The position numbers and the translations under genes are program-made. A stretch of DNA of 36,219 nt from positions 1 through 36,219 of IMG/VR virus record IMGVR_UViG_3300019850_000136; one strand, given 5' to 3'. The notes under the pieces are model-generated. The model searched no databases, was not told the origin of the DNA, and saw only the letters and a list, made by a program, of their open reading frames with translations. Every line of letters starts with the position of its first letter. Position 1 is the first letter of the stretch. Source of the DNA: a virus. This document shows, piece after piece, positions 1 through 36,219 of the stretch.

Positions 1-141
1 AACAACAACGGCTGGATTGGCTCTCTCAATTGATGCGAATGGAGAACTAACAGCATACGACGGGACAACTTTTGCAGGAATCGGAAAAGCTGGGGCGAAT
101 ACGACAATCGACGGCAGTCAGAACACAAATCAACTTTTAGA
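1..141. repeat. Terminal direct repeat, circular closure overlap (left copy)
   Basis: Bases 1-141 are identical to 36079-36219. An open reading frame (35981 to 310) is continuous when the ends are joined, so the overlap marks a circular map of 36,078 bp. A length of exactly 141 equals a common maximum k-mer of de Bruijn assemblers. The repeat is therefore more likely an assembly signature of a circular or circularly permuted molecule than a packaged terminal repeat. Confidence 0.9.
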
Positions 142-310
142 GGTTGGTTTCATTTCGGTCAAAGTCAAAGATGGTGAAACGCCAGTCAAAAACAACACTA
201 TTGCTATTGATGCGAGTGGAGAAATCATAGTAGGAACAACTTCCGATACATTTGGAAAGTTTGTACAAGAAGAGTCCAACGGAATTTGGACAGTAAGAGT
301 GAGAGGGTAA
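1..310 (+). CDS. Capsid cement/decoration protein, C-terminal part (continues from 35981)
   Basis: This is the 3' part of a 135-residue protein whose ATG is at 35981 on the other side of the circular join. The frame is open from base 2 to the TAA at 308-310. The Gly/Thr/Ala-rich, beta-type sequence (LSIDANGELTAYDG, then a second similar stretch near GEIIVGTTSDT) and its place directly before the major capsid gene fit the structural cement (P22 gp24-like/DUF2190-type) proteins that stabilise the expanded capsid. Family assignment rests on composition and synteny. The TAA is only two bases upstream of the capsid ATG, so the two are probably translationally coupled. Confidence 0.7.
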   Translation, partial: TTTAGLALSIDANGELTAYDGTTFAGIGKAGANTTIDGSQNTNQLLEVGFISVKVKDGETPVKNNTIAIDASGEIIVGTTSDTFGKFVQEESNGIWTVRVRG

Positions 311-312
311 AA

Positions 313-1302
313 ATGACAAAAGTAATTTTCAAAGACGGAAAACGTCAAATACAAAGAAGTGTAACAGATTTGTGGGATATTGACTCTATTTCAGAGTCAA
401 TTGACAAAGTGAAAAAAACAAATTTCAGTGATGCTACGGCTGGAGTTCTCCTTGCACGGTCACTTGAATATGTACAAAAGTACATCTACAAGCAACTCAA
501 TCAGGATGAAACGTTCCTTGAATTGGGAATCTCAGTAAACAATATCGGTGGATATTCAGAAATAATCACTTCTCTACAAGCTAGATATTTGGGAGATTTT
601 AAGACCAGTGGTTCAAGTGACTCAACCAAAGGTATCATTACGGTTGGTGGTGCAAAGTCTAGTATGGCCGTGATGCAAAAAGAAGCAACTTCATCCTGGT
701 CTTTTGTGGAACTAGCTCAAGCAAAGATGGGTGGTTTTGATGTTGTTAGCGAAAGATACAGAGCTCACAATAGCAAATACATGACAATGATTGATGAGGT
801 TGGTTTCTTTGGAATCAATGGAGAAAATGGGCTTATAAACCATGAAACAGCAACAATTGTAACAGCAACTCAACCGTACGGGAGCGACACAAACAAAGAG
901 CTTACTGATGAGCTTGCGGCATTTATTATTTCGCAAAGAGTTGGACAACCAAGGGCTTTGCAATGTGATGTTGTTGCAATCTCTGATGATTTGATGTTGC
1001 GTATCATGACTTCAAACGCTGATGACGGTATTCAACAAACAATCAAGGATAAGCTAGAATCTTCTTTAGGTGTGTCTTTTGTTTCTTCTCCAAAGTTGAA
1101 AGATGCTGGGAGTAATGGCGTGAATGGGAAAGCTGTAGCATTCTCTACGAATGAGGAAGCCTTGGTTTTTAGGATTCCTATTCCTTTGAAATTCTCGAAA
1201 GTGAGTTCAAGCTCAAACTGGGACTATTCGTTCAAGTCTATCTTCAGAATCGCGGGGCTTGATGTTCTACAGAAAAACATCTATGTTTTAGACAACATCT
1301 AG
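313..1302 (+). CDS. Major capsid protein (DUF2184-like, HK97 fold)
   Basis: This 329-residue protein probably forms the icosahedral shell. Its size and its position between the cement gene and the first head-tail connector identify it. The sequence resembles the DUF2184 capsid family: a helical N-terminus (about 1-60), a long central region with MGGFDVVSERY and a conserved-looking FFGINGENGL segment (about 165-175), and a C-terminal strand block ending in LDVLQKNIYVLDNI. I chose the ATG at 313 because GAGAGGG sits just upstream; an in-frame ATG at 286 would overlap the cement gene by 25 bases. A terminator-like hairpin follows the stop, so capsid output can be uncoupled from the connector genes. 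Confidence 0.85.
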   Translation: MTKVIFKDGKRQIQRSVTDLWDIDSISESIDKVKKTNFSDATAGVLLARSLEYVQKYIYKQLNQDETFLELGISVNNIGGYSEIITSLQARYLGDFKTSGSSDSTKGIITVGGAKSSMAVMQKEATSSWSFVELAQAKMGGFDVVSERYRAHNSKYMTMIDEVGFFGINGENGLINHETATIVTATQPYGSDTNKELTDELAAFIISQRVGQPRALQCDVVAISDDLMLRIMTSNADDGIQQTIKDKLESSLGVSFVSSPKLKDAGSNGVNGKAVAFSTNEEALVFRIPIPLKFSKVSSSSNWDYSFKSIFRIAGLDVLQKNIYVLDNI

Positions 1303-1307
1303 CGTTG

Positions 1308-1342
1308 TACCCTCTCTTTAAAAGGGGGTAACTTTCTTTTTT
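1308..1342 (+). terminator. Terminator after the major capsid gene
   Basis: TACCC at 1308-1312 pairs with GGGTA at 1326-1330, extended inward by T-G, C-G and T-A pairs, and is followed by ACTTTCTTTTTT. A stem plus U-rich tract right after the capsid stop is a typical intrinsic terminator. The rest of the 240-base gap to 1543 holds only the next promoter. Confidence 0.65.
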
Positions 1343-1506
1343 AATAATCCTTTAGACTCCTTACCCTTTTAGTCACTTCTATTAATTTACCCATCACTTT
1401 TTTGTACGCATTTTCACGGGTTGAACAGTATCTATCCAGGTCAAGATTTACATCTTTCCAAACGAGTGATAAGTTACTTTGTATGCATTCCTTTATTATT
1501 TGTTTA

Positions 1507-1543
1507 TGATATTATATGTAAATTAAAAAAAGAAAGGATTCTC
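1507..1543 (+). promoter_or_regulatory. Late promoter and ribosome site for connector/tail operon
   Basis: TGATATTAT at 1507-1515 is an extended -10 box (TGn plus TATTAT). No -35 box is evident. AGAAAGGATT at 1531-1540 is the ribosome site for the ATG at 1544. Confidence 0.55.
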
Positions 1544-1909
1544 ATGGCAATGACTACTGATGAAAGGCTAGAAATTCGAATCAATTTCAAAGAAGAATAT
1601 CCCGTTCTTGCAATTTCCAAAACAGATGAAGAGCTAGATATCTTGATTGTTCATGCTGAAACGCTCACCAACCCAAGATGCATATACCAAAAAAGATTGA
1701 TAAAATTGCTAGTAGCGTATACTATAGATACGGAAGATGAGTCAACCACTTTGAGTGGGGCAGTATCATCTGTTCAAGCTGGGGATATCACTACAACATT
1801 TAAAAACAATGAAAACAGCAACTCTCCTTTTGCCTCAAATCTCTACGGAAAGCAGTATCTTACATTGCTACAACGTTGCAATAGATTGTTTGTAGGGATT
1901 ATTTCATGA
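1544..1909 (+). CDS. Head-tail connector, adaptor protein (DUF4054-like)
   Basis: A 121-residue protein. It probably binds beneath the portal as the first adaptor ring. The N-terminal FKEEYPVLA and the C-terminal YGKQYLTLLQRC, with helices between, match the layout of DUF4054/HK97 gp6-type adaptors, and it is the first gene after the capsid. A frame extending upstream to 1421 lacks a ribosome site, whereas AAAGGATT lies 4 bases before the ATG at 1544. Its stop overlaps the next start (ATGA at 1906), which indicates coupled translation. Confidence 0.7.
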   Translation: MAMTTDERLEIRINFKEEYPVLAISKTDEELDILIVHAETLTNPRCIYQKRLIKLLVAYTIDTEDESTTLSGAVSSVQAGDITTTFKNNENSNSPFASNLYGKQYLTLLQRCNRLFVGIIS

Positions 1910-2274
1910 ATTTCAACAAAGATTTTTATGATAAGATTCGTAGGACTATTAAGAATTATGGGTCTATTGGGTCTTTGGATATCGCCCCAAAAACTCAAAA
2001 TAGATATGATGAGAACGGTAGGGAGCTAGTGAACAGTACTAATATCCAGATAGAGTACACATCAAAAAATATTGTAAAAAAAGGAGATATTCCTTTCTCA
2101 ACAACAAAGAAAGTGAAAAGAGTATCTTTCGTATATGATGCTGATACAGGAATCAAAGCAGGTGACTTTTTCACGGACTCAAATGGAGATAGATACAGTG
2201 TTGAATCATGTGATATTGTCGGAGATACTCAAGGTGCTTTCATCCTCTACCAAATGTGGTGCACTATATCATGA
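1906..2274 (+). CDS. Head-tail connector, probable stopper/head closure protein
   Basis: A 122-residue protein rich in beta-strand sequence (IQIEYTSKNIVKKGDIPF; VSFVYDADTGIKAGDFFTDSNG; YSVESCDIV). A small beta-barrel of this size, encoded between the adaptor and a gp10-like protein, is what SPP1 gp16/lambda FII-type stoppers look like. They close the portal after packaging. No diagnostic motif was recognised, so the call is positional. It overlaps both neighbours through ATGA junctions. Confidence 0.5.
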   Translation: MNFNKDFYDKIRRTIKNYGSIGSLDIAPKTQNRYDENGRELVNSTNIQIEYTSKNIVKKGDIPFSTTKKVKRVSFVYDADTGIKAGDFFTDSNGDRYSVESCDIVGDTQGAFILYQMWCTIS

Positions 2275-2585
2275 GCCTACACGATGATTTTCAAAGTATC
2301 ATAGAACAAGCTGAAAAGGGCTTCAAAGAGGTAGCTCAAAGTCTACAAAATGAAGTGGTGGGAGAAAGTCCAGTAGATACTGGGCGATTCAAACAAGCCT
2401 GGGCGATTGAAGAATACGACCCTCATCAATTCACGTTTGAGATGTTCAACAATGTTGAATATTCTGAGAAGCTGTGGGCAGGGGGAAAGAGTAAGCAAGG
2501 TTGGGGTGTTCTTGGTGGATATCCAATATTGAAGAAGCATGAGAATATGCTACAAAGAAAATTCGAGGAAATAAATATAAAATGA
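2271..2585 (+). CDS. HK97 gp10-like head-tail/tail component
   Basis: A 104-residue protein with the gp10/DUF64 family signature VVGESPVDTGRFKQAW (about 27-42), then a strand with NNVEYSEKLWAGG (about 60-72) and a short C-terminal helix. Family members act in tail completion or at the head-tail interface. The ATG at 2271 overlaps the previous stop (ATGA); a GTG at 2256 is possible but has no better ribosome site. The next gene starts inside the stop codon. Confidence 0.75.
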   Translation: MSLHDDFQSIIEQAEKGFKEVAQSLQNEVVGESPVDTGRFKQAWAIEEYDPHQFTFEMFNNVEYSEKLWAGGKSKQGWGVLGGYPILKKHENMLQRKFEEINIK

Positions 2586-2977
2586 GAAGTTTCGAGATTC
2601 AAAAAAATGTGATAAAAGAAATCCGTGATGATTTGAGTGCTACACCTCTAGTTGTGGAAGATGTGGGTATTGATACGATATTTAGAGAATTTGACAGCAC
2701 AAAACCATCCGAAAATTTTGTCATGATGGGATATCAAGTTGTTGACAATGTTTTCACGCATTCGCTAAACAACACAGATTTAGTTTTTATTGTGAACTTT
2801 TATTTTACAAATGAGATTATGGCGATAAATGTTTTGGAGAAATTTTATAACAGATATAAGGATTATATTTTTTCTTTTAACAACTATAGGAGTATGAATA
2901 TGAGTCAGGTCGGTGGAATAACTGAAATAAACAAAAATCTATTCATGAGTAAGCTAAGTTTTGATATACTTGAGTAA
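2582..2977 (+). CDS. Probable tail terminator protein
   Basis: A 131-residue protein placed exactly where tail terminators (lambda gpU/SPP1 gp17-like) lie: after the gp10-like gene and before the tail tube. These proteins cap the tube and dock it to the head. The sequence alternates helices and strands, including NTDLVFIVNFYFTN and a C-terminal MSKLSFDILE strand, similar to neck proteins of this class. No active-site motif is expected. Assignment by synteny and length. Confidence 0.55.
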   Translation: MRSFEIQKNVIKEIRDDLSATPLVVEDVGIDTIFREFDSTKPSENFVMMGYQVVDNVFTHSLNNTDLVFIVNFYFTNEIMAINVLEKFYNRYKDYIFSFNNYRSMNMSQVGGITEINKNLFMSKLSFDILE

Positions 2978-3000
2978 ATAAATATATGAAAAGGTAAAAA

Positions 3001-3456
3001 ATGTCTGTAAAAAAAACAACGCTCAAGGGCTCGACTATCACGTGTACTGCGAACAATGGGGCGGCGACTGCTATCACCATGCAATGTGAGAAGCTGGATT
3101 TGACAATTCCAAATGGGAACTATGAAATTTTGCAAGACCTATGCCACAATACGGGGGTAGTATATTCAAAATCTCAAACTCCTACATTTGCGACTATGGA
3201 TTTAGAGATTTGGCTCACGGGTGACAAAACTGACGCTGAAAGACTGTTTTGGAATGATGCACATAACAATCTTAACGATTTTACGCAGCAAAATGGAGAC
3301 CAGACGCTTACAGTTCAAATTGCTTTAGCTGATGTTGATGCAAATGTTATTAGTTTCAGTGCTCTATGCTCAAACGTCGATATGAGCTTGTTGATAAAAA
3401 AAGACAATGTTGTAAAAATCACGCTACAACCAACCACTTCACCAGCTTTTGCCTAA
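3001..3456 (+). CDS. Major tail tube protein
   Basis: A 151-residue protein that probably polymerises into the tail tube. It is beta-rich (MQCEKLDLTIPNG, TFATMDLEIWLTGD, LTVQIALADVD, NVVKITLQPTTSP), of normal length for a small tube protein, and lies directly before the frameshifted chaperone pair and tape measure, the near-universal order. GAAAAGGTAAAA precedes the ATG. No tail sheath gene is present, which supports a non-contractile tail. Confidence 0.7.
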   Translation: MSVKKTTLKGSTITCTANNGAATAITMQCEKLDLTIPNGNYEILQDLCHNTGVVYSKSQTPTFATMDLEIWLTGDKTDAERLFWNDAHNNLNDFTQQNGDQTLTVQIALADVDANVISFSALCSNVDMSLLIKKDNVVKITLQPTTSPAFA

Positions 3457-3466
3457 AGGATAATAA

Positions 3467-3850
3467 GTGAAAAAACTATTGATGTACTCGAATATTGAGC
3501 TGAAAGTTGAGGATTATGTCAATCACAAAATTGAAAATAAAACTTTCAATGTGAAATTCAAGCCTATTACGACAAAGAGGGCTTTGGCCTTAGAGGATAA
3601 CTCTTTAACTGATGCTCTTCAAAAAGCGAACAATATTACTACGGGAACGCTAAAAGCTACACCTGAGGAAATGGAAAAGCTGACCGAAGAAATCAACAGG
3701 AAAAAAGATAATATGATGCAAGTGTTCTACCGTGAACAAGTGTTTGGAAAAGACTATGATGCACTGCTTCATTTTGCAACTGAAAACGAAAACATTGGCG
3801 ATATCCTCACTCTGATAAGAGAAGAACATGAGGAAAATAAAAAAAAATAG
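3467..3850 (+). CDS. Tail assembly chaperone, G-type (short form)
   Basis: A 127-residue protein that would coat the tape measure during tail assembly and recruit tube subunits. It starts with GTG after AAAGGATAATAA and ends with an AAA-AAA-AAA-TAG string. It has a lambda gpG-like size, position and helical, charged composition. The short form ends at 3850; a -1 slip on the A9 run adds the T domain (separate entry). In known siphoviruses the G:GT ratio is set by this slip and matters for tail length fidelity. Confidence 0.75.
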   Translation: MKKLLMYSNIELKVEDYVNHKIENKTFNVKFKPITTKRALALEDNSLTDALQKANNITTGTLKATPEEMEKLTEEINRKKDNMMQVFYREQVFGKDYDALLHFATENENIGDILTLIREEHEENKKK

Positions 3851-3879
3851 CCTATAACGTTTCTAAGATACTTAGAGAC
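3839..3879 (+). other. Programmed -1 ribosomal frameshift signal
   Basis: Nine A residues (3839-3847) contain A-AAA-AAA in the reading phase, directly before the zero-frame TAG at 3848-3850. An 11-base spacer leads to a hairpin: GTTTCTAAG (3859-3867), loop ATA, CTTAGAGAC (3871-3879), nine pairs including one wobble. The -1 frame is closed by a TAA at 3838-3840 and then open for 101 codons with no good start of its own. All parts of a lambda-G/T-type signal are therefore present. Confidence 0.85.
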
Positions 3880-4152
3880 GGAGGTACTTCAAAAGAGATA
3901 GGCAAGCTAACTGAACAAGAACAAGCGTATCTATCTCTTTCCTCGACAATTCTTCTTACTGAAAATGGTTTTATTTATGAGTCTATCAAAGACACATGCA
4001 AATGGAACAATGTCAAACCAAAAAATCATATACAAATACTTCACGCTATCGGGCAATATGTAATCATGTCTGAACAACAATTCAACGAAATAGAGATATA
4101 CAATCCAACAGGTGAAGAGCTCTTGGGACTTCTTTCAAATGCTTTTGGATGA
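3841..4152 (+). CDS. Tail assembly chaperone T domain (made as -1 frameshift G-T fusion)
   Basis: This frame, 1 base back from the upstream gene, runs from the slippery run to the TGA at 4150-4152. It reads IAYNVSKILRDGG... and ends LLGLLSNAFG. The full fusion would be about 228 residues (127 + 101). There is no usable start codon or ribosome site before an internal ATG at 4067, so independent expression is unlikely. In lambda the T domain binds tube subunits while G binds the tape measure. The next gene is the tape measure, as expected. Confidence 0.8.
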   Translation, partial: KKIAYNVSKILRDGGTSKEIGKLTEQEQAYLSLSSTILLTENGFIYESIKDTCKWNNVKPKNHIQILHAIGQYVIMSEQQFNEIEIYNPTGEELLGLLSNAFG

Positions 4153-4158
4153 TGAAAA

Positions 4159-4202
4159 TGATATAATCAAGTATTATTAAAAAAAAAGAAAGGTATCACA
4201 TC
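4159..4202 (+). promoter_or_regulatory. Promoter and ribosome site of the tape measure gene
   Basis: TGATATAAT at 4159-4167 is a perfect extended -10 box. AGAAAGG lies before the ATG at 4203. It overlaps the end of the T-domain frame, so the tape measure has its own late promoter. Confidence 0.65.
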
Positions 4203-7200
4203 ATGGCTATTCTTGAAATCGGATTCAAAGGCAACGCAAAAAATGCCCTTGACCAACTGAACAACGCAATCAAACAAACAGACAAAAGCACAGAGAGCAT
4301 CAAAAAATCAACAAATATTTTCCAAGGCTCATTGAAGAATATCACAGCAATAGTAGACACAACAAAAAAGGATATGGCTGGACTCCAAAACAGTATCAAG
4401 GGAGTTTCTACTATCCAAAGTGCAACTACATCAAGCTCAAAAAAACTTGGAACTTCGATATCTTCTCTTATCACAACAAGTCAAAACGCATCAGACGGCC
4501 TAAAAAATCTATCAGGGACTTTCAAAACAGTTTCAGACGCAACTACAAAACTTTCAGACGCTACGCAAAAAAATACAGACGGTCTTAAGCGTCTTAAGAT
4601 GATGACAGACGGGACGGTAGACAGTCTTAAAAGTCTATCAAAGTCCGAAAAATCGGTAAGGGACGATGCAGACAGTTCATCCAAAAAAATAAAAGAGAGT
4701 TCTAAAAGTTTAGAGAAATTAGGAGACTCGGCAGACAGTTCAAAGTCGTCCCTTGCATCAATGGCGAAAGAGTTTATTGCTTTTGAGACGCTCAAAGCCA
4801 CGCTAGAGCAGACTACACATGACTTCATGGAGCTTGAAGATGCAGTATTGGGAGTTTCAAAAACTACAGGACTCCAGGGAACAGCACTGAAAGAGTTGAC
4901 TGATCAACTTGAAAAAATGAGTACAACAACGGCAGGATTTCCTATCAAAGATTTGTACTCTATTGCTGAAAGTGCAGGACAGCTGGGAATCAAAGGCGTT
5001 GACAATATCAAAAAGTTCACGACAGAAATGCAGTATATGGCAACCTCATCAAAATTGACGGCGGAGGAATCAGCGACGGGATTTGCACAACTTGCGAACG
5101 TATTGGCTGTCCCAATTTCAAAGGTAAATCATCTAACGGGAGCATTCACGGCTCTTGCTTCTTCAACAACTGCCACAGAGGGGCAACTACTCGATTTCAC
5201 TCAAAGACTATCAGGGGCTGGGAAAACTTTGGGGCTGACAAATTCCCAAATAATAGGGATTGGGGCAACACTGAAAGATGTGGGAATTGATGCCGAAGTT
5301 GGAGGTACTGCGATGTCTGATTTGTTTTCTCAGATGGCGACAAATACAAAAGTATTTTCAAAAGTAGCTGGGGAGTCTATGGATACATTCTCACAAAAAG
5401 TATTGAATGACCCCATGAAAGCTTTGAGAAGTTTCCTTGGGGGATTGAACAACCTTGACAAAGTTGGGAAGCTTCAAGCTTTGAAGTATGCCAAGCTCAA
5501 TTCAAGTGGAATGAGCTCAGTTCTCCTGAAACTTGCATCAAACACAAAGAAATTGAATGAGAATATAGCTACATCAAAAAAAGCATATGAAGATGGAACA
5601 GCAACGCAGAAAGAATATGAAATAAGTTCAAAATCTCTTTCAAATCAGCTGACTATGATGCAATCAGAAGTGAAGCTATTGAGTGCAGATATCGGGGGAT
5701 CGCTAAAACCAACTTTTGTGGAATTGGCTCAATCTGTCACGACTGCAACAAAATATGTGAGAGAAAACAAGGACAGTTTTGCACTTCTAGGCAAAGGGGT
5801 TATTGTTGCTACTGGGGCTATTGCTTTGATGAACAAGGCTTTTATCTCCTCTCCAATGGGGAGAACTATCGCCCTCACTACGGCATTGGCCACAGCTGTA
5901 TACACTTTGGCAGATGCGTATGAAAAATCACGTGTCGCAAAGTTGGGCGATGCTATAGCATCACAAAAAAAAGCAAATGCAGAATTTGGGAACAAACTCA
6001 TTGCCAGAAGAACTGAATTGCTAAAAGAACAAACTAGCCTCCAAGCTTCAATCAATACTGTAAGCAAGAACACAATCATCACCCAAACAGCGAAAGAACA
6101 CGCCTTGAAGCTATTGGGAGATAGATACGTATCTGTCTCAAACTCTGTGAAGCGATACAATAAAGAGCTGAACAAACCTAAAAAAGTAAATGTTGTTGAA
6201 ATTAAAAAAGGGCTTGATGAGGTCGGGAAATCAACCAGTGTTGCCGTGAAGAAAATCAAGTGGGTAACTCCTTCTCTTAATAATATCTCTTCAAAAAAAG
6301 CAGTTTCTCATCTAAAAAGTACATCAAAGGCAACAAAAGACGCTTCAAAAGCACTTGAGAAACTTCGAGAGGATGCAGAACGTGCAAAACACATTGATAT
6401 ACAAATCAAAGTAGCATCAAAAAAAATAACAGAAACTCAGGGGATACAGGAAGAGATAGAATTATTGAAAGAAAAAAGACTTCAATCTAAATCTATCGTT
6501 GATTCAAAAGAACTTGAGCTTGAAATTGTCAACAAAAAGAACCAAATCATAGCAATCCAACAAGAAAAAGCTAAAAAAGCTGAAGATGAGCGACTGAAAG
6601 GGATTCAGGAGCAACAAAAAGAGGCGAAAAAAGTTCAAAAAGTTGAAACGGCAAGAGCCAAAGCCGTGCAAGTGTATACCGACCTACTCCACAAACCATC
6701 AAAAGAAACACAGCTACAACGCTCGATTCAAAAAGAAATAGACACAATCAACGACTTGCGAAAAGCTGGAAATATGCCTCTTTTGAATGCGAGCGAGATG
6801 ACGAAAGTTTCTGAAACATTCACAGAACACGTTGGAAAATCATTGATGGAGAATGTCGCTGATGCCTTTGGAGTTGACACAAACAAAACATTGGCAGAAC
6901 ATCTACAGGGACTTGGTGGTGTACTCAATGGCGTAGGCGGTACGATAGTCCAAGACGTGATGAAAAATGGAGAAGTTGCAGACGGAACGGTAAATAACGC
7001 CCTCATGAGCAGTGGGAATCCCTATGCCATGAGTGGTGCAGTACTCCTCGATGGACTGAATAAGGCAATGAGTCGACCGATGGACGCATTTCAGAAAATG
7101 GATAGCAATGTTGGGAAAGAAAACAAAGGGATTTCAAACTCTCTCACAATGCTGAATGCCGTACAAAGTGAGAACTTGAAGAATGCAACGGCAATGAGAA

Positions 7201-9458
7201 ACAGCCTTGAGAGTATTGATGGGAATTTCAATAGCCTTTCTATCTCTTTGGCAAACACGGGAGGAATATCAGGAGAGGGATATAGTGGCTCTACTCCTCA
7301 AGTGAAACAGAATTTAGGAAGCGTCACAAAACTTGCTGATTCGTTGGATTTTACGGGCACGGGTCTAATTGGAGGCTTAGTGGGGGGGTTGTTTGGTTCA
7401 TCAAAATCAGAAGTCACACAAAGTGGTATCAAATTCGGACAACAAACAGTAGCCTCATTCCTGGATGGGGTGAACGCTCAAAACTTCAATGTTGTCAAAA
7501 CGACATCAAAGGCTCTATTTGGAGCAATCAGTAGTGAGAAGTATAGTACAAAAACAAGTGGACTTGATGAAGCAGTATCGAAATCATTTCAGGAAGTGAT
7601 GAGCAATGCCAAAACCCTCATCATAAAAGCTGGGGTTTCTATTGGAGATGAAAAAGCTAGACTAGTGAAATCCATAGATAGCACAAAAATTGATTTAGGT
7701 AAATTGGACTTCAAAGACAAGACAGAGGCAGAGATAAAAAGTACACTTGAGGGAGTTTTTGGTAAAGCTATTGGTGATATTGCAAAGAATGCAGTGCCAC
7801 AAGTAGAGCAATTTCGACATTCGGGAGAGGACTATTTGACGGCTTTGACACGTGTCTCAACGGGAGTGGAAAGTGCCAGAAATTCCCTAAATGCCGTGGG
7901 AATCAAACCTATAAATCTTGATGAAGTGAAAGATAAAAACGGGAAGATTTTTGACAACATTGTTAAAGATTCTATTGTTAGAGCAGAAACTACGGCAGGT
8001 GAAAAAATGAAACTTGCTCTAAATTTCAACTTTGACACGAAAAACTTCAAAAAAAAGCTAAGTGGAGTCGGTGAAATCATAAAAAACACTTCTTTGAGTG
8101 GGAAAGATTTGATAGCAACATACACTACTTTGATTGATGCCCAAAAGAAAATGCGACAAATAAATACAGGTGGTGGAGAACTATCAAAAGCAACAATTTC
8201 AGGTGCTGGAAGTGTAGAAACTTTAGTAAACTCACAAAAAACTTTTTTGGACGAGTTCTATAGTGCTGATGAAAAAAGAGCCAGACTATCAGACAAAGTA
8301 GCGAATGAATTCAAAAAAGCTGGAATAAAAAGCAATGTGCCGACAAGCAAAGACGAGTTCAAGGCCATAGTTTCGTCTGTAGATTTGTCAACTGCTGTAG
8401 GACAAAAACAGTACGGGCAGTTGATAGCTATGACGAACGAGGTTCTTTCTCTTACCGATTTGACCAGGCAAGTAGATGAGGCCAAGAAAGAAGCAGACGC
8501 GAAAACAAAAGCTGAAGCTGACAAACTAGCAGAGACTCAAAGAAAACAGCTCGAGGAGTTGCAAAAAGCAAACAAAATTGCATTAGAAGCAAAATTGTTA
8601 AAAGAAAAAAATACATCGCTAGCAAATGTTCAACTCGACAACATCAATAAAAGTGGAGATATCACATCCACGGATATAGCTACAGCAGGGGGGTTTGAAA
8701 CGCTCAAGAAAGAGCAACAAACTCTATTGGATGATTTTCGGAGCAATCAGGAGAAAGTAGCAGATGAAACTGAAAAGTTGCGAAAAAAGTTCTATGCACT
8801 GGGCATCAAAACGATGCCAGAAACAAGGGAACAGCTAGACCATACGATTAGGACGCTGGATTTGTCTTCTCAAGCAGGACGAAAACAGTATATAGGACTT
8901 TTGGGACTTGTAGACTCGTTTAAGATGGTAACAGACCCAATCAAAGACGCAAAAACAGCTAATGAGGACTTTGTAGCGTCCCTAAAAAAGAACAGAGACG
9001 CATACAAGGGACTAAAAGACACAATCCAAGGGACGATTGACAACATAAAAGGGACGACGACAAAGAAAGGGACGACGGAGGATAAGTTTAATCAGCTTGT
9101 TGAATACAACAAATCCCAAGACGCATTCAATAGAGAGCTGAGAAAACCAACTCTCGATTATGAAAAATTAGGTACCCTATTCTCTAGCATCAATACAAAT
9201 GCTACGGGGTTGGCAAACAACTTCTCAGGTGATACAGGACTAACTACTACAATTGTGAAACAACTTGAGTTCAATAAGCGACTTGCACCACCTGTGAAAG
9301 TTCAAAAAGTTGAATTTGCAAACGACAAAATTAGCCCATTGCTGGACAAAATCAGCTACATTAGTGAACAAGGAGCTACTGAAAACGTGAAGATTAGAAA
9401 GTTGTTGAGGGATTTGCTGGAAGAGCAAGAAAGATTTAACGCTACACAGTCTGTGTAG
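4203..9458 (+). CDS. Tail tape measure protein (TP901 type)
   Basis: A 1751-residue protein that sets tail length and is probably ejected with the DNA. Residues about 200-420 show the TP901-type core (FMELEDAVLGVSKTTG, SATGFAQLANVLAVP, GGTAMSDLFSQM). Hydrophobic stretches near 525-565 may insert in the membrane. Long Lys/Glu coiled coils span about 730-900. A roughly 70-residue unit is duplicated near 1349-1420 and 1507-1576 (KAGIKSN/ALGIKTM, VDLSTAVGQKQY/LDLSSQAGRKQY). At about 0.15 nm per residue the tail would be near 260 nm, long for a 36-kb genome. The gene ends in a perfect palindrome shared with the facing operon; no Dit/Tal genes follow. Confidence 0.9.
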   Translation: MAILEIGFKGNAKNALDQLNNAIKQTDKSTESIKKSTNIFQGSLKNITAIVDTTKKDMAGLQNSIKGVSTIQSATTSSSKKLGTSISSLITTSQNASDGLKNLSGTFKTVSDATTKLSDATQKNTDGLKRLKMMTDGTVDSLKSLSKSEKSVRDDADSSSKKIKESSKSLEKLGDSADSSKSSLASMAKEFIAFETLKATLEQTTHDFMELEDAVLGVSKTTGLQGTALKELTDQLEKMSTTTAGFPIKDLYSIAESAGQLGIKGVDNIKKFTTEMQYMATSSKLTAEESATGFAQLANVLAVPISKVNHLTGAFTALASSTTATEGQLLDFTQRLSGAGKTLGLTNSQIIGIGATLKDVGIDAEVGGTAMSDLFSQMATNTKVFSKVAGESMDTFSQKVLNDPMKALRSFLGGLNNLDKVGKLQALKYAKLNSSGMSSVLLKLASNTKKLNENIATSKKAYEDGTATQKEYEISSKSLSNQLTMMQSEVKLLSADIGGSLKPTFVELAQSVTTATKYVRENKDSFALLGKGVIVATGAIALMNKAFISSPMGRTIALTTALATAVYTLADAYEKSRVAKLGDAIASQKKANAEFGNKLIARRTELLKEQTSLQASINTVSKNTIITQTAKEHALKLLGDRYVSVSNSVKRYNKELNKPKKVNVVEIKKGLDEVGKSTSVAVKKIKWVTPSLNNISSKKAVSHLKSTSKATKDASKALEKLREDAERAKHIDIQIKVASKKITETQGIQEEIELLKEKRLQSKSIVDSKELELEIVNKKNQIIAIQQEKAKKAEDERLKGIQEQQKEAKKVQKVETARAKAVQVYTDLLHKPSKETQLQRSIQKEIDTINDLRKAGNMPLLNASEMTKVSETFTEHVGKSLMENVADAFGVDTNKTLAEHLQGLGGVLNGVGGTIVQDVMKNGEVADGTVNNALMSSGNPYAMSGAVLLDGLNKAMSRPMDAFQKMDSNVGKENKGISNSLTMLNAVQSENLKNATAMRNSLESIDGNFNSLSISLANTGGISGEGYSGSTPQVKQNLGSVTKLADSLDFTGTGLIGGLVGGLFGSSKSEVTQSGIKFGQQTVASFLDGVNAQNFNVVKTTSKALFGAISSEKYSTKTSGLDEAVSKSFQEVMSNAKTLIIKAGVSIGDEKARLVKSIDSTKIDLGKLDFKDKTEAEIKSTLEGVFGKAIGDIAKNAVPQVEQFRHSGEDYLTALTRVSTGVESARNSLNAVGIKPINLDEVKDKNGKIFDNIVKDSIVRAETTAGEKMKLALNFNFDTKNFKKKLSGVGEIIKNTSLSGKDLIATYTTLIDAQKKMRQINTGGGELSKATISGAGSVETLVNSQKTFLDEFYSADEKRARLSDKVANEFKKAGIKSNVPTSKDEFKAIVSSVDLSTAVGQKQYGQLIAMTNEVLSLTDLTRQVDEAKKEADAKTKAEADKLAETQRKQLEELQKANKIALEAKLLKEKNTSLANVQLDNINKSGDITSTDIATAGGFETLKKEQQTLLDDFRSNQEKVADETEKLRKKFYALGIKTMPETREQLDHTIRTLDLSSQAGRKQYIGLLGLVDSFKMVTDPIKDAKTANEDFVASLKKNRDAYKGLKDTIQGTIDNIKGTTTKKGTTEDKFNQLVEYNKSQDAFNRELRKPTLDYEKLGTLFSSINTNATGLANNFSGDTGLTTTIVKQLEFNKRLAPPVKVQKVEFANDKISPLLDKISYISEQGATENVKIRKLLRDLLEEQERFNATQSV

Positions 9459-9465
9459 CGTTAAG
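9437..9465. terminator. 29-bp palindrome between convergent genes
   Basis: Arms 9437-9450 and 9452-9465 (14 perfect pairs, TTAACGCTACACAG outward) have one base between them. It includes the last codons and stop of the tape measure gene and ends four bases before the facing gene. As RNA it is a strong stem on both strands, but no T-run follows on either side. It may act as a Rho-assisted or roadblock terminator or as an mRNA 3'-end stabiliser. Confidence 0.6.
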
Positions 9466-9468
9466 AGG

Positions 9469-10869
9469 TTAGGCACGGTAGAATCTATTTCCTTTTTTAA
9501 TGATTTTACCTTTTTGCGATAGATAAAGTCGTGCATCTTGTAGGTTGGCGTTGTTGAATTTTATGCCTTTTTTTCGCAATGATTCCCTACTTCTTATAGA
9601 GTCTCCTTTCTTAACATCTTTTATCATAGAGTTTGACAACTCTATGATTTTTTTATCTTCAATTTTTTTCTCAACTTTTTTAGTTGCTACTTTTACTTTT
9701 CTACTATTTTTCTTTTGCCCTGGGACAGTCGGGGAGTTTTTTGGGACGGTGGTAGATGCTACGAAAGCAGGACGGCTATACGGGATTTTGGGAACTGGAG
9801 TAGTTGACACTTTTCCCATTTCATCTTCTATTTTTTGATACTCTTCTTTCGTGATAGTGTTTGCTCTATATTTCTTTTTTGCCAATCGGCGTACATCCTC
9901 TTTTCTCTTAATTAGCTCTGTAGCAACAAACATGTCCTGTTTGATGCGATAGCTCTCAATCTCTGAATTTTCACGAAGTCTATCAATTCTTCTATTGTGC
10001 TCTTTTGCAAGTTCAAATCTATCATCTACAATATCATCTATTCGCTCAAGTTCATCTTCGGAAAGAAGCATTATACTCAACTGATATTTGTCATTTATCG
10101 TGATTACCGTAAGGTATTGCATGATGGTTGTGAGAGCTAAAAGTAAAATTATTAAAAGGGGGAAAAGCATTTCATCAAAAAAATTAACTTCATTTTTTTT
10201 GATATTTTGAATGTCTTGGCTAGAGACAGCAACTGCTGTCTCTTTTGCTGGTTCATGATTCAAGCTGTCCCACTCTTCTTTGCACTGAGCTTTGTATTTT
10301 GGTTTCCATCCATGCCATTTGTCATCACAGTTTTTGTAGGCACTTGCTTTATTTTCTGCGTACAACTTCACGGCTTGAGCGTAATTTGTTGCATTGATTT
10401 TTGATGCATCTACGCTACTTTCCAAACTTTTGTAGCCCAAAGAGTCAACTACTTTTGACTTCATTCTCATATCTTGAACGTATGAAGCCGTAGTATAAAC
10501 ACCAATAAGATCAAACAGAATGACAAAAATAAACACCCCTATCACAATTTTCTTGTACGTTTCATTGGGTTCATATCCAAACGAAATATTCATGATTTTT
10601 GAGTTCATATATTTCGAGAATGCTGAACGCTTGATGCTGTCAACGATAATAAGGATTGCCAAAAAACCTATCATCATAGATACAATTTTTGGAGTTGTGA
10701 GGTCGTTCCCAAAATAGCCAGTAGCCAGGGAATACGCACCGAAAGCCGAAACTGAAGCCCCTACTACGAGCCCCATAATTGATTTAAAATCATGTTTTGA
10801 AGTTGTAAGATAGTTTTCTATCTCGTTGCTTTGAATATCTTTTAGGGATATTCTATTTTCATTTGTCAT
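9469..10869 (-). CDS. Membrane protein with coiled coil and C-terminal winged-helix-like domain
   Basis: A 466-residue protein, not recognised as a known family. Hydrophobic segments lie near 33-52, 63-80, 109-131 and 232-254. A charged, probably periplasmic or cytoplasmic loop with two Cys separates segments three and four. A long charged helical region (about 275-345) follows, then a Pro/Lys-rich linker with TTVPKNSPTVP. The C-terminus (about 425-466, SIRSRESLRKKG...KGKIIKKGNRFYRA) looks like a small winged helix. A membrane-tethered DNA-binding protein next to primase and recombination genes could anchor replicating DNA, as p16.7 does in phi29; that role is inference. It starts ATG after AAAGGATTAATT and has its own operator. 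Confidence 0.65.
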   Translation of the reverse strand: MTNENRISLKDIQSNEIENYLTTSKHDFKSIMGLVVGASVSAFGAYSLATGYFGNDLTTPKIVSMMIGFLAILIIVDSIKRSAFSKYMNSKIMNISFGYEPNETYKKIVIGVFIFVILFDLIGVYTTASYVQDMRMKSKVVDSLGYKSLESSVDASKINATNYAQAVKLYAENKASAYKNCDDKWHGWKPKYKAQCKEEWDSLNHEPAKETAVAVSSQDIQNIKKNEVNFFDEMLFPLLIILLLALTTIMQYLTVITINDKYQLSIMLLSEDELERIDDIVDDRFELAKEHNRRIDRLRENSEIESYRIKQDMFVATELIKRKEDVRRLAKKKYRANTITKEEYQKIEDEMGKVSTTPVPKIPYSRPAFVASTTVPKNSPTVPGQKKNSRKVKVATKKVEKKIEDKKIIELSNSMIKDVKKGDSIRSRESLRKKGIKFNNANLQDARLYLSQKGKIIKKGNRFYRA

Positions 10870-10924
10870 AATTAATCCTTTTATTTCCGATTCAACATTG
10901 TAATAAATTTTATATTACATAAAG
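10870..10924 (-). promoter_or_regulatory. Promoter/operator of the membrane-protein gene (TGTAATA family)
   Basis: TGTAATA (10899-10905) and TATTACA (10913-10919) form an inverted repeat with a 7-base spacer. On the - strand TACAAT just below it is the likely -10 box. AAAAGGATTAATT precedes the ATG. The same inverted repeat occurs before the gene at 21012, which suggests a shared regulator. Confidence 0.55.
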
Positions 10925-11024
10925 ATTAGTTTGGGACGGTCTAAAATCGTCCTAAATCGTCCTAGGACGATTTTAGACGGAAAAAAGGGACGGTATGGGA
11001 GTTTTTTGGGACGGTCTGGGACGA
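10925..11024. repeat. Cluster of GGGACGGT/ATCGTCCTA repeats with 16-bp hairpin
   Basis: This 100-base gap holds GGGACGGT at 10933, 10987 and 11008, plus GGGACGAT near 11018. It also has a tandem AAATCGTCCT and a perfect hairpin with arms 10939-10954 and 10963-10978. The part 10987-11015 matches 9722-9750 at 26 of 29 bases. It follows the primase stop (- strand), so the hairpin may end that transcript, but no T-run follows. The density of short repeats also suits a protein-binding site. Confidence 0.6.
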
Positions 11025-11882
11025 TTATTGATTTAGGAGATATTCGTTTATGTCCTTACAAGACGAGTAGTATGTTCTTTTGTCTATACAATTTTCAAGA
11101 TGGTTCATGAAGAACTGTGTTGTTTCGTTTCCAGCTTTGTCATTGTCAAGGTAGAGCTCAAAAGTTTGGAATTTGTGTTGGATAGATTCCAATCCTTTTT
11201 CTTTCAGAGAAACGCTATTTAAAATTAAATAGTTGGATAGGGGGGTGCTTCTAGAAATTTCGAGATAAGATAAAAAATCCATAAAGCCCTCAAAAATTTT
11301 CACTGTTTTATTTTTTGGATTCGGGTAGATTGTAGCGATGTCTTTCTTTCCAAATGAACCTTTAAAGTATTTATTCCTAACTTCACGTCCACCACTGTCT
11401 GTGATGAATGAGATGGCAAAATATCTTTTTTCATTTATTTCATAGTATACTTCACCTAGGTATCTTTGGAGGCTGATAGATCTTAGCCCCCGTTCATTCT
11501 TTAAATATTCGACTAAAGCTTGGTTTTGCAATTGTTGCGTTTTAATTATTTTGTAGCTTTTTTCTTTTTTAAAAAAAGAAATAGGGTTCTTTTGAACCTG
11601 CATAGGTCTATTATAGCTTTGAGGTTCTTCTCCTAAGATACTCGCCATCTTTTTCGTTGCTTCAATGAAATCAATTTGAAAATATTCCATGAGAAACTTG
11701 TACTCATTCCCTCCAAGTCCACTAGAGAAATCTTTGAAGTTTCTCCACTCTCCGTCTCTGTTTTGAAATACGAAGAAAGAGGGTGTTTTCTCGTCAACAT
11801 TCCATGGGCTTTTGTACGTCGTCCGACTGGGAGAAGTAGCCGTTGGGACGAAATTCAACGACTGTAAGATTCTGTTTAGCAT
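11025..11882 (-). CDS. DNA primase (TOPRIM, zinc-finger-less)
   Basis: A 285-residue protein that probably makes RNA primers. The N-terminal part (SPWNVDEKTPSFFVF...GEWRNFKDFSSGLGG, about 25-58) is a CHC2-like core lacking the Cys/His ligands. The TOPRIM domain is clear: KIFEGFMDFLSYL with Glu198, YLDNDKAGNE with Asp246 and Asp248, and KDINEYLL with Asp277. It is shorter than DnaG and similar to compact phage/plasmid primases. It lies 3 bases after the exonuclease gene and shares the ERF-exonuclease promoter. The frame continues past the TAA for 20 codons that spell a TVPKNS-type repeat (see findings). Confidence 0.85.
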   Translation of the reverse strand: MLNRILQSLNFVPTATSPSRTTYKSPWNVDEKTPSFFVFQNRDGEWRNFKDFSSGLGGNEYKFLMEYFQIDFIEATKKMASILGEEPQSYNRPMQVQKNPISFFKKEKSYKIIKTQQLQNQALVEYLKNERGLRSISLQRYLGEVYYEINEKRYFAISFITDSGGREVRNKYFKGSFGKKDIATIYPNPKNKTVKIFEGFMDFLSYLEISRSTPLSNYLILNSVSLKEKGLESIQHKFQTFELYLDNDKAGNETTQFFMNHLENCIDKRTYYSSCKDINEYLLNQ

Positions 11883-11885
11883 GAT

Positions 11886-12710
11886 TTACGCCATGCTTTC
11901 GTTAAGGACGGCTAGAGCTTCTTCATAATAATGATTGAATTTCTTGATAGTCTCCATCATGGCTACCATTCTATCATCATCACGCTCAACGGTCTGAATC
12001 AGTAGTTTCATCTTTGGATAGTATACAACAAAGTCCACAGAATCATAACCATTGACCAGTAGGTGCATATAGATTTGTTGACGATACTCGTCTATATATG
12101 TCCCGTCAATTTTTTGACGTAAATACGGCTCAAGTGTTTCAGGGCATTTCACTTCAATCCCTTTATTTAGAGAGGGGACTTCACCATCAATGGAGTCACC
12201 AATCCCAAGCTCTTTCAATTCCACCAGGGGTTTTCTCTCTATCACTTGCATTGTCTCTATTGAATATTCTTCAATAGCTTCATCTTCAAGATGTGTACCT
12301 CTCTTCATCGCAGGGGAGGAGTAATGGCCTCGTAGCTCTTCTCCTAAAGTGTTAAAAGAGAAATACTCGGATGCTTTTCTCCTTGCGTACTTTTTAATGG
12401 TTGGGATTGCTGTTCCATCCACGTTGAACGGGGTGTTTGATGACGTGATAAGCCCCAACCGTTCTATCTTCCATTCGTCTGAACCTTGCTCTCCACTATG
12501 TACGATTTTTGTAGCCGTAGAGAGCTGTTCATTTGCTTCTTCAATTCTCTCCTTTCTGATTATCCTATTCAACTCTTCATATTTCTCATAAAGAGCTGAA
12601 ACATCTTTTGTTTCAACTGTTTCTTCTGAAATCGTGTCAGCTCCAAGTGTGACACGATAAATATTTGCTGTTTTTACCCTATTTGTTGTTTTTTTTATTT
12701 TATAGAACAT
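11886..12710 (-). CDS. YqaJ/lambda-type exonuclease
   Basis: A 274-residue alkaline exonuclease that would resect double-stranded ends to give 3' tails for the ERF protein. Family motifs are visible: GSDEWKIERLGLITSS (76-91), MKRGTHLEDEAIEEY (135-149), GDSIDGE with Asp175, GIEVKCP with Glu186 and Lys188, and YRQQIYMHL with Gln211. These are the metal-binding and catalytic positions of the lambda exo/YqaJ fold. The first 70 residues are an extra helical extension. It lies 3 bases downstream of the ERF gene; exonuclease plus annealing protein is a classic two-part recombination pair. Confidence 0.9.
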   Translation of the reverse strand: MFYKIKKTTNRVKTANIYRVTLGADTISEETVETKDVSALYEKYEELNRIIRKERIEEANEQLSTATKIVHSGEQGSDEWKIERLGLITSSNTPFNVDGTAIPTIKKYARRKASEYFSFNTLGEELRGHYSSPAMKRGTHLEDEAIEEYSIETMQVIERKPLVELKELGIGDSIDGEVPSLNKGIEVKCPETLEPYLRQKIDGTYIDEYRQQIYMHLLVNGYDSVDFVVYYPKMKLLIQTVERDDDRMVAMMETIKKFNHYYEEALAVLNESMA

Positions 12711-12713
12711 TTT

Positions 12714-13289
12714 TTACTTTTCCCATTTCTTGAGCATCATGGATGCTCTTCTTGTCGTGATATTTTCAGATGACAAATCATCCAGGGAAGAGACTTTTGA
12801 ACTTTTTAAAAGATAAGTAGTTCGGGCTTCGTTGCCTTTGGCTTTTTCTTTCAGCCATTCTATTTGTTGGTCTATGTCCTCTTTTTCAACATAGACATAA
12901 TCGTGGTCAGATTGTCCATCTATTGCAAGGAGATTGCACAATGCGTTTTTCCCAGCGTATGATGACGCTGTTCCCGTAACTTTTGCCTCGTCCATAAATT
13001 TCGATGGTTTGATAAATTCACAGAAGCCATTAGCTTCTGCGATAATAATCCCACTTTCGCAGTCAATGAGTTTTGCCGTACTTTGCATGAATTTCGACTC
13101 GTTGATAATTTGCACTTCTTCGTGGATGATAATGATGCATTTTTCAACGACTAAAAGTGGTTTCACAGCTGAAAGGATATCCTCTTTTGAGCGTGACCAA
13201 TATTGAACGTTTGGATTTTGAGTTTTTGGAGCGTTTATTTGGGTTTGAAGACTTATCATTTTCATGTAATTGGGTTTTTGGTTTCCCAT
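12714..13289 (-). CDS. ERF-family single-strand annealing protein
   Basis: A 191-residue recombinase. The ERF signature is in GTASSYAGKNALCNLLAI (about 106-123), matching the G-SA-TYA-RYAL-LLGI pattern of P22 Erf-like proteins. An upstream strand block with LIDCESGIIIAEANGF fits the same core. The C-terminal tail is helical (TTYLLKSSKVSSLDDL). It anneals complementary single strands made by the neighbouring exonuclease and probably helps to make concatemers and to recombine with related phages. First gene of a three-gene - strand operon; start ATG after AAAGGATT, behind the shared early operator. Confidence 0.85.
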   Translation of the reverse strand: MGNQKPNYMKMISLQTQINAPKTQNPNVQYWSRSKEDILSAVKPLLVVEKCIIIIHEEVQIINESKFMQSTAKLIDCESGIIIAEANGFCEFIKPSKFMDEAKVTGTASSYAGKNALCNLLAIDGQSDHDYVYVEKEDIDQQIEWLKEKAKGNEARTTYLLKSSKVSSLDDLSSENITTRRASMMLKKWEK

Positions 13290-13361
13290 TTTTTAATCCT
13301 TTAATTTTGATATTTCAAATTATACAGTAATTCAGCTTAACAGTTTATTAAATTTAATAAA
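13290..13361 (-). promoter_or_regulatory. Early promoter with palindromic operator for the ERF operon
   Basis: On the - strand the order is: palindrome TTATTAAATTTAATAA (13345-13360), TTAAGC, TATAAT (complement of 13319-13324), then AAAGGATT before the ATG. About 70 bases here are nearly identical to the promoter of the 314-residue protein (17934-18010). This is a duplicated control region. Confidence 0.8.
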
Positions 13362-13390
13362 TTAAAGTTTCAATAATTATTTTTTAAACG

Positions 13391-13429
13391 AAAAAAAAGG
13401 GGGGGGGTAGTTCCTCTATTACGAGGAAC
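13391..13429 (-). terminator. Terminator of the KH-protein gene, with G9/A8 tract
   Basis: Read on the - strand, a 7-pair hairpin (GTTCCTC at 13410-13416 with GAGGAAC at 13423-13429) is followed by TA, nine C and eight T (13391-13407 on + as A8G9). The stem plus T8 is an intrinsic terminator. The G9 homopolymer is unusual and prone to length change. Confidence 0.65.
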
Positions 13430-13449
13430 GTGGAATGAGGGAGGGAAGA

Positions 13450-13872
13450 TTAAATTAGTTTTTCAATTTTTAATTTTCCCAGATATTTCGACAAAAGTTT
13501 AACGTTGCTTCCGCCTCTCCCAATAAACAGGGAGGGTTTTGAGGTATATAGAATGTTCCCTCTAACCCTAATAGGATTTGTTCCGTCTGATATCCCATCA
13601 AAATCTTTTACATCTTTTATTTGCCTATTTACCCCCGTTGATGTTATTTTTCCATCCTTTAGGATCAGGACGGGGCATGAAAAAGCATCATATTCCACAT
13701 AATAGCTCTCAAAAACGTGGAAACTCTGGTTGGTTGAAGTTTTCACTTCAAACCCATCAGAATAAGATGGAACAACCTCTTTTCTGCTGTTTTTTCTATA
13801 CAAGAATAACCCTTTACCTCTACTCTTAATCTCACCGTAGGCATTTTTTACGGTGTCATCTTTTATATTCAT
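13450..13872 (-). CDS. KH-domain protein, possible RNA-binding regulator
   Basis: A 140-residue protein. The C-terminal end, SLFIGRGGSNVKLLSKYLG (about 114-132), has the GXXG loop (Gly118-Arg-Gly-Gly121) and following helix of a type II KH domain, and it resembles the NusA KH repeats. The rest is beta-rich (NQSFHVFESYYVEYDAF, CPVLILKDGKITSTG) and not recognised. KH folds bind single-stranded RNA or DNA, so antitermination or mRNA binding is plausible but unproven. It is a single-gene transcript on the - strand with its own operator-promoter and terminator, divergent from the portal gene. ATG after AAAGGATT. Confidence 0.6.
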   Translation of the reverse strand: MNIKDDTVKNAYGEIKSRGKGLFLYRKNSRKEVVPSYSDGFEVKTSTNQSFHVFESYYVEYDAFSCPVLILKDGKITSTGVNRQIKDVKDFDGISDGTNPIRVRGNILYTSKPSLFIGRGGSNVKLLSKYLGKLKIEKLI

Positions 13873-13943
13873 TTTTTAATCCTTTAATTGTGATATGTAA
13901 AAGTATACAGGAACTAACCTTAACAATTTATTAAATTTGATAA
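13873..13943 (-). promoter_or_regulatory. Early promoter/operator of the KH-protein gene
   Basis: On the - strand: palindrome TTATCAAATTTAATAA (13928-13943), TTAAG, -10 box TATACT (complement of 13902-13907), TATCACAATT, and AAAGGATT before the ATG. Layout and spacing match the ERF and 18008 promoters. Confidence 0.7.
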
Positions 13944-13963
13944 AAATAATATGATTCATAAAA

Positions 13964-13998
13964 TGCTATAATTGTTAAAAAAGAAAGAAAGGTTATCA
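13964..13998 (+). promoter_or_regulatory. Divergent late promoter of the portal gene
   Basis: TGCTATAAT at 13964-13972 is a perfect extended -10 box. GAAAGG at 13987-13992 serves the ATG at 13999. The early operator at 13928-13943 sits between this promoter and the divergent KH-protein promoter, so one bound protein could affect both. Confidence 0.65.
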
Positions 13999-15180
13999 AT
14001 GAAAAAGAAAAAGAAAGAACTCGGAGACGGATACGTATCCCTCAGCCAAAAAATAGGGACGCAGGAAGATATACAAACAAAGATGAATATCGGGGCATCA
14101 AACATCACGGAGAACGTTGACTATCTCGAACGCTTCTATGATTCAAACAGCCTATTCATGAACATCGTGAATATCCCTGTAGACGACGCATTCAAGGAGG
14201 GGCGTACAATCCTCGAGCAAGATACAAAAGAGAGCTTAGAGGCGAAATATAGAGAGTTTGGAGTCATAGAAATAGTTCGGAAAGCCTTGGAAATGGCACG
14301 GCTCTATGGTGGTGCATATATATATGTAAGTGACGGTAGGAATCCAAATGAGGAATTAAACCCGAAAATGATAAAACGATTCTCAGTAATTCTACCTCAT
14401 CAGCTAGTGCAGGTAGAGCCATTGAATATAAACCCTATTGCTGATGATTATTTAGAATCGACGAAGTTCGCTATTGCTGTAACCAGTGAAACCATCGACC
14501 CCTCCCGAATGATATATATTGATGGAGATAGATGCTCTGATACTAGACGACAAGAGTTGGGAGGATTTGGGCTGTCTGTTCTTGAAAGAGTGATAGAAGA
14601 GATTCAGAAAGTTGAAGTTTCATCAAATAGGGCTTTGAATATTTTGGATAGGTTGAGCCAAGACGTGTTGAAATTGGATGGGCTGAACGATGCCTTGACT
14701 GAAGCTGGGAGTGAAGAAATGTTGATAAAACGTCTTACATCTATTAATGCAGTAAAAGGGGTATTGTCAACATTGGCGATTGATGGAGAGGATGAATATA
14801 CTAACGTGAACAGATCATTGGGTGGCATCAAAGACGTTATAAATGGCTTTAAGGAGCTTGTCGCTAGTTCTTCAAGGATTCCATATTCTAAGCTGTTTGG
14901 CACGTCTAGCACAGGGCTGAATAGCACAGGAGAGAATGAGCTTAGAAATTATTACGATGAGGTGAATAGTCGGATACAGGAGGGGAAAATCAGAAGTGTT
15001 TTAGGCCAAATTGACTTTTTGCTGGTTGGTAAAGTTGTTGATTTTTCCTTTAATAATTTGATGCAACCATCAGATTTAGATGTGGAAACTTTGCAGGGCG
15101 TAAAAATCGACAACGCGATAAAGATGTTAGACGCTGGGCTCATTGAGGATGATGAAGCTATAAAGATGATAGAGATGTAA
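13999..15180 (+). CDS. Portal protein (DUF1073-like)
   Basis: A 393-residue protein, probably the dodecameric portal. Visible DUF1073-type features are YLERFYDSNSLFMNIVNIPVDDAFKEGR at the N-terminus (quoted as separate motifs: ERFYDSNSLF and IPVDDAFKEG), MARLYGGAYIYVSDG (about 94-108), GFGLSVLERVIEEI, and SRIPYSKLFGTSSTGLNSTG (as IPYSKLFG and GLNSTGENE). The C-terminus carries an acidic helix. The start at 13999 follows GAAAGG; an upstream TTG at 13972 lies inside the -10 box and is rejected. It is separated from the terminase (23.8 kb) and head genes (34.3 kb), which is unusual. Confidence 0.85.
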   Translation: MKKKKKELGDGYVSLSQKIGTQEDIQTKMNIGASNITENVDYLERFYDSNSLFMNIVNIPVDDAFKEGRTILEQDTKESLEAKYREFGVIEIVRKALEMARLYGGAYIYVSDGRNPNEELNPKMIKRFSVILPHQLVQVEPLNINPIADDYLESTKFAIAVTSETIDPSRMIYIDGDRCSDTRRQELGGFGLSVLERVIEEIQKVEVSSNRALNILDRLSQDVLKLDGLNDALTEAGSEEMLIKRLTSINAVKGVLSTLAIDGEDEYTNVNRSLGGIKDVINGFKELVASSSRIPYSKLFGTSSTGLNSTGENELRNYYDEVNSRIQEGKIRSVLGQIDFLLVGKVVDFSFNNLMQPSDLDVETLQGVKIDNAIKMLDAGLIEDDEAIKMIEM

Positions 15181-15199
15181 TAGATGGAGGGGTATGCGA

Positions 15200-15245
15200 C
15201 TAAGGAAAGGATGAACATCTTCCTTAGCTCTCTAATTTATTTAAT
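15200..15245 (+). terminator. Possible terminator after the portal gene
   Basis: CTAAGGAA (15200-15207) pairs with TTCCTTAG (15220-15227) around a 12-base loop, followed by a weak T-rich stretch (AATTTATTTAAT). It is a modest stem with a poor T tract. A 21-codon frame (15184-15249) overlaps it, but nothing supports that as a gene. Confidence 0.4.
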
Positions 15246-15275
15246 CTAATAAGCTTGCCTTTTTTAAAATTGTTG

Positions 15276-15281
15276 TATAAT
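15276..15281 (+). promoter_or_regulatory. Promoter of the structured RNA
   Basis: TGTATAAT with TATAAT at 15276-15281, inside an inverted repeat GTTGTA/TACAAC (15272-15277 and 15282-15287). A start about seven bases after the -10 box falls at about 15288, the first base of the long RNA stem. Confidence 0.6.
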
Positions 15282-15287
15282 TACAAC

Positions 15288-15410
15288 ATAAATTTTGGCT
15301 AACCCTGTGGCTGGGGTGCTAGTATTACTCTTTTCCCACTTTTAAAAGTGGGGTTAGCCAAGATTTATAAATGAAGAGGAATACTAGCAAACAGCCAAAC
15401 TGCATATTTT
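15288..15410 (+). ncRNA. Undescribed structured RNA with two competing folds
   Basis: Two long pairings interlock. Stem 1 pairs 15288-15305 with 15351-15368: 18 pairs, one of them a G-U wobble. Stem 2 pairs 15309-15313, 15317-15326 and 15328-15332 (inside the loop of stem 1) with 15392-15396, 15380-15389 and 15374-15378 (beyond it): 20 pairs with one mismatch and one small internal loop. A small hairpin CACTTTTAAAAGTG (15337-15350) sits in the loop. Stems this long joined by 3 bases can hardly coexist, which suggests a two-state switch. A separate promoter for the helicase lies downstream (15428), so this can be an independent RNA. The 3' end is uncertain. No known family recognised. Confidence 0.55.
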
Positions 15411-15427
15411 CCCCTCCTTTATATTTC

Positions 15428-15470
15428 TATAATAAGATGGATGTGAACGCATCGATAATAAGGATTAATT
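15428..15470 (+). promoter_or_regulatory. Helicase promoter and ribosome site
   Basis: TATAAT at 15428-15433, then AAGGATTAATT directly before TTG at 15471. The identical AAGGATTAATT spacer precedes ATG at 10869 (- strand) and 21012, which supports TTG as the true start. CCCCTCC at 15411-15417 resembles the 16S anti-Shine-Dalgarno core. Confidence 0.6.
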
Positions 15471-16946
15471 TTGGAAACTTTGTTAGAAGAAAAATCTCAA
15501 GAACGTTCAAGCTTGGAACGTGAAAAAATGATAGGAGACTTCAATTCTCTACAAAAAAAATACTTTGATAATGGATGTATGGATACAGAAGCAGAAGCAT
15601 TGCAGAAATGTGTATCAAAAATGATACGCATGGGCATTGTCAATGAGTATATGGACTGTTATTACGATAATACAATTGAGAAATTTCGGACAGTGGGATT
15701 GCAGAGTGGAGAAGTAAACATAAAAGATTCTCACACTTCTATCCGTGCTTTGATGTCAAGCTATTACGGGTCGCGATTCATGCCGCGATCTATCGTAGAC
15801 AACACTCCTACAAAACTCACAGAGTTCAACCCTCACGCCACGGGTGAACGTGCAGTTGATGGAGTTATGTACATCAATATGTATAGAGAAACGAAGTACA
15901 TGGGCATTAGACGTACAGAAAATAATACAATAAATAAAATAAAATGGGACAGCGTTCCAACATGGAAAGAAGTTTTTGACAATGTTTTCCCAAAAAAGAA
16001 AGAACAAGATTACTTTTTGAATTGGTTGGCATATGGACTACAAACACGTTCAAAATGTAGAACAGCAATTATCACAAAAGGGATCGAGGGAGCTGGAAAA
16101 GGGCTTATATACGAGCAAATCATCCAGAAGATTGTAGGGAAGCAATATACATCTACAATCACCCAAGAGACGCTATCGGGGCGTTTCAACGGACAGCTTG
16201 AAAACAAGCTCTTTATTCTAGCAAACGAGGTGAAAGCTGATTTTAGGGATGGAAACAGCACGTACGAAAAATTGAAAATGTACGTGACCGATAAAACTTT
16301 GAACATTGAAAATAAAGGCGTGAAAACTTATGAAGTTGAAAACTATTTCAATTTATGGCTTCATTCAAATGAAGCTATCCCAATTCAAATTGGGGCTACT
16401 GATAGACGCTATACAGTGACTGAAAGTTCATCCAGAAAAATACTTGATATCGCTGTGAGCAAAGGCTATGGAGATATGAATACGTACGTTGAATTATTAA
16501 AAGAAGAAGCTCACAATCTTTGCGTTCAAATCATGCTACTCAAAACTGACCCCCTAAAAGCAACAAATCCAATGGAGTCAGACGCAAAGAGAACGATAGT
16601 CAACGCAACAATTCCAAAAGTACAATCTCTATGTGTTGCTTTGCAAAGAAAAGACCAGGAGTATATATACTCTCTTTGTTCTGACATATTTGAAGATTTG
16701 ACACCCCTGGATGATGTCTCAGTGAAAAGAGGGAAGAGATTGATTTCCTTTGACAATTTTGAAAGTCTAGCAATAGAGATCCTGACTCAACTTGAAACGG
16801 GATATATTGAAACAAATTTCCTATCCAGGCTATATATATCTTGCGTCAACTCAACGCACAACGCAACAAAAAGAGGGATAGAAGTCTCAAAGTATCTAGG
16901 GAAAGCAATCCAAAGGGGTGGTATCTCAAAACGCCCTATAAGCTAA
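15471..16946 (+). CDS. SF3 replicative helicase (D5-like/DUF5906)
   Basis: A 491-residue helicase that probably unwinds the origin. It has Walker A GIEGAGKG (204-211), Walker B KLFILANEV (246-254), a sensor-like LWLHSNEA near 295 and an arginine-finger candidate DRRYTV. This is the order of pox D5/phage SF3 helicases. The N-terminal 165 residues include IKWDSVPTWKEVFD, typical of the D5_N region, but no primase motif; priming probably comes from the TOPRIM primase at 11.0 kb. It starts with TTG. The gene lies between the structured RNA and the iteron array, the usual place of an origin initiator. Confidence 0.85.
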   Translation: METLLEEKSQERSSLEREKMIGDFNSLQKKYFDNGCMDTEAEALQKCVSKMIRMGIVNEYMDCYYDNTIEKFRTVGLQSGEVNIKDSHTSIRALMSSYYGSRFMPRSIVDNTPTKLTEFNPHATGERAVDGVMYINMYRETKYMGIRRTENNTINKIKWDSVPTWKEVFDNVFPKKKEQDYFLNWLAYGLQTRSKCRTAIITKGIEGAGKGLIYEQIIQKIVGKQYTSTITQETLSGRFNGQLENKLFILANEVKADFRDGNSTYEKLKMYVTDKTLNIENKGVKTYEVENYFNLWLHSNEAIPIQIGATDRRYTVTESSSRKILDIAVSKGYGDMNTYVELLKEEAHNLCVQIMLLKTDPLKATNPMESDAKRTIVNATIPKVQSLCVALQRKDQEYIYSLCSDIFEDLTPLDDVSVKRGKRLISFDNFESLAIEILTQLETGYIETNFLSRLYISCVNSTHNATKRGIEVSKYLGKAIQRGGISKRPIS

Positions 16947-16956
16947 TTTTGTTATT

Positions 16957-16995
16957 TATAAGTAGTATCACAAAAAGCTACTACTTGTAGATGTT
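16957..16995 (+). terminator. Terminator after the helicase gene
   Basis: AAGTAGTA (16960-16967) pairs with TACTACTT (16979-16986), with three or four more outer pairs including wobbles. A moderately T-rich stretch (TTCTTATCTTCTTTT) follows. It isolates the helicase from the repeat region. Confidence 0.5.
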
Positions 16996-17046
16996 CTTAT
17001 CTTCTTTTAGTCCTTTAAATCAAACCCCTTACAATTCTATTTAAAA

Positions 17047-17421
17047 ATCGACTATATACAAAACTGTATATAGTTTGATATACCCTATACAAAACTATAT
17101 ATAAACCCTATTTTTTGCCAAAAAACTGTATACAAACTATATACAGTTGTATACAGTTTGTATACAGTTTTGTATACAGTTTGGAGTTTTCTTAAAGTTT
17201 TTTTAAACTGCTTCTAAAGCCCACAGTTTAGGGCTTTTGTATATACTATATATACTATTTGTATATAGTTGTATACAGTTGTATACAGTTTACGCAACTC
17301 GCACACACAACACACTGTGTTTATATACGAAAGCCCACAGTTTGGGGCTTTCGTATATCTGTATACAGTTTTGACAGTTTTGAAAGTTCAAAACTGTATA
17401 CAACTGTATACAACTGTATAT
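17047..17421. repeat. Iteron array and paired hairpins, candidate replication origin
   Basis: No gene fits here. GTATACAGTT or one-base variants occur at 17066, 17140, 17149, 17160, 17172, 17261, 17271, 17281 and 17361 on +, and inverted (AACTGTATAC) at 17124, 17392, 17402 and 17412. Three copies at 17261-17290 are head-to-tail with a 10-bp period, as are the inverted ones at 17392-17421. Two related hairpins share the loop ACAGTTT(A/G) and the stem AAAGCCC/GGGCTTT: 17216-17237 (7 pairs) and 17323-17358 (14 pairs). Iterons in phase with the helix turn, AT-rich flanks and the upstream helicase suggest a theta-type or initiator-dependent origin. Confidence 0.7.
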
Positions 17422-17449
17422 TTTTGGCAGTTTTTGAGTGGTGAAATTA

Positions 17450-17478
17450 TTAAAAAAGAGAGGACTTTCTTTTTTTAA
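17450..17478. terminator. A/T-rich bidirectional terminator-like hairpin
   Basis: TTAAAAAAGA (17450-17459) can pair with TCTTTTTTTAA (17468-17478) with one bulge. On + the right arm is itself a T-run. It separates the iteron region from the early genes. The following bases include a short tandem TCTATACG x2 (about 17489-17504). Confidence 0.4.
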
Positions 17479-17550
17479 CAATCCCAGGTCTATACGTCTA
17501 TACGTCTCTCTACCTCAAGAATGAGAGAAGAGATAATAATATTCACAACC

Positions 17551-17592
17551 TTATCAAACTTAATAAGTTACTAAGCTTATTTGCTGTATAAT
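17551..17592 (+). promoter_or_regulatory. Early promoter/operator of the 99-residue gene
   Basis: TTATCAAACTTAATAA (17551-17566), then TAAGC, then TATAAT at 17587-17592, followed by TTTGAAATATCA and AAAGGATT before the ATG. It is a slightly diverged member of the five-site operator family. Confidence 0.7.
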
Positions 17593-17621
17593 TTGAAATA
17601 TCAAAAATAAAGGATTGACAA

Positions 17622-17921
17622 ATGGGAATATTTGACGGATGGGGTGAGAGTTGTGGTGCAACTACTTATTCAATAAAACATACGCCGCAACAAGAGGCTA
17701 TTGCCAATAGCATAAAAGAGACCAAAGGAAAATTAAAAAGAGATGATATTGAATTGGTTCTCAATGTCATGAAAAAGAATGGGATGTCTTGTTTCGTAAA
17801 AATAAAAAAGCAAGCTCTTCACGGTCAGCTATATTTGTATGGCTACAGTACCACCTCAAAAGTGGTACTCGTCGAGGATCACACCCTTGATGAAGACTTG
17901 TACTGGCTGAATTTAGTATAG
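17622..17921 (+). CDS. Small early protein, unknown function
   Basis: A 99-residue protein of no recognised family. The N-terminus is Gly-rich with one Cys (GIFDGWGESCGATTYS). The middle is a helical stretch (QQEAIANSIKETKGKLKRDD), and the C-terminal half looks like strands (MSCFVKIKKQALHGQLYLYG, quoted in part; KVVLVEDHTLDEDL). It is the first gene after the origin and has its own operator-promoter. The next operator palindrome begins 5 bases after its stop. Early timing and position fit a regulator or host-takeover protein, but no motif proves either. ATG after AAAGGATTGACA. Confidence 0.65.
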   Translation: MGIFDGWGESCGATTYSIKHTPQQEAIANSIKETKGKLKRDDIELVLNVMKKNGMSCFVKIKKQALHGQLYLYGYSTTSKVVLVEDHTLDEDLYWLNLV

Positions 17922-17925
17922 AATT

Positions 17926-17975
17926 TTAACAGTTTATTAAATTTAATAAACTGTTAAGCCGAATTACTGTATAAT
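17926..17975 (+). promoter_or_regulatory. Early promoter with 32-bp perfect palindrome
   Basis: Bases 17926-17957 are a perfect palindrome centred on TTATTAAATTTAATAA. TATAAT follows at 17970-17975, and AAAAGGATT lies before the ATG at 18008. The block is nearly identical to the ERF-operon promoter on the opposite strand (13290-13361). Confidence 0.8.
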
Positions 17976-18007
17976 TTGAAATATCAAAATTAAAAGGATT
18001 AAAAAAA

Positions 18008-18952
18008 ATGAGAATAAAAGTAACTGAAAAAGTGAGCTTAGAACTCAATTTTGAAACAGGAAAAAATAAAATGGTGGGAGGCAAAAAAGACGGTACTTCC
18101 TTAAGTGACTCAGTACTATCTAGCCTCCTAGACGGAGAGGTAAAAGGCATTTCTCTTTCAGAAGAGAATGGGATGAAAATTAAAACATTCTTGGCAAAGA
18201 CAAAAGATATAAGAGCTGGAGTTAATAGAGATGTAAAATTCTCAAAAGACTCAAGCGACTTTATTTATACTCGTAGCCAAGACAATTCTGGGAATGATGA
18301 TGTTTCATATTGGAAACATTTCATAAATTCTTTATCTTCAAAATGGTATCAAAAATTATGCGACCTTTCTACCCCCGTAGGTAGTAGAGAGAGAGAATGG
18401 GATGAAGACATGCAAATTGTATACCCTACGTTTTTAGTTACAGCTCAAGAATTGAAAAAATTCAAACTTGGCTATGAAACATATACAAAACAGGTCAAAG
18501 AAGAAAAAGAAGAAGCAAAACATTGGACACGCGAAAACGTGAAAGAAAACTTCAGGGATGCAAAACCTGAAGTTAGAGAAGCAGTTTTTTACCATAATGG
18601 GTATGGAAACACTTTAGGATTGCTAGAAGAAGCTGGGGCAATAAAAAAAATAAATAAGGTTTCTTTTGACGATGAAGAAGAGCGTGGAGACTTCAACTAT
18701 TCTACTGGATATAGAATAGTCGAAGAGGAAACAAAGAAAACAGAAAAAGAAGAAACTCCGAAAGAGATGCTTGAGACTTTTGACACTTCTTTGTCTCAGC
18801 TTTCAAAAGAATCAGGAATATCATATCAAACGCTCAACTCTAGGATGAGAGCTAAGCCTGATTATTTCAAAGAGTGGCTTATTGGGCATGTATTGAAACA
18901 AAGAGGAGTAGAGATGAAAAAAATCCTCTCTCTTTTACCAAAAAAGGAATAA
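18008..18952 (+). CDS. Early protein with C-terminal helix-turn-helix
   Basis: A 314-residue protein of no recognised family. The first 80 residues are strand-rich. A central part holds DVSYWKHFINSLSSKWYQKL and a long charged helix (about 155-190). An acidic Glu/Lys stretch (about 235-255) leads to a helix-turn-helix-like segment, LSQLSKESGISYQTLNSRM (about 262-280), then a helical tail. It may bind DNA. Since it sits behind the strongest copy of the shared palindrome it is one candidate for the regulator, and an origin-binding role is equally possible. The 145-residue gene follows 4 bases later, so they form an operon. Confidence 0.65.
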   Translation: MRIKVTEKVSLELNFETGKNKMVGGKKDGTSLSDSVLSSLLDGEVKGISLSEENGMKIKTFLAKTKDIRAGVNRDVKFSKDSSDFIYTRSQDNSGNDDVSYWKHFINSLSSKWYQKLCDLSTPVGSREREWDEDMQIVYPTFLVTAQELKKFKLGYETYTKQVKEEKEEAKHWTRENVKENFRDAKPEVREAVFYHNGYGNTLGLLEEAGAIKKINKVSFDDEEERGDFNYSTGYRIVEEETKKTEKEETPKEMLETFDTSLSQLSKESGISYQTLNSRMRAKPDYFKEWLIGHVLKQRGVEMKKILSLLPKKE

Positions 18953-18956
18953 AAAA

Positions 18957-19394
18957 ATGGAACAGATTTTATTGCACTGCAAGAAAAGAGAAAAGAAAAA
19001 CAGTGAAAAAACTTTCTGGGCTCAAAGTTGTGAAGCGATTTTTCTCAGAAATCAATCCATTTGGTCGTCAAACCAAAAGGAAGCATTTTTACAAAGCTGG
19101 TATGAAAACTTTGAACTTGAACAACGTTACCCAAATAAAAAGCTCAAAGCTCTTCTATCAAAGTTTCAAGTATGTACAAAATATGAAGAAAAAACAAAAG
19201 ATGGGAAACGTTTAGTTTTCCAGCAAAATAAGGATTGTGAGAAAATGAATAAATATAATTTAGATGAAAGACCAACGAGAATTGTTTGCAACTGCGAACT
19301 TTGTGGAAAGCCGATAGAACCGATTGAAGTAGATGCTGAAGATGACGACTGTGTTGTGTGTTCGAAATGCTTTGAAGAAGAAAAAGGGAAATAA
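18957..19394 (+). CDS. Zinc-ribbon protein, unknown function
   Basis: A 145-residue protein. The N-terminal two thirds are basic and helical. The C-terminus contains CNCELCGKPIEPIEV, then CVVCSKCFEEE: paired CxxC motifs (about 112-138) that look like a small zinc ribbon of the DksA/TraR or HNH-associated type, though neither family is clear. Its ribosome site (AAAAGGAATAA) overlaps the stop of the HTH gene, so the two are probably co-translated. The ssb operator hairpin begins 19 bases after its stop. Confidence 0.65.
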   Translation: MEQILLHCKKREKKNSEKTFWAQSCEAIFLRNQSIWSSNQKEAFLQSWYENFELEQRYPNKKLKALLSKFQVCTKYEEKTKDGKRLVFQQNKDCEKMNKYNLDERPTRIVCNCELCGKPIEPIEVDAEDDDCVVCSKCFEEEKGK

Positions 19395-19412
19395 CGTCAC
19401 CCTCACGCCCAC

Positions 19413-19475
19413 ACCAGTAATATTTATTATATTGCTGGTATACTATGTTTTACTTATAATAAAGGAACCCCCCCC
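19413..19475 (+). promoter_or_regulatory. ssb control region: hairpin, promoter and poly-C spacer
   Basis: ACCAGTAATAT (19413-19423) and ATATTGCTGGT (19429-19439) are an inverted repeat with one G-T pair. TATAAT is at 19455-19460, AAAGGA at 19461-19466, and eight C (19468-19475) fill the gap to the ATG. The -10 box and ribosome site are so close that this -10 box would give a nearly leaderless transcript; TATACT near 19439-19444 is the better -10 box. Confidence 0.55.
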
Positions 19476-20057
19476 ATGTATAACAAAATAGTATTAGTAG
19501 GAAATCTTACAAAAGATGTTGAGATAAAATATTCACAAAGTGGATCGGCTATTGGCAACGTTGGTATTGCTGTGAATAGAAAGTGGAAGAGCCAAACGGG
19601 TGAACAAAAAGAAGAGGTGATGTTCATCGACTTAACATTCTTTGGGCGTACTGCTGAAATAGCAAATCAATATCTTTACAAAGGAAGTAAAGTTTTAGTC
19701 GATGGACGACTTGTATTTCAACAGTGGACTGCACAAGATGGAAGCAAACGAAGTAAACACGCTGTTACTGTAGAAAACCTACAGATGTTAGATTCAAAAG
19801 CTGATAGCATGAACCCTAACAATACCAATGGATATGGTGAGCAACCAAGCCAAAACAACTACGGTGGACAAAACCAAGGTGGTTATGGTAATAATAACAA
19901 TGCCAGTGGAGGATACGATAACAGTGGTTATAATGCTCCTCAACAACAAAATTACGGTCAACCACAAGTTTCTCAACAACGACCTACTCCAATACAACGA
20001 CCAACGCAACCATCATCCCAGGGAATCAACATAAATAACAATGAAATACCATTTTAA
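19476..20057 (+). CDS. ssb: Single-stranded DNA-binding protein
   Basis: A 193-residue SSB. The OB fold (1-108) shows KIVLVGNLTKDVEIKYSQSG, then FIDLTFFGRTAEIANQYLYK (quoted in part) and KVLVDGRLVFQQW. A Gly/Asn/Gln-rich disordered linker (about 115-185) ends in the NNNEIPF tip, a variant of the DDDIPF tail that recruits partner proteins. The OB fold is very close to Campylobacterota host SSBs, which is the best host clue in the window. It coats single strands made by the helicases and exonuclease. The gene has its own promoter and a following pair of overlapping genes. Confidence 0.95.
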   Translation: MYNKIVLVGNLTKDVEIKYSQSGSAIGNVGIAVNRKWKSQTGEQKEEVMFIDLTFFGRTAEIANQYLYKGSKVLVDGRLVFQQWTAQDGSKRSKHAVTVENLQMLDSKADSMNPNNTNGYGEQPSQNNYGGQNQGGYGNNNNASGGYDNSGYNAPQQQNYGQPQVSQQRPTPIQRPTQPSSQGININNNEIPF

Positions 20058-20060
20058 TGG

Positions 20061-20462
20061 ATGGCTATGACCATGACTATAAAAACATATTCAGACCTAA
20101 AAGAAGCTCTTATAGAATCGAGAAACGTCCCTACTCGTGATAAAAATAGTACTTTAAAGTGTATCACTTCTCTAGGGGCGACACTGGGTAATAGTGAATT
20201 GAAAAATCAGCTAAGAAAAGAAGTATATATCGCTCTTAGCCCTAATATAGAAAACCAACACATTATAAAAAGTAGTCTAAGAGGGATAGATGGATATCTA
20301 GTTCAAAATATCATACATCTATTAGCTCAAAGAGGATTTTATATTAGTATTCTTGGAATAAAAAGCCTTTTTTATGCCAAGACGAAACGTATTGGAAATA
20401 CAATCGTTTTTGGGACGTTTCTTCCGAAAGATATCAATCTGATAAAGGAAAATCATGAATAA
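20061..20462 (+). CDS. Small protein upstream of the resolvase, unknown function
   Basis: A 133-residue protein, not recognised. The N-terminal half is helical, and the C-terminal half (YLVQNIIHLLAQRGFYISI, then NTIVFGTFLPKDI) has an alternating helix-strand look that could be a winged helix. It starts 3 bases after the ssb stop without a clear ribosome site; ATGs at 20061, 20067 and 20073 are all possible. It overlaps the resolvase gene by 8 bases, so it belongs to the ssb operon and to replication/recombination by context. Confidence 0.6.
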   Translation: MAMTMTIKTYSDLKEALIESRNVPTRDKNSTLKCITSLGATLGNSELKNQLRKEVYIALSPNIENQHIIKSSLRGIDGYLVQNIIHLLAQRGFYISILGIKSLFYAKTKRIGNTIVFGTFLPKDINLIKENHE

Positions 20463-20928
20463 AATAATTATCGGTTGTGACGCAGGGCTCAAAGGTGGCT
20501 TTGGAGTTCTACAAGATGGGAAGCTAATAAAATACTTTCCTACACCTTTGAAAAACAAAAAAACTATCGACATGAAAAAGCTAAAGAATCTTTTTCAAGA
20601 AGTTCAAACAATTGCCAGGGGCTCTTCTATTCTATTCAGTATAGAAACTCAATATGTTCCAGTAGGACAAGGACATAGCAAGCCGATTTTTTTAAATTTC
20701 GGCTTGATAAAAGGCTTGGCATATGCCTACTTCGATGAGGTTAGGGAAGTTTCTTCTCAGACATGGAAGACTGCACTACAATTGGGGGGTGGTACATACT
20801 CAAGCAAAAAGATGAAATCAGTGGCGTACTGCAATGAGAAGTTTCATACTCTTCTCAATATGAAAGAGGACGGCATAGCAGAAGGAATTTTGATAGCTTA
20901 CTATGAGTATATTTTAGCATCTTCCTAA
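20455..20928 (+). CDS. RuvC-like Holliday junction resolvase
   Basis: A 157-residue RNase H-fold nuclease. Catalytic acidic residues can be placed: Asp9 in IIIGCDAGLKGGFGV, Glu64 in ILFSIETQ, Asp139 and Glu143 in KEDGIAEGILIAY. The spacing and the final D-x3-E helix fit RuvC-like phage resolvases. It would trim branched concatemers before packaging and finish ERF-driven recombination. The start overlaps the previous gene by 8 bases. AAAGGAAAATC inside that gene is the ribosome site. Confidence 0.85.
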   Translation: MNKIIIGCDAGLKGGFGVLQDGKLIKYFPTPLKNKKTIDMKKLKNLFQEVQTIARGSSILFSIETQYVPVGQGHSKPIFLNFGLIKGLAYAYFDEVREVSSQTWKTALQLGGGTYSSKKMKSVAYCNEKFHTLLNMKEDGIAEGILIAYYEYILASS

Positions 20929-20956
20929 CCTCTCTCTTTTTTAATAATTAATCTCT

Positions 20957-20998
20957 TTGTAATATAATAAATATTACAATATATTTGTTATATATAAT
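20957..20998 (+). promoter_or_regulatory. Promoter/operator of the 58-residue gene and SF2 helicase (TGTAATA family)
   Basis: TTGTAATAT (20957-20965) and ATATTACAA (20971-20979) form a perfect 9-bp inverted repeat with a 5-base spacer. It overlaps a TACAAT -10 candidate (20975-20980); TATAAT also occurs at 20993-20998. AAAAGGATTAATT precedes the ATG at 21012. Same operator type as upstream of 10869 on the - strand. Confidence 0.6.
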
Positions 20999-21011
20999 AA
21001 AAGGATTAATT

Positions 21012-21188
21012 ATGAGAATAACAAATGGAAGTGTCAATGGCACGTTGACACTTGAACAACACGGGAAAGTTTTGATTTTTCGGATACATTGGGATGATGA
21101 TGATCAAGTAGCATTCAGATACGTAGATGTCCCTCCACACAGGGCACTACAAGAATTTTTGGAAGCCAATTTCGCTAGAAAGCTATAG
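21012..21188 (+). CDS. Small protein, KTSC-like
   Basis: A 58-residue protein. The pattern of two strands, then FRYVDVPPHRALQEFLEANF, resembles the end of KTSC-type domains (xYxYxxVPxxxxxxLxxA), small modules often found in phages and near nucleic-acid enzymes. Similarity is weak and the domain lacks the usual terminal motif. The ATG at 21012 follows AAAAGGATTAATT. Its stop lies one base before the helicase ATG, so translation is coupled to the helicase. Confidence 0.6.
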   Translation: MRITNGSVNGTLTLEQHGKVLIFRIHWDDDDQVAFRYVDVPPHRALQEFLEANFARKL

Positions 21189-21189
21189 C

Positions 21190-23046
21190 ATGGCATTCAA
21201 ACCTCGAGAATATCAGCTTGATATTGCGAACAAGATCGCGACTTCAAGCGAAAAACGTATATTAGTTCAACTCCTCACGGGTATGGGAAAAACAAAACTA
21301 TCTTTTTACCTAATGGATGAATTATTAAGGAATAAAACTTTCCTTTTCCTCACTCCTCGGATAAATCTAGCTCTTCAAACGTTCCAAGAGCGTGGAGGGC
21401 TGGGACTAATTCAAGGAGCAACAAAACGCAATCTCTCTAGTAGGATAGTAGTCGGAACAGCTCAAACAGTAGCTAGAAGAGCAGAAAAAAAACAATTTAG
21501 CTTGAATCGTTTCGATTATATCGTTATTGATGAAGTGCATGCTATCAAATATAGGGACACTACAATATTTTCAAAGATGAGTGACCCTCAAAAGATAGAA
21601 GCCCTGGCATCTCATGCCAAAATCATTGCACTCACTGCTACCCCATTCAACGGCGATGCAACCCCCCTGATAGGTTGGGGAAAAAGTGAATGTGTGACCT
21701 TTGGAGAAGAATACGATTTTGACTATGCCGTAGGAAAAGGCTATCTTTCTGATGTACTCATTCGTGAAGTTGCTGAAATTGATGATACAAAACTGAAAAT
21801 TTCAAAATCAACAAAAGACTTCACAGAAAAATCAGTGAACGAAATGATAGATGACAATCCCACTCTTGATATCGTCGGCTCTTGCAGTCCGTACATAGTT
21901 GGGAAAACAGCCGTGTTTGCGTCATCTATCAAACATTGTGATGACCTTAACAAAGAGTTTTTATCTCATGGGTACAAAAGTGAAGTGATGCACTCTAAGA
22001 TGGTAGGAAAGCCTCATAGCGCCCTTGAGCGATTTAACCTGGGGAAGATTGATGTGCTCATTACCAAGGATATGTTGAGCTTTGGGCAAGACGTGAAGAA
22101 TCTTGAAACACTCATTTTTGCGACAGCTGTAGCCTCAATTAGTCGTTTTCTCCAGATGATAGGGCGTGGGCTACGTCCGAGCCAGAACAAAACATACTGC
22201 CATATCTTAGATTGCATGGGAAATGTGAACAGATTGGGGCATCCATTTGACAAAGTGACGATATCAGGGAAAGCAGAGAATAGAAAAGAGCCCGTTTTTT
22301 GCAAAGAATGTGGGAGCAAAAAGCCCCTGCTTCTCATAGAAAAAAAAGAGTTGCCAAAGTTTGAAATGATGAAAATCACAAAACAATGCAAAGAGTGTTT
22401 TGAAAAAGTTGAAACTTTGCTACCCATGCCAATGATAAAATGTGAAAAATGTATGAGGATGTACAAGCTCACAGACACCATAGCCGTCAAAACAAATATA
22501 TTTTCAAGATGTGAGTGCGGGTATCTCACCTTGATTGACACTCTCACGCCAAAAGATATGATGATATCTTTCAGAAACAGAGACGACGCAAAAAGAAAAA
22601 TCGTTGAAGCTTCAAAACAGCGTATGATGGGTGAAGAACTAGATTCATTTCTCACTCAGTTTGCTATATTTTCTGTGTATTGCAAAGAGGAAGATTTAGG
22701 CTCAATCATGAATTTCATGCTAAATCTAAAGGATAACTATAGCGACAACAGCCTCTCAAAAATAACAGAGAGAATGAAGCAAAGCAATAAAAAAAACAGT
22801 AAGTCTGTAAAGAGTAGATTTATTTCGTCTTTGAATACGTTACAAGGAAAAATTGATTATGAGTTTGTAGATTTTCTTTTTAAAAATTTAAAAAATGACG
22901 AACAAAATAAAGTATTTCTCCTACTTGATAAAATCAGAAAACAAATCAAAAGGGACAAAGCAAAAAAACAAAATGGTATAATCTCTACAAAGCGATTGAT
23001 TAGCCTGGCCAAAAGAAACATTGAAGAATTAAAGGATAAGAAATGA
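21190..23046 (+). CDS. SF2 DNA/RNA helicase with zinc-binding insert
   Basis: A 618-residue UvsW/RAD25-like helicase. Motif I TGMGKT (30-35), motif II DEVH (114-117), motif III TATPF (149-153) and motif VI QMIGRGLRPS (322-331) are intact. After the core come four Cys pairs (371/374, 400/403, 418/421, 441/443) that would form two zinc ribbons, then a helical, lysine-rich C-terminus (about 480-618). Such enzymes remodel forks and dissolve R-loops in phage replication. The start at 21190 has only a weak ribosome site and depends on coupling to the 58-residue gene; a longer frame to 21127 overlaps that gene and is unlikely. Confidence 0.85.
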   Translation: MAFKPREYQLDIANKIATSSEKRILVQLLTGMGKTKLSFYLMDELLRNKTFLFLTPRINLALQTFQERGGLGLIQGATKRNLSSRIVVGTAQTVARRAEKKQFSLNRFDYIVIDEVHAIKYRDTTIFSKMSDPQKIEALASHAKIIALTATPFNGDATPLIGWGKSECVTFGEEYDFDYAVGKGYLSDVLIREVAEIDDTKLKISKSTKDFTEKSVNEMIDDNPTLDIVGSCSPYIVGKTAVFASSIKHCDDLNKEFLSHGYKSEVMHSKMVGKPHSALERFNLGKIDVLITKDMLSFGQDVKNLETLIFATAVASISRFLQMIGRGLRPSQNKTYCHILDCMGNVNRLGHPFDKVTISGKAENRKEPVFCKECGSKKPLLLIEKKELPKFEMMKITKQCKECFEKVETLLPMPMIKCEKCMRMYKLTDTIAVKTNIFSRCECGYLTLIDTLTPKDMMISFRNRDDAKRKIVEASKQRMMGEELDSFLTQFAIFSVYCKEEDLGSIMNFMLNLKDNYSDNSLSKITERMKQSNKKNSKSVKSRFISSLNTLQGKIDYEFVDFLFKNLKNDEQNKVFLLLDKIRKQIKRDKAKKQNGIISTKRLISLAKRNIEELKDKK

Positions 23047-23468
23047 AAAAAATAAAAAAAGAGGAATTGATTCATGCTGAGTTGAATCATGGATTGAAAA
23101 AAAATTGTCTAATAAACTTATATTATGATAAAAGGAAAAGAGCTGGAGCTTTTCAAAAAATGATGGAATATGGGAAAACAGTAGATGAAGCATATTCAAA
23201 TCTTGAATATGCTTCTATGAAGCTACGTGATGATATATATATGATTCTTGTGTATTTCGATGAAAGAGAGCAAAGATATGCACTATATGAAGTTCCTGCG
23301 TGTCAAGAATTTTTCAAAAATAAAAAACACTGCAGATTTTTCATTGAAAAGCATTGCTTATTCTTGAATCCATCCATTCTAACTATGCTGAAGTATATGC
23401 CACTATTTCAAAGTATCAAGGAGTATTATAAAGATTCGTTCGAAGAAATTTATAATTATTTTTCATAA
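23043..23468 (+). CDS. Unknown protein downstream of the helicase
   Basis: A 141-residue protein, not recognised. It starts in an ATGA overlap with the helicase stop, with AAAGGATAAGAA as ribosome site. Mixed helix-strand composition: basic N-terminus (MKKIKKEELIHAELNHG), strand pair (RDDIYMILVYFDEREQRYAL), Cys/His pairs (KKHCRFFIEKHC, about 105-116) that might bind a metal, and a hydrophobic helical end. No active site can be named. It is the last gene before the terminase promoter and probably an early gene. Confidence 0.6.
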   Translation: MKKIKKEELIHAELNHGLKKNCLINLYYDKRKRAGAFQKMMEYGKTVDEAYSNLEYASMKLRDDIYMILVYFDEREQRYALYEVPACQEFFKNKKHCRFFIEKHCLFLNPSILTMLKYMPLFQSIKEYYKDSFEEIYNYFS

Positions 23469-23470
23469 CA

Positions 23471-23485
23471 TGATATAATATCAAC
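23471..23485 (+). promoter_or_regulatory. Terminase promoter, extended -10, likely leaderless transcript
   Basis: TGATATAAT at 23471-23479 is a perfect extended -10 box. The expected start, six or seven bases later, coincides with the ATG at 23486, and no Shine-Dalgarno sequence lies between. Confidence 0.6.
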
Positions 23486-23830
23486 ATGTATACAAGACTA
23501 AAACAAGAAATATTAGCATTGTTGAAAAAAAAGGACAATGCTGATATCCTTGAAGATGCGTCAACTTCCCTAATGCTCTCATCTATGCAAAATCTTTTGG
23601 AAAACATAGACGATATCAAAGAAGAACTCTCATACATTCCTATAGAAGAGACAGAGAAGAGGAAAGAGTGTAGAGAGGAGCTCACAGCCTTGAGCCTCCA
23701 AGTTCTGAAATACTCATCTTCCATCATGAGATATATCGACAATTCGAAAACACGAAATAATATATCTTCTGGAGGGTTGATAAACATGCCACTCCTCACT
23801 GTCAAAGACCTATATGAATCTGAATCCTAA
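23486..23830 (+). CDS. Probable small terminase subunit
   Basis: A 114-residue, highly helical protein encoded directly upstream of and overlapping the large terminase by 17 bases. The N-terminus (YTRLKQEILALLKKKDNADI) could be DNA-binding, and the centre is a coiled-coil-like oligomerisation region rich in Glu/Leu. Size and position fit a small terminase that recognises pac and loads the large subunit. No sequence signature was recognised, so the call is by synteny. There is no ribosome site; a leaderless mRNA is likely. If so, the pac site may lie within or near this gene. Confidence 0.55.
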   Translation: MYTRLKQEILALLKKKDNADILEDASTSLMLSSMQNLLENIDDIKEELSYIPIEETEKRKECREELTALSLQVLKYSSSIMRYIDNSKTRNNISSGGLINMPLLTVKDLYESES

Positions 23831-25202
23831 TCTAAAAGATTTTTGGTTCACTCCTAAAAATAAAATCATAAAATCAAGGTACAAAGTACTGTACGGTGGG
23901 CGTTCCTCCTCTAAATCCCACGACATTGCCAGGATGCTGATATTTCTCTCCATCAACATGAAAAAGCGTATTCTTTGTTTGAGAATGTTCCAAGTGAGAT
24001 TGAGCGATTCAGTCTATTCACTACTTCAAGACATTATCTATCAGTCTCATCTTGATGGATATTTCAAATTCACAAAATCATCTATTATTTGCACTGTTAC
24101 GGGCAGTGAGTTTCTATTCTACGGTATTGCTCGGAACACATCCCAACTCAAGGGTCTTGAAGCTATAGACATCGCATTCATTGAGGAAGCTGAAACGCTC
24201 ACGAAAGAAGCTTTTGATATCATCACTCCTACAATCAGGGCTGAAAATAGTGAGATTATCATAGCTTTCAATCCTCAACTGGACACAGATTTTGTATATG
24301 ATTATTTTATTGTGAACACTCCAAAAAATGCAAGGATTCGGCACATCAACTACACCGAAAATCCCTATCTTTCAAACACTATGCTGAATGATATCGAGAT
24401 TTTTAAGGCTCAAGATTATGAGGCATTTAAGCATCTTTTCCTTGGATATCCAAAAACTGATGATGTTGAATCAGTGATACAGAAAAGTACACTTTTGGCA
24501 TGTATTGGAGCGAAAAAAAAGCTAAAGAAAAGGGGTTTCTCTTTTAATAATTCTAAAAGAGTCATTGGGTATGACGTGGCTGATATGGGTGGAGATACTA
24601 ACGCATATTGTGTACTGGATGGTATAGAAATTGTCGACATTGTGGAGTGGAAAGGGGAAGAAAATGGGTTGATGGAATCGAGTAGAAAAGTACACAGTAG
24701 AGCAAAAAAAGATAATTGTGAAGTAGTTTACGATTCAGTTGGGGTTGGTGCTGGAGTCGGTTCAAACTTCAAGATTTTGAACAGTCAAGACCCACATCAC
24801 GCGATAAAATTTACAAAGTTTGTAGCTGGTGGAGCAGTATTTAAACCAAATTCCTTCTATCGAATTGGAGCAGTCACGACAGAAATCAAAAATAAGGACT
24901 ATTTCGAGAATATCAAGGCTCAAGCATGGATTACGCTTAGAGATAGGCTCAAGGCTACTGAAAGGGCATTGAACGGCTCTATTGTTGAAAAAGAAGAGGA
25001 TTTGATATCAATCTCAAAAGATATTTCACTTCTAAACAAGCTAATCAAAGAGCTCACAACCCCCCACCTCATCCGTTCTGAAAATCAAAAGAATGCAATA
25101 GAAAAAAAGAAAGATATGATAAAGCGTGGAGTGAAATCTCCAAATCTTGCCGATGCTTTGGTTATGACAATCCTCGGAACAAAAGCAAAATGGAGTATTT
25201 AG
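23814..25202 (+). CDS. terL: Terminase large subunit
   Basis: A 462-residue packaging motor and nuclease. ATPase: Walker A-like YGGRSSSKS (27-35), Walker B IDIAFIEEAE with Glu124-Glu125, coupling motif IIIAFNPQ (148-155). RNase H-like nuclease: Asp254 in GYDVADMGGD, Asp307 in VVYDSVGVGAG, and the C-terminal SPNLADALVM Asp near 449. This is the PBSX/P22-like (headful) terminase group. A headful enzyme agrees with the circular map. It overlaps the small subunit gene and is followed by a 200-base gap. Confidence 0.95.
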   Translation: MNLNPNLKDFWFTPKNKIIKSRYKVLYGGRSSSKSHDIARMLIFLSINMKKRILCLRMFQVRLSDSVYSLLQDIIYQSHLDGYFKFTKSSIICTVTGSEFLFYGIARNTSQLKGLEAIDIAFIEEAETLTKEAFDIITPTIRAENSEIIIAFNPQLDTDFVYDYFIVNTPKNARIRHINYTENPYLSNTMLNDIEIFKAQDYEAFKHLFLGYPKTDDVESVIQKSTLLACIGAKKKLKKRGFSFNNSKRVIGYDVADMGGDTNAYCVLDGIEIVDIVEWKGEENGLMESSRKVHSRAKKDNCEVVYDSVGVGAGVGSNFKILNSQDPHHAIKFTKFVAGGAVFKPNSFYRIGAVTTEIKNKDYFENIKAQAWITLRDRLKATERALNGSIVEKEEDLISISKDISLLNKLIKELTTPHLIRSENQKNAIEKKKDMIKRGVKSPNLADALVMTILGTKAKWSI

Positions 25203-25403
25203 ACTGGCTAAAAACAAAAATATAAAAGAAATACGATATAATGTTTTTGTAGCAACATCTATTTTTTCATTTTCTGATAAGTGCTACTCCTTTAATTTCC
25301 CTCTCCCAAATTAAAATTAATCCTTTTATTCTCAATCTCTTCTAGGAGGGGGGTTTCACTCCATATATGCTACAATACAACATATCAAAACAAAGGAAAA
25401 ACT
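25203..25403 (+). promoter_or_regulatory. Terminase-fibre intergenic region with two promoters
   Basis: TATAAT at 25237-25242 and TACAAT near 25371-25376 are -10 boxes; the second is closer to the fibre gene (AAAGGAAAAACT before ATG 25404). Between them GTAGCA (about 25249) can pair with TGCTAC (about 25281), and CTCCT with AGGAG further on. The first promoter would give a leader or short RNA of about 110 bases before the second. No gene is seen in it. Confidence 0.45.
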
Positions 25404-28394
25404 ATGGCAACAAATGCATACCCTGACGGATACACAGGCTTTCGAGACGGTTCAGGTGGGACAGGAAGCAACACTACAGACCTCACGCAGTATGATGAGG
25501 TGAAAACATACGACTCGTCAAAAACTGGAGAATCAAACAATATATATATAGATGAATCCACAGATGCACTATATATATATCATGATAGTGCATACCATGG
25601 AGTCTCAGGTGGTGGAGGTGCTGATGCATTCCTCACGGTAGTAGTCCGAACAAACACTACTACTGATGTTCCTCCCACAGCTACAGAAGTTGTGTCACCT
25701 GCAAAAAATGCAACGGCAAGAGTGAAACTCTCAAACGGAGTAGTAGAGTACTATATTTTTGGAGGAGTCACGTGGAGCAAAGTAGATGCTATTGACTTGA
25801 AAAATGATGGAAATATGACAATCATCAAGCGAACAACAACGGAAGAAGATGCATATCCCACAAACACTGAAGCCCCAAATCCTATCGATGGAGATACAGC
25901 TCAAATCAATTTGAATGATGAAACTCTTGAATATTATGCCTATGACGGATCGGCCTGGAATAAGCTAGATAGAATCAACATCACGCAAGATGGGAGATAT
26001 CTCGTTGTTCCACGTACTGATACAACTCAGAATACAGCCCCTACATCTACAGAGTTCCCAACCCCTGAAAAAGGAGATAGTGCCAAAGTGATTTTAGGAG
26101 ATGAATATATTGAAGACTATTTACATGACGGTTCAGCTTGGAATAGAATCAGTATCGTGGATATTCGAGGAGACGGGAAACATGTAGTGATAGTACGTTC
26201 AGACGATACGAAAGATACAGCCCCAACATCTACAGAGTTTCCAACTCCAAAAAAAGGAGACACAGCGAAAATAAACCTAAACAACAACTTCATTGAGGAC
26301 TATTTGCACGATGGGACGGCGTGGAATAAAGTCAACTTCTTTGATATTCGAGGAGATGGGAAGCTTGGGCTCATCATGCGAACTGATGAAACTGAAGACA
26401 CAGCCCCAACATCTACAGAGTTTCCAACGCCAATATCTGGAGACGTTGCACGCATCAATCTAAAAGGCAAAGTTGCAGAGTATTGGGACTACGACGGGAC
26501 GACTTGGAGCAAAACAGACCGTATTGATGTTCTCTGGGACGGTAGACACTTGGCTATTTCAAGAACAGACGATACGCAAGATACAGTTCCAACATCTACA
26601 GAGTTTGCAGATGCAAAAAAAGGAGACACAGCAAAAATAAATCTAAACAACAATTGCATCGAGGACTACTATTTTGATGGGACGAACTGGACAAAAACGA
26701 GTAGTTTGGATACTCGAGGAGATGGGAACATCTTGATTATTAAGAGAAATAACACCACAGAGGATTCAGCTCCAACCTCGTCGGAAGCCCCGAATCCCAT
26801 CATTGGCGACGTTGTAAAAGTGAACCTAAATGACAAAATAAACGAGTATTGGACACACGACGGTACAGCATGGACGAAAACAGACCGTGTAAATGTTTGG
26901 GGGGACGGGGCTCTATTTGTCCTACAGAGAACAGACGGGACAGAGAACACAGAACCAACATCGTCTGAAATTGCAGACCCAAAAAATGGGGACGTTGCAC
27001 ATGTGAATCTGAACAGCGAGATACTGGAACTTTGGAGCTTTGGGACAGACTGGACAAAAGCAGACCGTGTAAACTTACGAGGGGACGGCTCTCCGAAACC
27101 AATCAAGCGAAACGATACTACAGAAGACACAGCCCCCTCATCGTCTGAAGTTTCAAACCCAAAAAATGGGGACGTTGCCTTTGTGAATCTCAATGATGTG
27201 ATTTTGGAATACTGGGCATATACTACGTCATGGGCAAAAACAATGTCATATCGTTTTGATAGCCTTGGCATATCTCAAACTATCACGACTTCTACAAATG
27301 TCACAGATGTGAAGATGAATGACACATATGAGATTGATGCAAACGCTTCTGATGTCACATTGACATTGCCAACGCCCTCAACTATCCCAAACGGGACTAG
27401 GATGACCGTGAAATGTATAGATGATACAAACGTGGCAAGGATTGATACGGCTGACAGTTCCTTGATTGACAGCGAAGATGGGCATACTTTTTCACGTGCA
27501 AAAGAATCAGTTTGCCTGATTGTTCTTGATGGATTGTGGAAGATAGAAAGTAGTTTCTTTTTTAACGATATTTATGGTATCACAGAAGCTTTCACGCGCG
27601 GGAATGCTGTTGAAAATCTTGAGCCAACTGATACCGAAGTTCCAAACCCTACAAGTGGAGCAACTGCAATCATCAATCTTGATGAGGAAATTATTGAACA
27701 TTGGAATTTTGATGGGACAGCTTGGAACAAAAAAATATCATACCATCTTAATCCTCCCTCAAATGTTCAAACGTTCAATGTTGACACTACTCTCTCATCT
27801 GTCCAAAATGGAGATATCTACCAACTTGATCCATCGAACAATAGCGTGAGATTGACGCTGCCCACGCCATCGAACATCGCCGTTGGAACAAAAGTATCTA
27901 TCAAAGCAACTCCAACGACTGCCCCATACGCGAATACCCTTTCTTTTGATGTTGCTGATTCTTCTACTATCGAAGACAAGACAACTATCACTCTTTCACG
28001 TGCCAGTGAGTCATATGTACTTGTCCAATCTGGGACAAACTGGGCAGTGACGGGAACATACAACAATTTTGATGTTGGCTCAGGTACTGCGATTCCATTC
28101 CTTGACAACTCAGGAGATACAAATCAGGGCTATGTTGATATTGGAAACTTGAGATTTATTTACGGGTATGAAGATAACACATCAAACACAGGAACAACAA
28201 TACTCCCTGCTAGTTTTGCAAATGGGAATTACAATATCACAGCAACAATAAACAACACGAATACATCAAACAGATTCAGTATTACGGCTGTTCCCACTGA
28301 TGTCAACACCTTTGATTTTGTGAAGCAATCCAGTGCCCTGGGTGGTTCATGTAGTGACCCATTCTTTTATCAAGCATTTGGGCGAAAACCCTAA
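25404..28394 (+). CDS. Large repetitive tail fibre/adhesin
   Basis: A 996-residue protein. After a Gly/Ser-rich N-terminus (1-75), about nine tandem units of roughly 61 residues run from about 76 to 625, each with a core like TAPTSTEFPTPKKGDTAKIN and then DYLHDGTAWNKV and DIRGDG. Two related beta-domains (about 630-725 and 785-885: LTLPTPSTIPNGTRMTVK / LTLPTPSNIAVGTKVSIK) flank a tenth unit. The C-terminal 110 residues (GNLRFIYGYE...YQAFGRKP) resemble gp53-like fibre tips that bind receptors. Repeats 3-6 are close at DNA level. It is probably a side fibre. It is transcribed alone, between terminase and lysis genes. Confidence 0.75.
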   Translation: MATNAYPDGYTGFRDGSGGTGSNTTDLTQYDEVKTYDSSKTGESNNIYIDESTDALYIYHDSAYHGVSGGGGADAFLTVVVRTNTTTDVPPTATEVVSPAKNATARVKLSNGVVEYYIFGGVTWSKVDAIDLKNDGNMTIIKRTTTEEDAYPTNTEAPNPIDGDTAQINLNDETLEYYAYDGSAWNKLDRINITQDGRYLVVPRTDTTQNTAPTSTEFPTPEKGDSAKVILGDEYIEDYLHDGSAWNRISIVDIRGDGKHVVIVRSDDTKDTAPTSTEFPTPKKGDTAKINLNNNFIEDYLHDGTAWNKVNFFDIRGDGKLGLIMRTDETEDTAPTSTEFPTPISGDVARINLKGKVAEYWDYDGTTWSKTDRIDVLWDGRHLAISRTDDTQDTVPTSTEFADAKKGDTAKINLNNNCIEDYYFDGTNWTKTSSLDTRGDGNILIIKRNNTTEDSAPTSSEAPNPIIGDVVKVNLNDKINEYWTHDGTAWTKTDRVNVWGDGALFVLQRTDGTENTEPTSSEIADPKNGDVAHVNLNSEILELWSFGTDWTKADRVNLRGDGSPKPIKRNDTTEDTAPSSSEVSNPKNGDVAFVNLNDVILEYWAYTTSWAKTMSYRFDSLGISQTITTSTNVTDVKMNDTYEIDANASDVTLTLPTPSTIPNGTRMTVKCIDDTNVARIDTADSSLIDSEDGHTFSRAKESVCLIVLDGLWKIESSFFFNDIYGITEAFTRGNAVENLEPTDTEVPNPTSGATAIINLDEEIIEHWNFDGTAWNKKISYHLNPPSNVQTFNVDTTLSSVQNGDIYQLDPSNNSVRLTLPTPSNIAVGTKVSIKATPTTAPYANTLSFDVADSSTIEDKTTITLSRASESYVLVQSGTNWAVTGTYNNFDVGSGTAIPFLDNSGDTNQGYVDIGNLRFIYGYEDNTSNTGTTILPASFANGNYNITATINNTNTSNRFSITAVPTDVNTFDFVKQSSALGGSCSDPFFYQAFGRKP
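25633..27730 (+). repeat. Tandem ~183-bp repeats within the fibre gene
   Basis: The block encoding the 61-residue units is repetitive at DNA level. For example ACATCTACAGAGTTTCCAAC or a close variant recurs near 26045, 26229, 26410 and 26593, and GGGGACGTTGC at 26990 and 27170. In-register recombination by the ERF system could add or remove units and change fibre length. Confidence 0.75.
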
Positions 28395-28398
28395 TTAT

Positions 28399-28428
28399 TA
28401 AGAGAGAGAGAAATTTCTCTCTCTCTTA
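28399..28428. terminator. Perfect GA/TC palindrome after the fibre gene
   Basis: Arms 28399-28413 and 28414-28428 are fully complementary with alternating GA and TC, five bases after the fibre stop. As RNA it is a strong stem, though with no loop beyond the central AAATTT and no T-run. Terminator or mRNA-end stabiliser. Confidence 0.6.
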
Positions 28429-28446
28429 TCCATTCCTTAAGTTTCC

Positions 28447-28487
28447 TATAATATACTATTTCAATAAAAATAAACAAAGGACTTTAT
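28447..28487 (+). promoter_or_regulatory. Lysis cassette promoter
   Basis: TATAAT at 28447-28452 and AAAGGAC near 28475-28481 before the ATG at 28488. There is no clear -35 box. Confidence 0.55.
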
Positions 28488-28823
28488 ATGTTAGATTTTT
28501 TAGAGGAAATGAGCAATCAATATCACGGTATTGTGTTGGCTTTTTTCGTGTTTATCTTCTCACTTTTCTTCTCAGCAATTTCATATGTGAAGAGAAACAT
28601 ACAATACATCAAAGAGAGCTCTATCCGTATGAATCTTTTTGAGATAGTAATCAACTCATTGATTTCAGCTGTATTTGGGGTGGTATTGCTTCAAATACTT
28701 GAAGAGTATTACCCTCATTTTTCAGATTTGACAAAGGCGACTTTTGCTATATTCGGTAGTGGATTCCTACACATTTTTGTGCTATTCATATACGTGAAAC
28801 TCGGAATCAAAAATGAAAAATAA
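28488..28823 (+). CDS. Probable holin (three membrane segments)
   Basis: A 111-residue protein with hydrophobic stretches near 15-33 (GIVLAFFVFIFSLFFSAIS), 49-66 (FEIVINSLISAVFGVVLL) and 82-103 (FAIFGSGFLHIFVLFIYV), and a short charged C-terminus. Three segments with a short tail fit class I-like holins. Membrane lesions made by it would release the endolysin encoded 470 bases downstream. No family motif was recognised, so the call is from topology and context. The 69-residue membrane protein follows 11 bases later. Confidence 0.65.
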   Translation: MLDFLEEMSNQYHGIVLAFFVFIFSLFFSAISYVKRNIQYIKESSIRMNLFEIVINSLISAVFGVVLLQILEEYYPHFSDLTKATFAIFGSGFLHIFVLFIYVKLGIKNEK

Positions 28824-28834
28824 AAAGGCAAAAA

Positions 28835-29044
28835 ATGCACGAATTTATGATACTGACAGGGATTTTTTTCCTGATATATACAGTTTTTGAACGTGATGAG
28901 CTGTGGGCGTTGACGGTGTACACTGTTTGTTTTGTGGCGATGATAGTAGTGGGGGATACACTATTATCTTTCTCAATACTTCTTTTTTTTATCTTTGATA
29001 CCATCAGGGATTTAGTGCAAGACTATGCGAAAGTAGATTCATAA
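28835..29044 (+). CDS. Small membrane protein, possible second holin/antiholin
   Basis: A 69-residue protein with three hydrophobic stretches (MILTGIFFLIYTVF; LWALTVYTVCFVAMIVV; LLSFSILLFFIFDTI) and a charged tail. Paired small membrane genes next to a holin often encode an antiholin or second holin that sets lysis time. AAAAAGGC lies before the ATG. It is assigned by topology and place only. Confidence 0.55.
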   Translation: MHEFMILTGIFFLIYTVFERDELWALTVYTVCFVAMIVVGDTLLSFSILLFFIFDTIRDLVQDYAKVDS

Positions 29045-29053
29045 TAAAAAATA

Positions 29054-29072
29054 TGATAAAATAGCTTATACT
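29054..29072 (+). promoter_or_regulatory. Possible promoter of the lipoprotein-endolysin pair
   Basis: TGATAAAAT (29054-29062) and TATACT (29067-29072) are -10 candidates in the 45-base gap. AAAGGAA is the ribosome site for ATG 29090. Confidence 0.4.
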
Positions 29073-29089
29073 ATTTCAAAGGAATATTA

Positions 29090-29278
29090 ATGTATAAACT
29101 TATTTTATCGATTATACTACTTCTATTGTGCACGGGGTGCTATACCCCTCAATCTATTGCAATCTCTCCCTGTGTCCAACCCGACTATTTCGAATTTGGT
29201 GAAGATGAAAACAATGATACAAACTACAGTATTGTGAACTTTTTCTATAAAAAAGACACAAATATAACGAATTATTAA
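29090..29278 (+). CDS. Small lipoprotein, possible outer-membrane spanin or exclusion protein
   Basis: A 62-residue protein with a basic-hydrophobic signal (YKLILSIILLLLCTGC) whose Cys near position 17 is in a lipobox-like LCTGC context. The mature part (about 45 residues) is acidic and Asn-rich with one further Cys. Small phage lipoproteins in lysis cassettes are usually Rz1-type outer spanins, but no inner spanin is seen nearby. A receptor-blocking lipoprotein like T5 Llp is an alternative. It is coupled to the endolysin gene 10 bases downstream. Confidence 0.6.
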   Translation: MYKLILSIILLLLCTGCYTPQSIAISPCVQPDYFEFGEDENNDTNYSIVNFFYKKDTNITNY

Positions 29279-29288
29279 AAGGAAAATC

Positions 29289-29678
29289 ATGAGCAACCTA
29301 ACTGAATCACAACGAAGATTCACGCAAGATATTGGGAAACTAATCAATTTCGCATATCAACAAGATCTTGAACTCACAGTTGGAGAAGCATACAGAACTA
29401 GACCACAGGAACTTCTATACTACACGGGTAGAACACTCCAGAGTATTGGAGGGAAACTACGAATCATCAAGGATAGAAGACGCTCAAGCACTATGAAGTC
29501 ACTTCATTTGAAGAGATTGGCGATGGACTTCAATCTCTTCAAAAATGGAGAGCTCACCTGGGATATTGAGGACTATCGACAACTCGGGAGATACTGGGAG
29601 TCGCTTGACTCCAAAAACACGTGGGGTGGTAGCTGGGAAACTTTTAGAGATGCCCCACATTTCCAAAGAGATGAATAG
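29289..29678 (+). CDS. Endolysin, M15-type peptidoglycan peptidase
   Basis: A 129-residue zinc peptidase (L-alanyl-D-glutamate or D-Ala-D-Ala type). Zinc ligands can be placed at His73 and Asp80 in SLHLKRLAMDFN and His124 in DAPHFQ. The N-terminus with VGEAYRTRPQ is typical of VanY/ChiX-like phage endolysins. It has no signal peptide, so it needs the holin. Followed by a good terminator. AAAGGAAAATC precedes the ATG. Confidence 0.9.
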   Translation: MSNLTESQRRFTQDIGKLINFAYQQDLELTVGEAYRTRPQELLYYTGRTLQSIGGKLRIIKDRRRSSTMKSLHLKRLAMDFNLFKNGELTWDIEDYRQLGRYWESLDSKNTWGGSWETFRDAPHFQRDE

Positions 29679-29726
29679 TATCCCTATCTCTCTTCATATC
29701 GCGTACATATATGCTCTTTCTATTGA

Positions 29727-29765
29727 AGTTCACGCATATTTGTGCGTGAACTAACTTCTTCTTTC
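29727..29765 (+). terminator. Terminator after the endolysin
   Basis: AGTTCACGCA (29727-29736) pairs fully with TGCGTGAACT (29743-29752) around TATTTG, and a pyrimidine-rich tail (AACTTCTTCTTTCTTC) follows. Confidence 0.7.
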
Positions 29766-29837
29766 TTCTACTAATTTCTAAGCACATCCATAATAAAAAT
29801 ATGTAATAATTTTAATATCACAAATTAAAGGATTCGT

Positions 29838-29987
29838 ATGAACATATTCATGTATATAACATTCGCCGTAGTTGTTATTGTGTCATTGGCGACAGCAATC
29901 GCCCCTGATACAAGCAATATTAGATCAGAGTGTGCACCTCATCAGCAGTGTCAACAATCATTAGAATGTACGGAAGATGAGGAATAG
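29838..29987 (+). CDS. Small exported or membrane-anchored Cys-containing peptide
   Basis: A 49-residue protein. A hydrophobic segment (about 3-22, IFMYITFAVVVIVSLATAIA) is followed by a hydrophilic tail with three Cys (SECAPHQQCQQSLECTEDEE). A clear AAAGGATTCGT ribosome site precedes the ATG. It may be a signal-anchored periplasmic peptide. It has no known family; superinfection exclusion or a lysis accessory role are possibilities. It overlaps no other gene and lies 4 bases before the next. Confidence 0.6.
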   Translation: MNIFMYITFAVVVIVSLATAIAPDTSNIRSECAPHQQCQQSLECTEDEE

Positions 29988-29991
29988 AAAA

Positions 29992-30321
29992 ATGAACAAC
30001 ATAACAAAAGGAAATATATTAGAAATTGCCATATTGGCTGGAATCATCGCGGTGGTATTCATCCCCTCACAAAGTCACGCATATGATGGAGCGTATCCAG
30101 ACAAATGTGAACCACTCTTGACAAAAGCTCAATCAGAAAAAGAAACAAATGCGAAGCAATCAGAAAAAGATTTTGAAGCGTTCAAAAAATGCGTGTCTGA
30201 CACAGAAGATGCAGAGGATATCCTTTTGCTGGAAACTCAACCCCAATGCTACAATCTCGTCGGCATTTTCAAAGGTGGCAAGGGGTGCACAGTTCCTAAC
30301 CACATAAAAAACAAAAAGTAA
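29992..30321 (+). CDS. Secreted/periplasmic small protein, unknown function
   Basis: A 109-residue protein with a signal peptide (about 10-30, EIAILAGIIAVVFIPSQSHA, probable cut after SHA). The mature part begins YDGAYPDKCEPLL, has a helical Lys/Glu stretch, and holds four Cys suited to two disulfides (CEPLL, KKCVSD, PQCYN, GCTVP). The ATG at 29992 is preferred over 29977 because GAGGAA lies at the right distance. Placed after the lysis genes, it may act in the periplasm, for example as an exclusion or envelope factor. Confidence 0.6.
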   Translation: MNNITKGNILEIAILAGIIAVVFIPSQSHAYDGAYPDKCEPLLTKAQSEKETNAKQSEKDFEAFKKCVSDTEDAEDILLLETQPQCYNLVGIFKGGKGCTVPNHIKNKK

Positions 30322-30325
30322 AGCT

Positions 30326-30667
30326 ATGCATTTCCAAATCAAGGATGATGTGATTGAAGCACTTGAATTTGGAAAAGACGTTACCCTTTGGTGTCTTAGT
30401 CGTGCCTTTCAAAGCACGGCTAAGCCCGTCGATCCTCTCTCTCAAGAATTATTAAAAGAAAATCCCATGGCAAAAACTCCAAAACAAAATAGAAAAACAT
30501 TTGAGCAAAAGTTCATCATGAAAGAATACGGATTCTACTACATTGCTGGGGAAAACATGAGAAAAAGAATCTTAGATTTTTCAACATTCAAGAAATATTG
30601 CAAAGAAGCAAATATCACCTCTCAAGAAAAAACGTTGACAGCTTGGTACGAAGAAATCACCAAATAA
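30326..30667 (+). CDS. Unknown protein at the end of the envelope cassette
   Basis: A 113-residue protein, not recognised. An in-frame ATG at 30467 has its own AAAAGAAAA stretch upstream, and a strong hairpin (arms 30395-30405 and 30414-30424, loop CTTTCAAA) lies between the two starts. The true product may therefore be only the basic, helical C-terminal 66 residues (AKTPKQNRKTFEQKF...). The hairpin could alternatively terminate the lysis transcript. Low certainty on start and function. Confidence 0.5.
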   Translation: MHFQIKDDVIEALEFGKDVTLWCLSRAFQSTAKPVDPLSQELLKENPMAKTPKQNRKTFEQKFIMKEYGFYYIAGENMRKRILDFSTFKKYCKEANITSQEKTLTAWYEEITK

Positions 30668-30680
30668 CCACCCCTAAATC

Positions 30681-30780
30681 TATTAAACTTCATAAGCTAT
30701 TATTTATTTATGAAGTTTAATAAATTATTAAGCAGTTTTCTACTATAATTGTATTAGCGAAAGATTATCTCTTTCGCTAA
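30681..30780 (+). promoter_or_regulatory. Early-type operator, promoter and 5'-terminal mRNA hairpin of pentapeptide gene
   Basis: A 15-bp inverted repeat (30681-30695 and 30708-30722) includes TTATGAAGTTTAATAA, a member of the early operator family. TATAAT is at 30744-30749. The expected start is at about 30756, and a perfect 11-bp stem (30754-30764 with 30770-30780, loop TTATC) would form at or near the very 5' end of the transcript. AAGGATT follows before ATG 30803. Confidence 0.7.
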
Positions 30781-30802
30781 AAAAAACATAAGGATTAAGA
30801 AG

Positions 30803-31357
30803 ATGAAAACAAACAAACAAAATGCGAATTTAGCTGGTGCGAATCTAGCTGGTGCAGATTGGTCAGGTGTAAACTTGACTGGTGCAAATTTAACTGGTGC
30901 AAATCTATCTGGTGCAAATTTGGCAGGTGCAGATTTGGTTGGTGCAAATCTAATAAATATTGATTTGCCTGGTGCAAATCTATCTGGTGCAGATTTGTCA
31001 TGTGCAAATTTGGCAGGTGCAGATTTGTCATGTGCAGATTTGGCAGGTGCAGATTTGGCAAGGGTAAATCTATTAGGTGCAAATTTAGATAGTGCAAATC
31101 TATCTGGTGCGAATTTAGATGGCACTATTGGCAATGGATATGATATTTTTACAGCTCAACTTAGTGGGCTTACTGCAGTGTTCACCAAAGATCTCATTCA
31201 GATAGGGAAAGAGTCCAACACCTGCGAAGAGTGGGAAAATTTAAAAAATTCAGAAATTAAAAAAATGTTTGAGTTCCCTTGTTTTTGGGAAGAGAACAGA
31301 GAAATGATATTCTCAATGTACTATCATATTTTCCCACAAATGAAAAGGGGGTGGTAG
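30803..31357 (+). CDS. Pentapeptide-repeat protein
   Basis: A 184-residue protein. Residues about 6-110 are continuous A(N/D)LxG repeats (ANLAGANLAGADWSG and so on, about 20 units), which fold into a right-handed quadrilateral beta-helix. The C-terminal 70 residues are helical and end in a charged tail. Family members include gyrase-protecting DNA mimics and effectors. In phages they may modify host topoisomerase or block superinfection; no specific target can be read here. It is an isolated cassette with an early-type operator, so it looks like a moron. Confidence 0.85.
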   Translation: MKTNKQNANLAGANLAGADWSGVNLTGANLTGANLSGANLAGADLVGANLINIDLPGANLSGADLSCANLAGADLSCADLAGADLARVNLLGANLDSANLSGANLDGTIGNGYDIFTAQLSGLTAVFTKDLIQIGKESNTCEEWENLKNSEIKKMFEFPCFWEENREMIFSMYYHIFPQMKRGW

Positions 31358-31359
31358 TG

Positions 31360-31587
31360 ATGACAAAGTATCAATTTGAGGGATTAGTTGAAGATGCGAT
31401 TATTGAGGATGAACTTTTTTATCCCGAGATTATCTTCGGAAACAAAAAATTAGAAAAAGAGTATGACTTTGTACAGGAAGTCCACTCAAGCTTAGAAAAC
31501 CCAACAATTGCATACTATCTTGTGGCAGACAGAAGTAGTGAATATCTGTCTTATATTGATGAGCAATGGTTTCCTGAATACTTCTGA
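31360..31587 (+). CDS. Small acidic protein after the pentapeptide gene
   Basis: A 75-residue, very acidic protein (FEGLVEDAIIEDELFYPEI; many Glu/Asp). The GTGATG start at 31360 lies 2 bases after the pentapeptide stop, with AAAGGGG as ribosome site. The acidity is reminiscent of DNA-mimic anti-defence proteins, but no family was recognised. Two-gene operon with the pentapeptide gene. Its stop codon is in a hairpin (31570-31596). Confidence 0.6.
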   Translation: MTKYQFEGLVEDAIIEDELFYPEIIFGNKKLEKEYDFVQEVHSSLENPTIAYYLVADRSSEYLSYIDEQWFPEYF

Positions 31588-31596
31588 TTCAGGAAA
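31570..31596 (+). terminator. Hairpin over the stop of the 75-residue gene
   Basis: TTTCCTGAAT (31570-31579) pairs with ATTCAGGAAA (31587-31596) around ACTTCTG. No T-run follows. Confidence 0.5.
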
Positions 31597-31603
31597 CTTA
31601 ATA

Positions 31604-31635
31604 CGAGTTTTATCCCCTCTTCGGGATAAAGCTCG
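31604..31635 (-). terminator. Hairpin over the stop of the facing 96-residue gene
   Basis: Arms 31604-31616 and 31623-31635 give 13 pairs with one G-T. The TAA of the - strand gene lies in it. With the neighbouring + strand hairpin it insulates the convergent genes. Confidence 0.5.
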
Positions 31636-31900
31636 AAATGTTTTTAGGTGCAAGACCTCCGAAACTCTCCCAAAAAAGATACTCAACCACAATACTTTTT
31701 CTCACTTTTATCCCTTTCCCTTTTAAGCTGACAGTTGTATACTTCCCGTTTCTCCTATTGCATGATACTTTTGTTGTTGGGTTTATATATCCATCTTTTA
31801 CGATATCGATGATCAAAGAAGTTATTTTTTCTCTTGTTCTGTAGGTTGGTTTTTTCTCAAATTGTTTTCTTAAAGTTTCAAATGTTTCAAATCGTTGCAT
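31610..31900 (-). CDS. Small basic protein on the opposite strand, unknown function
   Basis: A 96-residue, Lys/Arg-rich protein (QRFETFETLRKQFEKKP; VSLKGKGIKVRKSIVVEYL). The middle, INPTTKVSCNRRNGKYTTVS, reads like a small nucleic-acid-binding beta fold. It resembles no family I can name. It is a real gene by its ATAAGGATTAATACC ribosome site, its own TATAAT and the stop hairpin. It is the only - strand gene outside the 9.5-13.9 kb block, placed between the pentapeptide cassette and late genes; it could be a regulator of the late promoter next door. Confidence 0.65.
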   Translation of the reverse strand: MQRFETFETLRKQFEKKPTYRTREKITSLIIDIVKDGYINPTTKVSCNRRNGKYTTVSLKGKGIKVRKSIVVEYLFWESFGGLAPKNISSFIPKRG

Positions 31901-31929
31901 GGTATTAATCCTTATGTTTCATATGCATC

Positions 31930-31972
31930 ATTATATCATTTCTTTTTTAATAATTATTTTTTTGGATATAAT
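31930..31972. promoter_or_regulatory. Divergent promoters before the late structural block
   Basis: TATAAT on - (complement of 31930-31935) drives the 96-residue gene. TATAAT on + (31967-31972) drives the tail protein gene at 31991. The two -10 boxes are 31 bases apart, separated by TTCTTTTTTAATAATTATTT, so binding at one may affect the other. Confidence 0.6.
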
Positions 31973-31990
31973 TGGTAAAAAAGGAAATTC

Positions 31991-34327
31991 ATGAAAATCC
32001 TTGACATGGAAGATGCTATCAATCTTGAAGCCAGTACAACTATAGAAGCTGACACAACTCCACATTGGAGCAGTTCCACAATATACGAAATTGGCGAAAA
32101 AGTTCAATATGGCACGCTAATATACAAAAACGCAAAAAATCATAACATAAACAACCTCCCCCCTGACGTGCAAACGGCTTGGACTCCTATCACTTCTATC
32201 AACGAAAAGGCTATATACGACGTATATCCTGACACAATTTCAAAAAATATCTCATCAGATATCACTTTGACGTACAATGCTACAAATATTGACACTATTT
32301 TTGTAGGGAATGCAAAAGGAGGAACTGTCACCGTATCAGTAGGAAGCTATTCAAAAAGCAAGAACTTGATAGATTCAACAGTGTCCCCGAATCAGGCGTG
32401 GGGCTTGACTGACATCGCTCATGGTTCAGGAGATTTATTTTTTCATCTTCCAACTCTTGTATCCGATACACTCACGATTATAATTACGCTTCATGATAAT
32501 GAAGCATCTGTGGGATATATCGTTTTTGGGAAAGCTATAGATATGGGGCTTACCCTGATGAATAGCGAAATCAAATACAATGTTGTGAGTGGCGTGAAAA
32601 ATAAAGGAACAGTTCTGGGAGCGAAAAGAGCTAGAAAAGACTCAGTTACTGAAATTACTTTGCCTATTTTTGTAAAGCAAGGGGTGAACTTTTCTGATAT
32701 CCTTGTGAAACTAGCAAAATATCGAGGGGTGCCAATGCTTATTATTGGAGATGACACGGGGGCAAGGGAAGAAATGACATTTTGGGGCATATATTCTGAA
32801 ATAGATGCATCAATCACGCAAAAAAACGCGTACAATTTGTCTTTGACTTCTTTAGATTCTTCTACTTTTGTGCCGTCGACAAAAGTAGAAGACAATGAAG
32901 CTATCACAGATACTTTTGCCCCCGCTGACTTCGTATTTTACGGATTCGACAGTGGTAGTAGTGATGAAGTGGTGTTCAAAGTATCCTCTGATATCCCATA
33001 TTATTACGACGGGCTAGCCCTAGAAGTTCAACTCAACAATACACTTTCATCAAATTCAACGCTCAACATGAACGGACTCGGAAGCGTACCAGTATACGTC
33101 AATGGAAATTTAGTAACAGATGGGTTGTTAAAAAAAGGAGAAACTTATCTTTTTTATTATCGCTCAGAACGTTTCAACGTAAGCACCTCTTTCTCTCCAA
33201 AATATGGAGACAATGCGAAAATAGACGGCTCAAATCTTGTATATATTGATGACAATTTGAATACTATCAGTGTTCCATTATCAGAATTGATAAATAATGG
33301 GAATGGAGATGCTTCTCTTCTTAACAACAAAATAACATATACTGATGATGACGACGGCGTGATAGTTGTATCCGTTGAAGACCTATTAAATCAAGTAGCA
33401 TATAGCGAAACAGACAAATCAAGTAGGAGATATATAGCGGGGAAACCTGCCCCCATTCCATACGCGTCAACCAGCCAAAACGGTGTTGTTCAATTCGCAA
33501 CGGATTCAGAAACAGATACAGGAACGAGCCAAACCGTGGCCGTTACACCCCATGGTCTCAATACGTACTACACGAACAGAATAGCAACGGATTCAGAAAC
33601 AGATACGGGAACATTGACAACAAAAGTTGTGACACCTCACAGTCTCAACACGTACTATACAAATAGAGTAGCAACACAATCCGAAGTTGATGCCAGAACA
33701 AACACAACTCACTATGTCACTCCCAAAACGTTGGATGAATCAGAAGCAACAACATCGCAAAAGGGGTTGGTTGAGCTTGCAACATGTACAGAAGTGAATA
33801 CGGGAACAGATACAACCAGAGCTGTGACTCCATCATGTTTGGCTGGATATTTAAAACAACACTCAAAAGTGAATGCAATGAGTGGCGTTCCCACGGCATC
33901 TGACTTCTCAGACAACAACGATTGCGTCATTTTTGATTGTGATACAGGTGATGAATATTTTCTTGATAGTGGAACAGTCACAAAAAAAGAATCAAGTGGA
34001 CAATCTTCTATATCTGGGAGTGGATTTGTAGACTTGGGAGGGGCATCTTCTATACCAAATAGTCCAGTATCTACTATTGCTCTTCCCAACGATATATCAA
34101 ACTGGACGCATCTATTGTTCCTTGGAATGACAGAAATTCAATCAGGAGATGGAACAACCAGTAAAGCAGACGGTTCGCTATACGTATTGATATCTGATTT
34201 GACTTCTTCCTACCAAAATTTCAGGAGTTTGGACGTGGCACTGCAAGATTCCAAAACAGTTCTAGTACGACACACAGCAAGTGGATATATCATGTCCATT
34301 GCAGGAATCTTGCTAATAAACGCATAG
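31991..34327 (+). CDS. Tail tip/fibre protein with carbohydrate-binding module and fibre repeats
   Basis: A 778-residue protein with a mosaic layout. About 22-60 (PHWSSSTIYEIGEKVQYG, then LIYKNAKN) looks like a CBM5/12-type module. About 60-300 is a beta-rich structural domain. From about 490 there are four fibre repeats of the type SQNGVVQFATDSETDTGTSQ + VTPHGLNTYY, common in T4/lambda-like fibres. The last 100 residues form a beta tip. With no Dit/Tal genes after the tape measure, this protein probably also supplies the distal tail or baseplate function. First gene of the late block, ATG after AAGGAAATTC. Confidence 0.7.
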   Translation: MKILDMEDAINLEASTTIEADTTPHWSSSTIYEIGEKVQYGTLIYKNAKNHNINNLPPDVQTAWTPITSINEKAIYDVYPDTISKNISSDITLTYNATNIDTIFVGNAKGGTVTVSVGSYSKSKNLIDSTVSPNQAWGLTDIAHGSGDLFFHLPTLVSDTLTIIITLHDNEASVGYIVFGKAIDMGLTLMNSEIKYNVVSGVKNKGTVLGAKRARKDSVTEITLPIFVKQGVNFSDILVKLAKYRGVPMLIIGDDTGAREEMTFWGIYSEIDASITQKNAYNLSLTSLDSSTFVPSTKVEDNEAITDTFAPADFVFYGFDSGSSDEVVFKVSSDIPYYYDGLALEVQLNNTLSSNSTLNMNGLGSVPVYVNGNLVTDGLLKKGETYLFYYRSERFNVSTSFSPKYGDNAKIDGSNLVYIDDNLNTISVPLSELINNGNGDASLLNNKITYTDDDDGVIVVSVEDLLNQVAYSETDKSSRRYIAGKPAPIPYASTSQNGVVQFATDSETDTGTSQTVAVTPHGLNTYYTNRIATDSETDTGTLTTKVVTPHSLNTYYTNRVATQSEVDARTNTTHYVTPKTLDESEATTSQKGLVELATCTEVNTGTDTTRAVTPSCLAGYLKQHSKVNAMSGVPTASDFSDNNDCVIFDCDTGDEYFLDSGTVTKKESSGQSSISGSGFVDLGGASSIPNSPVSTIALPNDISNWTHLLFLGMTEIQSGDGTTSKADGSLYVLISDLTSSYQNFRSLDVALQDSKTVLVRHTASGYIMSIAGILLINA

Positions 34328-34339
34328 GAAAGGCAAAAT

Positions 34340-35056
34340 ATGAAAAAGATAATTTTTAAACCATCGAAGATAAAAGAGAAGAAATATCTTTCTCTAATAA
34401 ACAAAAGGCTCAATCATTTATTTAAACTTTCAAGGGAAAAATTGCTAAGAAAGAAATTTAAAGTAATCGATTCTTCTCTTGATGAGGTTGAACGGCTTGC
34501 ACAAAACATACTGACACAAATATACGACCCCGTGGAAGTTCAAAACGAGATTGAGGAGTATTTCATCTCTCTATTTTCTCAAGTTGACAAGAATATGATG
34601 AGACAAACGCATACTCCACTGTTTAGTTCAAGCACGGAGCTTTTGGATTTGATTGTATCAAACAATGTGCAATTGGTGACCTCTCTATATACTGAAAACA
34701 TCAAAAAATTAAGAGGGCTCGTAACACATTCTATCATCGAGGGCACGCCCGTTCAAAATATTCAAGAAGAAATCAGGAAAATGCAGGACATATCAAACAA
34801 TAGAGCTCAAACGATAGCGCGAACTGAAACAGCAAAAGCTACATCTCAACTCAACCGAAAACGCTTCAAAGAAATTGGCGTGACTCGTGCGAGATGGTCA
34901 ACGGCTCACGATGATAGGGTGCGATTGTGTCACAAAGATAGAGACGGGAAAGAATATGACATCAAGAAAGGGTGCTATAGTAATTGCGATAAAAGATTTT
35001 TGCAAACGGGTGAAGACTTTAGCTGCAGGTGTGGTATGCTTATAGTTTTAAAATAA
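34340..35056 (+). CDS. Minor head protein, MuF/SPP1 gp7-like
   Basis: A 238-residue head morphogenesis protein. The C-terminal half has the family pattern: RAQTIARTETAKATSQ (about 155-170), RARWSTAHDDRVRLCHKDRD (about 180-199), DGKEYDIKKG and a final Cys-rich DFSCRCGM. The N-terminus is basic and helical. Such proteins bind the portal and enter the prohead. No toxin domain is fused at the C-terminus. ATG after GGAAAGGC. It lies just before the protease-scaffold gene. Confidence 0.85.
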   Translation: MKKIIFKPSKIKEKKYLSLINKRLNHLFKLSREKLLRKKFKVIDSSLDEVERLAQNILTQIYDPVEVQNEIEEYFISLFSQVDKNMMRQTHTPLFSSSTELLDLIVSNNVQLVTSLYTENIKKLRGLVTHSIIEGTPVQNIQEEIRKMQDISNNRAQTIARTETAKATSQLNRKRFKEIGVTRARWSTAHDDRVRLCHKDRDGKEYDIKKGCYSNCDKRFLQTGEDFSCRCGMLIVLK

Positions 35057-35076
35057 TTATTAAAGAAAGGAAACAT

Positions 35077-35970
35077 ATGAAAAGAATTTTTGTTGATGAA
35101 AACATTCAAATACAAGCAGAAAAAGAAAATAAGTACACAGATGAAAACGGTTTTGTGACATACAAAGACGTGATTGTTGCACGTACTGGGATGCAGGAAT
35201 ATTTAAAAAGCGAATTGAGTGGGAACTCTGACGACACGGACACAGTCGAGCTTTGGAGATTGAGCGAAGACGTGGAGAAGTCGATTTCTTCGCTTAATAA
35301 TAAGCCCATCCTGGAATCTCATCCATCCCAAAATCTGAAGTTTGGTTTTGATGAACAAATCCTTGGTGTTGCAACTGATGCACGTTTTGAAGAAGAAGTA
35401 GTAAAGTGCTCTCTGACTTTTTTCAGAGATTTTGACAACAAAGAGATATCTTTGGGGTATAGTGCTGAAATTGTTCATGAAAATAGGAAATACTATCAGA
35501 AAAATATAACAATAAATCACGTTGCAGTAGTTTTACAAGGAAGATGCGGTAGAATATGTAAAATACATGACAAAGGAAAAAACATGGCAAAAATAACAAT
35601 CGCTGATAAGCAATACGACGTACCTGAAGAAGTTGACGCGTATATTGATACGCTCAAGGTGAGTTTGGAAGCTTCTCGAAAAGAGGTGAAAGATTCAGTA
35701 GCAAAAGCTCAAAAAGAAATGAAAGCGTTGAATACTCTTGTTGAAAAAGCAAAGACTATGGGATTGAAAGATGCTGATATCACGGGAAAAACTGCATTTC
35801 AAATCAAACAAACTATTGTCGATTCTATCGATGGATTGAATTCAAAAAATAAAAAAGAGGAGTATCTCGACGCTGTGATTGACACGTACAAAGTCATGGA
35901 TTCATATACTCCCGCTACCGTTCCGAACAAAAAAATAAAATCAAACGACGAACTAACGTTCATCGTATAA
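35077..35970 (+). CDS. Prohead protease-scaffold fusion (DUF2213-like)
   Basis: A 297-residue protein. The N-terminal 160 residues resemble DUF2213 proteases: VARTGMQEYLKSEL, LNNKPILESHPSQ, EISLGYSAEIVHE and NHVAVVLQGRCGR are the expected motifs, with His and Ser/Asp candidates for catalysis. Residues 170-297 are helical and charged, a scaffold-type tail. The ATG at 35077 follows GAAAGGAAACAT; an earlier start inside the MuF gene lacks a ribosome site. A second ribosome site and ATG at 35584 give a separate scaffold (next entry). The cement gene begins 10 bases downstream. Confidence 0.8.
   Translation: MKRIFVDENIQIQAEKENKYTDENGFVTYKDVIVARTGMQEYLKSELSGNSDDTDTVELWRLSEDVEKSISSLNNKPILESHPSQNLKFGFDEQILGVATDARFEEEVVKCSLTFFRDFDNKEISLGYSAEIVHENRKYYQKNITINHVAVVLQGRCGRICKIHDKGKNMAKITIADKQYDVPEEVDAYIDTLKVSLEASRKEVKDSVAKAQKEMKALNTLVEKAKTMGLKDADITGKTAFQIKQTIVDSIDGLNSKNKKEEYLDAVIDTYKVMDSYTPATVPNKKIKSNDELTFIV
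35584..35970 (+). CDS. Nested scaffolding protein (internal in-frame start)
   Basis: A 128-residue product from Met170 of the protease frame. AAAGGA (35573-35578) lies 5 bases before the ATG, a better match than for many genes here, and it falls exactly at the junction from protease domain to scaffold helices (KKTITIADK-like start MAKITIADKQYDV). The product is a coiled-coil-rich, acidic-basic helix bundle. In lambda, Nu3 is made this way from within gene C. Expression from here would give free scaffold in excess of protease. Confidence 0.7.
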   Translation: MAKITIADKQYDVPEEVDAYIDTLKVSLEASRKEVKDSVAKAQKEMKALNTLVEKAKTMGLKDADITGKTAFQIKQTIVDSIDGLNSKNKKEEYLDAVIDTYKVMDSYTPATVPNKKIKSNDELTFIV

Positions 35971-35980
35971 AGGATAAATA

Positions 35981-36219
35981 ATGTTCAATACAGGACTAGG
36001 AAGCCAAGGATTACCTCAGGGTTTCATTATGGAATCGCCGTTAAATTATGTTTCATACAACGTAATCAAAGATGGTGAAACAACAACGGCTGGATTGGCT
36101 CTCTCAATTGATGCGAATGGAGAACTAACAGCATACGACGGGACAACTTTTGCAGGAATCGGAAAAGCTGGGGCGAATACGACAATCGACGGCAGTCAGA
36201 ACACAAATCAACTTTTAGA
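35981..36219 (+). CDS. Capsid cement/decoration protein, N-terminal part (continues at 1-310)
   Basis: The ATG at 35981 follows AAAGGATAAATA. The frame is open to the window end and continues without a break at base 2 after circular joining (36079 equals 1), giving 135 residues. The N-terminus MFNTGLGSQGLPQGFIMESP, then Gly/Thr-rich strands, fits P22 gp24-like cement proteins. It is expressed with protease-scaffold upstream and capsid downstream. Confidence 0.7.
   Translation, partial: MFNTGLGSQGLPQGFIMESPLNYVSYNVIKDGETTTAGLALSIDANGELTAYDGTTFAGIGKAGANTTIDGSQNTNQLL
36079..36219. repeat. Terminal direct repeat, circular closure overlap (right copy)
   Basis: Exact copy of bases 1-141. It lies inside the capsid cement gene, and that gene is complete only across the join. 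The position inside a coding region, with no hairpin or gap nearby, argues against a natural physical end here. Confidence 0.9.

Follow-up and report, generated by a model that had tools for sequence, protein, structure and literature searches.

A candidate bistable leader RNA ahead of the SF3 helicase gene of a phage that likely infects Campylobacterota

Upstream of the SF3 helicase gene of this phage lies a 116-nt element (15288–15403) whose predicted plus-strand transcript can form either of two long, interlocked helices. We suggest, with a probability of roughly 0.45, that the helicase mRNA begins with this element as its 5′ leader, which switches kinetically between two folds and so controls this mRNA. 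It can be described as a candidate bistable phage leader RNA that stands outside any named family. We know of little work on gene control in phages of Campylobacterota. If the proposal is true, a phage would possess a switch that needs neither a ligand pocket nor a terminator, in which a leader is sorted during its own synthesis into two long-lived shapes ahead of the helicase that initiates genome copying. It seems rather doubtful to us that such a pair of interlocked, mutually exclusive helices constitutes a new class of kinetic, transcription-ordered switches setting replicative helicase expression in Campylobacterota phages.

The phage genome and its likely host

The stretch of DNA that we analysed (the window) is the complete viral record of 36,219 bases. 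Its last 141 bases are identical to its first 141, and because of this end repeat we take the phage genome to be circularly closed, with a length of ~36,078 bases. The window contains structural and lysis genes (major capsid, neck, tape measure, portal, terminase, tail and lysis) and genes of replication, namely those for Erf, a YqaJ exonuclease, a DnaG-like primase, SSB, a resolvase-like protein, a DEAD/SNF2-type helicase and the SF3 helicase. The portal gene (13972–15180) adjoins the replication helicase and is distant from the terminase gene (23814–25202); in those of the retrieved terminase relatives that have a recognisable portal, the portal lies downstream of the terminase, often directly.

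The SSB (19476–20057) shares 79.6% identity over its first 108 residues with the SSB of Sulfurovum mangrovi (73% identity at the DNA level), and its next-nearest matches come from other Campylobacterota. This similarity suggests that the SSB was gained from a Sulfurovum-like host. The host of the phage likely falls within Campylobacterota and probably belongs to sulfur-oxidising marine bacteria.

Two interlocked helices

The initial annotation had described two long helices with interlocking strands at this locus, and we found both of them on the plus strand. Stem 1, which defines fold A, joins 15288–15305, beginning at the predicted transcript start, to 15351–15368 by 18 pairs with a single G-U (U15294·G15362). 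Stem 2, which belongs to fold B, joins 15317–15332 to 15374–15389 with 15 of 16 positions paired (the mismatch is A15327×G15379), and it can be extended outward by 15309–15313/15392–15396. The two stems interlock as a-b-a′-b′ with linkers of 3 and 5 nt. Relative to 200 dinucleotide shuffles, the z-scores of folding are –5.2 for 15288–15368, –5.6 for 15309–15396 and –4.3 for 15288–15403. Folding of the minus strand is also significant (z = –4.0). Hence, the strand of the RNA is argued from the promoter and from the G-U, which forms a pair only in plus-strand RNA, and not from fold energy.

We defined an interlocked pair as two helices of at least 14 Watson-Crick pairs each, with at most one mismatch and a span of up to 130 nt. 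Such pairs are absent from 2.17 Mb of Markov sequence and from 1.81 Mb of other, mostly phage, DNA. Two are present in the window, the 15288 element and one in a repeat array at 17.2–17.4 kb. In that array (17051–17420), located between the helicase gene and the one that follows, CTGTATACA is densely repeated in direct and inverted orientation; the array is itself a candidate replication origin or operator array.

These counts bear on the reading that the element comprises 5′ stabilising hairpins of a neutral or ordinary kind, or a mobile palindrome in decay, devoid of any switching function. The leader behind another promoter of the same family (TATAAT at 30744) likewise begins with a hairpin, and the element is known from a single sequence. 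However, random and natural DNA very rarely holds two long helices that interlock, and near-perfect pairing in a presumably fast-evolving intergenic region would argue for upkeep. We consider this reading quite improbable.

As single-stranded DNA the element also folds significantly, and the folding of both strands, as RNA and as DNA, would suit an element that works at the DNA level. The overlapping inverted repeats would then act in replication or recombination (as a cruciform, a single-stranded hairpin site, or a site of helicase loading or priming), and their transcription would be incidental. The element adjoins the replicative helicase, and the G-U could be a simple mismatch. Yet the motif at 15288 occurs only once in the genome, the CTGTATACA repeats at 17.05–17.42 kb make a better candidate origin, the element has a regulon promoter directed into it, and of the two strands the plus strand has the more stable fold (–40.5 versus –35.9 kcal/mol). 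Overall, a function at the DNA level appears unlikely.

Competing folds and their order of formation

The minimum-energy fold of 15288–15403 is fold B, at –40.5 kcal/mol. It combines stem 2, whose loop holds a perfect palindromic hairpin (CCCACUUUUAAAAGUGGG, 15335–15352), with a small hairpin (15302–15317) and a closing helix (15294–15300/15393–15399). The closing helix uses the plus-strand sequence UUUGGCU (15294–15300), which pairs with 15356–15362 in fold A or with AGCCAAA (15393–15399) in fold B. Because the 5′ strand thus has a second partner, the folds exclude each other by sequence and not by topology alone. The palindromic hairpin, in turn, is in competition with stem 1 at the inner end of that stem. 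As an alternative, fold B is complete, and its pairing at 15393–15399 is new relative to the initial annotation.

In growing transcripts, fold A is the best for 3′ ends at about 15360–15390 and fold B from 15396 onward. For RNAs that start at 15288, the ensemble energies of A and B are –43.2 and –42.2 kcal/mol (3′ end at 15427), –50.4 and –51.7 (15470), –61.9 and –63.8 (15530), and –73.3 and –77.6 (15600); the gap depends on the chosen 3′ end, with about 2 kcal/mol between the folds at 15530 and B better by 4.3 at 15600. The barrier from A to B is ~23 kcal/mol as a direct-path estimate, and real branch migration may be easier. All fold energies are predictions for one sequence, computed without pseudoknots or proteins. 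The earlier proposal of mutually exclusive folds is supported, and gains from the second partner of the 5′ strand and the near-equal energies of A and B. According to these models the idea of two states is credible and has gained somewhat in strength; we infer that the RNA may indeed switch.

A phage-specific promoter family

The –10 box of the putative promoter of the structured RNA, TATAAT at 15276–15281 on the plus strand, ends 7 nt before 15288 and lies inside a 7-bp dyad, TGTTGTA-TAAT-TACAACA (15271–15288). An A+T dyad on the same strand, TTATTTAATCTAATAA (15237–15252), is found 39 nt upstream of it and agrees with TTATTAAATTTAATAA at 14 of 16 positions. A scan of all TATAAT boxes revealed a family of promoters in this phage in which the dyad TTATTAAATTTAATAA stands 36 or 39 nt upstream of TATAAT. 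Six such pairs are present in the window versus none in 200 second-order Markov genomes, a count that is only descriptive because the dyad was defined from those sites. The pairs precede the Erf/YqaJ/primase block (TATAAT at 13324, minus strand), the portal gene (dyad 13928–13943, TATAAT at 13967, plus strand), the structured RNA (dyad at 15237, TATAAT at 15276, spaced by 39 nt as in the portal promoter), and the open reading frames at 17622 (17551–17592, TATAAT at 17587), 18008 (17934–17975, TATAAT at 17970) and 30803 (30708–30749, TATAAT at 30744). A seventh –10, TATACT, reads toward the KH gene from the shared dyad at 13928–13943.

The dyad TTATTAAATTTAATAA is a candidate binding site, and probably that of a phage regulator. 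The family gives a first outline of a regulon that would comprise recombination, primase, a KH-like protein, portal, helicase and further genes, and it makes the structured RNA easy to test. The open reading frame 30803–31357, which follows the family promoter with a leader hairpin, contains a 15-nt periodic repeat (30813–31157) and possibly encodes a protein of the pentapeptide-repeat type.

Since the 15276 promoter belongs to a phage-specific family, plus-strand transcription from about 15288 is credible. This membership, which is new here, constitutes the best evidence for an RNA beginning at about 15288 from what is a predicted promoter. Both the membership and the TATAAT spacing agree with the earlier view that the promoter sets the 5′ end on the first base of stem 1. 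A separate helicase promoter had been placed further downstream. A TATAAT is indeed present there (15428–15433, plus strand), but it is weak, with neither the family dyad nor a recognisable –35. Possibly, it could yield helicase mRNA that does not carry the element.

With the helicase transcribed from 15428, the element would be a stand-alone or processed small RNA of about 110–125 nt (15288 to ~15403), acting in trans on phage or host RNA or protein. Such an RNA would have its own regulon promoter, beginning exactly at stem 1, and long duplexes suited to processing and stability, with the TATAAT at 15428 close downstream. However, no terminator follows 15396, the rest of the phage offered no complementary target of at least 14 nt (13 nt at best, flank 15406–15418 against the portal gene), and no Rfam family matches. 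We therefore view a small RNA acting in trans as conceivable, with the odds well against it. The flank in question, ATTTTCCCCTCCT (15406–15418), lies just past the RNA; its complement is at the portal gene end (14978–14990), and it also resembles an anti-Shine-Dalgarno sequence, possibly by chance.

The helicase gene and possible modes of control

The gene downstream of the element (15471–16946, plus strand, TTG start) encodes an SF3 helicase (DUF5906) of 491 aa that is homologous to the helicase domain of the NrS-1 primase-polymerase. It matches the solved NrS-1 helicase domain (6k9c, E = 1e–30), has its nearest match in the Nitratiruptor phage NrS-1 primase (27%), and also has relatives among records that carry the annotation P4-family primase; in this phage the primase part has a gene of its own. 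By homology, its identity is firm, as the initial annotation had it in calling the gene a replicative helicase. The predicted ribosome-binding site is AAGGA (15460–15464, plus strand), and AAGGATT precedes several genes of the phage.

We found no intrinsic terminator between 15288 and the helicase start at 15471, and because none separates the RNA from the helicase, the element is most likely the helicase 5′ leader. No hairpin of fold A or B is followed by a U run, as the GC-rich hairpin of an attenuator would be. Fold-dependent hiding of the ribosome-binding site, of the translational-riboswitch kind, was not found either: the mean unpaired probability of 15459–15465 is 0.46 in A versus 0.34 in B for RNA to 15530, and 0.32 in both for RNA to 15600. 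As access to the ribosome site does not shift consistently between the folds, control by processing, stability or elongation is favoured. For the same reason, and since neither fold contains a terminator, a direct read-out mechanism is not visible. A 50-aa leader peptide from 15371 was considered and rejected, as it overlaps the helicase out of frame and has no support.

We propose the following course of events for a kinetically switching leader. Helicase mRNA would start at about 15288 from the phage-regulon promoter, and during transcription its 5′ end would pair first with 15351–15368 to give fold A. Once 15374–15399 emerges, fold B, with its stem 2, its central hairpin and the 5′ strand paired anew, would be equally or slightly more stable. 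Exchange between A and B would be slow, so that the leader would come off RNA polymerase in either of two long-lived states, whose ratio would depend on transcription speed, pausing, a bound protein or a second RNA. This ratio would decide how much intact helicase mRNA continues, by way of processing (e.g. by RNase III on the 16–20 bp duplexes), stability or elongation and not by hiding of the ribosome site. Our computations gave both folds, their energies and order of formation, the promoter family, and the absence of a terminator and of a consistent ribosome-site effect; transcription itself, the switching and control of the helicase by the element are what we infer. Judging by its position, the element may control replication timing. 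Two other roles raised in the initial annotation found no support: for binding of the KH protein, the KH match is below the Pfam cut-off and the AlphaFold model (pLDDT 43) is too poor to judge, and we found no evidence for action against the host.

Comparison with known systems

In satellite phage P4, whether transcription continues depends on RNA pairings ahead of the replication genes (PMC4825925). The P4 leader with its CI immunity RNA (seqA-CI-seqC) is the nearest to our element in working principle, and somewhat like it by analogy. In both, an untranslated structured leader stands before a replication helicase gene, long alternative pairings share one leader, and replication gene expression may be controlled at the RNA level. 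Moreover, the downstream gene is of the P4 primase-helicase type (DUF5906/SF3). However, the CI RNA of P4 is complementary to two targets and acts by premature termination, whereas here no intrinsic terminator was found, the helices interlock as a-b-a′-b′, and we see no relation in sequence to P4, nor is a processed RNA known. UUUGGCU does have two partners, but the main helices are two different pairs, a/a′ and b/b′. We do not regard the element as a member of the P4 immunity RNAs.

The HK022 putL RNA is located just downstream of its promoter and forms two stem-loops in about 70 nt (PMC9378689). Our element, too, begins right where a phage operon transcript is predicted to start and has two long stems, so it might be a promoter-proximal RNA that binds RNA polymerase and confers resistance to termination, as put RNA does. 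Yet the put hairpins are adjacent and coexist, whereas the long helices in the 116 nt considered here interlock and, at such length, exclude each other; there is no Rfam match, and no downstream terminators in need of suppression were identified with confidence. A put-like function appears the least probable of the readings weighed here.

The leader IsrK of prophage Gifsy-1 has two roles, as a small RNA and as a portion of an mRNA, and its control is structure-dependent (PMC4825925). Control of a leader through its structure would be common to both; control of IsrK, though, works by opening up a ribosome site, an effect that our fold predictions do not show, and no sequence relation is known. 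Bistable leaders of the riboswitch type share with the element a pair of competing folds that are close in energy and ordered by transcription, but no known ligand-binding core, terminator, hiding of the ribosome site or Rfam match was found in our case.

Searches for families and homologues

No match in the window reached the gathering score of Rfam 15 (the best weak regional match has 18.4 bits against a cut-off of 73), in line with the earlier impression that no known RNA family fits. A riboswitch, an attenuator, and a known antitoxin or retron-type RNA were rejected on the basis of the Rfam result and the absence of an adjacent reverse transcriptase or defence protein.

Searching viral and genome contig collections, from which very near records may be missing, with the helicase, portal or terminase protein as a single query or with helicase alignments returned no homologous locus. 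A terminase alignment search gave 80 loci (20–47% protein identity), none with the RNA, and the phage promoter motif was found at 53 loci in viral contigs, none related. Exact patterns derived from the RNA had three matches, all unrelated, two of them being a GC-rich terminator-like hairpin, while blastn of the intergenic region against phages and plasmids gave short chance matches only. A single-sequence covariance model of fold B, run over the fetched loci and whole records, produced only weak matches. The best one outside the window (19.5 bits, on a Sulfurovum mangrovi plasmid) is upstream of a TonB receptor gene and lacks the outer helix; we attribute it to chance.

Other repeats in the genome

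An 18-bp inverted repeat with several copies of GGGACGRT (10937–11026) is located upstream of an uncharacterised 466-aa gene (9469–10869, minus strand); its arms overlap, making alternative pairings possible. A perfect 30-nt palindrome, TAAGAGAGAGAGAAATTTCTCTCTCTCTTA (28399–28428), follows a 996-aa gene and is perhaps a bidirectional terminator.
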